A model generated the notes under the pieces. It worked only from the letters and a program-made list of their open reading frames with translations. It searched no databases and had not been told where the DNA came from. Shown here piece by piece: positions 1 through 64,000 of a DNA stretch of 64,000 nucleotides (position 1 is the first letter of the stretch; the number at the start of each line of letters is the position of its first letter). A program made the position numbers and the translations under genes. Origin of the DNA: Parascardovia denticolens DSM 10105 = JCM 12538 (GTDB lineage Bacteria > Actinomycetota > Actinomycetes > Actinomycetales > Bifidobacteriaceae); NCBI RefSeq assembly GCF_001042675.1, contig NZ_AP012333.1, positions 1,054,001 to 1,118,000 of the forward strand, given 5' to 3'.

Positions 1-851
1 ACGTTGGCCGCATGCAGGGAATCCTCCGACCAGATAGGGGCCGTGCATCCTTCCACGTAATGCACATAGGAGCCTTCATCAGCGATGATCAGGGTCCGCT
101 CGAACTGGCCCATGGCCGGCGTATTGATGCGGAAATAAGCCTGCAGGGGGATGTCCACATGGACCCCTTTGGGCACGTAGACGAAGGAGCCGCCGGACCA
201 GGCCGCCGTATTCAAGGCAGCGAACTTGTTATCGTCCGGAGGGATGACCGTGGCGAAATACTTCTTGACGAGGTCGGGATAATCGCGGACGGCCGTGTCG
301 GTATCGACGAAGATGACCCCTTGCTTCTTCAGGTCTTCCCGGATCGAGTTGTAAATGACCTCGGATTCGTACTGGGCGGCCACACCGGAGACCAGACGCT
401 TCTTCTCGGCTCCCGGGATCCCCAGACGGTCGTAAGTGTTGCGGATATCGGTGGGAAGCTCATCCCATGACTTGGCCTGCTTATCGATCGGCTTGACGTA
501 ATACTTGAAGTCATCCGCATGAAAGCCGCTCAGGTCCACCCCCCAAGTGGGCATGGGCTTCTCCAGGAAGGCCTGATAACCCCGCAGGCGGTAGTCCAAC
601 ATCCACTGGGGCTCCCCCTTGTCCGCGGAGATGTCCCTGACGACCTGTTCGTCGATGCCTTTCTTGGCCGCTTCGCCGGCGACGTCGGAATCATGCCATC
701 CGTAGTTGTATTCGCCGAATTGGGCGATGATGTCGTCGTCCTGTTTAAGTTTTTCCTCGTTGACCCTTTCGCGGTCGGCCACATAGCGGCTCATCTCCAC
801 GTCGGATGAGTCGGGCTGGAGCTTCTCGGTTCGTTCCACGAAACCTCCCAT
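1..851 (-). CDS. sufB: Fe-S cluster assembly scaffold SufB (5' part, runs off the window)
   Basis: SufB forms the SufBCD scaffold that assembles and transfers iron-sulfur clusters in the cytoplasm. Reading the minus strand from the ATG at 851 gives about 283 uninterrupted codons that continue past base 1, so roughly the N-terminal 60% of a usual 470-500 residue SufB is visible. Recognisable SufB stretches include FGEYNYGWHD, EPQWMLDYRLRG, PTWGVDLSGF and the beta-helix segment GSFVYVPKGV followed by DEGSYVHYVEGC. The start is supported by a GGGAGG about 10 bases upstream. The other suf genes would lie to the left of the window. The following gene on the same strand upstream, pyrG, ends with its own terminator, so sufB is probably transcribed separately. 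Confidence 0.96.
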   Translation of the reverse strand, partial: MGGFVERTEKLQPDSSDVEMSRYVADRERVNEEKLKQDDDIIAQFGEYNYGWHDSDVAGEAAKKGIDEQVVRDISADKGEPQWMLDYRLRGYQAFLEKPMPTWGVDLSGFHADDFKYYVKPIDKQAKSWDELPTDIRNTYDRLGIPGAEKKRLVSGVAAQYESEVIYNSIREDLKKQGVIFVDTDTAVRDYPDLVKKYFATVIPPDDNKFAALNTAAWSGGSFVYVPKGVHVDIPLQAYFRINTPAMGQFERTLIIADEGSYVHYVEGCTAPIWSEDSLHAAN

Positions 852-953
852 AGTTTTGTACCCTCCCATCCTAAACCAGAGGGCTTTCAAAGGGAAGAGC
901 CATTGTGTCAGATTTCTCACAAAGACTAGAAGAAGAAAGTCCATGGACAAGGG

Positions 954-986
954 AAAAGGCACCGGCCAGAAAACTGGCTCAGTGCC
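954..986 (-). terminator. Rho-independent terminator after pyrG
   Basis: On the minus strand a GGCAC/GTGCC outer stem and a GCCAG/CTGGC inner stem close a short T-rich loop and are followed by TTTT. It lies about 50 bases past the pyrG stop codon and before sufB, so it should separate the two transcripts. Confidence 0.75.
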
Positions 987-1037
987 TGTGCTCCCGATTG
1001 AATACTAATGGAATGGGATTCCGGTTGAATCCGAATC

Positions 1038-2750
<1,713 letters not shown>

Positions 2751-2762
2751 TTATCTATGACG

Positions 2763-3842
2763 TCAGGAGAGGCAGCACGCCTGGGTGTCGGCCTGCGGCG
2801 GAAAGGCGGCCAGGACCCGGCCCCACAAGTCATCCTGGGCCTTGTCCGGCCCGTCGCTTTCCGCCAGAATCCCCAAAAGACGGAACTTGTCTTGGAAGAG
2901 CTGGCCCCAGTCCAAGTCAGGCAGACAAGAGGCAGGGCTGGGGCATAAAAGGAAAGGCAGACCGGGCATGCGCTGGCGGATGAAGGCCATCCCCGCCTGG
3001 CACAGGTCCTGATCCCCGACGAAAAGGCAGAAATCCGCTTCTCTGGCTGGATCCAAGCAGGAGGACGCCAACCCCTGTTGGGAGGAAAGCAGGCTGGCCT
3101 CGATCACCTCGTAACCCTTGCGGCGCAGGATCCCTCGGGCCTTGTCGCTATCAGCCTGAGCGGCGAGGGTATGGACCAGCAAGACCTTCCTACCGTGAGG
3201 ATCGGCGGAAGACAAGGTCTGAGGCAGGTGCATGAAGACCCGCCTTCCCATCACCAGGTAGGACCGGCCTTTGAGAAAAGGCAGAACGGCCGTCTTCTCC
3301 TCCAGGGCGTCCAGAACGGTGAGGGCCGTCCCCTGCGGCGTCTTCCCCCTGACGGAGACGATGACCGTCGCCGCCTGGAGGAACTGATCCTTCCGCTCCC
3401 GGTAAAGACGCAGCCAATCTCCCCGGCTATCCTCCCCCAACACCGGTCTGGTCTCCTGCCGACGGGTGGCCTGTTCGATGGCGTCATCCACATCGGTATC
3501 CAAATAGACCACCTGTCCCCCACATCGGGCGAAATCCTGAAGAAGCCGGCGGGAGTCCTCATTCGTGACCGATCCGCCGCCCAAAGAGAGCACTTGGGAT
3601 TGGGGTGAGTCCCACATCCGTCCGATCAGCCCGGCGATGACCTCGTGTTCCATCCGCCGGAAAGCCGGTTCCCCCAGAACCGTGAAGGCCCGTGCCGTGG
3701 TGGTTCCTTCGTGTTTGGCGATTTCCTTGTCGCTGTCGGCGAAAAAGGCCTGCAGGTATTTGGATACTTCCCATCCGATCCGGCTTTTACCGGCGCCGGG
3801 CATGCCGATGAAGACGATTCTTTTCGTCTTGTTCGCAGTCAT
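2763..3842 (-). CDS. aroK: Shikimate kinase with truncated, degenerate 3-dehydroquinate synthase tail
   Basis: Residues 1 to about 180 form a shikimate kinase with all the usual sites: P-loop GMPGAGKS (13-20), DSD (36-38), FRRMEHE (61-67), GGG (88-90), TRPVLGED and the YRERKDQF arginine. It should phosphorylate shikimate. Residues about 195-359 resemble the first half of 3-dehydroquinate synthase: a YLVMG strand, KVLLVHT, ILRRKGYEV, then DFCLFVGDQD where the enzyme normally has the glycine-rich GGG(A/V)xxDL loop, then GLPFLLCPS. The glycine loop and the whole metal-binding C-terminal half are missing, so the tail cannot be an active synthase. AroK-AroB fusions are known in bifidobacteria; this appears to be a decayed one. 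A GGAGAT lies upstream of the ATG. aroC, aroE and aroQ are absent nearby. Confidence 0.87.
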   Translation of the reverse strand: MTANKTKRIVFIGMPGAGKSRIGWEVSKYLQAFFADSDKEIAKHEGTTTARAFTVLGEPAFRRMEHEVIAGLIGRMWDSPQSQVLSLGGGSVTNEDSRRLLQDFARCGGQVVYLDTDVDDAIEQATRRQETRPVLGEDSRGDWLRLYRERKDQFLQAATVIVSVRGKTPQGTALTVLDALEEKTAVLPFLKGRSYLVMGRRVFMHLPQTLSSADPHGRKVLLVHTLAAQADSDKARGILRRKGYEVIEASLLSSQQGLASSCLDPAREADFCLFVGDQDLCQAGMAFIRQRMPGLPFLLCPSPASCLPDLDWGQLFQDKFRLLGILAESDGPDKAQDDLWGRVLAAFPPQADTQACCLS

Positions 3843-4405
3843 CGCATCATCTCCAGCCTGGGGGAATCCGTCTTCGTCGTTCCGAAGGCCTCATCATACT
3901 CCTGCTTATCGAGGAACCCCACCTATCCCCCGCCTAGCCCGCCTATCCCTGGCCTATGCCTCCACCTGCACCTTGGTCTATTGCCTTGGCCTACGCCTCG
4001 TCACCTCTCCCTCCGATGAAGGCGGGGTTGAAAGCGACGACGCCTGGCTGCACGGTATCCCTTTGTTCGTACCGGGTGAATCAATCATCGATCGCCACCC
4101 GCGCGACCGGCTGATAAGTACGGCGCGAAAACATGTCAATAATTGTAAAATCAAAATTCTGCTCTTACGCTTTCCGACCTTACCTCCCCCATAATCATGG
4201 TAAAATCCGGCTGTCATACCCACGGCATCAACCGATTCGCCTTCGCGGAAAAAATAAACCATCAGCGCGCAGCCTCCTTGTGAGGATGATTTTTTCATAT
4301 GCCTGCCTTCCAATCCCATAACGGCAAAAAGTTCGACATCCGCCACAGCATGCAAAGGCTCTGTGATATATCGGGATATATCACAAGAAAGGTATATTGA
4401 ACCTT
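3843..4405. other. 563-base intergenic region between divergent genes
   Basis: No credible gene was found here. The left part (about 3900-3975) is a C-rich run of short imperfect repeats built on GCCTATCCC / GCCTGCACC-like words. The right part becomes AT-rich and holds a 24-base palindrome next to the prepilin-peptidase-like gene. In many actinobacteria aroC lies at this point in the gene order, but I could not recognise a remnant of it in any frame. Confidence 0.6.
4362..4385. promoter_or_regulatory. Perfect palindrome, operator-like
   Basis: Two 11-base arms, TGTGATATATC and GATATATCACA, are separated by GG. The dyad is perfect and ends about 20 bases before the start codon of the prepilin-peptidase-like gene, a usual position for a dimeric repressor site. 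No U-run follows, so it is not a terminator. The cognate regulator is unknown. Confidence 0.6.
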
Positions 4406-4981
4406 ATGACCACTTTTTTCTCCCTCCTCACCCTGCCTTATCTGGTGACGGGAATCGTCCTGTCCATTTCCGATATCAAAGCCCGGACCGTCCCCCGGAT
4501 CGTCGTCATCATCGGTTATCTGTCCCAGTTGGCGATTTTCCTGGCTTACGCCTTGGAATTCTCTCATTTGCGTTCCATGGCGGTCTCGCCGGCGGCGAGT
4601 GAAAGTGGAAAAGCGGGAAGCCCGGCCGTCCAATCCTCCCTGGTCCAACTGGCCCGGCAAGTCCCGGCCCCATGGCCCCAAGTGGGGACGGCCGTGGCCA
4701 TATCGGCGATCTGCGCCTTGCTCATGTATGGGATGTCGAAAATCAAACCGGGCGCCCTGGGCCTGGGGGATGCTTCCGCCACCTTCGTCCTCACCTTGTC
4801 GGTCGGATGGTTCTCCTGGATGGCCATGCTTTATTGGTGGATCGCCGTCGGCCTCATCGGCCTCATCTATCTGGGAGTCATGAAGGCGAGGAAGGCTCCA
4901 GCCTCCGTCGCCTTCCCCTTCGTCCCCGTTCTGACCGCGGCGACGGTCGTCGTCATCCTTCTGCGGGCGTTCGGCCTGTGA
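4406..4981 (+). CDS. Prepilin peptidase-like membrane protein (A24 family)
   Basis: An integral membrane aspartyl protease-like protein of about 191 residues. Two aspartates typical of the A24 family are visible: SDIKARTVP after the first membrane segment and the GxGD motif in GALGLGDAS. About five to six hydrophobic segments are present. It lacks the N-terminal methylase domain of full PilD and so resembles the short TadV/CpaA type. A substrate cannot be named because no pilin or Tad/Flp genes lie in this window. The start is ambiguous: ATG at 4406 has AAAGG 13 bases upstream, while an in-frame TTG at 4397 has it 4 bases upstream. A similar gene sits in the aro cluster of many actinobacteria, but here it is on the strand opposite to mltG and aroK. 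Confidence 0.75.
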   Translation: MTTFFSLLTLPYLVTGIVLSISDIKARTVPRIVVIIGYLSQLAIFLAYALEFSHLRSMAVSPAASESGKAGSPAVQSSLVQLARQVPAPWPQVGTAVAISAICALLMYGMSKIKPGALGLGDASATFVLTLSVGWFSWMAMLYWWIAVGLIGLIYLGVMKARKAPASVAFPFVPVLTAATVVVILLRAFGL

Positions 4982-5022
4982 CCGGACCTACAAGGAATTC
5001 AGCGGGTCTCAGCGTAACCCGC

Positions 5023-6339
5023 TCATCGTGAGGAAGAGGAAGTGGACTGGGGATGGGATTCCAACCAATCCTGGAGTTCCTGGGAATACTTGGCGAATTC
5101 ATCCTTGTCGGCGGTGAACTTGGTCTCCCCCGTATCCAGGTTGACGGTGACGAAATAAAGCAGATCCCCCTTCGCCGGATTCATGGCCGCTTTCAGGGCT
5201 TCATCCCCAGGGCTCCCGATGGGGGTGGGAGGCAGGCCCTGGTGGATGCGTGAGTTATAAGGGTTGGAAGCGTCTTTGAGCTGGGCGGCCGTCAGATCGG
5301 TCCCCTTTTCGTTGAAGCCGTAGGCGTTGATGGCATCCATTCCCAAAGTCATCTTCTTGGCCAAACGGTTGTTGATGACCTCGACCACCTGGCTGTAATA
5401 CTCGGACCTATCGGCCTCGGCTTCCGCTATGGAAGCCTTCTTCAGGATGACCTCCCGTTCGGACCCCGTAGGAACCCCGAGTTTGTCCAGATGCTTGATG
5501 CGGGCGGTGACCAAAGTCTTCAGAATCTCGGTCGCGCTGGAAGCGTTCCTGATATCGTAGGTCCCCGGCTGCAGCCAGCCTTCGAAGCTTCCCCCCGCTT
5601 CCTCAGGAAGGAGCCCTTCCCCGTCGGATTTCAGGGCCTTCTGGAAGTCCTCCTTGCTCAAGGAGCTGGCCGCCGCGGCCTTGGTCGCCACATCCGAGAT
5701 CCGATCCCCGGCGACGATGTTCAATATCGCCTTGGCCCTGGATGGGTCGGCGAGGATGGTTGCCGCGTCGGAAGCCTTCATCTCCTTCTTCAGGTCGAAG
5801 GTCCCCGGTTGCACGGTTTTGTTGGTCCCGATGGAGGACATGGCGTTATCGAAGGCGCAGGAGGTCTTGACGATACCGGCTTTGGTCAGTTTCTGGCCCA
5901 CTTGGCTGGATGATTCCCCGGGGGCCACAGTGAAAGCGGTCGAGGCCCCTCCCGGCCCGCTGAAATCCGAGCAGTCGCGCACCGGACTCGCCTCGGGAGC
6001 CGTTTGCCGGGCTTTGAGGATGCCCCGAGCGATCACGCTGCCGGTGAAAGCTACCGCGGCCACAAGAAGCAAGGCTATAAGGACGGTGAAAAAACGACGG
6101 ATGGCCTTTTTCTTTCTCCTCTTCGCTCCTTCCCCCCTTGCCATGGCCCTGGCCTCGCCTTTGCGCAAGGCGTGTTCGGCTTTCCTCCTGCGGTGAGGAG
6201 GCAAGGGTGGCTGCGAAGGGTCAGCCGGAGAAGGATCGGCCGGTTCGCGGTCGCCCCCTGCTGAGGGATCCGATCCCGCCGCGGAAGAGAAAAACTCTTC
6301 CAGATCATCGGGATCGTTCACCTTATCGGTATCGGACAC
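5023..6339 (-). CDS. mltG: Endolytic murein transglycosylase MltG (YceG-like)
   Basis: Membrane-anchored lytic transglycosylase that cuts nascent peptidoglycan strands and limits glycan length. The 438-residue protein has a long acidic then basic cytoplasmic N terminus, one membrane segment at about 83-106 and an extracellular YceG domain. The catalytic glutamate corresponds to E306 in ASIAEAEA (ASIVEKE in the E. coli protein). Further family landmarks are INNRLAKKM, NPYNSRIHQGLPPTPIGSPG and AAMNPAKGDLLYFV. The start is GTG at 6339 with AGGAGG four bases upstream. It lies downstream of alaS and ruvX on the same strand, the order common in actinobacteria. The C terminus ends in a serine-rich tail. 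Confidence 0.94.
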   Translation of the reverse strand: MSDTDKVNDPDDLEEFFSSAAGSDPSAGGDREPADPSPADPSQPPLPPHRRRKAEHALRKGEARAMARGEGAKRRKKKAIRRFFTVLIALLLVAAVAFTGSVIARGILKARQTAPEASPVRDCSDFSGPGGASTAFTVAPGESSSQVGQKLTKAGIVKTSCAFDNAMSSIGTNKTVQPGTFDLKKEMKASDAATILADPSRAKAILNIVAGDRISDVATKAAAASSLSKEDFQKALKSDGEGLLPEEAGGSFEGWLQPGTYDIRNASSATEILKTLVTARIKHLDKLGVPTGSEREVILKKASIAEAEADRSEYYSQVVEVINNRLAKKMTLGMDAINAYGFNEKGTDLTAAQLKDASNPYNSRIHQGLPPTPIGSPGDEALKAAMNPAKGDLLYFVTVNLDTGETKFTADKDEFAKYSQELQDWLESHPQSTSSSSR

Positions 6340-6487
6340 AAAACCTCCTGGGCGATATCCTGGTCATCGAAGTGATGATGCACGACAATAAGTGTACACT
6401 TGGGTCTGGCGAGTTTCGCCATGATCTTACGAAAGCTGGGACAGACTATCATTTAAGGCTGCCAACTACGACAATCATCTATGGCGA

Positions 6488-7018
6488 TTATCTGTTGCTA
6501 TGGCGGTCATCCAAGGCGGCCTGCAGGATGAGGACGGCGGATTGCTGATCGACCAGGGGCCGATGCCGGCGGCTTCCGATACCCGCATCCATTAACTGGC
6601 TATGGGCCCGGACCGTGGTCATCCGTTCATCCTTCAATTCCAGGCTCACACCCTGAATCTGGTATAGGGCCAACCTTTTTTCCAAGGCGAGACTGAACCG
6701 CCGCGCCTTTTTCGCGGACTTTCCCTCCGTCCCATCCAATTGGAGAGGATAACCGATGACCACATGGGACACCTGATGATCATCGATGAGGTCCGTGATC
6801 TCATCGATGGCTTGGAAATAATCCCCGGCGACCCTGATGTTCCCTTCGGGATGGGCGAAGGTGAGCTCCGGATCGGAGATGGCTACGCCCACGCGGGCGT
6901 TGCCCAAGTCCAGCCCCAGCCAGACCGACCGGGAAGGGCGGTCGGCCTGAGGGTGGGAGGATTCGTCCGAGCCCTTGCTTGAGCCCTCCGCATCCAAGTC
7001 AGGAAAAGAAGTGTTCAT
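6488..7018 (-). CDS. ruvX: Putative pre-16S rRNA nuclease / Holliday junction resolvase-like YqgF
   Basis: RNase H-fold protein of the YqgF family, implicated in trimming the 5' end of 16S rRNA precursor. The 176 residues show the first acidic strand in GLDLGNARVGVA, the second motif VIGYPLQLDG and the third region DERMTTVRA followed by DQQSAVLILQAALD. A 30-residue polar N-terminal extension precedes the domain. It starts 14 bases after the alaS stop and precedes mltG by about 150 bases, so alaS-ruvX is probably one transcript. No strong ribosome site precedes the ATG, consistent with translation following on from alaS. Confidence 0.93.
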   Translation of the reverse strand: MNTSFPDLDAEGSSKGSDESSHPQADRPSRSVWLGLDLGNARVGVAISDPELTFAHPEGNIRVAGDYFQAIDEITDLIDDHQVSHVVIGYPLQLDGTEGKSAKKARRFSLALEKRLALYQIQGVSLELKDERMTTVRAHSQLMDAGIGSRRHRPLVDQQSAVLILQAALDDRHSNR

Positions 7019-7031
7019 CGGAAGCCGGGCG

Positions 7032-9743
7032 CTAACTGAGAGCCGCTTGGGCCTGATCGCCGACGATTTTCAAGGCCGCATCCAGCCGGGAGGCGTCCTG
7101 GCCACCGCCTTGGGCGAAATCGGGCTTGCCGCCGCCACCACCGCCCAAGACCTGGAAAGCGGAGCGGACCAGGTCCCCGGCCTTGATGCCGGCCTTGCGG
7201 GCGGCCTCGTTCGTGGCCACGAAGATGACCGGCTTCCCTGTCTCGCTGCTGACGCCGGCCAGACAGACCACAGCCGCCTTGTCCTCTCCCAGCTGGGCCC
7301 GGGTGTCCGTCACCGCCTTACGCAAGGCTTCGGCGGAACCGAAGGACCCCACGTTGCGGATGGCCAGCAGGAGGTCGGCATCCGGGGACCCGCTCTTGGC
7401 CTGGTCCACCAGAGCCGGGATCATGGCCGAAATCTGCCGCTCATAGATGGAAGCCAGCTTGGCCTGGGCTTCTTTCAGGCTCTCTTCCAAGCCCAAGACC
7501 CTGGTCTCCACCTCATCGGCCCGGGCGTTAAGGCCATTGGCCAGACGGTTGATCACCTGGTGCTGACGGTGGTTGTACTCGTAGGACTTGGCCCCGACCA
7601 GAGCCTCGATCCGGCGCAGGCCGGTCCCCACGGAGGATTCGGAGATGAGGGTGAAGGAACCGATGGTGCCGGTCCGGGAGGCATGCGTGCCTCCGCACAG
7701 CTCCCGGCTCCAGCCGTCATTGCCGATGGTGACCACGCGCACGATGTCGCCGTATTTGTCGCCGAACAGGTGCATGGCCCCCAGTTCCAAGGCGTCATCG
7801 ATCGGCATGTTCTTCCAGGAGACCTCCAGATCGTCGCGGATGCGGGCGTTGACCCGGGCTTCGATCTGCCCCAGCTGATCCTGGGTCAAGGCCTTGGACC
7901 AGTGGAAGTCGAACCGGAGACGATCGGGATCGACCACGGATCCGGACTGGGTCGCCTTCTCCCCCAGGACTTCGCGCACGACCTTATGAAGGACGTGGGT
8001 GGCGGTATGGGCGTGGGTCATGCCGATGCGGCGGTCCACATCGATGGATGAGGAGACCTGGTCTCCCACCGTGAGGCTGCCTTCGGTCAGACGGCAATGT
8101 TGCACGTATAGGTCTTTGACCGGCTTCTGCACGTCATCCACTTCCAGGACGGCCCCTTGGTCGCTTTCGATCTCGCCGTAGTCGGCCATCTGGCCTCCCT
8201 GCTCGGCGTAGAAAGGAGTGCGGTCCAGGATAACTTCCACCGTGGCCGGGGCCGAAGCGGACCGGACCGAACCGGTTTCCTCGTCGATGATGGCGAGGAC
8301 CGTCCCGCGGCTGGAGAATTCCTTGTAACCGGTGAATTCGATGGGCTTGGCCAGGGCTTTCTTGGCGTCGTCGTAGACGCTCAGGTCCACGTTATGCCTC
8401 TTTTTCAAAGCGTCGGCCCGGGCGCGCTGTTTCTGTTCGGCCATGAGCTCGCGGAAGCTCCGGTCATCCACTCCCACGCCCTGTTCCCGGGCAATTTCGG
8501 TGGTCAGTTCGATGGGGAAACCATAAGTATCGTGAAGGGTGAAGGCCTCCTTGCCGGATACGACCGGCTGTTCCTGGCCCTTTTCGGAAGCGTCCTTCTT
8601 GGCTTGGGAAATGGCCACGTCCAAGATGGTGGACCCCTGGTCCAAGGTGCGACGGAAGGCGGCTTCCTCGCCGAAAGCGGTCTCGCTGACTTCGGCGAAG
8701 GAAGATTCCAGCTCAGGGTAGCTGAGCTTCATCTGGGCTTCCGAGACAGGCAGCAGATGGGGGAAGACCTCCTGCTCCACGCCCAGCATCTTCATGGCCC
8801 GGATGGAGCGGCGGATCAGGCGGCGCAGCACATAGCCACGACCTTCGTTGCTAGGCCGGACCCCGTCGCCCATGATCATGAGGGCGGAACGGACATGGTC
8901 GGCCACCACGCGGAAGCGGACGTCATCCTCGGGGTCGTCCCCATATTTGCGGCCGGAGAGCCTTTCCGCCTCTTCGATCACGGGGAAGATCTCATCGGTC
9001 TCGTAGATGTTCTGCTTGCCTTGGAGCAGATAAGCCACGCGTTCCAGTCCCATGCCGGTGTCTATGTTCTTGTTGGCCAGTTCGCCCACGATGTGCAGGT
9101 TGGTCTTGGATTTGACGTTGTCGACTTCGAAGTTCTCGAAAACCAGGTCCCAGATTTCGATGTAGCGGCTTTCGGAGGCGATGGGGCCTCCGTCCGGGCC
9201 GTATTCAGGGCCGCGGTCCACATAGATTTCGGTGCAGGGACCTCCGGGGCCGGGGCCGCCGGTGGTCCAGAAGTTGTCTTCCATGCCCAAGACCTGCATA
9301 TGCTCGGGATCCATGCCTTCGGTCTTCCACAAAGACCGGGCCTCTTCGTCGTCCGTGTAGGTGGTCACCCAGAGCTTGTCTTTCTCGAAGCCGTATCCGC
9401 CCTGGTCCTGGGGGGAGGTCAGCAGGTCCCAGGCGTAATGGATGGCCTCCTTCTTGAAGTAATCCCCGATGGAGAAGTTGCCCAGCATCTGGAAGAAGGT
9501 GCCATGCCGGGTGGTCTTGCCCACTTCGTCGATGTCCAAGGTGCGCACGCACTTTTGATTGCTGGTCATCCGGCGCGAAGGCGGGGTCTGCTCGCCCAAG
9601 AGGTAAGGGATGAAGGGGACCATGCCGGCGATGGTGAAAAGCGTGGTGGGGTTGGGGGAGATCAGGGAGGCCGATGGCATGACCAGATGTCCTTGCTTCT
9701 CGAAATAGGTCACAAATCGTTTGGCGATTTCCGATGTGCGCAT
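7032..9743 (-). CDS. alaS: Alanyl-tRNA synthetase
   Basis: Class II aminoacyl-tRNA synthetase charging tRNA-Ala. The 903-residue length is typical. The catalytic domain opens with [11 protein letters not shown] and contains FTIAGMVPF, a family block around TSNQKCVRT and [10 protein letters not shown]. The editing domain carries the zinc-binding [11 protein letters not shown] and CGGTHAS motifs, and the C-terminal oligomerisation domain ends in a glycine-rich [15 protein letters not shown] segment. The ATG follows AAAGGAGACGCGC, a good ribosome site. It is the first large gene of the alaS-ruvX-mltG block. Long open frames on the opposite strand are codon-bias shadows. Confidence 0.99.
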
Positions 9744-9865
9744 GCGCGTCTCCTTTGCGGACTTACCTAAGCTGTCGCGGGCCAGCCGTCAGGGGCTGCC
9801 TCATTCACAAGGTTCGATTGTATCCCAGCCCACTGATAGTTTGCCTCCCCTTCACGGTCCCAGCG

Positions 9866-9894
9866 AAAAAAGGCCGGCCCGATGGGCCGACCTT
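9866..9894 (-). terminator. Rho-independent terminator upstream of alaS
   Basis: On the minus strand an 11-base stem (AAGGTCGGCCC with GGGCCGGCCTT, allowing one G-T pair) closes a three-base loop and runs into TTTTT. It lies just past the DUF6167-like gene and before alaS, so alaS must have its own promoter in the roughly 120-base gap. Confidence 0.85.
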
Positions 9895-9917
9895 GCCATC
9901 GAAACGGATTGGACCGC

Positions 9918-10169
9918 TTATTCGGACTTGGACTTGGCGAATTTCGCTATATAGTCTTGGTTGAGCTGACTCTCGCGGTCTTTGCGGTAAGCGTTGAAAT
10001 CATTGAAAAGACCGGACAAGGTGCGCATGGCGACATTGTCCTGGTCGGGGCCGAGGACGAATTGACGGGCCCCGTCCGGGGTATGGTCGCGCACGTAGGA
10101 GTTGGCCTTGGCCACGGTCACCACGCCTGCCGCGAAGCCCAATCCGAACCAGAAAATCCTTTTGAACAT
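9918..10169 (-). CDS. Small DUF6167-like membrane-anchored protein
   Basis: An 83-residue protein with one N-terminal hydrophobic segment (FWFGLGFAAGVVTVA) followed by a polar helical tail. Size, composition and position directly upstream of alaS match the actinobacterial DUF6167 family, whose function is unknown. It follows the DUF948 protein gene by 33 bases and has AAAGG eight bases before its ATG, so the two are likely co-transcribed. A strong terminator follows. Assignment rests on gene order and general appearance rather than a catalytic motif. Confidence 0.75.
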   Translation of the reverse strand: MFKRIFWFGLGFAAGVVTVAKANSYVRDHTPDGARQFVLGPDQDNVAMRTLSGLFNDFNAYRKDRESQLNQDYIAKFAKSKSE

Positions 10170-10202
10170 ATCATATACCTTTCGGGTCGTGAGCCAAGGA
10201 CC

Positions 10203-10607
10203 TTAATCCTGCTGCGAATCGGCGGTCTGCTTGAGGGGATCATGCTCCCCCCGCTTGGAGTTGACGAAGTCCAAGACCGTCTGCTTGGCCGCATAGAAGG
10301 CGGAAGCCACTTTGATGATGGGCTTGCCCAAGATGGAGCCGTAAAGATCCGCCAAAGCGGAGACGTTGTTGGTGGTCGTGCTCAAGGCCCCGGTCATGGA
10401 GTTGGCGTCGTCCAACGACTGATTGACCTTCTTGACCGTATCCACGCCTTCGTCCAAAGCCGGGACGGCGTGGTCCCCCGCGTCCTTGACCGTCTGGGAG
10501 ATCTGGTCGAAAAGCTTGCCCAAGCGAATCAAAGGATAAATCATGAATCCCGCCAAAATCGCAAAAGCGATCGCGGCGATGAGTCCGGCAATCTGACCAG
10601 CGTCCAT
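10203..10607 (-). CDS. DUF948-family membrane protein
   Basis: About 134 residues: an N-terminal membrane segment (IAGLIAAIAFAILAGFMIYPL) followed by a predicted amphipathic helical region with a repeated V-x-x-L pattern, typical of DUF948 proteins, whose role is unknown. An upstream in-frame ATG at 10646 would add 13 residues, but AGAGG lies five bases before the ATG at 10607 and the membrane segment starts there, so the shorter form is chosen. In actinobacteria this gene commonly sits between rpsD and the DUF6167 gene; here three unrelated genes separate it from rpsD. Confidence 0.78.
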   Translation of the reverse strand: MDAGQIAGLIAAIAFAILAGFMIYPLIRLGKLFDQISQTVKDAGDHAVPALDEGVDTVKKVNQSLDDANSMTGALSTTTNNVSALADLYGSILGKPIIKVASAFYAAKQTVLDFVNSKRGEHDPLKQTADSQQD

Positions 10608-10783
10608 AATGACCTCTTTCCATCCGGGGATCCCCGCCTCATCCACGAAGGGGCCCCTGTTTTTCCAGCGCTTGCTCTCTGGCGAATGTGATAGGTTCTA
10701 CCCTAGCATGCCTTGACTACACGCGTCGGTCGATCGTCTTCGCGGGCTTGTCCCTTCGCCGGGCGCAGGTTCGTTGAAACGCC

Positions 10784-11479
10784 TTACTGATTGTAGGAAA
10801 CGACGGTGATGGCCTCTTCCAAGCGATCGGCCGCGGTGTCGAAGTCGAATCGGGTGACGGACCCATTGGCCGGACGGACCGACAAGTCATAGCCCTCCGG
10901 GGCGAAACGGTTCATCATGCTCAACAGGGTGTTGCCGTGGGAGATCTGCAGGATATTGGCCCCGTCTGGCAGCCTCGATTCCTGGGCCGTATGGGCGATG
11001 AGGGAGAAGCCGGAATCGATACGGCCCCAGTATTCCTGGTCCGACTCGGCGTCATGGAAGGGGTCCGCTTCTTTGAGGAAATCGCGGCTGGCGGCCAGGC
11101 CGAACTTGTTGACTATGGAAGCGTAGGAGGGGGCACCATGGGGAGCGCCTGCCGCCCACCAGGCCTCGTTCATGTCCTTGCCTTCGAAGTAACCGTAGAA
11201 TTGCTCGCGGAAGGCCGGATCGACGACCTTGGGAAGGCGGTCTCCGTCGCTCCCCTTCAGGTTGTCATTGTCTCCCAGAATCATATCCAAAGTCTGTTCC
11301 GCCCTGGTGGTGTCCGAACAGAAGGCGGCGGAGAAGACGACCTGGGCCAGCTTCTCCCCCGCCTTGTGGGCGTCATCGATCCCCGCCTGGGTCAGGGGCG
11401 AATTCGACCATCCTTGCAGACGGTTGTACCGGTTGAAATAGGTCTGCCCGTGGCGCACTATGTACATATGTAAAAGCAT
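10784..11479 (-). CDS. Histidine phosphatase superfamily protein
   Basis: A branch-1 histidine phosphatase (phosphoglycerate mutase-like fold). The phospho-accepting histidine lies in VRHGQT close to the N terminus, the second part of the site in SDTTRAEQT, and the second catalytic histidine in ISHGNTLLSMM. These make it a phosphatase of unknown substrate; glycolytic mutase activity is not implied, because it lacks the closely spaced residues of GpmA. The start is unclear: ATGs at 11509, 11488, 11479 and 11467 are in frame, and GGAGG lies two bases before 11479 and about 14 before 11467. It stands alone on the minus strand next to the divergent Nudix gene. Confidence 0.85.
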   Translation of the reverse strand: MLLHMYIVRHGQTYFNRYNRLQGWSNSPLTQAGIDDAHKAGEKLAQVVFSAAFCSDTTRAEQTLDMILGDNDNLKGSDGDRLPKVVDPAFREQFYGYFEGKDMNEAWWAAGAPHGAPSYASIVNKFGLAASRDFLKEADPFHDAESDQEYWGRIDSGFSLIAHTAQESRLPDGANILQISHGNTLLSMMNRFAPEGYDLSVRPANGSVTRFDFDTAADRLEEAITVVSYNQ

Positions 11480-11672
11480 GCCCTCCATTATTCCACTATT
11501 CCACGGCACATGCAGAAAAAATCTCAGACCAGGCGGAAAGAATCATCCTGCAGGCGGAGAAAAAAGATTCCGCATGGCAGGAAAAGGAGCCCGTCGAGGG
11601 CCAAGGAACAGGCTCTTCGCGAACCTTTCCGTGAAACTGATTGTAAGAGGCGGGGACTAGGATGGATGCATT

Positions 11673-12245
11673 ATGACGACTCCAGATTTCATCCTCGACC
11701 TGCGCAAACACATCGGACATCAGCGCCTCTGGCTCACGGGCACGACCGCCTATGTGGTGGACAACGAGGGCCGTATCCTTCTGGGCCAGCGGGCGGACAC
11801 CAAGAAATGGTCTTTGGTCATGGGCATCGTGGAGCCAGGGGAACAGCCTGCGGACACGGTGGTAAGGGAAGTCAAGGAAGAGACCGGGGTGGACTGCATT
11901 CCCACCGATTTGGTCTCTGTCGAGAGCGATGACCACCCGATCGTTTACACCAACGGGGACCAAGTCCTTTACATGGATCATCTCTTCTTCTGCAAAGTGC
12001 AGAGGGAGGGGAACTCCGAACCTTTCGTCAACGATGAGGAAAGCCTGAAAGTGGGTTGGTTCAAGACCAATGAGCTACCTGACGATCTGTCAGAAGTATC
12101 CAAAAAACGCATGCGTCTTGTGCAACAATACCTTTCACGCACGGTTCTTGGGGATTCCCGGACTCTTTTCACCTGCACCCTGGCCAAGCCGGAGTCCAAA
12201 TTCAACCTGAAACAGTGGTGGAAGAACCTGATTCATTCGAACTAA
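11673..12245 (+). CDS. NUDIX hydrolase
   Basis: Hydrolyses a nucleoside diphosphate linked to another moiety; the exact substrate cannot be told from sequence. The 190-residue protein contains a complete Nudix box, GIVEPGEQPADT followed by VVREVKEETGVD, fitting GX5EX7REUXEEXGU. The preceding KWSLVMG strand is typical. Preferred start is ATG 11673. The gene converges on the LysR regulator gene with only 14 bases between stop codons, and its last codons run into a short direct repeat of CCGAACTA. Confidence 0.92.
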   Translation: MTTPDFILDLRKHIGHQRLWLTGTTAYVVDNEGRILLGQRADTKKWSLVMGIVEPGEQPADTVVREVKEETGVDCIPTDLVSVESDDHPIVYTNGDQVLYMDHLFFCKVQREGNSEPFVNDEESLKVGWFKTNELPDDLSEVSKKRMRLVQQYLSRTVLGDSRTLFTCTLAKPESKFNLKQWWKNLIHSN

Positions 12246-12259
12246 CCGAACTAGCCGAA

Positions 12260-13159
12260 CTAAGCGGCGCAGATTTCCTTGACCTTCTGACGAAAGGCAG
12301 AGGCCGAGGCTGGCTGGTCTCTTCTTTTCAGCCAAATCAGAGACGGCTGGGACGAAGGGTTCGTCTTCAAAGGCGTGAAGCGAAGACCGGAATGGGCGTC
12401 CTCCACCCAATCTTTCGCCACCCCTTCTGTGATCAAGGCGTAACCCAAGCCGGCCCTGACCATCGCCGCAGCCTGGGAAGCCACGGTGTAGGTGGCGATG
12501 ATGTCCATCTTCTTACGCCGCGCCTGCCCCTGCCCAGGCAGGCGGAGACCGGCAGATTCCTCCCATTGACGGGAGACCAGAAGGGGAAGCTTCATGAGCT
12601 CTCCCCCAGCTATCCCTTCCCCTTCCTTGGCCCGAGGATCATCGGCCTTCATGAGCAGGCCCCACTTGTCTTGATAAGGGAGGGCCAGGGAATCATAGTC
12701 CTCGGATGCGGGCGGAAGGGATAAAAGGGCGAAATCGACCAAACCTTCGTTGAGCATGCCGACCAAGCCGTAATCGTCGGCCCAGGAAACCTTGAAGGTG
12801 ATGTCCGGATATTCCTGTCGGGTCTCTGCCATGGCCTGAGCCAGCAGGCCGAAAGCCCCGGTCTGGGAGCAAGCGATGCCCACTTCCCCTCTCGGCAGGT
12901 CGCCGGCGGAAGAGACCTGGTCCTGGGCCTCATGCACCAAATCGACAATTTGCTCGGATTTCTGCCTCAGGGCCATCCCTTGAGGAGTCAGGGTGATGCC
13001 ATAATGGCCGCGTTTGAAAAGGGTGACCCCCAGTTCCTTCTCCAAGTCAATCAACTGACGGGAAAGGGTGGGCTGGGTCAACCCCAAGACTTGAGCGGCC
13101 GCGGAGACGCTCCCCTCCTGGGCGACGGTCAAAAAGTATTCCAAAACCCGAAGTTCCAT
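12260..13159 (-). CDS. LysR-family transcriptional regulator
   Basis: About 299 residues, the usual LysR length. The N-terminal winged helix-turn-helix is clear: ELRVLEYFLTVAQEGSVSAA then LGLTQPTLSRQL. The remainder is a periplasmic-binding-protein-like effector domain with the typical QTGAFGLLAQAM and VGMLNEGLVDFALL segments. A longer open frame to 13372 exists, but family alignment and the GGTGG before the ATG at 13159 fix the start here. Target genes are unknown; no divergent neighbour is adjacent, since rpsD lies upstream on the same strand behind a terminator. Confidence 0.93.
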   Translation of the reverse strand: MELRVLEYFLTVAQEGSVSAAAQVLGLTQPTLSRQLIDLEKELGVTLFKRGHYGITLTPQGMALRQKSEQIVDLVHEAQDQVSSAGDLPRGEVGIACSQTGAFGLLAQAMAETRQEYPDITFKVSWADDYGLVGMLNEGLVDFALLSLPPASEDYDSLALPYQDKWGLLMKADDPRAKEGEGIAGGELMKLPLLVSRQWEESAGLRLPGQGQARRKKMDIIATYTVASQAAAMVRAGLGYALITEGVAKDWVEDAHSGLRFTPLKTNPSSQPSLIWLKRRDQPASASAFRQKVKEICAA

Positions 13160-13303
13160 AAGCCACCATGCCTTTTGTCCCATTTTTCCGAGGAATATCA
13201 TCCATATTATATTCAGGTTTCGAACATGCCCACCCCTGAGAACATGGAATGACCGAGGAGGCGGGATGACCGGAGGAAGTAGAGGAAGGAGATGAGAAAT
13301 GAC

Positions 13304-13330
13304 AAAAGGCCTCAGGGATTCCTGAGGCCT
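13304..13330 (-). terminator. Rho-independent terminator after rpsD
   Basis: A perfect 10-base stem, AGGCCTCAGG with CCTGAGGCCT, closes a four-base loop and is followed on the minus strand by TTT. It sits about 55 bases past the rpsD stop. Confidence 0.85.
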
Positions 13331-13384
13331 GAAGACTAAAAGCGACCGCGACTTCCCTTGCGAGGAAGTCACCGGGGTAAGGCT

Positions 13385-14011
13385 TTAGCGGGCGTAGTAC
13401 TCGACCACGTACTGTATGTTCACCTGGACGGGGATCTCCTCCACCTCAGGCAGACGGGTCAAAGTGGCCTTGAGAGAGGGCAGGTTGACGTCCAGATAAC
13501 CGGGGACCGCAGGCAGGACGTCACGGTGGACGCCTTCGGCGGCAGCCTGGAAAGGCTCCATAGTCTGGCTCTTCGGCTTGACCTGGATGGTTTGGCCGGG
13601 CTTCACGCGGTAGCTAGGGCGGTCGACGATGTTGCCGTCAACGAGGATGTGACGGTGCACCACGAACTGACGGGCCTGAGCGGTGGTACGGGCGAAACCG
13701 GAACGCAGGACCAAGGCGTCGAGACGGGTCTCGAGCTGAACCTGCATGGAGGTACCGGTCTGGCCGGAGGCGCGGGTTGCGCGCTCGTAAACGGAGCGCA
13801 GCTGCTTCTCGGAAACGCCGTACTGGGCACGAAGACGCTGCTTTTCACGCAGACGCACGGCGTAATCGGACTCCGCGCGACGGCGGTCGCGGCCATGCTC
13901 GCCGGGTCCATAAGGACGCTTTTCGAACAGGCTCTGGGCCTTGGGGGTCAAAGCGATGCCGAGGGCGCGGGAAAGGCGCACCTGACGGCGTGCACGCTGA
14001 ACCTTAGTCAT
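13385..14011 (-). CDS. rpsD: 30S ribosomal protein S4
   Basis: Primary 16S rRNA binding protein of the small subunit. The 208 residues match S4 throughout: QVRLSRALGIALTPKAQ, RRRAESDYAVRLREKQ, LETRLDALVLRSGFA and the S4 RNA-binding hairpin RQFVVHRHILVDGNIV. The gene is monocistronic in appearance, with its own terminator. The 244-base upstream spacer is rich in hairpins and direct repeats, which could be a regulatory leader. Confidence 0.99.
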   Translation of the reverse strand: MTKVQRARRQVRLSRALGIALTPKAQSLFEKRPYGPGEHGRDRRRAESDYAVRLREKQRLRAQYGVSEKQLRSVYERATRASGQTGTSMQVQLETRLDALVLRSGFARTTAQARQFVVHRHILVDGNIVDRPSYRVKPGQTIQVKPKSQTMEPFQAAAEGVHRDVLPAVPGYLDVNLPSLKATLTRLPEVEEIPVQVNIQYVVEYYAR

Positions 14012-14158
14012 AATTCAATTCCAATCTGTCGTTGTTTATACGCAAGCGAAGCTGTCGCCTCGCCTAGGCCGGGCCGCTCCAACGCTTCCTGTGTCTCCGC
14101 ACAATCCCAGGAAACCAAGGTTCCAGGACCGATCCGTTGATGGGCTATGGCCTCAGAG

Positions 14159-14182
14159 GTGCCTGCGGCAAGCCGCAGACAC
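14159..14182. promoter_or_regulatory. Hairpin in the dacA-rpsD spacer
   Basis: A 7-base perfect stem, CTGCGGC with GCCGCAG around AA, extended by GTG/CAC after one mismatch. It lacks a U-run on either strand. It lies about 150 bases upstream of rpsD and could be part of the mRNA leader or a weak end for the carboxypeptidase transcript. Confidence 0.4.
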
Positions 14183-14205
14183 GAAGGCCTACTATAGTCG
14201 CAGGC

Positions 14206-14235
14206 CTCTACCAAGCTCTACCAAGTTCCGCCAAG
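14206..14235. repeat. Short tandem repeat in the dacA-rpsD spacer
   Basis: Two exact 10-base copies of CTCTACCAAG are followed by a third imperfect one, TTCCGCCAAG. On the rpsD strand this reads as repeated CTTGGTAGAG, next to a TATAGT that could be a -10 element. Function unknown. Confidence 0.5.
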
Positions 14236-14255
14236 ACCCTGCGGGATCACCACCC

Positions 14256-15728
14256 TCATCGGCGGAACCAGGAGACGACCGTCCGACGGAAGGAATTCCA
14301 CCCATTCCGGATGCCGTCACCAACCCGCTCCCAAAATCCGGGTGTCTTCTTCACCTCTTTCTGGGCGACCAGGGAGATGGTCTTCCCCTCCTGCAAATCC
14401 AGATACGCGCCTTGGGCGCTGACCCGGCCTTTCCCACTGGAGGAAGGCGAGGAACCGTCATCCTCGATCGTCAATACGCCTAGGATCTGGTTCTTCCTGA
14501 CCGGGGCGGAAACCGGGCTGGTCCGCGGCCGGAAGACGGGAAGCCCCATCCGGCGTAAACGATTCGACCCCTCCGCGTTCCCTAGGGAGACCTTGCGGAA
14601 GACGGCCCTTTGCTCCGTGGACAGGCAGAGGGTCCAATCCCGGTCGGCTACAGCGATGACCGACCTCTCCTGCCCATCCTGGACGGCCACCGTGCTTCCC
14701 TTGTATTGCTTCCCCTGGCTGACCACGATCACCATCCGATAAGCCTGATAGCAGTAGTCAAACAGGGTCTTCATGGCTTTGAACCGGGCTAGGGGGTCGG
14801 CATCGGCCTTGTCCGCCTTCTGGACGACGGCTATCACCCTCATCCCTTTGACCAGAGCGGTGGCGGTGAAGCAGGCCCCAGCCTCATCGGTCGTCCCTGT
14901 TTTGAGGCCATCCACCCCTGGGTACGCGGCCTCTTCACCCGGCAACATATGGTTGGTGGTGGAGATGGTCTTGCCGCCGAAGGAGGCCTGTGTCTTCTTG
15001 GAAATGGTCAGGATGGAAGGGTAATCGTGGATCAGGTGCCAGGCGACGATGGCCATGTCTTTGGCCGACAGGGCGTTCTCCGCTTTGGAGGACGACCCCG
15101 GGTAGATGTTCGACCCCAGGAAGGAGTTATTGAGGCCGGAAGCGTTGTAGATCCGGGCGTCGGTGATCCCCCAGGCCCGCACTTGGGCCCGCATCAGATC
15201 CACGAACTTCGGTTCCGAGCCTCCGATCCGCTCGGCAAGGGAGATGGCGGCCGAATTGGCCGATGGGAGCATGGCGGCGTTGACCAGGTCAGAAACGGTG
15301 AATTCCCTGCGGGACATGTCAGCCGAGGTGGTCAAAGGGTTGGTGGCCACCTGATAGGAATAATCCGAGACATGAACCTTCGTGGACCAGGTCAGCTTCC
15401 CCTGGGCGACGGCCTTATAAGTCAGATACAGGGTGATCAGTTTGGTCATGGACGCGATCCCCGCCGGTTCATCCCCATCCTGATCCAGCAGGACCCGGCC
15501 GGTCTGGTATTCGATGGCGTAAGCGTGGGCGGCCGCCACATGAGGCATATGAGAGGTGGAGGGGGAACTGGTCTCCGCGGCGGAGGCGGCGAGGGGGAAA
15601 CGGGAGGCAAGGAGCAGGACGATCACGACCATGACCGAGGCCAAAAGGGCCCGGGCCGACCGCATCCACCGCTTCAAGCCACGAGTCATCCAAGCCGTCA
15701 GAGTCATCCGAGAGCGAATCCGTCTCAT
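14256..15728 (-). CDS. dacA: D-alanyl-D-alanine carboxypeptidase (peptidase S11, low-molecular-weight PBP)
   Basis: Exported penicillin-binding protein that removes the terminal D-Ala of peptidoglycan stem peptides. All three active-site motifs are present: SMTK (Ser93), SAN (156-158) and KTG (276-278). Residues about 24-50 form a signal peptide or anchor ending in AASAAE. The C-terminal 130 residues contain a PBP5-like beta domain and a positively charged amphipathic end (WNSFRRTVVSWFRR) that probably tethers it to the membrane. The ATG has AGGAGG six bases upstream and lies eight bases past the helicase stop, so the two genes are co-transcribed and probably translationally linked. Confidence 0.94.
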   Translation of the reverse strand: MRRIRSRMTLTAWMTRGLKRWMRSARALLASVMVVIVLLLASRFPLAASAAETSSPSTSHMPHVAAAHAYAIEYQTGRVLLDQDGDEPAGIASMTKLITLYLTYKAVAQGKLTWSTKVHVSDYSYQVATNPLTTSADMSRREFTVSDLVNAAMLPSANSAAISLAERIGGSEPKFVDLMRAQVRAWGITDARIYNASGLNNSFLGSNIYPGSSSKAENALSAKDMAIVAWHLIHDYPSILTISKKTQASFGGKTISTTNHMLPGEEAAYPGVDGLKTGTTDEAGACFTATALVKGMRVIAVVQKADKADADPLARFKAMKTLFDYCYQAYRMVIVVSQGKQYKGSTVAVQDGQERSVIAVADRDWTLCLSTEQRAVFRKVSLGNAEGSNRLRRMGLPVFRPRTSPVSAPVRKNQILGVLTIEDDGSSPSSSGKGRVSAQGAYLDLQEGKTISLVAQKEVKKTPGFWERVGDGIRNGWNSFRRTVVSWFRR

Positions 15729-15736
15729 AGCGCCTC

Positions 15737-18442
15737 CTAGAGCTTCTCTATGGGAGCCAAACGGAGCAGAAGCCGCTTGACCCCGGCCGACCCGAAATCG
15801 ACCGTGGCTATGGAATTGGAGCCTTTGTCCTGCACGGCGACCACGGTTCCCAGACCATGCTGATCGTGGATCACCTTGTCCCCCACAACCAATTGCGCCG
15901 CGGTCAGACGGGGGGCCGAAGTCTGTCCGCCTGACGATTTTCCGCTTGATGCTTTTCCACTGGAAGAGGAGGTCATGCCCGACTTAGCGAAGGAGGACCG
16001 GGTCGGGCGCGACCCCTTCGATCCGTTGAGGAACCGTTGGGTGCTGACCCGTCCGTTCCGGTAGGAGGAGGACGAGTGGGAGGAAGACGAATGAGGAAAA
16101 GCCGACCGAGAAGATGCCGGCTTCGAAGAAGAGAAAGGTCGCGGGGAGGACGAAGGGAAAGAGGACGAACCGAAAGCGGTGCCGAAGTCGTCATCGTCGA
16201 AGGAGAATCCATCGGAGAACTCATCCCCATCATCCTCCCATCGGCTGCGGATGCGTTCGGAACTGGTCTCTTTGCGCTCCCACTCGATGAGTTCTCCAGG
16301 AATCTCGTCCAGGAACTGGCTGGGCATGAAATCCTGCAGGTTCCCCCACTGGGCCCTCATGGAAGCCCGGGTCAGATAAAGCCGGCGACGGGCCCGGGTG
16401 ATGCCCACGTAAGCCAAGCGCCTCTCTTCGGAGAGCTCGTCCGTGTTCTCCAAACTGCGGGAATGCGGGAAGGTCCCCTCTTCCATGCCCGTGAGGAATA
16501 CGACCGGGTATTCCAAGCCTTTCGCCGTATGCAAGGTCATCATGGTGACCTGTCCCCGGTCCTCCCCTTCATCCGGCAGGGAATCGGAGTCGGTCACCAA
16601 GGCCGTGGTCTCCAGGAAACCGGCCACGGTGGCGTCAGGCGTGTTCTGCTCATACTCGGCGGCGACCGACTGCAGCTGAGAAAGGTTGTCCACCCGGGTC
16701 ATGTCCTGCGGGTCCAAGGACTGCTTCAACTCGTCCACCAGACCCGATTGGTCCAAGACCTGGGCCACGACGCTGGAAGGATGGGAGTCGTTCTCCTCGG
16801 CGAACCGACGCAGGTCGGTCATGACTTCGCGGAACTTGGCCAGGGGCTTAAGGGTCCGGGAGGTCATCCCCTCAATCTGCCCGGCCTGTTCGGCTGCTTG
16901 CCAAAAAGTAATGCCGTTGTCGGACGCATACTCGTTGAGCATACTTTCCGCCCGGGCCCCCAACCCCCTTTTGGGAACGTTGAGGATACGCCTCATATTG
17001 ACGTCATCCGACGGGTTCACGATGCACTGCAGATAAGCGATGGCGTCCTTCACTTCCTTGCGCTCGTAGAAGCGGGTCCCTCCGACCAACTGATAAGGGA
17101 TCCCGGCGTTGATGAAGGCCTCTTCCAGCGACCGGGACTGGGCGTTGGCCCGGTACATGAGGGCGATGTCGGAGTAGGCGTACCCCTCCTCTTCCACCAA
17201 GCGGGCGGTCTCCTGGGCGATCCATTGGCCTTCCTGCTGGGCGTTGTCCGCGGCGAAGCCGACGATCTTATCCCCCTGGCCCATGGCCGTCCATAAACGC
17301 TTCGGCTTACGGTTCTCGTTCCTGGAAATGACGGCGTTGGCCGCATCCAGAATGGTCTGGGTGGACCGATAGTTCTGTTCCAACATAATGGTCTTGGCCT
17401 GAGGAAAGTCCTTCTCGAAATCCAGGATGTTGGAGATATCGGCGCCGCGGAAGGCGTAGATGGACTGGTCGGAGTCCCCGACCACGGTCACCCAGGCCAA
17501 GGGGTCGCCGGAGACAGGCCGGCCCGAGGGGTCCTTCTCTTCATCGATCCCTGACAGAGCCCTCACCAATTGGTATTGGGCATGGTTGGTGTCCTGGTAT
17601 TCATCCACGAAGATGTAGCGGAAACGATGCCGATAATAGCCTAGGGCCTCAGGCGAAGTGGAGAAGAGCTCGACCGTCCTCATGATCAGATCGTCGAAGT
17701 CGACGGCGTTGGCCAAGCCGAGCCGGTGCTGATATTCGGCGTAGACGATGGCGAACACCCGTTCCGCCTTGCCCATGTCGCCTATGGAATGAGTGGGGAC
17801 GCCGGGGTGGAAGTCAGGGGCGAACTCGTCCAGCTTCTGCCTCCAGGTGGCCAAGGAATTCTTCCAGTCGGATATGGCGCCCAAGACCGCCCGAGGGGTG
17901 TACCGCTTGGAGTCGATGTTGAAGTCCTGGCAGATCAGCTTGACCAAGCGTTGGCAATCGGCCGTGTCATAGATGGAAAAACCGGAGCTGAGCCCGATGT
18001 CTTTGCCATGACGGCGCAAAATTCTCACGCAGGCGGAATGGAAGGTGGAGACCCACATGGTCTCGGCCACCGGTCCGATGAGGCTCCCCAGACGTTCCTT
18101 CATCTCCCGGGCCGCCTTGTTGGTGAAGGTGATGGCCAGGATCTGGCTGGGATAAGCGTGCCACTGACTCAGGGCCCAGGCGATGCGGCGGGTGAGGACG
18201 CGGGTCTTGCCCGAACCTGCCCCTGCACCGATCAGCAAGGCTTGGCCTTGGTATTGCACTGCTTGGGCTTGCTGCTGGTTGAGGCCGGCCAAGAGGCTTT
18301 GGGCGCTCACCGGCTTGTTCCCCTCGGCAAGCCCTTCCCCCTCGAATGATCCGGAAACAAAGGATGGCCGTGGGCCGGTCGCCTGAGCGGAAGTCCGGGA
18401 ATCGGACTTTTTGAAGCTCTGATTCTTGTACTTGTAACCCAT
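15737..18442 (-). CDS. pcrA: ATP-dependent DNA helicase UvrD/PcrA
   Basis: Superfamily 1A 3'-5' helicase acting in nucleotide excision repair and removal of recombination intermediates. The 901-residue protein has Walker A GAGSGKT (about 74-80), motif Ia TFTNKAAREM, motif II VDEYQDTN, motif III GDSDQSIYAFRGA, motif IV QNYRS, motif V TLHTAKGLEYPVVFL and motif VI YVGITRARRRL. A long serine-rich, low-complexity linker (about 715-845) precedes a C-terminal Tudor-like segment (GDKVIHDQHGLGTVV), the arrangement of PcrA. A 45-residue N-terminal extension precedes the helicase core. It heads an operon with the carboxypeptidase gene. Confidence 0.96.
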   Translation of the reverse strand: MGYKYKNQSFKKSDSRTSAQATGPRPSFVSGSFEGEGLAEGNKPVSAQSLLAGLNQQQAQAVQYQGQALLIGAGAGSGKTRVLTRRIAWALSQWHAYPSQILAITFTNKAAREMKERLGSLIGPVAETMWVSTFHSACVRILRRHGKDIGLSSGFSIYDTADCQRLVKLICQDFNIDSKRYTPRAVLGAISDWKNSLATWRQKLDEFAPDFHPGVPTHSIGDMGKAERVFAIVYAEYQHRLGLANAVDFDDLIMRTVELFSTSPEALGYYRHRFRYIFVDEYQDTNHAQYQLVRALSGIDEEKDPSGRPVSGDPLAWVTVVGDSDQSIYAFRGADISNILDFEKDFPQAKTIMLEQNYRSTQTILDAANAVISRNENRKPKRLWTAMGQGDKIVGFAADNAQQEGQWIAQETARLVEEEGYAYSDIALMYRANAQSRSLEEAFINAGIPYQLVGGTRFYERKEVKDAIAYLQCIVNPSDDVNMRRILNVPKRGLGARAESMLNEYASDNGITFWQAAEQAGQIEGMTSRTLKPLAKFREVMTDLRRFAEENDSHPSSVVAQVLDQSGLVDELKQSLDPQDMTRVDNLSQLQSVAAEYEQNTPDATVAGFLETTALVTDSDSLPDEGEDRGQVTMMTLHTAKGLEYPVVFLTGMEEGTFPHSRSLENTDELSEERRLAYVGITRARRRLYLTRASMRAQWGNLQDFMPSQFLDEIPGELIEWERKETSSERIRSRWEDDGDEFSDGFSFDDDDFGTAFGSSSFPSSSPRPFSSSKPASSRSAFPHSSSSHSSSSYRNGRVSTQRFLNGSKGSRPTRSSFAKSGMTSSSSGKASSGKSSGGQTSAPRLTAAQLVVGDKVIHDQHGLGTVVAVQDKGSNSIATVDFGSAGVKRLLLRLAPIEKL

Positions 18443-18570
18443 ATCACATCCTCATTCAATGATTTTCCGGCCACGGACAGCATCCGCTTCGGCCTTCCTT
18501 TCTACCACAAGGGCGGCACAGAATCGCCAGTGGAAAACCTTCTCCCCGCCTGCCGCCGGACCCTTCCCAT

Positions 18571-18584
18571 CGGTATGCATACCG
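18571..18584. promoter_or_regulatory. 14-base perfect palindrome upstream of xpt
   Basis: CGGTATG abuts its exact inverse CATACCG. It lies about 90 bases before the xpt start codon, in the promoter region of the purine salvage pair, and could be a repressor site. I looked for the conserved core of a guanine riboswitch in this leader and did not find it. Confidence 0.45.
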
Positions 18585-18672
18585 GTCCGAATGCTAAGAA
18601 AACCGCCCTTCCTCGTCTGTTCATCTGACTAAAGTTCACTCTATCCTGTTTCTTTATCACTTCAGAGGAATT

Positions 18673-19344
18673 ATGAAATTACTAGAGGATCGTATTAGAG
18701 AAGAAGGTCTGGTTCGCTCGGGTAACGTTTTGAAGGTGGATTCCTTCCTGAACCATCAATGCGACGTCGCCCTCTTCGACGCCATGGGGGCGGAATGGGC
18801 CCACCTCTTCAAAGGCGTGAAAGTCGATAAAATCCTCACCATCGAGACGTCCGGCATCGGCATCGCCTGCTGCGCCGCCAGGTATTTCAACAACGTCCCC
18901 GTGGTCTTCGCCAAGAAAGCCCAGTCCATCAACCTCGACGGCGACCAGTATTGCACCTCCATCTACTCTTTCACCAAACAACGCGAATTCCCCGTCATCG
19001 TGGCCAAGAAATTCCTCATCCCCGGGGAGAACATCCTCATTGTGGATGACTTCTTGGCGAACGGAAACGCCCTCAACGGCCTTTTGTCCATCTGCGAGGA
19101 AGCCGGAGCCAATGTGGTCGGTTTCGCCATCGCCGTGGAGAAGGGTTTCCAAGGCGGAGGCGACGCCTTGCGCGCCCGTGGCTACCGGGTGGAGTCTCTG
19201 GCGAACGTGAGTAACATGGATCCCGAGACCGGGGAGATCACCTTCAGCGAAACCCGCACGGCCGAAGAGACCCCGCAGATGCGAGAAGAGGCCAACCAGA
19301 TCCTGGCGGAAGCGAACGCGGCGGCGAACTCGCCGGCCGAGTAA
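18673..19344 (+). CDS. xpt: Xanthine phosphoribosyltransferase
   Basis: Makes XMP from xanthine and PRPP for purine salvage. The N terminus closely follows the Bacillus enzyme ([20 protein letters not shown]), with SGIG and YSFTKQ in the middle and the PRPP loop in [13 protein letters not shown] at about 119-131. At 223 residues it is about 30 longer than usual because of an acidic, alanine-rich C-terminal tail. AGAGG precedes the ATG at a normal spacing. It is followed 58 bases later by a xanthine/uracil permease gene, a classical salvage operon: uptake and then phosphoribosylation of the base. Confidence 0.96.
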
Positions 19345-19402
19345 GCGGGTAAACCAAGAAGGGAAGAAACCAAAGAAGAGCCACCAAGGAAAGAGGAAAG
19401 AC

Positions 19403-20770
19403 ATGGCGGATTCCGGCCAGAAAGTCGATACAGCTGCCGCTTTGCGCGATTTCGACGCCAAGCTCCCCTTCTGGAAGGGGATCCCCTTCGGCCTCCAACA
19501 CGTCATGGCCATGTTCGTGGCCAACTTGACCCCGCTTTTCCTCATCGCCGGCGTGGCGAAGATGAACACCCAGGAGCAGCAATGGCTCATCCAAGGTGGT
19601 CTCCTGGCCGCGGGTCTGGGAACCGCCCTCCAGCTTTTCCCTCTCTTCTGGGGGCGGATCGGTAGCCGCCTGCCTATGGTTGCCGGCATCTCCTTCACTT
19701 ATTTCGCTGCGGCCGCGGTCATAGCCAGCAAACAAGGCTACGGGGCCGTCATGGGGGCGGTCTTGGTCGGAGGCCTGTTCGAAGTCCTCCTTGGGCTCAC
19801 CGCCACCTGGTGGCGCAAGGCCATCTCCCCCATCGTCTCGGCGGTCGTGGTCACCTCCATCGGTTTCTCCCTGCTTTCGGTCGGGGCCAAATCCTTCGGG
19901 GGCGGGGACGGAGCCAAGGATTTCGGCAGCGGGCAGAACATCACCATCGCCACCGTCACCTTAATCTGCTGCCTGGGCTTCCAGTTCCTGGCCAAAGGCA
20001 CGGCCAAGCAGCTGTCCGTCCTCTTCGGCCTTGTCGTCGGCTATATCCTGGCCCTGATTCTGCATAAGGTCGACTTCTCCTCCTTCCATAACCTCAGCCC
20101 GGTCTCCCTGCCTCACTTCCTGCCTTTCAAACCGGTCTTCGACTGGGGCGCCATCATCTCCTTCGCCCTGCTCTACCTGGTATCGGCGGTGGAAGTCCTG
20201 GGAGACACCGCCGCCTTGACCGATGTCGGCTTCGACCGGGAGCCCACGTCCAAGGAGACGGCCGGGGCCATCGCCGGAGACGGTCTCATCTCTTCCATGG
20301 CTAGCCTGTTCGGCGTCATGCCCCTGACCTCTTTCGCCCAGAACATCGGTCTGGTCGCCATGACCAAGGTGGTCAACCGCCGGGCCATCCTTTCCGGAGC
20401 CGGGGTCTTGGTCTTAGCCAGCTTCTTCCCGCCCATCGCCGCCGTTTTCAACTCCCTGCCTCAAGCCGTCCTCGGAGGCTGCACCATCGTCATGTTCGGC
20501 AATATCGTGGTCTCCGGCTTCCAGATGATCGCCCGCGCCGGCTTCTCGGAACGGAACATCACCATCGTCGCCCTATCCCTGACCATGGGGATCGGCTTCA
20601 CCCAGGTCCCTGACATTTTCAAGTACGCCCCCTCCCTGATCCAGCAGATCTTCGGCAGCAACGCCATCGCCATCGCCTTCGTGGTAGCCTTGATCCTCTC
20701 CTGGGTCCTCCCCCGACAGAAAGAGGACGGAAGGAAAGGCGAAGACCGGAAAGAGGATGGCAAAGCGTAG
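19403..20770 (+). CDS. pbuX: Nucleobase:cation symporter-2 family purine permease (xanthine permease)
   Basis: Polytopic membrane transporter of the NCS2 family, 455 residues with about 12-14 hydrophobic segments. Family landmarks include GLQHVMAMF near residue 30, the QTGA-like region replaced here by FGVMPLTSFAQNIG, and the conserved VFGNIVVSG-type helix (MFGNIVVSGFQM). Pairing with xpt suggests xanthine as substrate, though uracil or other purines cannot be excluded from sequence. The ATG has GAGG eight bases upstream. The C terminus is a charged cytoplasmic tail (KEDGRKGEDRKEDGKA). Confidence 0.93.
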   Translation: MADSGQKVDTAAALRDFDAKLPFWKGIPFGLQHVMAMFVANLTPLFLIAGVAKMNTQEQQWLIQGGLLAAGLGTALQLFPLFWGRIGSRLPMVAGISFTYFAAAAVIASKQGYGAVMGAVLVGGLFEVLLGLTATWWRKAISPIVSAVVVTSIGFSLLSVGAKSFGGGDGAKDFGSGQNITIATVTLICCLGFQFLAKGTAKQLSVLFGLVVGYILALILHKVDFSSFHNLSPVSLPHFLPFKPVFDWGAIISFALLYLVSAVEVLGDTAALTDVGFDREPTSKETAGAIAGDGLISSMASLFGVMPLTSFAQNIGLVAMTKVVNRRAILSGAGVLVLASFFPPIAAVFNSLPQAVLGGCTIVMFGNIVVSGFQMIARAGFSERNITIVALSLTMGIGFTQVPDIFKYAPSLIQQIFGSNAIAIAFVVALILSWVLPRQKEDGRKGEDRKEDGKA

Positions 20771-21084
20771 AAGGGCATCAGGAATTGTCATTCTGAATAT
20801 GGATATCACCGTAAGTCGGATATCACCTATCATCGTAAGAAATTCACGGTGGGAATCGTCAGCTGAATCATTATGACTATGCACTATTGATATCGTCGAT
20901 ACCATTGTTAAATGGCATGCACGATACGCCCTCTTTCGGCCACCCATGTTACTCTTGTTTACGATTAAAAATAAGCGTTTAAAATCGGGAAGAGGTCACT
21001 AACTTACGTTTTACGATTTTGCTTTATGAATTCCGATTTATGATTTCCGATTTACCACTGCCGAAATGATGAAATGAGCGAAAA
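20771..21084. other. 314-base AT-rich intergenic region with short direct repeats
   Basis: No gene is supported. GC drops sharply relative to pbuX. Direct repeats seen: GGATATCACC at 20801-20810 and 20818-20827; TTCCGATTTA at 21031-21040 and 21045-21054; and several TTTACGATT words. The region presumably carries the promoter of the following transporter genes. A tiny reading frame at 20799-20876 has no convincing ribosome site. Confidence 0.6.
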
Positions 21085-21802
21085 ATGAGAACTCACCTGA
21101 GAGAACTCCTCACCCTGCGATCGTCATGGATCCTCCTCCTGCTCGCCTTCGCAAGCAAGATCTTGTCAGGCGTCGGGACCTTCCTTGGGGAAAAGACCGG
21201 AAGCCCGATTTCCCCCGACCTGGTCGCCGGAGACGACATGGCTCCTTTCTTCTTCGGGATTTTCGCCGCGATAGCCATTTCGGGTTATTTCTCGCATGGA
21301 ACCATGACTTACGATCTGCTCGCCAACCCGCGCAGGTGGAAGATACAAGTCTCCCGTATCGCTTCCCTCTGCCTCTTGTCTCTCGCCACGGCCGTCGTCG
21401 CAAGCTTGGCAAACTATGGGCTGGTCCAAATCCTCAATCTCGCTATGAACCGGCGGGCCTTGCAACCCTCCTTTTCCAGGCTCCTCTTGAGTTTCTTCCT
21501 CCTGCTCATGTCATCCCTCATCTATTGTTTGATAGGTTCCGGAATCGGTTTTCTTTTGACGACCACAGCCGCAAGCATCTTCGCTTATCTTGGGATCATG
21601 TGGGGGAATCCCCGTATTATCCATGATTTCGGGCGTCTTCAGTTCCTCCCTCATGCAGAAGACGCTGACGGCCACCCCGGCCTACGTGACCGTGCATCTA
21701 GCGCCAAGCGATAAGTGGGCGACGAGCCTGCTCATCCTCTTCCTCTGGGGACTCGCCTGCCAAGTCGCCGGCACTGTGCGTTTCAGGAGGTATAAAGCAT
21801 GA
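21085..21802 (+). pseudogene. ABC transporter permease, frameshifted
   Basis: An ABC-2 type membrane permease of about 238 residues with six hydrophobic segments, partner of the next ATP-binding gene. The first frame runs to about residue 173 (FAYLGIMWGN) and then reads nonsense to a stop at 21714. Removing one G from the G5 run at 21602-21606 restores MWGIPVLSMISGVF and a final membrane segment (LLILFLWGLACQVAG) ending at 21802, where the stop overlaps the ATG of the ATP-binding gene as ATGA. That overlap shows which frame is original. Either the gene is inactivated, or the run slips, or there is a sequencing error. The truncated product would lack the last membrane segment. Confidence 0.8.
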
Positions 21803-22728
21803 CCATGACTTTGAATGTATCGAATGTCGGAAAATCCTATGGGAAAAGGAAGGTCTTGGACTCCATCTCCTTCAGCGTTCGTCCCGGCCAGATCGTCGGT
21901 TTGCTTGGTCCGAATGGAGCCGGCAAAAGCACCCTGCTGAACATCATCTGCTCCCTTCTGAAGGCGGATCACGGGCAGGTGACTTTCAACGGGCAGGCTT
22001 ATCGTGATTTACCTCAGCCCGTGACGACTGTGGGGACCATGCTGAACCCCGAGTGGCTAGACACCCGTCTCAGCTGCCATGACCTGCTTCTCCTCCATGC
22101 CTCCCGCCTCCACCTTCCCGTTCCGCAAAGGTCGACTCATACGATCCTGAAAAAGGTCTCCCTGGATAAAAGCGCGGACCGGAAGGTATCCCAACTCTCC
22201 TTGGGAATGAGACAACGCCTCGCCCTGGGATTGGCCCTCCTGGCCGACCCGGATCTGCTCATCCTCGATGAGCCAATCAATGGCTTGGACGCCGATGGAG
22301 TCGCCTGGATGCGCGATTCCCTCATTTCCTTTGCCCAAGCCGGCAAGACTGTCCTTTTATCTTCCCATCTGATGAGCGAGATGGAGATCACAGCCAGCCA
22401 TGTAGCGATCCTGAATCAAGGTCGGATCCAGAAATTCGATTCCTTGCAAAACCTGCAGAATTCCCGCGCTACGGTTTTCACCACGGTTTCAGACCCCAGC
22501 CGCCTCCTCGCCCTTCTGGCGGATAAAAAAATCGAAGCCCAGCCTTACCAGCTGGGGAAGAACCAACCAAACGATTTCACCTTCATCTGCAAGCAAACCC
22601 AGCCCGAGGACATCTTCGCCTATGCGGAGCAAGCTGGAGCTCCTCTTCGATATCTGGCCTTGGAGCATGCATCCTTGGAATCGATTTATTTCGAGCTGCT
22701 GAACAGAAGCACCGCGGAGGAAGGGTGA
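21799..22728 (+). CDS. ABC transporter ATP-binding protein
   Basis: Nucleotide-binding subunit, 309 residues. Walker A is GPNGAGKST (about 37-45), the signature is LSLGMRQRL, Walker B is LLILDEPINGLD and the switch histidine lies in LLSSHLMSEME. The long C-terminal region after the ATPase is typical of the DrrA/BcrA group exporting peptides or drugs. It overlaps the broken permease by four bases and the next PH-domain gene by GTGA, so all are one operon. Without a functional permease the transporter may be dead. Substrate unknown; bacitracin- or bacteriocin-type resistance is only a guess from the family. Confidence 0.9.
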   Translation: MTMTLNVSNVGKSYGKRKVLDSISFSVRPGQIVGLLGPNGAGKSTLLNIICSLLKADHGQVTFNGQAYRDLPQPVTTVGTMLNPEWLDTRLSCHDLLLLHASRLHLPVPQRSTHTILKKVSLDKSADRKVSQLSLGMRQRLALGLALLADPDLLILDEPINGLDADGVAWMRDSLISFAQAGKTVLLSSHLMSEMEITASHVAILNQGRIQKFDSLQNLQNSRATVFTTVSDPSRLLALLADKKIEAQPYQLGKNQPNDFTFICKQTQPEDIFAYAEQAGAPLRYLALEHASLESIYFELLNRSTAEEG

Positions 22729-23258
22729 CCGGTAAAATGGCCGAACATATGTCGGAGACGTCTGGCATCTTCGCATCAATCAAACTTCAGGACTCCCCTG
22801 TCTTCAGATTTCCGAGGAATGGAAGAGTACGCCTTTCGCTTGAATCGGTGCTCTTCGCCCTGGTCATCCTCGTCGTCATCACCCTTGTCCGTTTTCGCTG
22901 GTTCCCTTCCACGGACCTAGCGGCCTTAAGCCCCTGGTTCATCGTGGTTTTCCTGCTGACCCTCTATGACTTGTTCTACCTGATTCCTCGCCGGATTTTA
23001 TTCACTTTCATCTCCATTACGGATGATTCATTGACTGTTCATGAAGGGAAATTTTTCGAGAGGCTGAAAATGATTCCCATTAATCGCATCACGCTCATCG
23101 AAAAATCGAATGGCCCTCTTTCCAGACTATTCCACCAGGAAAAATTGAAAATCACTTCAACAACAGAAGAAGTATCATTGCCCTATCTAAGTATCGATGA
23201 TGCCGATCGACTCACTTCTTTGATCATTACAAAAAACAGTCGTATAAGGAACGTCTGA
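22725..23258 (+). CDS. Membrane-bound bacterial PH-domain protein (YdbS-like)
   Basis: 177 residues: two adjacent membrane segments (about 38-58 and 66-90) followed by a bacterial PH-like domain (bPH2/DUF304) with RILFTFISITDDSLTV and MIPINRITLIEK, the segment that places such proteins in the YdbS family. The start is GTG overlapping the preceding stop as GTGA. It pairs with the larger YdbT-like gene four bases downstream, as ydbS-ydbT does in Bacillus, where the pair has been linked to resistance to certain antimicrobial peptides. That role here is inference. Confidence 0.82.
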   Translation: MTGKMAEHMSETSGIFASIKLQDSPVFRFPRNGRVRLSLESVLFALVILVVITLVRFRWFPSTDLAALSPWFIVVFLLTLYDLFYLIPRRILFTFISITDDSLTVHEGKFFERLKMIPINRITLIEKSNGPLSRLFHQEKLKITSTTEEVSLPYLSIDDADRLTSLIITKNSRIRNV

Positions 23259-23261
23259 CCT

Positions 23262-24829
23262 GTGGAAAAATTCAGCCCTTTTCTGATATTAAGCAGGCTC
23301 TGGCATCATGCCTTCTCGTCTGCGACCGCCATCGCCGGACTGATGGCGAGCATCCTGGCTTTTCATGGTACCGCTCGTGTCGTTTTGGAAGTCATCTCGC
23401 TCTACTACCTCTTCACTCGGTTTTATCTCCTCTTCTATGATTGGCTGACGACGCGATATCAGGTGACGGATACCGGTCTCGTTCTACGCAAAGGTTTCAT
23501 CACACAACGGCAAATCCAGGTTGCATGGAAGGACATCAAGTTCGTTTCCGAATCAGCGGATCCCATTCTTCAATGGAAACACCTATCAAGCGCGACTCTT
23601 TCGCAAATGACGGATTCAACCGGGGAAATCAAACTTTATGCCATACCACATACTCAATTGGAACGAATAAAGAAATTGATCGGCGAATCCGTTTCTTCCG
23701 TTTCTTCCAAGGCAATGAATCTTGGTAAAGGCGAGAATCGACCGAGAACGGAAGCAGCGTCGAACGGTTCGAAGGCTCTTCCATCTCAAGATTCCTTCGT
23801 CGAATCATCCATGGTTGAGGACAGCGCAAAAGCTAAGGCAAAGTCTCAACGGATTACCCGTAAACTGAGACTCAGGGATTATTTCCTCATCGGATTCACC
23901 TATGCGCAATTTATAATTCTTATACCAACCCTTTTCCCTATTGCAAGGACGATTATTTTTCGGCAAAAATATGATACAGATATCATACATCAGCTGAATT
24001 TCTTCACATCGATTCCGACAAACGAAAAGATCGCCATCATCGTCATGACGATTCTCCTCGGCCTCGGCTATGGAACTTTCCTTTCCTGGATTAAATATTC
24101 AAGGATTGAAGTTCGACTTCTCGCCACCGGATACTCTTATACCGCCGGCCTCATTGAAAAGAAAGAATATTTCATTCCCTCTTCCAGTATTGATTCCATT
24201 ATGATTTCGCAAAACATCCTGATGCGCCTGACTGGACGTTATCAATTATCGGTGATGGCTGGAGGAAATCATGAAGAAAAAAGCAATTATTGCCTCATGC
24301 CTTTGGAAAGCGCCGAGACCATACGAAGATTTCTGGGAACGATTCCTTCTTCGGCGACGATGGCCCACGTCTTTGATAAACAAAAAACCAAAGGAACCCT
24401 CTCGCCATTCCCCTGGCGATCATCATCACCGGAATCCTGTCCGTGCTCTTTCTTATCTACTTCTTCAGGGAATTCTGGATGGTAGTTGCCCTTCTTGGCC
24501 TCGTTTTCCTTTACCTCTGCATAAACCGTCTTTCTTTACAGTACGGATTGGTCAATGTGGATAACCCGAATTTTTGTTATATCGCTCAAGGCTGGGTCAA
24601 CAGGAAATACCATTTCCTATCTGTGAACGAAATACATAGTACAAGGATTTCCACCATCGGCTGGGGAGAGCATAAACCACTTCTTCTGACGATATGCCTC
24701 AAATCAAGCCATACGCGTCGTTTCCATGTTATCTCATTTTCACAAAGCAAAACGAAAAGCATCTTATCGATCATCAGTGCATTCATGGATGCATCCCGCG
24801 CGGATTTCACTGGAAAAAATCCATATTAG
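23262..24829 (+). pseudogene. YdbT-like PH-domain membrane protein, frameshifted
   Basis: Intact, this would be about 522 residues with repeated bPH2/DUF304 modules and several membrane segments. The first frame, from the GTG at 23262, stops at 24485 after an unrelated tail; the remaining module (IYFFREFWMVVALLGLVFLYL through NPY) continues in another frame to 24829. Adding one A to the A6 run at 24382-24387 joins them as DKQKNQRNPLAIPLAIIITG, a sensible loop-to-membrane transition. So the likely lesion is loss of one A. Slippage on the A run is possible but not in the classical -1 heptamer register. It ends overlapping the convergent LuxR gene by 23 bases. Confidence 0.78.
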
Positions 24830-25535
24830 ATTTATACCAATTCGCGACCACTTCCGTCCTGTTTTTCATGTCGAGCTTTTTAAGCATTCGGCTGATGGAA
24901 GACCGAACCGATGAATTCTCCATCACCAGCTTCTCCGCGATTTCTTTGTTCGTCAAACCTTCCGCCAATAGTTTCGCGATTCTTTTCTCACTCTCCGTCA
25001 GCGTTTCGAATTGACGTCTTATGGACAGATCATCATAATCAGGGTCATTAAGCCGAACGCCGTGGGACGACAAAAGGTGACTGACAATTTGAGGAGAAAA
25101 ATACATTCCGAATCTTCTCAGATTCCAGATTGCAGCATGAATCGTGCAAGCGCTTACATTCTCCATAAGGATTCCTCGTATCCCCAGGGACAGGGCAGAA
25201 ACAACCAAATTTTGGTTGAAAGACCTCATGACAAGGAGCAGATCCACCGCGAATCCATGGGAACCGCCGAATAAATCGATGGACCGTTTCAGCTCCTCAT
25301 AAGACAGCTGGGTCCCTCCAAGCAAAACCATATCGAAATCCTCGAATGGCGTTGACCGACACCACTCGATAGCCTCTTGAACCGTTGAAGCTACATGGAG
25401 AAGGCTTATATTACGACTTACTTGTAAAGCCTCACGTAAAGCAGCTCTCATCCGATTATCATATTCAACAGCGATGAGGGACACTTCCATTTTCTCCGTC
25501 ACTGATTCCGCTTTGCTCCCCTTAATTCCATGCAA
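24807..25535 (-). CDS. LuxR/NarL-family regulator with degenerate receiver domain
   Basis: The C-terminal 65 residues form a LuxR helix-turn-helix: LTESEKRIAKLLAEGLTNKEIAEKL then SSVRSSISRMLKKLDMKNRTEVV. The N-terminal half has the length and strand pattern of a response-regulator receiver, but the usual phospho-aspartate strand reads DMVLLGGTQLS, with Gly in place of Asp, so phosphorylation is unlikely. No histidine kinase gene is adjacent. Start choice: TTG at 25535 has GAGGAGG seven bases upstream; ATG at 25490 matches the domain start but has GGAG only three bases away. It is convergent with the ABC/PH operon and may regulate it. Confidence 0.82.
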   Translation of the reverse strand: MHGIKGSKAESVTEKMEVSLIAVEYDNRMRAALREALQVSRNISLLHVASTVQEAIEWCRSTPFEDFDMVLLGGTQLSYEELKRSIDLFGGSHGFAVDLLLVMRSFNQNLVVSALSLGIRGILMENVSACTIHAAIWNLRRFGMYFSPQIVSHLLSSHGVRLNDPDYDDLSIRRQFETLTESEKRIAKLLAEGLTNKEIAEKLVMENSSVRSSISRMLKKLDMKNRTEVVANWYKSNMDFFQ

Positions 25536-25625
25536 AGCCGCGCCTCCTCTCCGCAAAGTCCGTTTGTTACATCACAAATTTCCTTCTACATTGTGCTCCC
25601 CCCCGACTTTTTACTCACAGAATGA

Positions 25626-25665
25626 TCAGGGGGAATCCCTGGCTGCTGACAAGGACTCCCCCTGA
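25626..25665. repeat. Inverted repeat between the LuxR gene and the NADH oxidase gene
   Basis: A 13-base stem with one mismatch (TCAGGGGGAATCC against GGACTCCCCCTGA) and a 14-base loop. It lies downstream of the oxidase gene and upstream of the LuxR gene. No clear U-run follows, so terminator or operator cannot be told apart. Confidence 0.45.
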
Positions 25666-25717
25666 GACGGACTCCATCCGCCCCCCTGCTTTTCAGCGTT
25701 GAACTTTCAAAAAGGCG

Positions 25718-27064
25718 TTAAAGGGCCTTCAACGCAGCCATGGTAATGTAGTTATACGGCTGATTGAAATGAGGCATGAAGAAGAAGTCACAGAGAGCTA
25801 TGCGTTCGATGGTCACCTTCTCCTGTATGGCCAAAGAGAACATATGGATGGTGGCGGACATATCGTATTCACCCATGAGCTGGGCGCCGATCACCTGATG
25901 GTTGTCTTCGCGGTAAACGATACGGATCCGGATGGTGGGGTTCGGCCCCGCCTCGTCCATGAAAGCCGGCTTCTGCCGGTCCTCGAATTCCGTCATTCGG
26001 GCCAGGATTCCGCTCTGGGCCGCCGTCTCCACGGTCTGCCCCGTGCATACCATGCGCAGGCCGTAAAGGCACAAGGCGGAAGATCCCTGAACCCCCAAAG
26101 ACTCGACAGGGCGGCCGGCCACGTTCATCCCCGCGATGAGACCGGAACGGACTGCGTTCGTGGCCAGGGCGATGTAGGAAGTCGCCTGCACCGAATTGTC
26201 GTAAACGGTAGAGCAGTCGCCGACAGCATAGACGTCGGGCAGGCTGGTGCGTTGGTGCTTATCCACCAGGATGGCTCCGTTACGGAAACGGGTCAAATCC
26301 TTCCCGGCCAAAGAGGAATTCGGACGGAAGCCAATGCACATGACTACTAAATCGGTCTGATAGCTGCCTTTATCGGTTATCACGGTCTTCACCCGGTCGG
26401 TCCCCTCGAAGCGCTCGACCTTCTCCCCCAGGGCGAGCTTGATTCCATGCTCCCGCAGCCGAGCGGCCATGACGTCAGAGAAATCCCGGTCGAAATGGGT
26501 GCCGAGAATCCTGTCCAAGGCGTCGATGAGAGTGACCTCCTTCCCCACCCGTTGGTAGGCCTCAGCCAGTTCGGCACCTATATATCCGGCTCCCACGATG
26601 GTCACTTTGGTGATGGACCCGTCCTCTTTAATCTGTCTGACGGCCTTGCTGGCGTCCTGGAAGATCTTGGCGCGCTGTATATAAGGAAGGTCTATGCCTG
26701 GTATGCGGGGGATGATGGGCGAGGAACCTGTGGAAAGAATCAGTTTATCATAGGATTCCTCCCCTTCGAGTCCATCCTTGTCCCGGAAATGGATCTTCTT
26801 GCCCCGGTAGTCCACTGAAGTTACTTCAGCCTCCAGATGGACGTGGGCCCCGGCCTCTTCGAGTTTCTCCCTGCTGGAGTAGAACAGCCCTTCCCCATGG
26901 CTGATCTGGCCGCCTATCCACAGGGCCATCCCACAACCCAGGAAACTGATATTGCTGTTCTTGTCGAAAACATGCACGTCAGCTTCAGGGTCCAGAGCCA
27001 GCACTTGGTTCGTTGCGGCGGTTCCGGCGTGGTTCGCTCCGACGATGATCACTTTTTGTCCCAT
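25718..27064 (-). CDS. nox: NADH oxidase / CoA-disulfide reductase family flavoprotein
   Basis: FAD-dependent pyridine-nucleotide oxidoreductase, 448 residues. It has the FAD Rossmann motif VGANHAG (8-14), the redox cysteine in SFLGCGMAL (Cys44), the NADH motif VGAGYIGAELAEA and the second FAD motif DVYAVGDCSTVYD, with a C-terminal dimerisation domain. The single cysteine near residue 44 is typical of water-forming Nox enzymes, which remove oxygen in anaerobes; CoA-disulfide reductase is the alternative. The open frame extends upstream to 27214, but GGAGGA directly before the ATG at 27064 and the family N terminus set the start there. Confidence 0.9.
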   Translation of the reverse strand: MGQKVIIVGANHAGTAATNQVLALDPEADVHVFDKNSNISFLGCGMALWIGGQISHGEGLFYSSREKLEEAGAHVHLEAEVTSVDYRGKKIHFRDKDGLEGEESYDKLILSTGSSPIIPRIPGIDLPYIQRAKIFQDASKAVRQIKEDGSITKVTIVGAGYIGAELAEAYQRVGKEVTLIDALDRILGTHFDRDFSDVMAARLREHGIKLALGEKVERFEGTDRVKTVITDKGSYQTDLVVMCIGFRPNSSLAGKDLTRFRNGAILVDKHQRTSLPDVYAVGDCSTVYDNSVQATSYIALATNAVRSGLIAGMNVAGRPVESLGVQGSSALCLYGLRMVCTGQTVETAAQSGILARMTEFEDRQKPAFMDEAGPNPTIRIRIVYREDNHQVIGAQLMGEYDMSATIHMFSLAIQEKVTIERIALCDFFFMPHFNQPYNYITMAALKAL

Positions 27065-27291
27065 GACTCCTCCTTTGGATGAGGGATTCAGTCCTATCTT
27101 AGCGAAGCCAGAGGCTATGGTTTTATGCTGCCAGCAGGAATCCCGCGCAGGACCAACCCTCGGATCCCCACCGCTTCCTACCCTTTTCCCTGGCTTTCCG
27201 ATGGTCGCTTCCATGCGTGCATCGATTCACCGGACTATCCGGGGGTCCATCAACCTCTTTCGCCGGGGCTTCCTCCCGTCTTATCAGGGTT

Positions 27292-28200
27292 TCATCCCAC
27301 ATGACGGCGGAAGAACTCCATCTCCTCCTTATTGCATTCCAGCGCGGTTTTGTTGCGAACATCACAGTGGAAAACATGCCCTTGAGGGTTCTTCTCATCC
27401 CCGTAGGAATGGAACTCATGCCTGATCCCTTTGGCTAGGAGGAAGCCGTCCAGACGGACGGTGCAATCACGGATGAAATCCTGGTTGGAAGTCATGAGGA
27501 AAAGCGGAGGCAGCCGCTTGGTCATGTACTTCTCCGTCTCCATCAGGTCTTTCTTCTCTTTGACGACGTCGGCGGTGAAGTAGGCGTCGATCCCGTTGGA
27601 GATCATGCCCTTCGCGGTGATGAAGGAGGCCCCGCAATTGATGGCTGCGGCCCGCACGGTCAGATCCGGCCTCTCGTAGCCGAATTTGGCCCGATAGTCA
27701 GGGTTGGTCAGGATGGTCAGGTATTGGTCGGCCATCTGACCGCCGGCGCTGTCCCCGACGACGAAAACGTTGCTTGCATCTAGGTTGTATTCGCCCACAT
27801 GGTCGGCGACCCAATGGAAGACCAAGTTCACATCGTCCATCTCCCCGGGGAATTCCACCTGCGGGGGCAGGCGGTAGGTGAAATTGACCACGGCGAAACC
27901 GTAAGTGGCCAGATGGAGGCAGTAGAACTGATAGGTCTCCTTGGACCCGTAGATCCATCCGCCGCCATGGATGTTGATGATGACCGGAACCGGATCGTCG
28001 CTTTTATCCGCCGTCCGATCGGAAGGCATGGAGATGTCGAGCAGATTGCCCGGCTTCTTGGCCGGGCCGTAAACGATGTCGTTGAAACGGGTGATGCCTT
28101 CCAGATCCGTGGGAAGACCGGCGTCGCGTTTATCGTCGTTGGACTTGGCCGACATGGCGAAGGCCTTGGCCGCCAAAAGGGACTTGAGTGTCGCTGTCAT
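27292..28200 (-). CDS. Alpha/beta hydrolase (HSL-family esterase)
   Basis: 302 residues. The oxyanion-hole motif HGGGW and the nucleophile elbow GDSAGG are both present, as in hormone-sensitive-lipase type esterases; the catalytic acid and histidine lie in the C-terminal part (DFIRDC, GHVFHCD). No signal peptide is seen, so it is cytoplasmic. Substrate is unknown, probably short acyl esters. AAAGGAG five bases before the ATG at 28200 rejects the longer frame to 28260. It lies downstream of the defence helicase gene with 123 bases between, and is not an expected component of that system. Confidence 0.88.
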   Translation of the reverse strand: MTATLKSLLAAKAFAMSAKSNDDKRDAGLPTDLEGITRFNDIVYGPAKKPGNLLDISMPSDRTADKSDDPVPVIINIHGGGWIYGSKETYQFYCLHLATYGFAVVNFTYRLPPQVEFPGEMDDVNLVFHWVADHVGEYNLDASNVFVVGDSAGGQMADQYLTILTNPDYRAKFGYERPDLTVRAAAINCGASFITAKGMISNGIDAYFTADVVKEKKDLMETEKYMTKRLPPLFLMTSNQDFIRDCTVRLDGFLLAKGIRHEFHSYGDEKNPQGHVFHCDVRNKTALECNKEEMEFFRRHVG

Positions 28201-28323
28201 TGATGCTCCTTTGCCTGGGACCGCTTGTGCGCCCGCGAATCGTCCATGCGGATCGTCCACATGGACCGTCCGCGCGGATCTTATGGATCCGCGAACCCTC
28301 TGGGCCCATTATAGGCCCAATGG

Positions 28324-30654
28324 TCACCGCCGGTAAGCAGCTTGAGACATACTGGCCGAAGAAAGATGTCGAGGGCCTGAGCCCGCAGCCGCGGTCGGAG
28401 ACTGCGCGTTCCCATGCCTTTCTTCTATCCACTGTTTGACCTTCTCCCGCATGGAATCACAGTTGAGTATTCCGTAGGCGAACCCTTTGCGTAAGAGCTC
28501 GACCGGCACATACTCGTCGTATTTATCGAAGATAGGCACCTCCTTGGGGTAGAGAAGGTCGCTGGGTTTGAAGCCCTTGTTCACCTCTTCCTTGACGACC
28601 CGATAGAAATCGTCTTCGTCGCCGTCCATGGAGAACTGGATGAAGAAGGGACGGGAGGAATCCAGCTTCTTCAATCCCAGCCGCGGGGCGCACCTGATTT
28701 TGAGGAAACGCTCCAAAGCCAGGAAAGAGTAAGTCCCCATCCAAGGCAAAAGACACCACATTTTTCCCCCAAGATGGATGAGATGCCGGTTTTCGGCGCC
28801 GGACTGGATGGCGGTCCTGCGGGCCTGATCCAGCCTGGCTACGGCGTTGCTCATCAGATAAGGGTAAGCGGTCTCTTCCTGCAAGACCCGCCTCATCCGT
28901 TCCAGGATGCGGTCGTGGATGTCCCCCGGGCATTGGCCGAAGTAGGCGGGGACCCTCCCCTTGATGGCGTCCACATAGACGACGTGCTTCTTCACATCCA
29001 CATCGCAGACCAACCACACGCGGCCAGCTATGGCGATTTTCTCTCCTGGGGGCGGAGGCTGGACGGTCGTCCCCAACTCCTGGGATTGGTAACGGACGGT
29101 GAATTCTTCGTTTTCCTGGAAAACGCCGTAGAACTTGAAGGAATTGACGACCCTCTCCCCTTTGAGGCCTATGATGAGGCCCCCTTGAGGGGTCGTTTGT
29201 ATGTGTCCGATCTGGATGAGGTGCCTCAAAAGCAGGCGGTAATCATCCTGGCTGATCCGGTGGAAGTAGGTCAGGTTCAGCACCTGGGAGGCCAAAGCGG
29301 CCGGGGACAGTTCCCCATTGGAAGCCAGGGTGCTCATGGTCTGATGATAGAGGAGGCTGAAAGGCAGGCGGTCCAGCCGGGGCGGCTCCACCCAATTCTC
29401 TTCCAGATAAAGCTGGATCAAGGCGATGCCTTGCAGGAGTTTCCACGGTATGGTGGCCGGAAGCAGAGCCCGGATCTCAGGCTCGTCCTCCCGCATGACG
29501 AACCACATCTGCGAAGGTTGCCCCCGCCTGCCGGTCCGGCCCATCCTTTGCAGGAAAGAGGAGACGGTCCAAGGAGCGTCGATTTGAAAGGCCCTTTCCA
29601 GCTTGCCGATGTCGATTCCCAGCTCCAAGGTGGAGGTGGTGACCGTCGTATAGATCTGTTCCGGATCTTTCATGAGCATCTCGGCCGTCTCCCGGTAGGA
29701 GGCGGAGAGATTCCCATGGTGGATGAGGAAGCGGTCCGCCTCATGGTTCAGCTCGCAGTAATGCCGCAGCTCATTGGTCACGGACTCGCATTCTTCCCGC
29801 GAGTTGACGAAGACCAGACATTTCTTTCCACGCGTATGCTCGAAGATATAGGCCAAGCCGGGATCGGCGGCTTGAGGGGCCTTGTCGGTCGGCTTTTCCT
29901 GCAGGTGGGCGGCCGAGGCTATCTGCCTGCCTCCAGCGGTTTGCTCGTCTTTCACATAGAAGTGTTCCATGGACAGCTGCCAGGTCGATTTCGGGGACTC
30001 GAATCGGGGAATGGCGGTTTTGCGTCCCGTTCCTGCCGACAGGAATTCCCCGGTTTTCTCCGGATCCCCCATGGTCGCCGAAAGCCCGATCCGGCGCGGG
30101 TTGACCTGTGCCAGGCGGGATAGGCGTTCAATCAGGCAGAGGGTCTGCCCGCCCCTGTCCCCTCTAAGCAGGGAATGCACCTCATCGATGACCACGTAGC
30201 GCAGGTCCCCGAAAAGGCGGGGGATGGCCATGTGTTTATGCATCACCATGGATTCCAAGGATTCAGGGGTGATCTGCAGAATACCGGAAGGGTTCCTCAT
30301 CAACCTGTCCTTATGGGATTGGGACACGTCCCCATGCCAATGCCAGACAGGGATCCCTGCCTGATCGCACAGCTCGTTCAGACGGAGGAACTGGTCGTTG
30401 ATGAGGGCTTTCAGAGGACCGATATAGAGACAGCCGATGGAGGCCGGCGGCCGCTCCCAGAATTCGCTGATGATGGGGAAAAAGGCGGCTTCCGTCTTGC
30501 CGGAGGCGGTGGAGGCGGTGAGGAGGAGGTTGTCATCGGAGTTGAAGATCACGTCGGCCGCGGCGACCTGCACGGCCCGTAGATTCCTCCAGCCGTTCCG
30601 ATAGATGAAATCCTGCACGAAAGGCGCGTACCTGTCAAAGACGTCCATATTCAC
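28324..30654 (-). CDS. sngC: DEAD/DEAH-box helicase, Shango SngC-like (Lhr/BrxHI type)
   Basis: A 776-residue superfamily 2 helicase. Motif I is TASTASGKTEA (about 46-56), motif II IDEVHSLL, motif III GLSATMG, motif V TSTLELGIDIG and motif VI QRMGRTGRRG. The DEVH box plus the ratchet and long C-terminal half place it with Lhr-like helicases such as BrxHI of type 2 BREX. Together with the two upstream genes (DUF2791 ATPase, TerB-domain protein) it matches the three-gene anti-phage system Shango, in the same order. It is read last, 108 bases after the ATPase gene. No break or missing helicase motif was seen, so it should be functional. Confidence 0.88.
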   Translation of the reverse strand: MNMDVFDRYAPFVQDFIYRNGWRNLRAVQVAAADVIFNSDDNLLLTASTASGKTEAAFFPIISEFWERPPASIGCLYIGPLKALINDQFLRLNELCDQAGIPVWHWHGDVSQSHKDRLMRNPSGILQITPESLESMVMHKHMAIPRLFGDLRYVVIDEVHSLLRGDRGGQTLCLIERLSRLAQVNPRRIGLSATMGDPEKTGEFLSAGTGRKTAIPRFESPKSTWQLSMEHFYVKDEQTAGGRQIASAAHLQEKPTDKAPQAADPGLAYIFEHTRGKKCLVFVNSREECESVTNELRHYCELNHEADRFLIHHGNLSASYRETAEMLMKDPEQIYTTVTTSTLELGIDIGKLERAFQIDAPWTVSSFLQRMGRTGRRGQPSQMWFVMREDEPEIRALLPATIPWKLLQGIALIQLYLEENWVEPPRLDRLPFSLLYHQTMSTLASNGELSPAALASQVLNLTYFHRISQDDYRLLLRHLIQIGHIQTTPQGGLIIGLKGERVVNSFKFYGVFQENEEFTVRYQSQELGTTVQPPPPGEKIAIAGRVWLVCDVDVKKHVVYVDAIKGRVPAYFGQCPGDIHDRILERMRRVLQEETAYPYLMSNAVARLDQARRTAIQSGAENRHLIHLGGKMWCLLPWMGTYSFLALERFLKIRCAPRLGLKKLDSSRPFFIQFSMDGDEDDFYRVVKEEVNKGFKPSDLLYPKEVPIFDKYDEYVPVELLRKGFAYGILNCDSMREKVKQWIEERHGNAQSPTAAAGSGPRHLSSASMSQAAYRR

Positions 30655-30762
30655 CTGCCTTCATTATGCCCGTCACGTTCGTTATATCCGTCATGCCCGT
30701 TAAATCGCTGTTCCCGTTGAATCCATCATATCCGTTCGCCTTTGCCCTTCGCCACGTCCCCG

Positions 30763-32082
30763 TCAGATCTGGAATTGGGCGAACTCATCCTGTCCACCCT
30801 CTTCGAGGATCGGGTTCTGGGCGTAAGTGAAATCGTCGGATTTCATGACCTCTTCCAAGCCCAACCCCGGATTCTGATAGAGGATATCCAGCAATTCGAT
30901 GAAGTCCCGGATGACTTCCCTAGGGGTGATATGTCTGTCCGCCCCGATGCGGCCGAACTCCACTTGGATGAAACGGGCAAGGTCCTGATCGGTCAACCTC
31001 TGGTCGTAGCCGTACAGGCCGGCGTGGATGGAAGCCAGCTTCCCCACCAAGACCAGCATCTCCTCATAGGTCAGAGGCTCCAGATGGATGACCGGGGCCA
31101 AAAGGTCCCGATGCTCTCCCCCGAAACGCCCGGTCGCCAACCGCGAGCGCAAGGCCTCGTAGCTGTAAACCCCCCTGCGCCTGTCTTCCATGCATTCCGG
31201 AGTCCCGGACATGATGACCCCCAGATAATGGGCCTTGCCTTGCATGGCGTCGTTATACATGGTCAGGATCTTCTCGTAATTATTCTGCCGGGTGATGGAA
31301 TTGGGGATCTTATAGATGTTGACCAGCTCATCGATGAGGATGAGCATGCCGGCATACCCGGCCCCTTTGAGGAAGGCGGCGAAGACTTTCAAATAGTCGT
31401 ACCAGTCGTCGTCCGTGATGATGACGTTCACCCCCAGCTCTTGCCTAGCTTCGGTCTTGGTCTGGTATTCGCCCCTGAACCATTTGACCACTTTGGCCTT
31501 GGTCTCGTCATCCTGGCCTAGGTAGGCGTGATAGTAGAGGGTGAGCAGGCGGGCGAAATCGAAGCCGTGGACCAGGTCGTTGAGTTCGTAGATGGCATCC
31601 GAGATGGCCTTATCCACAAGGCCTCCCAAGCTGGGGTCGGCCAAAGACAAGCCCTCCCGGTCCATCACCTCCTTCTGGACCTGGTTGATCCAACGGTCCA
31701 AGACCAGGGTCAGGGCTCCTCCTTCGGGCCGGGTCTTGGTGGACATGTTCTGGACCAACTCCTTGTAGGTGGCCAAGCCTTGGCCGCGCGTGCCCTGAAG
31801 CCGCCGTTCCGGGGAAAGGTCGGCGTCGACCACCACGAAGTTCTTGGCCATGACATAGTTGCGGATGGTCTGCAGGAGGAAGCTTTTCCCGGCCCCGTAG
31901 CGGCCGACGACGAAGCGGAAGGAAGCCCCTCCCTCCGCGATGATGTCGGCATCATGAAGGAGGGCGTCGATCTCATTCTTCCGACCCACCGTGATGTAAG
32001 GCAGGCCAAGACGAGGCACGACGCCGCCTTTGAGCGAGTTGATCAAAGCCTGGCCAATGCGCCGAGGAACCGTTGCCCCCAT
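30763..32082 (-). CDS. sngB: DUF2791 P-loop ATPase, Shango SngB-like (BrxD type)
   Basis: 439 residues of the DUF2791/BREX ATP-binding family. Walker A is GRYGAGKSF (60-68) and Walker B LILIDELVNIY (about 255-265). The N terminus PRRIGQALINSLKGGVVPRLGLPYITVGR is the family hallmark, and MSGTPECMEDRRRGVYSYEALRSRL is another strongly conserved block. Related BrxD proteins act with an Lhr-type helicase in BREX. Here it sits between the TerB-domain gene (64 bases upstream) and the helicase gene, the SngA-SngB-SngC arrangement. Expected to power or gate the complex on invading DNA, which is inference. Confidence 0.88.
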   Translation of the reverse strand: MGATVPRRIGQALINSLKGGVVPRLGLPYITVGRKNEIDALLHDADIIAEGGASFRFVVGRYGAGKSFLLQTIRNYVMAKNFVVVDADLSPERRLQGTRGQGLATYKELVQNMSTKTRPEGGALTLVLDRWINQVQKEVMDREGLSLADPSLGGLVDKAISDAIYELNDLVHGFDFARLLTLYYHAYLGQDDETKAKVVKWFRGEYQTKTEARQELGVNVIITDDDWYDYLKVFAAFLKGAGYAGMLILIDELVNIYKIPNSITRQNNYEKILTMYNDAMQGKAHYLGVIMSGTPECMEDRRRGVYSYEALRSRLATGRFGGEHRDLLAPVIHLEPLTYEEMLVLVGKLASIHAGLYGYDQRLTDQDLARFIQVEFGRIGADRHITPREVIRDFIELLDILYQNPGLGLEEVMKSDDFTYAQNPILEEGGQDEFAQFQI

Positions 32083-32145
32083 GATGCCCCTTTGGAATCG
32101 TCGATAGATTTTCGAACATTTGTTCTATTTTATCAAAAGCCTTCG

Positions 32146-33888
32146 TCATCCATCCAAACCGTAGTGTTCGGCCAAATCCCGCCGATAATCGTCCACGATC
32201 CGCGCTTGCGGATCGGGTTCTATCACCGTATCGGAGAAGAATTCGAACAGATGGTCATTGATCGAATCCACGAGGATCGATTCCATGAGCCCCTCTTGGG
32301 AAAGCCAGGAGAGGTCCTCGCCGGCCAAGAGGCAGCGCAGGTAGCGGTCTTCCTCTTCCGTCAAGCCCCATTCGTCCTTTCCTCCGCCAGAATCCACGGC
32401 TTCTTCGAAAGTCTCGACTTCGTCAGGTGTCAAAAGCTCGTGTTGCCTATCCTCTGCGTCCTCTTCCTCCTCTATATCTTCTTCCTCATCGACGATGAGC
32501 TTGTCCCGAGTGAGGGCGGAGTCCTGGCGGATGGCGTCCAAACGGGAGAAATCAATGGTAATCCGCCGGGCCTGCGCCCGTCGCCTCTCTTCCAGGACGG
32601 CCTCTTTCTCCTCCAAGGCCAAAGAGGAGATCCACCGCGGCAAGGAGGACGAAGAAGGGGACGGATCGTCCCGGGCGAGGAGGGCCAGGAGGCCAGTGAG
32701 GAGATTGGCGACTTTCCCTCGTTTCTTGCGCGTGGCCGGATAGGAGGTCACGGTCCAGGAGCCCTGATGGAAACGATAAAGACGCAGAGGGTCCCAGTCC
32801 ACATCGAAAGTCCGGCCATCCTTCCGGGCGTAAAAGAGATAGCGACGGAAGGGGAAATAAGGTTCCACGGTTCGAGGGCCGAAGTAATCGTCGAAAAGGC
32901 TGGATTTCCGCCGACGCCGGTAGTGGTCGGCCATCCCCCGCCAGACTCGGGCCACCACCGCTTGGACCAGCCCCTCATCCTCGCGGGCGGCCCCGTCGAG
33001 CAGGGCGCGTTCGTCTTTGGCCGCCAAACCAGCCAAGGCAGAGAAAAGCTCCCCATCCTCATGCCGATCAGGGTCGCGGACCAAGAAAAGCTCCCCGTCC
33101 CAGACCTCGTCAGGGCCAGGCCTATCATCACCTAAATTCTCCCGCTCCCCCTCCGACCGATACTGAAGCCGGAAATCCTTCAAGAGCTGGTTGGCGTCGA
33201 AGAAGGCGGAAGGATCCAAAGCCCGGTAATCATCCACCAATTCTCGTAAACGGGCATATCCTTCCTCCACCCCACCCACGCCTACCAGATTGATCAACTC
33301 GCTGGCATAGAGCTGGGCGAAAGTCGTGGATTCAGCCTGCTTCTCCCCTTTCCTCCAGCGGGAGCGCCAGCCGAAATACCCGCGCAATTCGGGGGAAGAA
33401 AGGCTTTTATAAGACGGCCGTTGATGGAAGACGGGCAGGGGGTACAGATAGTCGTCCTCATAGTCCGCCATGAGGAGGGCTTCCTGATAGAAGATGTGCT
33501 CCGGGGTCCTGAACCCTTTGAACCATTTGCCCCCTTGAATCTCCAAAGAACGCATGGCTTGGATCTTCGCAGGAATCTCCACCGCAGCCGACCGCTGTGA
33601 CCTGCCAATCGGCCTGCCATAAGCGCCCGCGGACCTGTGGTAAACGCCGTCCGATCCGCCAAAGCCGCCTATCGATCCGTCTTGAGTGGCGGCCTGTCGG
33701 TTCTGATCGGCGATTGACCGGGCATGAGGATAATAACTCGACAGGTCAGGCGCTTCCTGGCCGGCCGTCGGAGGAAGGGGCGGGGTGTCAGAATCCGAAT
33801 CCACCTCATCGATCCTGCCGGTCGGACGGTCAGGAACAGGCTGATCATGATAGTAGCCATGGGAAAAGGAATCCATGACCTTATCCAT
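32146..33888 (-). CDS. sngA: TerB-N/TerB-C domain protein, Shango SngA-like
   Basis: 580 residues. After a polar, proline-rich N-terminal stretch, the TerB-N region shows MADYEDDYLYPLPVF, PSYKSLSSPELRGYFGWRSRWRKG and YASELINLVGV at about 140-205. An acidic linker (EEEDIEEEEDAED) leads to a TerB-C region at about 500-578 with LTEEEDRYLRCLLAG, LVDSINDHLFEFFSDTVIE and IVDDYRRDLAEHYG. This domain pair next to a DUF2791 ATPase and an Lhr-like helicase is characteristic of the Shango defence system. The gene is first in the operon; repeats and a dyad lie in its promoter region. Exact molecular role of the TerB partner is not established from sequence. Confidence 0.85.
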   Translation of the reverse strand: MDKVMDSFSHGYYHDQPVPDRPTGRIDEVDSDSDTPPLPPTAGQEAPDLSSYYPHARSIADQNRQAATQDGSIGGFGGSDGVYHRSAGAYGRPIGRSQRSAAVEIPAKIQAMRSLEIQGGKWFKGFRTPEHIFYQEALLMADYEDDYLYPLPVFHQRPSYKSLSSPELRGYFGWRSRWRKGEKQAESTTFAQLYASELINLVGVGGVEEGYARLRELVDDYRALDPSAFFDANQLLKDFRLQYRSEGERENLGDDRPGPDEVWDGELFLVRDPDRHEDGELFSALAGLAAKDERALLDGAAREDEGLVQAVVARVWRGMADHYRRRRKSSLFDDYFGPRTVEPYFPFRRYLFYARKDGRTFDVDWDPLRLYRFHQGSWTVTSYPATRKKRGKVANLLTGLLALLARDDPSPSSSSLPRWISSLALEEKEAVLEERRRAQARRITIDFSRLDAIRQDSALTRDKLIVDEEEDIEEEEDAEDRQHELLTPDEVETFEEAVDSGGGKDEWGLTEEEDRYLRCLLAGEDLSWLSQEGLMESILVDSINDHLFEFFSDTVIEPDPQARIVDDYRRDLAEHYGLDG

Positions 33889-33905
33889 ACCTAAATGCTA
33901 TATGC

Positions 33906-33919
33906 CATATCACGATATG
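33906..33919. promoter_or_regulatory. Dyad just upstream of the Shango operon
   Basis: CATATC-AC-GATATG, a 6-base perfect dyad, ends about 18 bases before the sngA start codon on the operon strand, in the region where a repressor site would overlap the promoter or leader. Confidence 0.35.
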
Positions 33920-33926
33920 CCTATCC

Positions 33927-33977
33927 TTGATAGTTCTATAGTCCCAATAGTTCTACAATCCTGATAGCTCTCCAGTG
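33927..33977. repeat. Three tandem imperfect 17-base repeats upstream of sngA
   Basis: Units at 33927-33943, 33944-33960 and 33961-33977 follow the pattern YYRATAGYTCTMYARTS (for example TTGATAGTTCTATAGTC). They are exactly in phase with no spacer and lie 39-89 bases upstream of the sngA start. Their spacing is compatible with multiple protein-binding sites. Too few and too short for a CRISPR array. Confidence 0.55.
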
Positions 33978-34058
33978 GTCCTGAAACTCCTGATACTCCT
34001 CGAAGCCCTTGCCAGCTGGACCCTGGACCACTGAGCCGCTAAACCGCCGAGCCGCGCC

Positions 34059-34874
34059 TTAGGATAAACGAAGATAAGTCTCCCGGTCCACCGGCTCCAG
34101 CCATTCGTTCTCCAGGTCCTCTCCCGGACGCATGAAAGCCAGGTGAGAGAACCAGCTATGCGGGGCGGCCCCATGCCAGTGTTTGGCGTTGGCGGGGATG
34201 AAGGCCACGTCGCCGGGGAGCATCGCCACCGGGTCCTGACCCTCGATCTGATAGTACCCACGGCCGCCCACGGCGATCAGCATCTGACCGCCGCCCTGGG
34301 AAGCGTGATGCACATGCCAGTGATTGATGCATCCCGGCTCGAAAGTCACGTTCGCAATGGGGACCCCCTCCGCCTGGACGGGGGCCAGGTAGCTCTGCCC
34401 TTCAAAATATTGGGCGTTGGCGTCATTGGTATCGCCAACGGGGAAGAAGATGGTCTTGGCGTAATCCTCCAAGCTCGTCGTTTCGTCGCAGGCTGGCTTA
34501 TCTTGGTCGGCTTTGCCCTGGCCGGCCTCCGCCTCCGCTTGGTCAGCCCGATCGTCGTTCCAGACCTGCTTGGCCAGATTGAAGGCGGCCCAAGCGACGG
34601 GCCACCCGGCGTAAAAAGCCGCATGGGTGATGATGGCAGCGATCTCGGTCTTGCTAATCCCATTGGCCTTGCCCGACTTTAGATGGGCCAAGAGTGAGGA
34701 ATCAGCCAGTCCCCTGCCAATGAAAACGGAAATGGTGATGATGGACCGGGCTTTCAGACTGATGTCCTCATTGTTCCATTCTTCGCCGAAAAGGACATCA
34801 TCATTGAGATGAGCGAATTGAGGGGCGAAATCCCCCAGCCTGTCCCGACCAGCAGTTTGTACGATCTTCGCCAT
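34059..34874 (-). CDS. Carboxymuconolactone decarboxylase-like / cupin fusion protein
   Basis: 271 residues with two domains. Residues about 1-115 form a CMD (AhpD-fold) domain with RSIITISVFIGRG, and a KTEIAAIITHAAFYAGWPVAW segment; the AhpD-type CxxC pair is not seen, so peroxide reduction is doubtful. After an acidic linker, residues about 145-260 form a cupin with metal ligands in HWHVHHASQGGGQ and PANAKHWHG. Such fusions are common in gut bacteria; function is unknown, perhaps detoxification of small carbonyl or lactone compounds. A strong AGGAGG precedes the ATG. It is upstream of the Shango operon on the same strand but separated by about 170 bases. Confidence 0.87.
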   Translation of the reverse strand: MAKIVQTAGRDRLGDFAPQFAHLNDDVLFGEEWNNEDISLKARSIITISVFIGRGLADSSLLAHLKSGKANGISKTEIAAIITHAAFYAGWPVAWAAFNLAKQVWNDDRADQAEAEAGQGKADQDKPACDETTSLEDYAKTIFFPVGDTNDANAQYFEGQSYLAPVQAEGVPIANVTFEPGCINHWHVHHASQGGGQMLIAVGGRGYYQIEGQDPVAMLPGDVAFIPANAKHWHGAAPHSWFSHLAFMRPGEDLENEWLEPVDRETYLRLS

Positions 34875-34953
34875 CTTGACCTCCTACCGAAAACGATGGA
34901 CGAGGAGGGAAATCACGGATACGCTTTCCAGCGGACCCATCCCCGAACGATTG

Positions 34954-34979
34954 TCAGGATTCCGATAGAGGAATCCTGA
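34954..34979. repeat. Perfect 10-base inverted repeat
   Basis: TCAGGATTCC and GGAATCCTGA flank a six-base loop, 69 bases past the acetyltransferase stop. There is no U-run on the minus strand, so it may be a weak terminator or an RNA 3' stabiliser. Confidence 0.5.
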
Positions 34980-35047
34980 ACAGAATTCTAGAACCAACCG
35001 GCGCTTTCCGTCAAAAGCATAGCTAGGAAAAGAACAGTCCCACGACC

Positions 35048-35752
35048 TTATTCAGCCTCGAAAAGGTCACTCATTCCGTCCTCTTCGGTGATGGGCCGGA
35101 TCGGACGGCAAGGATCCCCAAAGGCCACCATGCCGGAGGGGATATCCCTGGTGACCACGCTGCCGGCGCCGATGACGCAACCTTCGCCTATGGTCACCCC
35201 TCCGCAGACGGTCACGTTTCCGGCTATCCAGCAGTTATCCGAGATAACGATGGGCTTGGCATACTCATGGTCGGTCATCTGCCCCCGGGCATTGCGGTAA
35301 AGGTTGCGGTCCTGGAAGCGGAGGGGATGCACCGGGGTCAAGAGGGAGACGTTCGGCCCGATGAAAACGTTGCGCCCGATGGTCATCGGGCAGCAATCCA
35401 GGCAGGTGAAATTGAAGTTGGCGTAGCTGTTTTCGCCAATGCTCGTGAAGCATCCGTAATCGAATTGGACGGGCCCTTGCAGGAAGACGTTCTCTCCTTG
35501 CAGGTCCAGCCACCCTTGGAGGATTCGCTGGCGGCGGGGGTCCGTCTCATCCAAGCCGTTGTACTCCCTGCTCAGGTTATGCGAGCGGACGCGCAAGGCG
35601 ACCAGCCGGGGGTCGGCGGGGTCGTAAATTCTGCCTGCAAGCATCTTCTCCTGCTCTTGGGTTGATTCAGGAAGGCCGGAAAAATCAAGAAGACCAAGAA
35701 AATCAGGGGAATCGGGGGTAGAGGGGACTGCGACATCTGTTGTCATGCCCAT
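35048..35752 (-). CDS. Sugar O-acetyltransferase (maltose/galactoside acetyltransferase family)
   Basis: Left-handed beta-helix acetyl-CoA transferase. The N-terminal MLAGRIYDPADPRLVALR corresponds to the family's MLAGELYDPxDPEL entry motif, and the hexapeptide region includes GENSYANFNFTCLDCCPMTIG, the catalytic histidine in TPVHPL and the C-terminal IGAGSVVTRDIPSGMVAFGDPCRPIRPI. Length is about 234 from the ATG at 35752. A longer reading from TTG at 35779 is unlikely. An extra 30 residues before the family start are low in conservation. It is divergent from the copper ATPase gene, with about 100 bases between. Confidence 0.9.
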   Translation of the reverse strand: MGMTTDVAVPSTPDSPDFLGLLDFSGLPESTQEQEKMLAGRIYDPADPRLVALRVRSHNLSREYNGLDETDPRRQRILQGWLDLQGENVFLQGPVQFDYGCFTSIGENSYANFNFTCLDCCPMTIGRNVFIGPNVSLLTPVHPLRFQDRNLYRNARGQMTDHEYAKPIVISDNCWIAGNVTVCGGVTIGEGCVIGAGSVVTRDIPSGMVAFGDPCRPIRPITEEDGMSDLFEAE

Positions 35753-35852
35753 CAGTCTATCAGATTTCACGGAATGCAAAATCGGGGAAGGTTTCCGCTT
35801 CGTCTCGTTTGACTAGAGTGTTCTTCCTAGACAGCAAGGAGGTCTTATTTTT

Positions 35853-38603
35853 ATGGAACAGTATCTGGTCTCTGGCATGACCTGCGCGGCTTGCCAGACT
35901 CACGTGGAGAAAGCGGTCTGCAAGCTTCCGGGAGTGACGGACGCTACCGCTTCCTTGCTAACCAATACCTTGACCGTGCAAGGCCAGGCTTCCCCGGCAG
36001 AGGTGATGAAGGCGGTGGACAGGGCGGGATACCGGGCCAAGCCTTTGAAGGAAGCCTCCCAAGAGACATCTCGGTCGGACTCCCAGCCGACCGAGACCGG
36101 TTCCGCCATCTCCGATTCGGATTCATCCTCCCTGACCCGCGCCTTGGAAGACCATGAGACTCCCCGCCTCCTGCGCCGTTTGGCCTGGTCCTTGGTTCTG
36201 TCTTTGGCCATCATGTATATCTCCATGGGTCATAGCATGTGGGCTTGGCCCCTACCCGCCTTCCTGGCCGGCAATATGCCGGCCCTGGCCCTGACCCAGA
36301 TGCTCCTGGCTTTGGCCGTCCTCTTCATCGGCAAGGATTTCTTCGTCTCCGGCTTCAAATCCTTGGCCCATCTGGCCCCGAACATGGATTCCCTGGTCGC
36401 TTTGGGAAGCTCCATTTCCTTCCTCTGGTCCCTTGGCATCCTTTTCCGCATGACTTCCGCCTCCCCCGCCGTTATGATGGACCTCTACCATCATCAGCTT
36501 TACTTCGAAGGCTCGGCCATGATCCTCACCTTCATCACCGTGGGCAAGACTTTGGAATCCCTGGCCAAAGGCCATACGACCGATGCCTTGAAATCACTCC
36601 TGTCCCACGCTCCTCAGGAGGCGACGGTCGAAGGGCCGGAGGGGACCAGACGGGTGCCGGTCTCTCAGGTGAAATTGGGAGACATCATCGTCGTCAAGCC
36701 GGGCGAGGCCATCCCGGTCGATGCGGTTGTGGTGGAAGGCTCCAGCACGGTGGACGAATCAGCCTTGAGCGGGGAGTCCGCCCCGGTCAGTAAGGAGGTC
36801 GACAGCACCATTTCCGCCGCAACCCTCAATCAGACCGGTTTTCTCAAGGCTCGGGCCACCCGGATCGGGGCGGATACGACTTTCTCCCAGATCGTCAGTC
36901 TGGTGTCCGACGCCGCGGGGACCAAGGCCCCCGTCGCCCGCATAGCCGATAAGGTCTCGTCCGTCTTCGTCCCCGTCATCATCGCCATCGCGGCCCTGGT
37001 CCTGGTCCTCTGGCTAACCACCGGTCATCCCCTCTCCCTGGGGCTCTCCCATGCCGTCGCCGTCCTCCTCATCGCCTGCCCCTGCGCCTTGGGTCTGGCC
37101 ACCCCCGTGGCCATCATGGTCGGCAATGGTTTAGGGGCCCGCTCCGGCATCCTCTTCAAGAGTGGCCAATCCTTGGAGGAAATCGGACGCACGTCCGTCA
37201 TCGCTTTGGACAAGACCGGGACCGTCACCGAAGGCAGGCCCCAGGTGGTGGACATCGTCCCAGTAGCAGGTTCGGGAGTGGACGCCCGTCGTCTTCTATC
37301 TTTGGCGGCCAGTCTGGAAGCCCAATCCGAGCATCCTTACGCCCAGGCGATCCTCCGCAAGGCCCAAGACATGGGAGTTCAGCCAGCTGCGGAAGTCAAG
37401 GATTTCCATACCCTCCCCGGGAAAGGGCTCGAAGCCACGGTGGGATCCGACCTTCTTTACGCCGGAAACGCCCCTTATATCTCGTCTCTCCTGGAAAAGC
37501 AGGGAATGGAAATCCCCTCCGACCTTCTGGACCAAGCCCATCAGACGCAGAAGGAGGGCAAGACCCCGCTTTTCTTCGCCAGTCCCCACGAGGTCTATGG
37601 CTTCATCTCCGTCGCCGACGGGATCAAGGCCGACTCTGCCCAAGCCATCCGGCAGCTTCATGAGATGGGCCTCACCACCGCCATGATCACCGGAGACAAC
37701 GAAAGGACCGCCCAAGCCATCGCCTCCCAAGCCGGCATCGACCATGTGGTCGCGGGCGTGCTTCCGCAGGAAAAGGAAGCGGAAATCGTCCGCCTACAGC
37801 AAGGCGGGCGGAAGGTGACCATGGTCGGGGACGGCATCAACGACGCTCCGGCCTTGGCCAGGGCCGATGTTGGTGTCGCCATCGGGGCGGGGACGGACGT
37901 TGCCATCGACGCCGCCGACGTGGTGCTCATGGATTCCCGCTTGACCGACGTAGCCGCGGCCGTCCGCCTGAGCCGGGCCACCGTCAGGAATATCCACGAG
38001 AACCTGTTCTGGGCCTTCGCCTACAACCTGGTCCTCATCCCCATCGCAGCCGGAGCCATCCCCGGGTGGAGCCTCAGCCCCATGTGGGCGGCCGCAGCCA
38101 TGGGCCTGTCTTCGGTGACCGTCTGCCTGAACGCCTTGCGTCTGAACCTCTATAAGGTCCATCCCGCTCGGAAGACGCCAACAAACTCGAACCTTTCGAG
38201 ACCTGCCATAGAATCCTCAACCCCCGCCGGCGAGAATATCGGGAATGGGGAGAATGCCGAAAAGACCGAAAAGCCTGGAAATACAGGAAATCCCATCATC
38301 GGGAAACCTATCATCGGAAAGGAAAACGCCATGACGAATCAGTCACAAGAAAACCAAACGATTCAAGATAACCGAGGACCCCTAACGACCCATGAAACGG
38401 TCCATATCGACGGCATGTCCTGCGCCCATTGCGAGATGACCCTCAAGAAGGCTTTGGAAGCCCTGGATGGAGTCTCTCAGGCGGAACTGGACCATATGAC
38501 GGGGACGGCCCAACTGACTTTGTCGGGAGATGTCCAGGAAAGCCAAATCAGGCAGGCGATCGAGGACAAGGATTACACCTTCGTCTCCCTTGACCGAAAT
38601 TAA
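35853..38603 (+). CDS. copA: Copper-exporting P-type ATPase with C-terminal CopZ-like domain
   Basis: P1B-1 ATPase exporting Cu(I), 916 residues. The N-terminal metal-binding domain has GMTCAAC (8-14). The membrane ion site is CPC in LLIACPCALGLATP; the actuator has LSGESAPV; the P domain DKTGTVTEG, the N domain SEHPYAQAI and the hinge VGDGINDAPALA. After the last membrane pair (about residue 770) comes a 60-residue Asn/Glu/Lys-rich linker and then a second heavy-metal domain with GMSCAHC (about 851-857), which looks like a free CopZ chaperone joined on. AGGAGG lies 10 bases upstream of the ATG. A single copper resistance gene thus appears to encode both pump and chaperone. Confidence 0.96.
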   Translation: MEQYLVSGMTCAACQTHVEKAVCKLPGVTDATASLLTNTLTVQGQASPAEVMKAVDRAGYRAKPLKEASQETSRSDSQPTETGSAISDSDSSSLTRALEDHETPRLLRRLAWSLVLSLAIMYISMGHSMWAWPLPAFLAGNMPALALTQMLLALAVLFIGKDFFVSGFKSLAHLAPNMDSLVALGSSISFLWSLGILFRMTSASPAVMMDLYHHQLYFEGSAMILTFITVGKTLESLAKGHTTDALKSLLSHAPQEATVEGPEGTRRVPVSQVKLGDIIVVKPGEAIPVDAVVVEGSSTVDESALSGESAPVSKEVDSTISAATLNQTGFLKARATRIGADTTFSQIVSLVSDAAGTKAPVARIADKVSSVFVPVIIAIAALVLVLWLTTGHPLSLGLSHAVAVLLIACPCALGLATPVAIMVGNGLGARSGILFKSGQSLEEIGRTSVIALDKTGTVTEGRPQVVDIVPVAGSGVDARRLLSLAASLEAQSEHPYAQAILRKAQDMGVQPAAEVKDFHTLPGKGLEATVGSDLLYAGNAPYISSLLEKQGMEIPSDLLDQAHQTQKEGKTPLFFASPHEVYGFISVADGIKADSAQAIRQLHEMGLTTAMITGDNERTAQAIASQAGIDHVVAGVLPQEKEAEIVRLQQGGRKVTMVGDGINDAPALARADVGVAIGAGTDVAIDAADVVLMDSRLTDVAAAVRLSRATVRNIHENLFWAFAYNLVLIPIAAGAIPGWSLSPMWAAAAMGLSSVTVCLNALRLNLYKVHPARKTPTNSNLSRPAIESSTPAGENIGNGENAEKTEKPGNTGNPIIGKPIIGKENAMTNQSQENQTIQDNRGPLTTHETVHIDGMSCAHCEMTLKKALEALDGVSQAELDHMTGTAQLTLSGDVQESQIRQAIEDKDYTFVSLDRN
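38331..38603 (+). CDS. Possible internal start giving a separate CopZ-like copper chaperone
   Basis: Inside the copA frame, ATG at 38331 (Met827) is preceded by GAAAGGAAAA and would give a 90-residue protein with one HMA domain, GMSCAHCEMTLKKAL. Size and start resemble an ancestral stand-alone copZ now fused in frame to copA. Some bacteria produce both a CopA and a short chaperone from one gene by other means. Whether this start is used is unknown. Confidence 0.35.
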   Translation: MTNQSQENQTIQDNRGPLTTHETVHIDGMSCAHCEMTLKKALEALDGVSQAELDHMTGTAQLTLSGDVQESQIRQAIEDKDYTFVSLDRN

Positions 38604-38747
38604 TCAAGAATTGATCGAGCCTTAACTAAGAATTAAGCAATGCATTAAGACGAGGCTTCAGCGCTTAAAGGTTAGAGTATAAATTAACGTATAAATTTGA
38701 AGCTTATAACTTGCCTATAGCTTAAAGCCTCTAACTCGAAAGCTCAC

Positions 38748-38785
38748 AAAATTAAAGCTGGGGGAAGTCCGAGGCTCCCCCCAGC
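38748..38785 (-). terminator. Rho-independent terminator after tpx
   Basis: On the minus strand GCTGGGGG pairs with CCCCCAGC around a loop of about 12 bases and is followed by TTTAATTTT. It lies about 30 bases past the tpx stop. Between it and copA the sequence is AT-rich with repeated TTAAGC words and no gene. Confidence 0.75.
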
Positions 38786-38812
38786 CACACGAAGGCTCAA
38801 CCAGCTTCGGGA

Positions 38813-39313
38813 CTACTTCCCCATCCCTTTCAGGAAAGCCAAAGCGGCCTGATAATTAGGCTCTTCATGCTGGTTCTGCAGAATTTCACGATAGAGAACC
38901 TTCCCGCTGCCGTCAGTGATCCAGATGCTGCGGGCGTCGAAATCCAAGGCCGGCATCAGTACGCCCACATTTCGCCCGAAAGACTGCTCCTCGGCGTCGC
39001 TGAGCATCTCCATGTTCTTCACGCCTTCGGCCGCGCACCAATCCTTCTGTTCCTCCACCGTGTTGGTGGAGACGGTGTAGAAAGCCACGTCCGGATACTT
39101 GTCCATCTCGGAGTTGAAACGCTTGGTCTGCAAGGAGCAGACGGAGGTGTTGATGTTCGGGACCACGGAGATGAGGGTCTTGTCTTTGAAAAGATCCGCG
39201 CTCTTGACCCGGGAATCGTCGGCCTTGTGAAGGGTGAATTCGGGCAGCTCCTGCCCTACCTCGGTCGGCTCTGCGGCCAGCTCGCGGTCTTCTCCACCAA
39301 ATTGAACCTGCAT
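38813..39313 (-). CDS. tpx: Thiol peroxidase (atypical 2-Cys peroxiredoxin)
   Basis: Reduces hydrogen and alkyl peroxides using thioredoxin. 166 residues, full length. The peroxidatic cysteine is Cys59 in NINTSVCSLQTKRFN and the resolving cysteine Cys93 in DWCAAEGV, the helix-2 to helix-3 pair of Tpx. The usual Pro-Ser-Ile-Asp-Thr lead is NINTS here. AAAGGA precedes the ATG. Along with the NADH oxidase, it points to an oxygen-exposed niche for an otherwise fermentative organism. Confidence 0.96.
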   Translation of the reverse strand: MQVQFGGEDRELAAEPTEVGQELPEFTLHKADDSRVKSADLFKDKTLISVVPNINTSVCSLQTKRFNSEMDKYPDVAFYTVSTNTVEEQKDWCAAEGVKNMEMLSDAEEQSFGRNVGVLMPALDFDARSIWITDGSGKVLYREILQNQHEEPNYQAALAFLKGMGK

Positions 39314-39455
39314 TGGTCATCCTTTCTTTGGGTTTTCACTACGAAACTACCATGGGCATGCAGAGGAAGACCATAGCTTTCAGCGTAGGGGGAAGAGGAC
39401 TTTCTCCCCTCCTCTTTCTCTCATTCTTCTTTCCCTCCCCTCTTCCGTTTTCGCG

Positions 39456-40259
39456 TCACTTATTACGGAAGATCTCGATGAAGTCCCTGAATTCGTTGCG
39501 CTTGGTGTCCAAGGTGTTGAGGGTCAGGTCGGGGTTCCGGGTCTTGGCCTCCCGGTATTGGCCCATCATGCTGCTGAAGATCTCTCCGCTGGAAGGTGGA
39601 GTGAAGCTGATGGTGTTCGCCCCGGCGGCGATGGTCTCCAGGATCGACTCCTGGTTCCGGCCTCCGCTGGCGATGATGGGGACATCCGGGAATTCCGACC
39701 GTATTTTGGCGACGACTCCGGGGGTCTTCCTGCCGGCGGCGACGTTGAGGATGGACACACCGGCGCCCAAACGGCTTGTTATGTCTTCGTCATCCGTGAC
39801 CACGGTGGCGATGATGGGGATGTCGATGACGCTTTTGATCAGACGGATGTTGGTGTTGCTCATCGGGGCGTTGACAACGACCCCAAAGGCTCCCTGGGCC
39901 TCTGCGTCCTGGGCGATGAGGACGGACCGCAGACCTTTGGTCATGCCCCCTCCCACTCCTACGAAGACGGGGATGGAGGAGGAATCGATGATGGCTTCGG
40001 AAATCACCTGCTGCGGGGTGAAAGGGTAGACGGCTAGGACCGCGTCCGCGTTGCAGTTGCGGATGATGGCGATATCGGTGGAGAAGATGATCGACTTGAT
40101 TCGTCTGCCGAGGACGACCATGCCTTTGGCCTTCCAAATGACGTCTGGCAGCTCGATGGAGTGGGCCCGCAAAGTCCCCGACAGACGGGGGATCCGCTTG
40201 GACTCAAGGCCTTCGGTCTTCTCCGCGTTTTCAACATCGACATTTTCCATGCAAAGCAT
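39456..40259 (-). CDS. TIM-barrel protein of unknown function
   Basis: About 267 residues with an alternating strand-helix pattern and a phosphate-binding end typical of TIM barrels: IPVFVGVGGGMTKG, PIIATVVTDDEDI, VSILNVAAGRKTPG and PIIASGGRNQESI followed by AAGANTISFTPPSSGE. It resembles uncharacterised proteins annotated as hydrolases in Firmicutes and bifidobacteria and, distantly, ThiG or PdxS-type barrels. No catalytic residue can be assigned. ATG at 40259 has GGTG five bases before it; the frame is open to 40310 and an ATG at 40250 is possible. It stands between tpx and the broken tocopherol-cyclase-like gene on the same strand. Confidence 0.65.
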   Translation of the reverse strand: MLCMENVDVENAEKTEGLESKRIPRLSGTLRAHSIELPDVIWKAKGMVVLGRRIKSIIFSTDIAIIRNCNADAVLAVYPFTPQQVISEAIIDSSSIPVFVGVGGGMTKGLRSVLIAQDAEAQGAFGVVVNAPMSNTNIRLIKSVIDIPIIATVVTDDEDITSRLGAGVSILNVAAGRKTPGVVAKIRSEFPDVPIIASGGRNQESILETIAAGANTISFTPPSSGEIFSSMMGQYREAKTRNPDLTLNTLDTKRNEFRDFIEIFRNK

Positions 40260-40345
40260 TATGACACCGCAAAGGGACGAAGGCCGTCTTGGTCTGGCTA
40301 CTCCCCGCATTCCCTAGTCCGTCCGCTCTTTAGCCTGCCTGTTCC

Positions 40346-41542
40346 CTAGTCTTCCCGCTCCCCGTATTCACCGTACTCGCAGCCCACATGACTGGCCTCG
40401 ATCTCATCAACCAAGGTCAGTAGCGATCCCTCTTTCTCGTAAAGCCTGACGAACCCGAAACCAGTCCCGCCGTTCCATAGCCGCTGGTGCTTTTTGCTGC
40501 CGTCCGGAGCCTCGTAATTGACGAACAGCATTTCGCTTTTCCTACAATAGACATCCGTCTCCATGACGGCTCGCATGCTCTCCTGCCGGACATGCCAATG
40601 GACCAAGTCATCATCCGCAGGTCCCTGGGGACCATATTCATCGAAGGAGAAATCTGTCTTCACCTGTTCATGGAGTTTGGAGAAGTTGAAATCGTACTCT
40701 TTCCTCTCATACCAGAAGGCGCCCAAAAGCCGACGGTTCAAAGGAAGGGGGTAGATTTGCGGCCGGCCTCCGCCGATGTCGAAGACGCTGTTTTCCAGCC
40801 TTTCCCCGCTTCTCTTGCTGACCAGGCAGTTGGAAGAAAGCCAGACCCAAGGGCTGGTGAAGTCCCGCCCCCAGTTCTTGTCCGCATAGCCATAGGATTT
40901 CTCCGGGCTGACCGTATAAACGCGGCCATTGTGGGTTATCCGCCCCTGATAGGCGGTTTTCATGCCCTCCGCATGCCAATACATGGCGAAGGCTTCGATA
41001 TCCCGCAAAGGTTTGCTGGCCCCATAGCCGACGTTGAAAGCGACTTGCTTGTCCACCTGCAAATCCTAGGAAAGAGAACCGCTGTCGCACATCCATTCCG
41101 GATGGGCGGCGGCCTCCTCTTCGCTGATGGTGATGCTGCCCGTGAGCCTGGTCTCCGACGCCAGGCAGTCGGCGGCTTGGACTTGGTAAGGCGCATCCGC
41201 ATGAAGGTCCACCTGATCCCAGGCGAAAAAGCGATGCAGTTGGCAATGGTCCTCTCCCCAGCAACCAGCCTTGACCATCACGTAGGATGGTTTCTGCCCA
41301 GCGGCCTTGTTCTCGGATAGTTGCCCCAAAATCGGGCCAGACCCTGGCCCTTTCTTGTCTTCGGCGAGCGCGGGATTACACAGGAAGAACTCCACGAAGA
41401 AAGCCTTGTCTTCGCCCGTCTGAGCATCCTGTGCAGTGAAGGAATGCCACCACCAGTCGTAGCCCTTCTTGCGCAGAGGGCCGCGCAACATGCAGGCATC
41501 ACGGGAAATATCATGCTTATTGAATGCGGAGATTGCTGACAT
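40346..41542 (-). pseudogene. Tocopherol cyclase-like protein interrupted by an in-frame TAG
   Basis: From ATG 41542 (AGAAGAG upstream) one frame would encode about 398 residues. It contains GYDWWWHSFTA near the N terminus, SYGYADKNWGRDF and PWVWLSSN in the middle, the pattern of the tocopherol cyclase-like family of unknown bacterial function. A TAG at 41063-41065 (GGTTCTCTTTCC then TAG GATTTG) splits it into 159 and about 238 residue parts with no frame change, so it is a nonsense mutation; similarity continues directly across it. A TTG just after the stop could restart translation but has no ribosome site. Suppression cannot be excluded. Confidence 0.78.
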
Positions 41543-41568
41543 CCTGGGACTCTTCTTTCGGAAAACTC

Positions 41569-41952
41569 TTATTCCTGAGAGGGATTCAACTCTTCCTCGA
41601 TCCATATGCTCAGACTCGGCTCAACCATGGAAACTTCAAGAGAAAGATCCTCGCCATGATCATCCGGCTCGCAAACAAGGCATTCGTCCCAATATTCCAG
41701 ATGCTTCTTGTCAATCCAAGACTCAGACTCCTCTACGGCCTGAGCGTCATCGCCCTGATAGGAAAACCAGTAAAGATACATCTGTCCGTCAATGACCTCG
41801 GAGAAGATGTCTTCCACATACATTCTTTCATTCTTCAAAGTGAGCAAGGTCTCGCCGATGTTCTCATTCAGAAAACGCATCCATTCGCGGGCCCTATCCT
41901 CTTTGCCTTTTTTGACCTTGTACCGTGTGAGCTCAGTATGCAGTGTCATCAT
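41569..41952 (-). CDS. Hypothetical protein (DUF6176-like)
   Basis: 127 residues, acidic, no membrane segment. The pattern TRYKVKKGKEDRAREWMRFLNEN, MYVEDIFSE and YLYWFSYQG with a later HLEYWDECL fits a small dimeric alpha-beta barrel family annotated DUF6176. Function unknown. AAAGGA lies four bases before the ATG at 41952. It sits between the DUF2785 gene and the tocopherol-cyclase-like pseudogene, all on the minus strand. Confidence 0.7.
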   Translation of the reverse strand: MMTLHTELTRYKVKKGKEDRAREWMRFLNENIGETLLTLKNERMYVEDIFSEVIDGQMYLYWFSYQGDDAQAVEESESWIDKKHLEYWDECLVCEPDDHGEDLSLEVSMVEPSLSIWIEEELNPSQE

Positions 41953-41994
41953 TAAATCCTTTGCCATGAATATTTGCTGTATTGCCAATCATGT

Positions 41995-42768
41995 CTATCT
42001 GTCATTGGGCAGATATCCCATACGCAGATAATAACCCCTGCAATACCGAGAACAGGAGCTCCTGACTTCTTCGCTATTCGATAGGAAGTAAAGGCTTTGA
42101 AGAAAATTGATCCAGAAGGTCAAACAGTAACAAGGGGCGGATTCGCTTGCTTCCTCTTTTTCCCAGCAGACAGTGTCAGTATGGCTGAGGAATCGTTCGA
42201 AGTCTGTCTGCTTGAATTTCTTGTTTTCCAATCCAGCCGTAATCGCCGAGGAGAGCCGACTGGCTTCGGAATCATGAAAAGGATAGTCCAAGGATCCCAT
42301 CCAGGATGAAATTAGGTCGAAAAAGCTCGTACTGGGTGTGAAAAGAGGATGTTGTAGAGCAGCATCAAGTAAATCACTGCCGTGAGCGAGCGCATGAGCC
42401 CATCCTTGTGATGGGGACACCCAACCTCGATGGTCTTGTTCATCAAAAAGGTAATGTTCGGCCCAGCTGAACCATTGCTTTCGCTGCTCAGGACTCAAAA
42501 GTGGAGTTCGCCGGTCGCAGTCAAGGAAGATCGCTCCCATTAAAGCGGAGAAGCTTCGAAGGAAAACGCTGTCATCAGCTTGCGAGCCAATCTTATAGTA
42601 GAGGCATTCCCCATCCGTGACGAAAGCAATGATCTTCCTCATTTGGGCTTCAGAGAAAATGCTTTCCTCAAATCCTTGCGCCAAAGTCGAGTAGACAAGA
42701 CCATCACGGATTGACGCGTCGGAATCGCCCAGATGATTGAGGAGATAATCAATTTGAGAATCATCCAT
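41995..42768 (-). CDS. DUF2785 family protein
   Basis: 257 residues, predicted all-helical with HEAT-like character. The segment GWVSPSQGWAHALAHGSDLLDAAL is the recognisable core of DUF2785, and the N-terminal LLNHLGDSDASIRDGLVYSTL also fits. Function unknown. AAGGAG lies seven bases before the ATG. Base composition is AT-richer than the core genes. A long perfect inverted repeat lies immediately upstream of the ribosome site, which could affect expression. Confidence 0.82.
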   Translation of the reverse strand: MDDSQIDYLLNHLGDSDASIRDGLVYSTLAQGFEESIFSEAQMRKIIAFVTDGECLYYKIGSQADDSVFLRSFSALMGAIFLDCDRRTPLLSPEQRKQWFSWAEHYLFDEQDHRGWVSPSQGWAHALAHGSDLLDAALQHPLFTPSTSFFDLISSWMGSLDYPFHDSEASRLSSAITAGLENKKFKQTDFERFLSHTDTVCWEKEEASESAPCYCLTFWINFLQSLYFLSNSEEVRSSCSRYCRGYYLRMGYLPNDR

Positions 42769-42783
42769 TGAGTGCTCCTTCCT

Positions 42784-42822
42784 ATGTTGCGTTTGTAGGC
42801 TAAAAACCTACAAACGCAACAT
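42784..42822. repeat. Perfect 16-base inverted repeat between the PatB and DUF2785 genes
   Basis: Arms ATGTTGCGTTTGTAGG and CCTACAAACGCAACAT enclose a seven-base loop. On the minus strand it starts 22 bases past the aminotransferase stop and ends just before the AAGGAG of the next gene. The loop reads TTTTTAG on that strand; no U-run follows the stem. It is too long and exact to be chance, and may be a terminator-like or attenuating hairpin. Confidence 0.8.
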
Positions 42823-42844
42823 CACTGTTTCCCATTGTTTATTG

Positions 42845-44068
42845 CTACCGCTGCTGGCAATACGCTTTCACCCCTCGGCGGAGCCGGTCAAGCCCGTCTT
42901 CGACCAGACCGCGAGGGCAGGCCAGATTCATGCGGGCGAAGCCGCTTCCGCCCTGGCCGTAATGGGCGCCGTCGGTGATGAAAAGTCCCGTCTGTTGGCG
43001 AAGGAAGTCCGTGAACCCTTCGCCATGGCCAGGCAAGGCCCGCAGATCGAGCCAGAGCAGATAAGTCCCCTCCCCATGAACGGGCTGAATTAGAGGAATC
43101 TGCGCGCTGATGTAGTCGCAGGCGAATCGGCGGTTCTCCGAAATGTAGCAGCGAAGGGCGTCCAACCACTCCCCGCCTTGATTGAAGGCGGCGACGGCCG
43201 CTCCAACGGCGAAAACGTTCGGCTCAGCGATCTCATCCGTGTTCAGGCCTCGCCAAACCTTGTGCCGCAAATGCTCATCCGGAACGACCACGGCGGCCGA
43301 ATGGATTCCAGCGATGTTGAAAGCCTTGCTGGGACTCAGGCAGGTGACGCTGATCCTGCTCGCCGTCGGGGAGACTGAGGCGAAAGGCACGTAGCCGACA
43401 CCCGGCTCGGTCAAATCGCCATGGATCTCGTCGGAGATGACGGTCACTCCATGGCGAGCGCAAAGCTCGGCCACTCGTTTCAGGTCTTCGGCCGACCAGA
43501 TGGTTCCTCCCGGGTTCTGCGGATTGCAGAGGATCATCAGCGTCACCTGGGGGTCGGACAGGTCCGCCTCCAGACGATCGAAGTCCATCCGGTATTCCTT
43601 CCGCCCGTCGGCACGGCCGGTATCAACCAGTTTGAGGGGGCTTTCCAGAGGGAAACGACCGTTGTTGAGGATGGAATTGAAGAAGATGTTGTAGACCGGG
43701 GTTTGCAGGAGGACTTTTTCCGCAGGGGTGGTCAGTTTGCGGACCATGCTGGAGATGGCCGGCACGACCCCTGTGGTGAAAATCAGCCAATCATGCTCGA
43801 TGGTCCAGCCGTGGCGGCTGACCCACCACGAGATGTAAGCCTGATACCAGTCTTCGCTGATACCTGAGTAGCCGTAGATCCCGTGATCGACCCGCTGTCG
43901 CAAAGCCTGCCGGATGGGTTCCGCGACTTCGAAATCCATGTCCGCCACCCACATAGGCAGCTCGTTCTCGCCTACGTTCCACTTCTCCGACTGGGTTCCG
44001 CGACGGTTGATGACCCGGTCAAAATCATAGGAAGTCTGGCCCTTAGCACGAGTATCCATCATATTCAT
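42845..44068 (-). CDS. PatB/MalY-type PLP-dependent C-S lyase or aminotransferase
   Basis: Fold-type I PLP enzyme, 407 residues, of the PatB/MalY group that cleaves cystathionine and related sulfur amino acids. The N terminus YDFDRVINRRGTQSEKWN and LPMWVADMDFE are diagnostic, as are YGYSG, CNPQNPGGTIW, ISDEIHGDL and the PLP lysine in LSPSKAFNIAG. The frame is open upstream, but ATG 44068 overlaps the stop of the DUF3737 gene as ATGA and has AGGAA before it, indicating translational coupling. DUF3737 next to this enzyme is a recurring pairing. Confidence 0.93.
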   Translation of the reverse strand: MNMMDTRAKGQTSYDFDRVINRRGTQSEKWNVGENELPMWVADMDFEVAEPIRQALRQRVDHGIYGYSGISEDWYQAYISWWVSRHGWTIEHDWLIFTTGVVPAISSMVRKLTTPAEKVLLQTPVYNIFFNSILNNGRFPLESPLKLVDTGRADGRKEYRMDFDRLEADLSDPQVTLMILCNPQNPGGTIWSAEDLKRVAELCARHGVTVISDEIHGDLTEPGVGYVPFASVSPTASRISVTCLSPSKAFNIAGIHSAAVVVPDEHLRHKVWRGLNTDEIAEPNVFAVGAAVAAFNQGGEWLDALRCYISENRRFACDYISAQIPLIQPVHGEGTYLLWLDLRALPGHGEGFTDFLRQQTGLFITDGAHYGQGGSGFARMNLACPRGLVEDGLDRLRRGVKAYCQQR

Positions 44069-45063
44069 TTTTCCTGCCCTTCCACCAATCGGGTCTCCCC
44101 ATCTGTTCCGGAGACCAATGTCACTTGATCCAATCGAAGGAAATCGGTTTTCCGGATTCCTTTCTCGAAAATCTGAAGATCGTGGCTCTGTTGTTGCACG
44201 GAATTCTCGCACTTGCTTGAATCCGCATCGTCTGCAACAGGCTGGGCCGGATCAAGAATGACAGTCCCAATCTCATCGGCATGAATCGAACCAGACCGAG
44301 GATTGATGATGCTCTCCACCCGGCCAGAGATTTCAGCGTCAATATCAGAGGAGTATTCAAAAGCCAAGGTGGTGGAGCCTAGATAACAATTACGCATAAC
44401 CAGATGGTCTACGTAACAAAGCCCTTGCAGGCTGTCGATTCTGCAATTGATCAAGGTGACATTACGGGAATTCCAGGCGAAATACTCGCCAGAGATGGTG
44501 GAGCCGTAGACGGTCACGTTTTCGCAGTTCCAGAAGCAGTCCTTGGAAAGGAAGCGACTGTTACGGACGGTCACGTTTTTCGCTCCATCAAAGCAGTAGT
44601 CCCCTTCCAGAACGAGATGGTCTATGCCGACGTTCCGGCACCCCATGCCGAAGTAGTCTCCGGCGGCACTCACATGGTCAAGGACCAGGTCCCGGCAGTT
44701 CCACAAGGTCTCTTCCGCCTGAGGGATGGTCACTTCCTCCAGGCGCAGGTCCTTGCATCGCCGGAATTCCTTAGGTGCTTTAATAGTGGTCTTGGACACA
44801 GAAACATGGTCGCTATACCATATTCCCGCCCTCGCTGTGGGATTGAAGGTGCAATCATCCAGCTGGAAATGGTCCCCATACCAAAGCGGGTATTTCCAGT
44901 CGAAAGTGGTACCGGTAACAGTCAGATTCCGGCAATGTTTGAGGGGCGACTCCCCATCGCCGAAAGCCGAGTCTCTGATCTCCGTATCGGAAATGCCGAA
45001 AAGGGCGCGTTCCCCGGTGAATCGTTGCCTTTCAATCAGGTTCTGTTTATTCATGCCACTCAT
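44065..45063 (-). CDS. DUF3737 family beta-helix protein
   Basis: 332 residues made of repeated strand units (for example CRNLTVTG, CKDLRLEEVTI, CRDLVLDHVS, CENVTVYGSTI, SRNVTLINCRI), the signature of a right-handed beta-helix of the DUF3737 family. The N terminus RFTGERALFGISDTEIRDSAFGDGESPLK is the family start. Function unknown; its four-base overlap with the PatB/MalY gene suggests they act together. GGGGGA precedes the ATG. The final 70 residues are a non-repeating acidic tail. Confidence 0.9.
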   Translation of the reverse strand: MSGMNKQNLIERQRFTGERALFGISDTEIRDSAFGDGESPLKHCRNLTVTGTTFDWKYPLWYGDHFQLDDCTFNPTARAGIWYSDHVSVSKTTIKAPKEFRRCKDLRLEEVTIPQAEETLWNCRDLVLDHVSAAGDYFGMGCRNVGIDHLVLEGDYCFDGAKNVTVRNSRFLSKDCFWNCENVTVYGSTISGEYFAWNSRNVTLINCRIDSLQGLCYVDHLVMRNCYLGSTTLAFEYSSDIDAEISGRVESIINPRSGSIHADEIGTVILDPAQPVADDADSSKCENSVQQQSHDLQIFEKGIRKTDFLRLDQVTLVSGTDGETRLVEGQEK

Positions 45064-45107
45064 GAATCCCCCTTTGCCGACGAATGATTCCGGAAAATCA
45101 GACTGTG

Positions 45108-47654
45108 TTAAATATACCGCCCGGTGATGCTTTCTGCTGACCGCCGAATTTCCTGGGGACTGCCGACAGCCACAACCCTACCGCCTTCCTCGCCCCCTCC
45201 CGGCCCCATGTCCACGATGTAATCGGCGTTGCGGATCAGGTCAAGATCATGCTCGATGACGATGACCGTCGCCCCTTGCTGGATGAGGGTTTCGAAAACG
45301 TCCAAGAGGGTCCTGACATCCTTGGGGTGGAGGCCGATAGTGGGCTCATCGAAGACGAAGACCGATCCCGTCTGCCCCTTGCCCATTTCGCTGGCCAGCT
45401 TGAGCCGCTGGGCCTCTCCCCCGGAAAGCCCCGGAGTGTCCTCGCCCAAGGTCAAGTAGCCCAGCCCTAAATCATGCAGGACCTGGAGCCGCCGCTGCAG
45501 AAGGGAGAGACCCTTGCAGGCCGCCAGAACCTGGTCGACGCTCATGTTCATCAAATCAGGCAGGCTGTAATCCTCGCCGTCCTTCATGGCCTTAACCACC
45601 TCGTGAGCCTTGGCGCTGTACCGGGATCCCCGGCAATCCGGGCAGGTCACGTCCACATCAGGCAGGAACTGGACATCCAGGGAAATCCGCCCCGTCCCGT
45701 CGCAGGTCGGGCAACGCAGGCCGCCGGTGTTGTAGGAGAAATCGCCGGCCTTGTGCCCGCTGTGTTTGGCGAGCGCCGTCCGGGCGTAGACCTTGCGGAG
45801 CTCATCATGAACTCCGGCGTAGGTGGCCACGGTGGAACGCACGTTGATTCCGATCGGGGTCGCGTCAATCAGCTTCACTTGGCGGATACCCTCCGCCTGC
45901 AAAGAGACCACATGCCGGGGTGACTTCTGTTTGCTGATCATCGCCGTCAAAGCGGGAATGAGGCTTTCGAGGATCAGCGTGGTCTTGCCGGAGCCGGAGA
46001 CCCCCGTGACCACGGTCAGACGGCCCTGGGGGATGCTGACTTCCAGCGGACGGACGGTATGGATGGCGTCGGTGGTCAGGGTGATCGAGCCCAGATCGAA
46101 GAGGTGGTCATCAGCGATCCACTCCCGCAGCCGGGAGGATTGGCCGCCAATCAGATGGTCTCCTCCGGCCAGCTGCTTCCGCAGAAAAGGCCCGATGACG
46201 GAGGAAGACGAGCCGGCGACCTGAGGGACCGTCCCTTGGCCGATGACACGGCCGCCATCGGATCCAGCCCCTGGCCCCAGCTCGATCAGCCAGTCGGCGT
46301 GGGAAAGCACCTGGATGTCGTGATCAACCAGGACCACGCTGTTCCCATCCGCCACCAAGTCATCCATCACCCCGGTCAGGCCTTGGACATTGTAAGGATG
46401 AAGGCCGATGGAAGGCTCATCCAGCACATAAAGCACCCCGGTCGTCCGGTTCCGCACTGCGCGGGCCAGCTGCACCCGTTGGCGTTCCCCTGTAGACAGA
46501 GTGGAGGCGGCCCGATCCAAAGACAGGTATCCCAGGCCCAAGTCAAGCAGGCGCCGGGAAATGTCCAGGAAGGATTCGCAGATGCTCTCCCCCATCGGTC
46601 GCATTTCCTGAGGAAGGGATTCAGGCACGGATGACACCCAGGAAACCAGCTGGGTCAAAGTCATAGCCGCGGCTTGCCCTAGGTCGACATCTCCTATCCT
46701 CGGAGCTCGAGCCGCTTCCGAGAGTCTGGTCCCCTGGCAATCCGGGCAGACCCCCTCGGTCAGAAAGCGCTCGATCCTCTTCATGCCTTTGTCGTCTTTG
46801 ACTTTGGCCAAGGCGTTCTCCACCGTGCGGACGGCGCTGTAGTAGGTGAAATCCATCTCCGCCGATTGCTGGGTCTTGGGATTCACATAGATGATGTGCT
46901 TCTTCTCGGCAGGCCCATGGTAGACGATCTCCTTCTCCTCGCCGGTCAAGTCTTTGAAGGGGACATCCGTGCGCACCCCCATCTCCCGACAGACGTCCTT
47001 CATGAGGGCCCACATGAGGGTCCCCCAGACGGCGACGGCTCCCTGGTCGATGGTCAGTTCTTCGTTGGGAACCAAGGCCGCCTCATTCACGGTCCGGGTG
47101 ATGCCCGTGCCTCCGCAACGAGGGCAGGCTCCCCGACTGTTGAAGGCCAGGTCTTCGGCCCCCGGCCCATAGAATTTCTCTGCGCAGACGGGGCAGGTGA
47201 TCTCCTGCATAGTGGCCACAGCGAAGGAAGGCGGGCAGTAATGACCCTGGGGGCAACGATGGCTGGCCAGACGGGAGAACATGAGACGCAGACTGTTCAG
47301 TAGTTCGGACATGGTGCCGAAAGTGCTGCGGATCCCGGGGACGCCCGGCCGCTGATGAAGGGCCAAGGCAGCGGGAATGTAACGGACCTCGTCCACATCG
47401 GCCCGGGCTGCCTGAGTCATACGGCGGCGGGTGTAGGTAGACAAGGATTCCAAATACCTCCGAGACCCTTCGGCGTAGAGGACACCCAAGGCCAGGGATG
47501 ACTTCCCTGACCCGGAGACGCCTGCGATGCCGACTATCTTGTTGAGGGGGATGTCAACATCGACCTTCTGCAGATTATGGACTCGAGCCCCTCGTACTAG
47601 AATGGCTACTGGAATCTTTGAAACTACCGGAGCCGCGGCGGAAGAACCGGTCAT
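45108..47654 (-). CDS. UvrA-like ATPase (UvrA paralogue)
   Basis: 848 residues with two ABC ATPase modules as in excinuclease subunit [12 protein letters not shown] near the N terminus and [11 protein letters not shown] in the second half, signatures [11 protein letters not shown] and [11 protein letters not shown], Walker B regions [11 protein letters not shown] and [11 protein letters not shown], and zinc-type CPRCGG, CPTCDG and CPDCRG clusters. It is about 100 residues shorter than true UvrA and the region that binds UvrB is reduced, as in UvrA paralogues linked to drug tolerance. A separate uvrA is expected elsewhere. AAAGGGG five bases before the ATG at 47654 sets the start. Confidence 0.9.
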
Positions 47655-47686
47655 CGTCGCCCCTTTCCTATTTCTTGGTGTCCTTC

Positions 47687-48307
47687 TTATACTAACCCAC
47701 ATTGCATCAGGTAGGCGATGACCACCAAGCCGAGGGCGAGTTTGAAGGGGACTCCGAAAGTGAAGTAGGATTTCTTGGTCTTATGACGGACGGAGTACAT
47801 GCCGATCAGCCCGCCCAAAGCGCCACCGGCCAGGCACAACCCCAGCAGAGCAGCCTCAGGAATCCGGGATTCCCCTTTCTCCGCCCGCTTTTTATCGATG
47901 ATGAAGAGACACAAGGTCACAAGATTGACGACAAGCAAGTAAATCCCCAAAATCTTATGATCCCTATGCCCCACAGCCTGAATCAGCTGGCTGAAGCCAA
48001 AGCGGACCGGACCATAAACGTTCAGCAGAACAAGAATCCAGACGATGACCATTTCCAAGGAAAGGAAGAAGATGGCCACATTGTTTTTGGAGACCTTCCG
48101 CAACCAAATCAGGAAGGCGATAAAAAGTCCCAGGCCTCCCCCAGCCACCGCAGCCAGACTGGAGAAAGCGAGGCCTACTTCTTCGCCCTGACTTCCTTCA
48201 CCTTTCGCCCTGACGATCAGCGAGGTGACCGCGTAAGCCAAGAAAGACAAGGCGTTCACTGCGATCAGGTAAATTTGGAAGCCGTCCAAACCCAAAAATC
48301 CATGCAT
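47687..48307 (-). CDS. DUF1294 membrane protein with tandemly duplicated domain
   Basis: 206 residues, about six membrane segments. The C-terminal half is a standard DUF1294 module: [40 protein letters not shown] and RHKTKKSYF. The N-terminal half repeats the same layout in diverged form ([38 protein letters not shown]), lacking the RIPE and RHKT residues. So the gene arose by internal duplication, or a fusion, and only the second copy keeps the family's charged motifs. Function unknown. It is 32 bases upstream of the UvrA paralogue gene. Confidence 0.85.
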
Positions 48308-48375
48308 AGTCAGAAATCTCCCCTACAAGAAGTTAAGGCTAATCCGCATGGTTACGTTCCTCTCGGACAAATCCG

Positions 48376-49824
48376 CTAATTCATCATATATACAATTTTA
48401 TTAACGCCAATCATTCCACGACGAAGTACAGTAATGTCGATAGTCTCATATTCTGACTTGCTGATGCTTGAAACTGAGGCTTGCATTCTCGGAATATCTG
48501 CCCTCTCTACCCGTCTCCGAAGGATTGGAATAGTCTCTACACCGAGTTCGTGGAGAACTTCATCTGGCAATTCATAATTCTGTTCGACAAGGCCAAAACA
48601 AGTGAAACCTGTATCCACGCAGAAAGCTATCAGCTTCTTCTTTCCAATATTATAAATAGCACAGAAGGAAGTCCCAATCAGACTGCCAAGCAGATAACCC
48701 ACAACCGGTAATTCGAATCCTAGAGCCTGCCCATAATGCCTCCGATATGTGCGCCGAACAGATAACCACCTGAAATAACAACAGTATCTACAAAAGCAGC
48801 GCCCATCTGCTGAGTACTCATCCTCCCGGCAGCAACAAGAATACTGTTTTTAGCTGTTTGCATGACAAGGGCAACGACCATTCCGAGGACCGTAGGATTG
48901 ATATCTTTGAACGCCTCGCCCAAAATTCCTTTTTCGCACATTATCAGCAAAGAAGAAGAGATAGAACCGCGTAAAAAAACCTTCTGCTCCAGCAGAGATG
49001 CCTTTGGTCCCTATCCTTTGAACCTGTTGAATGTCAATCTCACCATGTTTGATGAGGAAATCTATCGCTTTGTATATTTCGGGCGCAAGCTGGAATGCAA
49101 CGGTAATCGCCGCGGTAGTGTAACCTGCCTTCAATGCCTGTTGCAGCATATATTCCGTATTGATTGCACTGTCCGCAGTTACGTCATGCTCTTCTGCCTT
49201 AAATTTCTTATCCTTGCTTTCGCAGGCAATGTCCTCCAGTTCTTTTCTTGACACTCTTTTAGAACTAACACCTTTTTCGTTCTTTATTACGTCCGTCAGC
49301 CTGGATTCGGTTTCAGCATAGGCATCAGAGACATCTGACCGTATTAGCTGATTCCTCAGCGCCTCACGATGAGCCGTCGCCTTGGCATCAGAAAGCTGGT
49401 CGGAAGGAACGAGCCTGCTCTGATCATGATAGCTTGCATGTCCGGTTCCCGGGCTGAATTTTGCCTGCGCTTTTGCGGTTCTTTCTGCAGTAGCATAAGA
49501 CTTCGCGCTACAAGTCTCGCCGGAGTCCACTTGGATATCGGCAGAGTCCTTCGAAGTGCTGTGAAGAGCAGAAGCACGGTCTGACGAATCCGCAGCAACT
49601 GCATCCACATTGAATGTTCCGGCTCCCCATTCCTCAAGCATATACCCCTGAAGTTGTACGATTCCAAGGTTCCGGTACTGGTGGTTATTTACGTTTTCTT
49701 CAAGCTGTTTAATTGCAGCATCAACCGCTCTTACATATTTCTGTCCCATGCAGGCAGCAATATCTGCACCCATTATCCTTGTGGCAAATTCCCAGCCTTG
49801 TTCCATTTCAGTCTTGGATTGCAT
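48376..49824 (-). pseudogene. Unrecognised 480-residue protein with hydrophobic C terminus, twice frameshifted
   Basis: From ATG 49824 (GAGGTG seven bases upstream) one frame gives the first 290 residues: a helical region (EQGWEFATRIMGADIAACMG), a Ser/Ala-rich linker, and a charged region. Removing one T from the T7 run at 48973-48979 (minus strand) continues as GFLRGSISSSLLIMCEKG into glycine-rich helices (VVISGGYLFGAHIGG). A second one-base loss near 48727 is needed to reach GFELPVVGYLLGSLIGTSF and the end, INKIVYMMN-like, at 48376. The glycine-rich membrane-active C terminus suggests an effector. Base composition is far AT-richer than the chromosome. It is the second gene of a pair with the next entry. 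Confidence 0.65.
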
Positions 49825-49835
49825 AAGGCTGCACC

Positions 49836-50553
49836 TCACATATTCATAAATTTTTCGAGCCCATCATTATAGAGGCTGACCACTCCATAGAAAAGCATCT
49901 GTTGTTTCATCAATGACTTATTCCTGAAAGTCTCTTCAAACTTTGATGCAATCCGTGCTCCAACTTTACCGATAGCATCCGCACCTGTTGAAAATGCTTT
50001 TTTGACACCATTGAGAAGATTGAACTTCTTCCTTTTTTTTCTCATAGACTTCAGCAGATTCACTATCTGCATTTTCGGGGTTATCCTCTGTGGGCTGCTC
50101 GATAGTGATAACAGATTCATGGTCGGTTCCTGTCTCGGCGATACCTTCTTTAATATCCTTAAGGAACTCCGGAACCGGTAATGCAGAAAGTTTTTCCAAG
50201 AAAGCATCGTAATCTTCACGAGTGGTCAGTACTTTTGTGTCAGCGTAGACAACTGCCTGATTACCTGCCCAGCCGAATCTGACACCGCATTCATCAAATT
50301 TCACATCAAGGACGGGGAATCAGTCTGTCCGTGCCTCTTATCTCGCCTAGGAAGAGAATTTTGCCTTGGATATTTCCTGCCTTCTTATTCCCAAGCCATA
50401 CTTTTTCCGTCCAAGAAACGATGTTAATGGAGTTATCCCTAGTACCTGCAACTCCTTTTCGCTGTCATCGCACGTTTCAACCATTTTCTTCAGTTGATTC
50501 ATCAGCAACTCATCCTTGTAAACAACGATAAGAGTCTTCTTTGTTTCAAACAT
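49836..50553 (-). pseudogene. Unrecognised 240-residue partner protein, three frameshifts
   Basis: Starts at ATG 50553 with AAGGAGAA upstream: TKKTLIVVYKDELLMNQLKK. Frames must be joined at the T4 run 50457-50460 (one base short), the G4 run 50314-50317 (one base extra) and the T8 run 50033-50040 (one base extra). The repaired protein reads through VSWTEKVWLGNKKAGNIQG, then LIPVLDVKFDECGVRFGW, VVYADTKVL, an acidic region, KKAFSTGADAIGKVGARIAS and ends YNDGLEKFMNM at 49836, its stop 12 bases from the ATG of the previous entry. Resembles hypothetical proteins of gut Firmicutes, from memory only. Clearly inactive unless the sequence is wrong. Confidence 0.62.
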
Positions 50554-50950
50554 AAGTATTCTCCTTGGTTTGATTAGGTTTTTAGTTTCCTTCTTTAACA
50601 GCAGATACCTGCGGAATCAAACGCCAAGTCGCTTTCCGATATCATTCAGTCACCCTCCGTAATATGTGGAATCGCGAGACCCCGAGAGTACCCATTTACT
50701 CTGAGCACGCATTGAGACAAGTGTGGATAGTAATCACTCCTTGCCTTGATACTCAACATTATAATCGCCCGTCGCAATAACGTCAGGCTAGATCTCTCAT
50801 CAACTCGATTGCGGAATTCGATAGCGATACCGACAAGAATTTGGAAAAGGGGAAAGGTAAACTTGAACTACTCCGTAAAAGTTTTACCGTGAAAATGGTC
50901 TCCAATAATTTACGGAGCAGTTCATATCAACGAATTTTCACTAGAGAAAA
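50554..50950. other. 397-base AT-rich spacer, no gene seen
   Basis: Between two divergent broken genes. The only structure noticed is a 9-base inverted repeat, CTCCGTAAA at 50871-50879 and TTTACGGAG at 50909-50917, with a 29-base loop. No reading frame with a ribosome site or recognisable product. Confidence 0.5.
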
Positions 50951-51405
50951 ATGAGCATGAGCATCAATAAAGAAGAATGGACCTGAACTCGCAAGCCGAA
51001 AGATTTCACAATCTCCGATGACAAGATCGAAATCACCACGGCCCCGCATACCGACCTTTGGCAAAGGACCTACTATCATTTCCGCAATGACAATGCACCG
51101 GTCCTGCAAATCACAAGCTCCGAAAAATTCTTCTCTTTTCTGGTGAAAACCGATTTCCCCAACAGTCACCATCGCTTCGACCAATGCGGAGTGGTGGTGT
51201 ATCTGGATAGCGAGAACTGGCTGAAAGGCTCTATCGAGTACGAGAAGGAGAAGTTCTATCACCTTGGAAAGGGGCGGAAGAAATCCAGTTTGGGATTTAC
51301 GCCTGCAGCCCTGAGGATTCTTCCTTCAAAGCGATTTTCACTCACATGGAGCTGACCGATTGCAAGTGGTTGGCCCATGAAGGTCAGGCACCTGACGAGG
51401 GTTGA
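50951..51405 (+). pseudogene. DUF1349 family protein remnant
   Basis: Reading from ATG 50951 gives MSMSINKEEWT, then a TGA at 50984-50986, then in the same frame a clear DUF1349 (concanavalin-like) sequence: KPKDFTISDDKIEITTAPHT, DLWQRTYYHFRNDNAPVLQ, VKTDFPNSHHRFDQCGVVVY and SIEYEKEKFYHLG. About 40 family residues are then missing and the frame changes; the C terminus resumes as EEIQFGIYACSPEDSSFKAIF, ending at 51405. So there is one nonsense codon plus an internal deletion. An antisense frame at 50927-51262 is a shadow. Confidence 0.72.
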
Positions 51406-51453
51406 GCCGAATACCGCTCAGCGATGGCCACCATCGAATGCCATAGAATTCAG

Positions 51454-51964
51454 TCAGCTCAAGGCGGCTTTCAAATCCGCTTCAATTTTCTCAGGAGTAT
51501 CCATTGGCGCATAACGCTTGAGGATTTTACCATCGCGGGCGATGAGGAACTTGGTGAAATTCCATTTGATCGCCCCGCCCAAAAGCCCGCCATTATGAGA
51601 AGCCAAGTAGCGATAAAGAGGGTCTGCCCCTTCCCCATTGACTTCGATCTTGCCGAACTGTGGGAAAGTCGTATCGTACTTGAGCATGCAGAACTCGTGG
51701 ATTTCCGCGTCAGAGCCAGGAGCCTGATGGCCGAACTGGTCACAAGGGAAATCAAGAATCTCAAAACCTTGCTCATAATAGGTTTTATAAAGCTTCTCCA
51801 AGCCCTCATACTGAGGGGTGAAGCCACAGCCGGTAGCCGTATTGACGATCAACAGGACTTTGTCGCGGTAATCGTTGAGCGAAACCATGGACCCGTCTTG
51901 GGCGCGCACGGTGAAGTCATAAATCGATGCTAGCTCTTGCTTGCTTACTTGCTGTTGCTGTCAT
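51454..51964 (-). pseudogene. Glutathione peroxidase, frameshifted by a 4-base tandem repeat near the 5' end
   Basis: The body (residues from VRAQDGSMVSLNDYR on) is a thiol/glutathione peroxidase with the catalytic cysteine in NTATGCGFTPQY, FPCDQFGHQAPG and the KWNFTKFLI tail. The natural start is ATG 51964 with GGAAAG upstream, but that frame stops after 15 codons. Deleting one GCAA from the doubled unit at 51937-51944 (minus strand AAGCAAGCAAG) gives TASKQELASIYDFTVRAQDG in one frame, the expected GPx N terminus. A GTG at 51909 could start a version lacking the first strand. A copy-number change of the 4-base unit would switch the gene on or off. Confidence 0.72.
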
Positions 51965-52044
51965 AGTCTTTCCTTACATTCTTTTTTGCCCACTTTTCCT
52001 TACCCTTGTACTATCGCTACCAGTTTTATAGCCTCTAGGAATTC

Positions 52045-52284
52045 TTAGAAATCAGAGAGATCCACGGGCTCTGACACTTTCCCAAGCTTGAAATTATGAA
52101 CCGCCTGATCCATACTCTTAAGACTCTTAGCGGAAACCGAAGCCGGCACCTTCAATTCGCGAGGTTCCAGAATAATGCAGCCATTCTCATACTCTCGGAC
52201 AAAGTAGTACTGATATTCCGCGCCGCGAAGAGTCATACGCTTCTTGCTATCGATATGTACCTCGTAAGTTTTTACTGCATCCAT
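52045..52284 (-). CDS. Small hypothetical protein, antitoxin-like
   Basis: 79 residues: KTYEVHIDSKKRMTLRG, EYQYYFVREYENGCIILEPREL, then a helical tail with MDQAVHNFKLGKVSEPVDLSDF. The layout, a short beta domain followed by a toxin-neutralising-like tail, resembles small AbrB/antitoxin-type proteins, but no toxin gene is adjacent. GAGG lies seven bases before the ATG. Function not assigned. Confidence 0.65.
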   Translation of the reverse strand: MDAVKTYEVHIDSKKRMTLRGAEYQYYFVREYENGCIILEPRELKVPASVSAKSLKSMDQAVHNFKLGKVSEPVDLSDF

Positions 52285-52501
52285 AGACTAACCTCGTATC
52301 AATGTGGAATATCCCACCTTCGAGTATAGACTGAATCCCTAAACTAGTCAATCGAGTTTTTGAATTCATCAAATAAAATGCCCATTCCCCCTCACAAGTT
52401 CAAACCTGTCTAAAGAACTTAGTATAAATCTGCCTACAAATGCTCCCCGCCTATTGACGAAGAACCCTGATCCCAAAATACTGAAAGATGATACTAGCCA
52501 G

Positions 52502-52733
52502 TCTATTCCCACTCGATCATTGCGTAGCCCGTTTTGATTGAGTCGATAGGGCAGGTAAGCTGGGATTCACTCCACTCTCCTATCGCGAAAACAGTGTAGT
52601 CACCCTGTAGCCAGTGGTGACTACATACTCTGTAGCCACTTGAAGAGAGTATTTTCGCCCAATTGAAGAGTGACGAGTTTGAGGATTTGCTGCCTCCTCG
52701 ACATCCGAAGCGAACGACCCGCCCAACGAGACC
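52502..52733 (-). pseudogene. C-terminal remnant of an unidentified protein
   Basis: An open stretch without start codon reads FNWAKILSSSGYRVCSHHWL and GDYTVFAIGEWSES, then, one frame away, PIDSIKTGYAMIEWE and a stop at 52502. Composition is protein-like (many W, Y, G) and no other gene explains it. The length between the upstream stop and the end is not a multiple of three, so one frameshift is present. The rest of the 52285-52763 spacer shows nothing further. Confidence 0.35.
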
Positions 52734-52763
52734 TCATGAACGTGCAACAGGTCGCAGAGCGCC

Positions 52764-53147
52764 TCAAGCTACTACGCTTTTGACCCACTCGACAAGTGCA
52801 TCGTAACTTACTGACCGATCTGCAACGCCCAGCACGACTTTGTGGAAAGCCGCGTGGCCGGGCCTGAAATCGACGCCAGACATCCTGAGATAAGCGCCGA
52901 GCAAAGCGGCACCTGTCCTCTTGTTGCCATCGAGAAACGGGTGGTCGGATACGATGCCAAAGGCGTATCTGCACGCCTTTTCGATGACACTCGGATACAA
53001 GTCCATACCACTGAAGGTTTGAAGTGGTTGCTCCAGCGCGGAATCGAGAAGCCCTTCGTCGCGCAAACCATCAAGCCCTCCGAACCGCTCAATCGTCGCC
53101 GCATGGATGGCAAGAACCTCTTTTCTGGAGAAGGCCAGCGTGCTCAC
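52764..53147 (-). CDS. doc: Doc toxin (death-on-curing, Fic fold)
   Basis: 127 residues. The Fic-type motif HPFLDGNKRTG (69-79) is the Doc form HxFxDGNKR. Doc inhibits translation by phosphorylating elongation factor Tu. N-terminal VLAIHAATIERFGG and GLRDEGLLDSALEQP are also typical. The ATG overlaps the antitoxin stop by four bases, so production of the toxin depends on translation of Phd. It appears intact, unlike its left neighbours. Confidence 0.94.
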   Translation of the reverse strand: MSTLAFSRKEVLAIHAATIERFGGLDGLRDEGLLDSALEQPLQTFSGMDLYPSVIEKACRYAFGIVSDHPFLDGNKRTGAALLGAYLRMSGVDFRPGHAAFHKVVLGVADRSVSYDALVEWVKSVVA

Positions 53148-53356
53148 TTGGCAAGCTCTTCGAACACGTCAGCATACTCGTCCATAAAGTCGACTGCTAC
53201 GTCCGTGGCACTATCAACCTTCTGGGCCGGATGAATGACCACCCAGGGCTTGTTGTTCTTCAGGATGGTGACCGGCCTGCGGGTCCGGTTCACTTCTGCC
53301 GTCACGCGAGAGAAGTTGTTTTTCGCCTCTGCAAGGCCTATCGTCAGTGTTGCCAT
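53144..53356 (-). CDS. phd: Phd-type antitoxin
   Basis: 70 residues with the Phd/YefM DNA-binding fold: MATLTIGLAEAKNNFSRVT, VTILKNNKPWVVIHP, then a C-terminal helix (VAVDFMDEYADVFEELAK) that would neutralise Doc. A strong AAAGGAGG precedes the ATG. As usual for this pair, antitoxin is first, and should repress its own promoter. First gene of the doc operon. Confidence 0.93.
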   Translation of the reverse strand: MATLTIGLAEAKNNFSRVTAEVNRTRRPVTILKNNKPWVVIHPAQKVDSATDVAVDFMDEYADVFEELAK

Positions 53357-53659
53357 TTCTGACCTCCTTTAATATTAGCCAGAATTATAGCCTGCATATA
53401 AGACAGCTCAATTGAAGGTTGAGATAATGAATACTTGTACGGCTGAGCACCATTCATCTTCGTGAATCTTGCAGATAAATGGCTTGCAGAATTGCTTGAA
53501 TAGGAATCGTCGCTCTCGCATTTCCATTGCCGTTTTCAGGGCTCTCGTACGTTCGCCACCTCCCCAAAGGCCTCGGCGGCTTCATCCCGATCAGGGCACT
53601 AGTCGCTCGTCACTGTGATTAGATGTGCAGGATGAGACTAAGCGGAAAAGACTAAAACC
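53357..53659. other. 303-base spacer upstream of phd and downstream of guaA
   Basis: Contains the phd promoter region, which is AT-rich (TTAATATTAGCCAGAATTATAG). No gene, RNA or clear terminator for guaA was found. No strong dyad that would mark a Phd operator was seen by eye. Confidence 0.5.
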
Positions 53660-55222
53660 TTATTCCCACTCAATAGTCGCTGGTGGCTTGGAGGTCACGT
53701 CCAGGACAACCCGGTTGATACCTCGGCACTCATTGGTGATCCGGGTGGAAATGGTAGCAAGCACATCGTAGGGGACGCGAGACCAATCAGCGGTCATGGC
53801 ATCCTCGGAAGAAACAGGTCGCAAGACCACGGGATTGCCATAAGTACGCTCGTCACCCTGAACGCCTACGGAATGGACATCAGCCAGCAAAACGACCGGG
53901 CACTGCCAGATATCACGGTCCAAGTCGGCCTTGGTAAGCTCCTCACGAGCGATCGCATCGGCTTCGCGCAACAGATCCAAACGTTCCTTGGTGATTTCGC
54001 CAATAATGCGGATGGCAAGACCAGGACCGGGGAAAGGCTGACGCCAGACGATCTCATCAGGCAGGCCCAACTCGGTGCCGATTGCGCGGACCTCGTCCTT
54101 GAACAGGGTACGTAAAGGCTCGATCAGGCTGAAATCAAGGTCCGCAGGCAAACCGCCCACGTTATGGTGGCTCTTGATGTTCGCGGTGCCGGAGCCTCCG
54201 CCGGACTCGACCACGTCAGGGTAAAGGGTCCCCTGCACCAGGAACTTGACCTCTCCCCCTTCGTTTCCGGCCTGGGCGACGATGTCACGAGCGGCTTTCT
54301 CAAAGGTGCGGATGAACTTTTCGCCAATGATCTTGCGCTTGCGCTCCGGCTCGCTGACGCCTTTCAAAGCGCTCAGGAAGTCTTCCGAGGCATCCACGGC
54401 CACCAACTTGATTCCCGTCGCCTTGACGAAATCATGCTTGACCTGTTCCACCTCCCCCTTGCGCAGGAAGCCATGATCCACGAAAACGCAGGTCAGCTGC
54501 TCACCGATGGCCTTATGGACCAAGGCTGCAGCCACGGCGGAATCCACTCCCCCGGACAGGCCGCAAATCACCTGTTTGTCACCCACTTGCTCGCGAATCC
54601 TGGCGACTTGGTCTTCGATGATGCTGGACGGATTCCACTCCCGGGGAATGCCAGCCTCATCGTGCAGGAAACGCTCGAAAACGTCCTGCCCCAGAGGGGT
54701 GTGCTTGACCTCCGGATGCCACTGGACCCCGTAAAGTTTGCGGGACTTGTCCTCCATAGCAGCCACAGGTGCGCCTTCCGTATGAGCCAGGACGGTGAAG
54801 CCTTCCGGTGCCTTGCGTACGGCCACCCCATGACTCATCCAGGTGCTCTGTTCCTGAGGGGATTGAGCGAGGACGCCTTCGGGGTCGTCGATATAAGTCT
54901 CGGTCTTGCCATACTCACCCAAGGCGGCCTGATCCACGTCGCCACCCAGCTCGTTGGCCATCACTTGGAAGCCATAGCAAATGCCCAGAATCGGCACGCC
55001 GGAATCGAAGATCTTCTTATCGATGGACGGGGCCCCCGGCTCGTAGACGGAAGCGGGGCCGCCGGACAGGATGATGGCTTGGGGGTCTTTGGCCAGCATG
55101 TCGTCGGCGGACATGGAATGCGGCACCAGCTCCGAATAGACGTTGGACTCACGCACCCGACGGGCGATGAGCTGGGCGTATTGGGCGCCGAAATCGACCA
55201 CTAAGACCGGTCCTTTTGCCAT
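53660..55222 (-). CDS. guaA: GMP synthase (glutamine-hydrolysing)
   Basis: Converts XMP to GMP. 520 residues: N-terminal class I glutamine amidotransferase with [18 protein letters not shown], the catalytic cysteine in GICYGFQ and the histidine/glutamate in VQWHPEV; then the ATP pyrophosphatase domain with SGGVDSAV; then the dimerisation domain ending in [13 protein letters not shown] lies six bases before the ATG. Divergent from the SGNH hydrolase and xfp, a neighbourhood usual for bifidobacteria. Works downstream of the xanthine salvage pair at 18.7-20.8 kb, since XMP is its substrate. Confidence 0.99.
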
Positions 55223-55463
55223 GGAAATCCTCCAGAATCATCCAGAAAGCGGGAAAACAGCAGGCAACATTATCCTGATTCTTGCCGACAAGGGGATTCG
55301 AAACCAGCCCTCCTTTTCATCATGCGGTCTTCGGGGGCAAGACTGCTACTATCGAAGGAGTTCCGAGAAGTCCATGATGATTCATAGTGATGATTCGTTG
55401 CGACGCTTCACAGATATGACTTGCAGCTATGGCTCACAGCAGGGGAAAGGAAAAGAAATTCCG

Positions 55464-56324
55464 ATGACTGACACGATGATGAAGCCCCAAGGCGAGAACG
55501 CGGTCAAGCTTTCCGCCTGGGACAAGGCGACGGCGGCGCTGGAAGGGATTTACGCCAGCAAGACCATCCATCTGGCCCCTGAACCACAAGGCGACCGAAG
55601 TGGACTCAGCGAACCGGGCAAGATGGTCTTCCCCGAACAAGCCATCGCCCAAGAGGCTCTGGCGGACCTCTACCAAGGCCAGGAGCCGCAAGCCGAGTCG
55701 TCCTTCGCGACCCAGATCGACGACTCAAGCCAGGACTCCCCTTTGAGCGCGGCCATAGCCGGGGATTCCATGACCGTCGCCTGCGGGGTGGAAAGGCAGG
55801 ACTTGGGCATGATGCCCCGCATAGCCCAGAACCTGGCCGACGCCACCCAACGCGACATCCATTGGGAAGCCCACGGCAAGCTGGGAGCCACCATGCGCCG
55901 GGTCCGCTTCCGCGAGCTGCCCGCTTTGAGGGGCAAGCATTACACCCTCCTTTACATTTGCGCGGGGTCGAACGACCTCATGGCCCAGCGCTCCGACAAG
56001 GAGTGGAAAGACGACCTGACCGGGGTCCTCGAGGTCGCCCGGGGTCTGGCCGATCACGTGGTCGTCCTCAGCCCCGGCCAGGTATATAAGGTCCCCGCCC
56101 TGGGGTGTCACCTGCGCAAAGCCATGCTGGTGGCCAGCGACCGGCAGACGGCGGTGAGCAAGTCGGTCTGCGATGATTTCGGCGTCACTTATGTGGACCT
56201 GACCCATGAAGACGTGCATACCGACCTGCCTGATTTTTACGCTTCCGACCACTTTCATCCGGGCAAAGTCGGCTATCAGATCCTGGCTGATTACATCAGC
56301 TGGAGGACCCTGCGCACCTTCTGA
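55464..56324 (+). CDS. SGNH/GDSL hydrolase
   Basis: 286 residues. The SGNH blocks are visible: AIAGDSMTVACGVE (Ser), a G in the second block, the GSNDL Asn and the C-terminal SDHFHPGKVGY with Asp and His. No signal peptide, so a cytoplasmic esterase or lipase of unknown substrate. Start is uncertain: ATG 55464 has GGAA about 12 bases upstream, and in-frame ATGs at 55416 and 55376 are possible. The region before the domain (about 90 residues) is not conserved-looking. It lies between guaA and xfp on the xfp strand, followed by the xfp promoter. Confidence 0.85.
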   Translation: MTDTMMKPQGENAVKLSAWDKATAALEGIYASKTIHLAPEPQGDRSGLSEPGKMVFPEQAIAQEALADLYQGQEPQAESSFATQIDDSSQDSPLSAAIAGDSMTVACGVERQDLGMMPRIAQNLADATQRDIHWEAHGKLGATMRRVRFRELPALRGKHYTLLYICAGSNDLMAQRSDKEWKDDLTGVLEVARGLADHVVVLSPGQVYKVPALGCHLRKAMLVASDRQTAVSKSVCDDFGVTYVDLTHEDVHTDLPDFYASDHFHPGKVGYQILADYISWRTLRTF

Positions 56325-56391
56325 TGAAGAACACGCCGGAAACACCGATTTCCAGTGATTTAAGCGACATTCCGCCTTGCGAATCCCTGCC

Positions 56392-56421
56392 TTGAAAGTC
56401 GAAAGCATCCCGTAACATAAT
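56392..56421 (+). promoter_or_regulatory. Likely xfp promoter
   Basis: TTGAAA at 56392-56397 and CATAAT at 56416-56421 are separated by 18 bases, a good match to a housekeeping sigma promoter. The xfp start codon is 84 bases further on, leaving a leader of roughly 75 bases. A strong promoter is expected for this abundant enzyme. Confidence 0.5.
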
Positions 56422-56504
56422 GAGCGATATGGGGATGGAGATTCCGTCTCCTAAGAAAAATAACCGAGTTGCACTGTGATGTGCAAGAAAGTGCAGGAAC
56501 ATCA

Positions 56505-58982
56505 ATGACAAGTCCTGTTATTGGAACCCCATGGAAGAAGCTGGACCACCCGGTATCTGAAGAGGCCCTCGAAGGTGTCGACAAGTACTGGCGCGCTGCC
56601 AACTATCTTTCCATCGGTCAGATTTATTTGCGCAGCAATCCCTTGATGAAGGAGCCTTTCACTCGTGAAGATGTCAAGCACCGTCTGGTTGGTCACTGGG
56701 GCACTACTCCTGGTCTGAACTTCCTGATGGGCCATATCAACCGCTTGATCGCCGATCATCAGCAGAACACCGTCTTCATCATGGGACCAGGTCATGGTGG
56801 ACCTGCCGGTACTTCCCAGTCCTATCTCGACGGCACTTACACTGAGTACTATCCGAAGATCACCAAGGATGAAGAAGGCCTGCAGAAGTTCTTCCGTCAG
56901 TTCTCCTATCCTGGCGGCATTCCTTCCCACTTCGCTCCTGAGACCCCTGGCTCCATCCACGAAGGCGGCGAGCTGGGTTACGCCCTCTCCCACGCTTTCG
57001 GCGCTGTCTTCAACAACCCCAGCCTCTTCGTCCCCGCCGTCGTCGGCGATGGCGAAGCCGAGACCGGCCCTCTGGCCACCGGCTGGCAATCCAACAAGCT
57101 CGTGAACCCCCGCACCGATGGCATCGTGCTGCCGATCCTGCACCTCAACGGTTATAAGATCGCCAACCCCACCATCCTGGCCCGTATCTCCGACGAAGAG
57201 CTGCATGACTTCTTCCGCGGCATGGGCTACAACCCCTACGAGTTCGTCGCTGGCTTCGATGATGAGGACCACATGTCCATCCATCGTCGTTTCGCCGACC
57301 TGCTTGAGACCGTCTTCGATGAGATTTGCGACATCAAGGCCGCCGCTCAGACCAACGATGTGGATCGCCCCTTCTACCCCATGATCATCTTCCGCACCCC
57401 CAAGGGTTGGACATGCCCCAAGTTCATCGACGGCAAGAAGACCGAAGGTTCTTGGCGCGCCCATCAGGTGCCGCTGGCTTCCGCCCGCGATACCGAGGCC
57501 CACTTCCAGGTCCTCAAGGGCTGGCTCGAGTCCTACAAGCCTGAGGAGCTCTTCGACGAGAAAGGCGCCCTTCGTCCTGAAGTGACCGCTTTCATGCCTG
57601 AAGGCGACCTGCGCATCGGCGCCAACCCCAACGCTAACGGTGGCCTCATCCGCAAGGATTTGAAGCTCCCCACCCTCGACGACTACGAGGTCAAGGAAGT
57701 CAAGGAATTCGGCCACGGCTGGGGTCAGCTCGAAGCCACCCGTCGTCTGGGCGTTTACACCCGCGACATCATCAAGCTCAACCCTGATGACTTCCGTATC
57801 TTCGGACCCGATGAGACCGCCTCCAACCGTCTCGCCGCCGCTTATGAAGTGACCAACAAGCAGTGGGACAACGGTTATCTCTCCGCCCTGGTCGACGAGC
57901 ACATGGCCGTCACCGGCCAGGTGACCGAGCAGCTGTCCGAGCACCAGATGGAAGGCTTCATCGAAGGCTACGTCCTCACCGGTCGTCACGGCATCTGGAG
58001 CTCTTACGAGTCCTTCGTGCATGTGATCGATTCCATGCTCAACCAGCATGCCAAGTGGCTGGAAGCGACCGTTCGCGAGATTCCTTGGCGTAAGCCCATC
58101 TCCTCCGTGAACCTGCTGGTCAGCTCTCACGTGTGGCGTCAGGATCACAACGGATTCAGCCACCAAGATCCCGGCGTCGTCTCCGTCCTGCTGAACAAGA
58201 CCTTCCACAACGATCACGTCATCGGCATTTACTTCGCCACTGACGCCAACATGCTGCTGGCCATCGCTGAGAAGGCTTACAAGTCCACCAACAAGATCAA
58301 CGCCATCATCGCCGGCAAGCAGCCCGCCGCCACCTGGCTCTCCCTGGACGAAGCTCGCGCTGAGCTCGAAAAGGGCGCCGCCGCCTGGGATTGGGCTTCC
58401 ACTGCCAAGAGCAACGATGAGGTTCAGGTCGTGCTGGCCGCCGCTGGCGATGTTCCTACTCAGGAAATCATGGCCGCTGCTGACAAGCTCAAGGGTTATG
58501 GCATCAAGTTCAAGGTCGTCAACGTCGTTGACCTCCTGAGCCTGCAGACCCCTGCGGAGAACAACGAGGCCATGAGCGACGAGGAGTTCACCGAGCTCTT
58601 CACCGCCGACAAGCCTGTCCTCTTCGCTTACCACTCCTATCCTCGCGAGGTCAAGAGCCTGCTCTTCGACCGTCCCGGCCACGAGAACTTCAACATTCAC
58701 GGCTACAACGAGGAAGGCTCCACCACCACTCCTTACGATATGGTTCGCGTCAACGACATGGATCGTTACGAGCTGACCGCTGAGGCCCTGCGCATGGTGG
58801 ATGCCGATAAGTACGCGGATGAGATCAAGAAGCTGGAAGACTTCCGTCAGGAAGCGTTCCAGTTCGCCGTGGACAAGGGTTACGATCACCCCGATTACAC
58901 CGACTGGGTGTGGTCCGGTGTCAAGACCGATAAAGCCGGCGCCGTATCCGCTACCGCAGCGACCGCTGGTGACAACGAGTAG
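56505..58982 (+). CDS. xfp: Xylulose-5-phosphate/fructose-6-phosphate phosphoketolase
   Basis: Key enzyme of the bifid shunt: thiamine diphosphate-dependent phosphorolysis of X5P and F6P to acetyl phosphate plus glyceraldehyde-3-phosphate or erythrose-4-phosphate. 825 residues. Diagnostic blocks include [64 protein letters not shown] and the ThDP motif [14 protein letters not shown] lies five bases before ATG 56505; an upstream in-frame GTG at 56469 is rejected. Codon use is strongly biased toward a few C-ending codons, as in highly expressed genes. Acetyl phosphate feeds ackA and pta just downstream. Confidence 0.99.
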
Positions 58983-59050
58983 TCTTCCTTCCTGTGACTC
59001 CCCTTGGCTCGCAAGAGCCAGGACATGAGTCAGGTTGAGATGAAAATTTC

Positions 59051-59078
59051 AGCCTCCCACTTCGGTGGGAGGCTTTTT
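59051..59078 (+). terminator. Strong rho-independent terminator after xfp
   Basis: A perfect 10-base stem, AGCCTCCCAC with GTGGGAGGCT, closed by a stable TTCG loop and followed by a run of T. About 70 bases past the xfp stop. Confidence 0.93.
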
Positions 59079-59168
59079 CATTCTTAAAAAGGAAACGAAT
59101 TCCTTGTGAGAAAGTCAAACTCCTTATTAAACTGAAACCGTTACCGAAACTCAGCGCAAAGGAGCCCC

Positions 59169-60887
59169 ATGAGCTTTCCATCCATCTACCTCGCCAGCCC
59201 CGAAGGAGCCAATGGACGCAACGTCGTGGCCAACGGCTTGGCCGCGACCCTGGCCCAGGCGGGGAAGAAACCCGCGATCTTCCACCCAATCACCCATAAA
59301 CGCGATGCCTTCACCGAAGTCCTCATCAAGACCGCAAGGCTGGAAGAAACCGTTGACGAAGCCCGGGCAGTCTGCCCGAAAAGAGCCATGAGAGACCATG
59401 CTTACGCCCGCCAGGAAGTCTCCACCTACTGGGAGACCTTCCAATCACGTCTGAGCGAGCGCGGGGCGGAATCCTGCCTGATCGTCGGCAGGGATAAAAA
59501 CCCGGCCTTCGACCCTGAAGGATTCGTGCTCGACGCCCAATTATCGGCGGACCTCCAAGCCCCCGTCTTCCTGGCTGTGTGCTGCATCAACCGTCAGCCT
59601 GATCAGGTGAGGCGCACCGTTGAAGCCTGCTACCGGCAGATCCTTCAAGCCGGGAACTCGGTCGCCGGGGTCTTCGTGACCGGCTGGAAGCCTGACGAGG
59701 CCGAAAAAGGAGCGGGAATCAAACAGGAATTGACCGACCTCTTCTCACAGCTGACCCCCTCACTCCCCTGCTGGCTGATCCCCGCCCATGACTGTTCCAC
59801 GGCCGACGAAGCCGCCCAGTCCCTGCCCCGCTTCCAAAAGGCCGCCCCTGCGGAGGAGATCCTCGCCGCACTGGATAGGACCGACTTCGCCAAGCCGGTC
59901 ACCCCCTATGCCTTCCAAGCAAGCTTGGTCGCCCGGGCGAAAAAGGACAAGAGGAGGATCGTCCTGCCTGAAGGCCAGGAAGACCGGATCCTTCAGGCCG
60001 CCGATCAGATCCTCTCCCAAGACGCCGTCGACCTGATCATTGTGGGCGAAAAGGAGGAAATCCTCGCTCGAGGCCGGGAACTGGGGTTGACCCATCTTGA
60101 AAAAGCGGGCTTCCAATCCCAAAAGGATGAAGACCTCCTGGCCCCGATGGTGGAAAAGCTCTGTCAGCTGCGCGCCAAGAAAGGCATGACCCCGGACAAG
60201 GCCCGGCAGACCCTGCAGGATCCCTCTTATTTCGGGACCATGCTGGTGGTCATGGGGATGGCGGACGGCCTGGTCTCAGGATCGGTCAACACCACGGCCA
60301 ACACCGTGCGACCGGCCCTGCAGCTGATCAAGACCAAGCCGGGGGCCTCTTTGGTCTCCGGAGCCTTCCTCATGTGCCTGCCCGACCATGTGGCGGTTTT
60401 CGCCGATTGCGCCATCAACCCCAACCCCGACGCAGGCCAGTTGGCCGACATCGCCATCCAGTCAGCGCAAACGGCCAAGGCTTTCGGCATCGACCCGCGC
60501 GTCGGCATGCTCACCTATTCCACCTTGGGATCCGGATCCGGCCCGGACGTGGACATGGTCGCGGAAGCCACCCGTCTGGTCGGCGAAAAAGCCCCTGACC
60601 TGCCTGTGGTCGGCCCCATCCAGATGGATGCGGCTTGGTCCCCTCAGGTGGCGGCCACCAAGGCGAAAGGCAACCCCGTCGCCGGCCACGTGAACGTCTT
60701 CGTCTTCCCCGACCTGTCCGCGGGGAACATCGGCTACAAGGCCGTCCAGCGCTCTTCGGGCGCCTTGGCCATCGGCCCCGTCCTGCAAGGCTTGAACAAG
60801 CCCGTCAACGACCTGTCCCGGGGAGCCACCGTGTCCGACATCGTCAACACTATAGCCCTCACCGCCATCTACGCCGAGGAAAGCTGA
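59169..60887 (+). CDS. pta: Phosphate acetyltransferase
   Basis: Interconverts acetyl phosphate and acetyl-CoA. 572 residues: an N-terminal dethiobiotin-synthase-like P-loop-related domain (FPSIYLASPEGANGRNVVANG, then a middle domain) followed by the catalytic PTA_PTB domain starting near PYAFQASLVARAKKDKRRIVLPEG, with MADGLVSGSVNTTANTVRPAL and the closing GPVLQGLNKPVNDLSRGA. It is somewhat shorter in the first half than the E. coli enzyme. AAAGGAG four bases before the ATG. With xfp and ackA it links the shunt to acetyl-CoA or acetate. Confidence 0.97.
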   Translation: MSFPSIYLASPEGANGRNVVANGLAATLAQAGKKPAIFHPITHKRDAFTEVLIKTARLEETVDEARAVCPKRAMRDHAYARQEVSTYWETFQSRLSERGAESCLIVGRDKNPAFDPEGFVLDAQLSADLQAPVFLAVCCINRQPDQVRRTVEACYRQILQAGNSVAGVFVTGWKPDEAEKGAGIKQELTDLFSQLTPSLPCWLIPAHDCSTADEAAQSLPRFQKAAPAEEILAALDRTDFAKPVTPYAFQASLVARAKKDKRRIVLPEGQEDRILQAADQILSQDAVDLIIVGEKEEILARGRELGLTHLEKAGFQSQKDEDLLAPMVEKLCQLRAKKGMTPDKARQTLQDPSYFGTMLVVMGMADGLVSGSVNTTANTVRPALQLIKTKPGASLVSGAFLMCLPDHVAVFADCAINPNPDAGQLADIAIQSAQTAKAFGIDPRVGMLTYSTLGSGSGPDVDMVAEATRLVGEKAPDLPVVGPIQMDAAWSPQVAATKAKGNPVAGHVNVFVFPDLSAGNIGYKAVQRSSGALAIGPVLQGLNKPVNDLSRGATVSDIVNTIALTAIYAEES

Positions 60888-60914
60888 AAAACAAAAACCC
60901 AAAAAAATCGAAAA

Positions 60915-60955
60915 TCTTGAGCCGAAACCGCACCTGACGCAGTAGCGGCTCAAGA
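60915..60955. promoter_or_regulatory. Hairpin in the pta-ackA spacer
   Basis: Ten-base perfect arms TCTTGAGCCG and CGGCTCAAGA with a 21-base loop, 27 bases after the pta stop and about 130 bases before ackA. No T-run follows, so it may be a regulator site or a leader structure for ackA rather than a terminator. Confidence 0.45.
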
Positions 60956-61083
60956 GTATATTGGAGATGTCTGCGTCGGTCAAGCAATAACTCATGGAAG
61001 CGATTCGTCTTGCCGACGCATAGCACGAAACGCATATGCCTATAGAGCATCCATAGAGCATACAGAGACAAAAAGGAGCCGTC

Positions 61084-62310
61084 ATGGCTAAAACCGTTCT
61101 GGTTATCAATTCTGGTTCAAGCTCCATCAAATATCAGCTGGTGAACTTGGAATCCGGCGAAGCTTTGGCATCTGGCCTGGTCGAGAAGATCGGCGAACCG
61201 ACGGATGGCGCTTACACCCACAAGTTCGACGGCGAGAAGCATACTTTCACCGAACCCATCAAAGACCATGAACAGGGGCTGAAGAAGGTCCTGGCCTTCT
61301 TCGATGAATACGGCCCCAACCTGAAGGACTACGAACTGGTCGCCGTCGGCCACCGCGTGGTCCAAGGCGGGTACATCTTCCCCACCCCGGCTTTGGTGAC
61401 CCCACAGACCATCCAACAGGTCAAGGACTTGGCCGTCCTGGCTCCCCTGCACAACGGCCCTGAAGCCATCGGCGCCGAAGTCATGACCCGCCTGCTGCCT
61501 GACGTTCCTCAGGGCTTCGTCTTCGACAGCTCCTTCTTCTTCCAGCTGCCCAAGGCTTCCAGCACGTACGCCCTCAATAAGGAAGTGGCTGAGAAGTACC
61601 ACATCCGCCGTTACGGCGCTCACGGCACCAGTCACGAGTATGTGGGCTCGGTCGTGCCCGAAGTCATCGGCAAGCCGGCCGAAGGCCTCAAGCAGATCGT
61701 CCTGCACATCGGCAACGGTGCTTCCGCTTCAGCCCAGATTTCCGGCAAGCCGGTGGAGACCTCCATGGGCCTGACCCCTCTGGAAGGCCTGGTCATGGGC
61801 GGCCGTACCGGCGACATCGACCCCGCCGTCGTCTTCCACCTGATCCGCAACGCCCACATGGACGTGGACCAGCTGGACACCCTCTTCAACAAGCAGTCCG
61901 GCATGATGGGCCTGACCGGTCACGGCGACATGCGTGACGTGGACGCCCTGCGCGCCCAAGGCGATGAGGACGCCGAACTGGCTTTCCAGATTTACGTCCA
62001 TCGCATCGTCAGCTACATCGGCAATTACACCGCCCAAATGGGTGGCTGCGACGTAATCACCTTCACCGCCGGCGTGGGCGAGAACGACGCCGCCGTGCGC
62101 GAAGCCATCTGCGATAAGCTGGCTCCCTTCGGAGTCAAGCTGGACAAGGAGAAGAACGACACGCGTTCCAGCGAACCCCGCGTCATCTCCGCCCCCGACA
62201 GCTCCGTGGTCATCGCCGTCGTCCCCACCAACGAAGAGCTGGCCATCGCCCGTAAGGTGGCCAAGCTGGCCGAAGAAGGCGACGCTTACGGCAACAAGTT
62301 CGAGCGTTAA
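61084..62310 (+). CDS. ackA: Acetate kinase
   Basis: Makes ATP and acetate from acetyl phosphate and ADP, the energy-yielding last step after phosphoketolase. 408 residues, full length: VLVINSGSSSIKYQLVN at the N terminus, RYGAHGTSHEYV, VLHIGNGASASA, TRTG-type GGRTGDIDPAVV, GLTGHGDMRD and TFTAGVGEND. AAGGAG precedes the ATG at a normal distance. Codon use is as biased as in xfp, fitting high expression. Ends before a strong terminator. Confidence 0.99.
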   Translation: MAKTVLVINSGSSSIKYQLVNLESGEALASGLVEKIGEPTDGAYTHKFDGEKHTFTEPIKDHEQGLKKVLAFFDEYGPNLKDYELVAVGHRVVQGGYIFPTPALVTPQTIQQVKDLAVLAPLHNGPEAIGAEVMTRLLPDVPQGFVFDSSFFFQLPKASSTYALNKEVAEKYHIRRYGAHGTSHEYVGSVVPEVIGKPAEGLKQIVLHIGNGASASAQISGKPVETSMGLTPLEGLVMGGRTGDIDPAVVFHLIRNAHMDVDQLDTLFNKQSGMMGLTGHGDMRDVDALRAQGDEDAELAFQIYVHRIVSYIGNYTAQMGGCDVITFTAGVGENDAAVREAICDKLAPFGVKLDKEKNDTRSSEPRVISAPDSSVVIAVVPTNEELAIARKVAKLAEEGDAYGNKFER

Positions 62311-62348
62311 GTTTCGTCTTTCGCCCCTTCTTCTTTGAAATCGGGAAT

Positions 62349-62382
62349 CCCCGGTCGAATCGGAAAGATTCGCCGGGGTTTT
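62349..62382 (+). terminator. Rho-independent terminator after ackA
   Basis: CCCCGG and CGAATC pair with GATTCG and CCGGGG around a short loop, followed by TTTT. Located 39 bases past the ackA stop and before the glgX gene. Confidence 0.88.
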
Positions 62383-62458
62383 CCTTATTTAAGCGAGATT
62401 TATATATTCATGGCACACGCCGGACGGTATATATCGCCATCAGTGAGATAATGGGAGT

Positions 62459-64000
62459 ATGCAAATTCGACCTGGTTCAACCTATCCTCTCGGCTCCACC
62501 TATGATGGCACGGGCGTCAATTTCGCCCTCTTCTCCTCCGTCGCGACGAAAGTCGAACTCTGCCTGTTCGATGACTATGACAAGGAAACCCGCATCAACA
62601 TCACCGAATGCAACACTTTCATCTGGCACATCTACCTTGTAGGCGTCCAGCCAGGGCAGCGCTACGGGTATCGGGTCTACGGCGACTACGATTCCTCCCG
62701 CGGCCTGCGGTGCGACCCTTCCAAGCTCCTGCTCGACCCTTATGCCAAGGCCATCGAAGGCATGATCGATTCCGACGCCAGTCTCTTCTCTTACGACATC
62801 AACAATCCGGCTGACCCCACCGCCCGTAACACCGCGGATTCGGCTGACCATACCATGAAATCGGTGGTCATCAACCCCTACTTCGACTGGGGCAATGACC
62901 GCCACCCCGAAATCGCCTACAACGACAGCGTCATCTACGAAGCCCACGTCCGCGGCATGACCAACCTGAACACCCAGGTCCCGCCCGAACTGCGTGGCAC
63001 CTACGCCGGTCTGGCCCATCCCAGCGTCGTCTCCTACCTGAAAGACCTAGGCATCACCGCTCTGGAACTGATGCCTGTCCACCAATTCATCAACGACTCC
63101 TTCCTCCAAGCCAAGGGGCTCAACAATTACTGGGGTTACAACACCATCGGCTTCTTCGCCCCCCATAACGCCTACTCCAGCTCTGGCCAGCGCGGCCAGC
63201 AGGTGAATGAGTTCAAGACCATGGTCAAGGCCTACCATGACGCCGGCATCGAAATCATCCTGGACGTGGTCTACAACCATACGGCCGAAGGCAACGACAT
63301 GGGGCCCACCCTGAGTTTCAAAGGCATCGACAACTCATCTTACTACCGCCTGGTAGAAGGCGATGAGAGGCATTATTTCGATACCACCGGCACCGGGAAC
63401 TCCCTGCTCATGCGGTCCCCCAACACTCTGCAGCTGATCATGGATTCCTTGCGTTACTGGGTGACCGAGATGCATGTGGACGGCTTCCGTTTCGATCTAG
63501 CCGCCACCTTGGCCCGCCAGTTCTCCGACGTGGATAAGCTGTCCGCTTTCTTCGACATCATCCACCAAGACCCGGTCATCTCCAACGTCAAGCTGATCGC
63601 CGAACCTTGGGACGTGGGCTCAGGCGGTTACCAAGTGGGAGGTTTCCCTCCCCTTTGGTCGGAATGGAACGGCATGTACAGGGACACCGTCCGCGATTTC
63701 TGGCGTTCCCAGCCTTCCAAGCTGCCCGAATTCGCCAGCCGTCTGCTGGGCTCGTCCGACCTTTACCGGGCCGATGGTCGCCGCCCCATCGCCTCCATCA
63801 ACTTCATCACCGCCCACGACGGCTTCACCATGAACGACCTCGTCTCCTACAACGACAAGCACAACGACGCCAACGGGGAAGGCAACCGGGACGGGGATAA
63901 CAACAACCGTTCCTGGAACTGCGGGGTGGAAGGGCCTACCGACCTGGTCGACGTCAATGAGCTGCGCAGCCAACAGATGCGGAACTTCATGGCGACCATG
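62459..64000 (+). CDS. glgX: Glycogen debranching enzyme GlgX (5' part, runs off the window)
   Basis: Isoamylase-type GH13 enzyme that hydrolyses alpha-1,6 branches of glycogen or limit dextrin. About 514 residues are visible. An N-terminal CBM48 domain ([18 protein letters not shown]) is followed by the barrel with [23 protein letters not shown], the catalytic Asp in [12 protein letters not shown], the Glu in LIAEPWDVG and the third carboxylate in [18 protein letters not shown] at 62459 directly follows GGGAG with hardly any spacing, so initiation may use a different signal. Provides glucose units feeding the phosphoketolase pathway next door. Confidence 0.96.

What the first reader, a model, noticed from the sequence alone, without database searches (positions are those of the whole stretch)
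28324..33888. Intact Shango-type anti-phage system (SngABC) in a bifidobacterial chromosome
Seen in sequence: three consecutive genes on one strand encode a TerB-N/TerB-C protein, a DUF2791 P-loop ATPase and a DEVH helicase of the Lhr/BrxHI kind, all with complete Walker and helicase motifs. Known: this triad in this order is the Shango defence system, whose ATPase and helicase resemble BrxD and BrxHI of type 2 BREX. Inference: it is active here, unlike many nearby accessory genes. Its GC is like the host's, so it is not a very recent import.
Basis: partly seen in the sequence, partly recalled or inferred. Interest (0 to 1): 0.8.

Follow-up and report, generated by a model that had tools for sequence, protein, structure and literature searches.

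The report
Shango anti-phage system in an oral bifidobacterium
Three neighbouring genes form an intact copy of Shango, an already known bacterial defence against phages, in a relative of the bifidobacteria from human dental caries; it is a new member of a known kind, and its one loose end is that one of its three proteins changes far faster than the other two.

Summary
Window 33888-28324 (minus strand) holds sngA, sngB and sngC, each an open frame matching PADLOC's Shango models best; SngB and SngC score far above the BREX models. The genome has exactly the published length of Parascardovia denticolens JCM 12538. G001, matching Scardovia inopinata by length, carries a diverged Shango between the same two flanking genes; in G002 those genes lie about 180 bp apart without Shango. 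In the family, 13 of 189 genomes, this one included, match SngB, one in broken form. Eleven family copies do not form one clade, so acquisition happened more than once. Inferred mechanism: the AAA+ ATPase SngB loads the Lhr/BrxHI-type helicase SngC onto invader DNA, with the TerB-N/TerB-C protein SngA as recogniser or adaptor. No nuclease was recognised in the triad. SngA diverges about 3.5 to 3.8 times faster than its partners and has a variable N-terminus. Activity here is untested. Verdict: new member of a known kind, modest interest.

The parts
32146..33888 (-). sngA: TerB_N/TerB_C protein, 580 aa, with about 90 low-confidence N-terminal residues
   Evidence: (PADLOC SngA 5.2e-50)
32905..33612 (-). 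TerB_N domain of SngA (residues 93-328)
   Evidence: PF13208, 1.2e-40; coordinates converted by hand
32173..32601 (-). TerB_C domain of SngA (residues 430-572); the protein's end (about 504-580) models as a winged-helix-like fold
   Evidence: PF15615, 4.1e-35; weak, Z up to 5.8; coordinates converted by hand
30763..32082 (-). sngB: BrxC/BrxD-type P-loop ATPase, 439 aa
   Evidence: PF10923, 2.1e-169; PADLOC SngB 3.7e-187
31882..31905 (-). Walker A of SngB (residues 60-67)
   Evidence: coordinates converted by hand
28324..30654 (-). sngC: SF2 DEVH helicase of the Lhr/BrxHI kind, 776 aa, GTG start
   Evidence: (PADLOC SngC 2.2e-274)
30493..30516 (-). Walker A (motif I) of SngC (residues 47-54)
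   Evidence: coordinates converted by hand
30175..30186 (-). DEVH box of SngC (residues 157-160)
   Evidence: coordinates converted by hand

Best explanation
This is a complete Shango (SngABC) defence locus, present long enough in this oral bifidobacterial lineage for SngB and SngC to have diverged about as much as neighbouring genes. Shown: three intact genes in Shango order, family membership, an Lhr-like C-terminal half of SngC, and the uneven conservation of the three proteins. Inferred: SngB, an ORC/Cdc6-type AAA+ ATPase by its kinship to BrxD, forms an oligomer and loads or activates the SngC helicase on DNA, as proposed for the homologous BrxD-BrxHI pair of type 2 BREX. SngA, mostly helical with a small sheet and a winged-helix-like end, recognises the invader or a partner and recruits the SngB-SngC machine. 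SngC then unwinds or remodels phage DNA, blocking its replication or exposing it to host nucleases. No nuclease domain was recognised in the triad. Confidence in membership is about 0.97; confidence in this mechanism in outline is about 0.45. The figure below is for the statement as a whole.
For: PADLOC best models are SngA, SngB and SngC; order and spacing. SngC's C-terminal half (residues 396-776) aligns with M. smegmatis Lhr (5v9x) over 268 residues, Z 9.3, rmsd 3.1, and its first domain with winged helices, including that of Hel308 (Z 11.6 over 74 residues). PMC12839542 (passages) describes BrxHI as helicase, wHTH, beta-barrel and Lhr CTD, and BrxD as an ORC-Cdc6 AAA+ ATPase possibly loading BrxHI. 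PMC12278908 (passages) reports that SngC, BrxHI, DruE and DpdJ helicases form a potentially distinct clade. Anti-phage activity of Shango was shown in P. aeruginosa, with E. coli also cited (PMC10250203, passages). In 73 triads, the window's residue is kept in at least 98% of rows at 172 positions of SngB and 240 of SngC, and in at least 90% at only 29 positions of SngA.
Against: No experiment on this locus. The passages seen give no Shango mechanism. PMC10250203 reports modest plaque effects, not seen with all phages. PMC12839542 calls BrxHI Ski2-like, whereas PMC12278908 sets SngC and BrxHI apart from known subfamilies, so the helicase class is unsettled. SngA gave no clear PDB fold match, and no Shango protein was found in the PDB by sequence (the YjbR-like match concerns an N-terminal domain that the window protein lacks). 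Without a recognised nuclease, the blocking step is unassigned. I did not model SngB, the helicase core or the complex.
Confidence: 0.6

Rival explanations
1. It is Shango by descent but acts mainly against plasmids or other mobile DNA, not phages; SngABC unwinds incoming or replicating circular DNA.
For: Other helicase-containing systems act on plasmids: ApsAB and DdmDE, and Shango sits in some of the E. coli islands that hold ApsAB-like operons (PMC11096173, passages). SngB-like genes lie on 680 of 72,556 plasmid records (E up to 1e-30) and none of 50,697 phage records (E up to 1e-20).
Against: P. aeruginosa Shango lowers plating of many phages 10-100 fold (PMC10250203). Being carried on plasmids fits plasmids carrying defence rather than being its target. 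All plasmid matches are under 60% identity; of two read, one is a full triad and one is not.
Confidence: 0.15
2. The triad is an abortive system: SngB-SngC sense phage DNA or replication and SngA is the effector that stops the host.
For: SngA diverges fastest and has a variable N-terminus, as effectors can. In Hachiman a helicase senses DNA and a separate partner is the effector (PMC12278908, start of abstract).
Against: The SngA model is helical with a small sheet, and no enzyme domain was matched in it. [quoted passage not shown]
Confidence: 0.2
3. A type 2 BREX remnant, that is a BrxD-BrxHI pair left beside an unrelated TerB gene.
For: SngB and SngC do match BrxD and BrxHI models.
Against: Shango models score far better. 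SngB is under the BREX_BrxD curated cut-off (158.6 against 350 bits). An SngA-like frame was found in 89 of 91 loci collected by SngB (one of the two misses has only about 100 bases before sngB, the other about 1.4 kb). Apart from SngB's own family, no BREX core protein was matched among the window proteins scanned.
Confidence: 0.02

Closest known systems
Shango (SngABC), PADLOC models PDLC03958-03960; P. aeruginosa PA14 system of PMC10250203
   Same: All three proteins, order A-B-C on one strand; SngB and SngC models matched almost end to end, SngA over positions 49-525 of 528.
   Different: SngA has about 90 low-confidence residues before TerB_N. SngC runs 36 residues past the end of the model match. 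No other defence system was recognised in the further window proteins scanned (20 in Pfam; 10 in PADLOC).
Type 2 BREX BrxD-BrxHI pair
   Same: ATPase of the same Pfam family; SngC's C-terminal half resembles Lhr over 268 residues, as described for BrxHI.
   Different: None of BREX's other core proteins was recognised among the window proteins scanned; matches to BREX models are much weaker than to Shango.
Lhr helicase (M. smegmatis, 5v9x)
   Same: SF2 core by sequence (1.8e-26) and C-terminal half by fold (Z 9.3, 268 residues, 3.1 A).
   Different: Lhr is a host repair helicase (recalled); SngC comes with SngA and SngB.

Membership tests
Shango | SngA-type TerB protein | tested here: met
   PADLOC SngA 5.2e-50, the only match, profile positions 49-525 of 528; TerB_N and TerB_C. 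PF05099, listed for Shango in PMC10952713, was not matched.
Shango | SngB ATPase with complete Walker motifs | tested here: met
   PADLOC SngB 3.7e-187, positions 5-438 of 439; GRYGAGKS and LILIDE
Shango | SngC DEAD/DEAH-type helicase with complete motifs | tested here: met
   PADLOC SngC 2.2e-274, positions 3-718 of 720; motifs
Shango | Three genes adjacent, one strand, order A-B-C | tested here: met
   all three found in order in most of 91 loci, some with inserted genes
Shango | Protection against phages | not testable with these tools
   shown for other Shango copies only (PMC10250203, passages)
Type 2 BREX | BrxD and BrxHI as best matches of the pair | tested here: not met
   SngB and SngC models far better; BREX_BrxD 158.6 bits under its 350 cut-off
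Type 2 BREX | BrxC, PglX, PglZ and PglW alongside | tested here: inconclusive
   none found among the window proteins scanned; not every window ORF was scanned and the rest of the genome was not searched for them

The most novel reading that the evidence does not exclude
In Shango, SngA is the fast-evolving, modular recognition subunit. It carries exchangeable N-terminal domains, a YjbR-like domain in many relatives and none recognised here, in front of a TerB-N/TerB-C adaptor that docks onto an almost unchanging SngB-SngC DNA-loading machine. Target choice would then lie in SngA.
Probability: 0.35. Interest if true: 0.55.

Novelty: new member of a known kind. Interest (0 to 1): 0.3.

Why it matters
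It adds an oral actinobacterial Shango to a system whose tested copies, in the passages seen, come from P. aeruginosa and E. coli. If the uneven evolution of SngA proves to reflect recognition, swapping SngA between copies would directly test what Shango senses, which the passages seen here do not explain.

Tried and rejected
BREX remnant: rejected on scores. Recent import: not supported. Against the G001 copy the protein-changing distances (dN) are SngB 0.203 and SngC 0.208, close to the neighbours cupin 0.180, uraA 0.145 and pcrA 0.222; synonymous sites are saturated, so dN/dS could not be given, and my G001 end points for cupin and pcrA ran past the genes. GC of the three genes is 58.4-58.9%. 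Catalytic fold in SngA: Foldseek gave nothing under E 0.001; the second look gave mostly weak winged-helix matches for residues 504-580 (Z up to 5.8). Foldseek also gave nothing under E 0.001 for the SngC C-terminal half. Promoters and terminators: counts were below the shuffled mean, so not informative.

Shango in Bifidobacterium in print: one search found 38 papers with both words, and the 20 listed titles are not on phage defence; one search found 86 papers with at least three of five terms, and none of the 15 listed holds both words. Neither listing was complete. One origin for the family's Shango copies: rejected for SngB+SngC on 40 of 73 triads that I chose (all 11 family copies with full triads plus 29 others); p-AU 1e-50, quick tree with two long rows.

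Rows dropped. Conservation counts use 73 of 91 loci; 18 had a missing or short member. SngA was found in 89 of 91 and SngC in 81 of 91; among the ten without SngC most contigs end soon after sngB, but L021 and L028 have over 3 kb more. The alignment A1 holds 58 of 63 SngA rows and A2 53 of 63 SngC rows. The 80 loci were picked by exact SngB peptides, which inflates SngB conservation; SngC was not used for picking, and the 11 family copies show the same pattern. SngA homologues were gathered with a profile grown from the window's SngA, so sharing of TerB_N among them is partly built in. The one SngA homologue with a RecU match was not identified; rescanned 14 of the 58. Searching the order with SngC gave 2 of 396 under a strict limit (E 1e-150), a lower bound.

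Full report
What is there. Three minus-strand genes lie end to end at 33888-32146, 32082-30763 and 30654-28324, 63 and 108 bp apart. Pfam gives TerB_N plus TerB_C, BrxC_BrxD (PF10923), and DEAD plus Helicase_C. PADLOC gives SngA (5.2e-50), SngB (3.7e-187; next BrxD 3.2e-46) and SngC (2.2e-274; next BrxHI 6e-125). In NCBIfam no Shango model was among the matches shown, and the BrxD model stays far below its cut-off. The ATPase and helicase motifs are complete.

Whose genome. The window is bases 1054001-1118000 of a single contig of 1,890,857 bp. That is exactly the length published for Parascardovia denticolens JCM 12538, from human dental caries (PMC4432353, whole text). The contig of G001 is 1,797,862 bp, exactly the length that paper gives for Scardovia inopinata JCM 12537. 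Both names are inferred from lengths only. The same paper reports a CRISPR region at 1,334,669-1,340,788, about 250 kb from Shango if the numbering is the same.

Site and history. The three genomes held for the genus share pcrA, an intervening gene, uraA (this name is recalled), the alpha/beta hydrolase and the CMD-cupin gene. G001 has sngABC between hydrolase and cupin. G002 has no SngB match in its genome and no match to any of the three proteins in the stretch fetched; there the two flanking genes are convergent and about 180 bp apart. So Shango was gained or lost at one site. In the window's genome the hydrolase is turned round relative to both relatives, and a block (21085-27214) lies between uraA and hydrolase that was not matched in the G001 or G002 stretches. 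SngB and SngC differ from the G001 copy about as much as three neighbours do, while SngA differs three times more (dN 0.67 against 0.20-0.21).

Spread. SngB matches occur in 13 of 189 family genomes, the window's own included; one is broken into three pieces, two of them with a stop inside. On an SngB+SngC tree of 40 of the 73 triads, the window and G001 group together (99). They lie in a supported set of 12 rows with two Selenomonas, four Desulfovibrio, two Clostridiales, one Lachnospiraceae and one Eubacterium locus; the other nine family copies lie elsewhere. Holding the 11 family copies as one clade is rejected (p-AU 1e-50). The nearest SngB outside the family is 73% identical over its length, in Selenomonas sp. 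F0473 and S. artemidis, with a Desulfovibrio MAG equal at 73%; that these Selenomonas are oral is recalled. SngB-like genes occur on 680 of 72,556 plasmid records and 0 of 50,697 phage records. Of two plasmid loci read, one (Paenibacillus) has the TerB-ATPase-helicase triad. The other (Klebsiella) has the ATPase beside transposases with no helicase or TerB gene listed within about 5 kb; that gene table is incomplete by its own description.

Uneven evolution. In 73 full triads (of 91 loci), median pairwise identity is 32% for SngA, 75% for SngB and 70% for SngC, with correlated identities (0.92-0.94) that argue against frequent swapping of SngA. SngA is less conserved than SngB in 2628 of 2628 pairs and than SngC in 2627 of 2628; the median divergence ratio is 3.77 and 3.46 over 2601 pairs. 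These pairs are not independent. Leaving out the SngA N-terminus changes little (33%). An N-terminal domain matching a profile grown from the L064 N-terminus occurs in 41 of 73; 23 have under 60 residues there and were not scanned, and nine did not match, some of which look like diverged relatives by eye. So 41 is a lower bound, and some short N-termini may be cut starts. Pfam calls YjbR in 3 of 58 aligned members, and the alignment's profile matches PSPTO_3016 (2kfp, 2.6e-7), recalled to be of the YjbR kind. The window's SngA lacks a match; its first 90 or so residues model with low confidence.

Mechanism. The SngA model (mean pLDDT 79.8) is mostly helical with a small sheet and a winged-helix-like end (weak). 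The C-terminal half of SngC (mean pLDDT 76.9) matches Lhr over 268 residues (Z 9.3, 3.1 A) and many winged helices. PMC12839542 (passages) proposes that BrxD may load BrxHI, and the SngB-SngC pair is its counterpart by sequence. From this I infer a loader-helicase machine directed by SngA. The absence of a nuclease rests on family scans and on two models, not on a full structural search.

Verdict. A real, intact, ordinary Shango in an oral bifidobacterial lineage. The rate contrast and modular N-terminus of SngA are the points worth following.

Noticed in passing
window 21085-24829: A lower-GC stretch (down to 44% in 2-kb steps) with an ABC-transporter-like ATPase and PH-domain-like membrane proteins (my reading of the translations); ORFs at 21085-21714 and 23262-24485/24443-24829 look frame-shifted.
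   Followed up: no
window 27292-28260: The alpha/beta hydrolase next to sngC is inverted relative to both genus relatives, with a block at 21085-27214 not matched in the fetched stretches of G001 and G002.
   Followed up: partly
L058, L070, L072, L075, L076 (between sngA and sngB): These loci carry extra genes between sngA and sngB, including a recurring protein that begins MILYHGSNTEVKEI in L070, L072 and (with one letter changed) L076, lies inside a longer frame in L058, and is present only by its end in L075; L036 has DNA-methyltransferase-like genes (my reading) between sngB and sngC.
   Followed up: no
L029 20-3322 and L115 1508-4666: Very long SngA homologues (1100 and 1052 aa) with about 600 residues before TerB_N and no Pfam match there.
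   Followed up: no
window 45108-47702: An 864-aa ABC-ATPase with a UvrA DNA-binding domain, probably a UvrA paralogue; its PADLOC mad3 match (1.1e-68) is likely only shared ATPase sequence.
   Followed up: partly
G033 contig 12, 88489-89794: A family relative carries a broken sngB (three pieces, a stop inside two of them).
   Followed up: no
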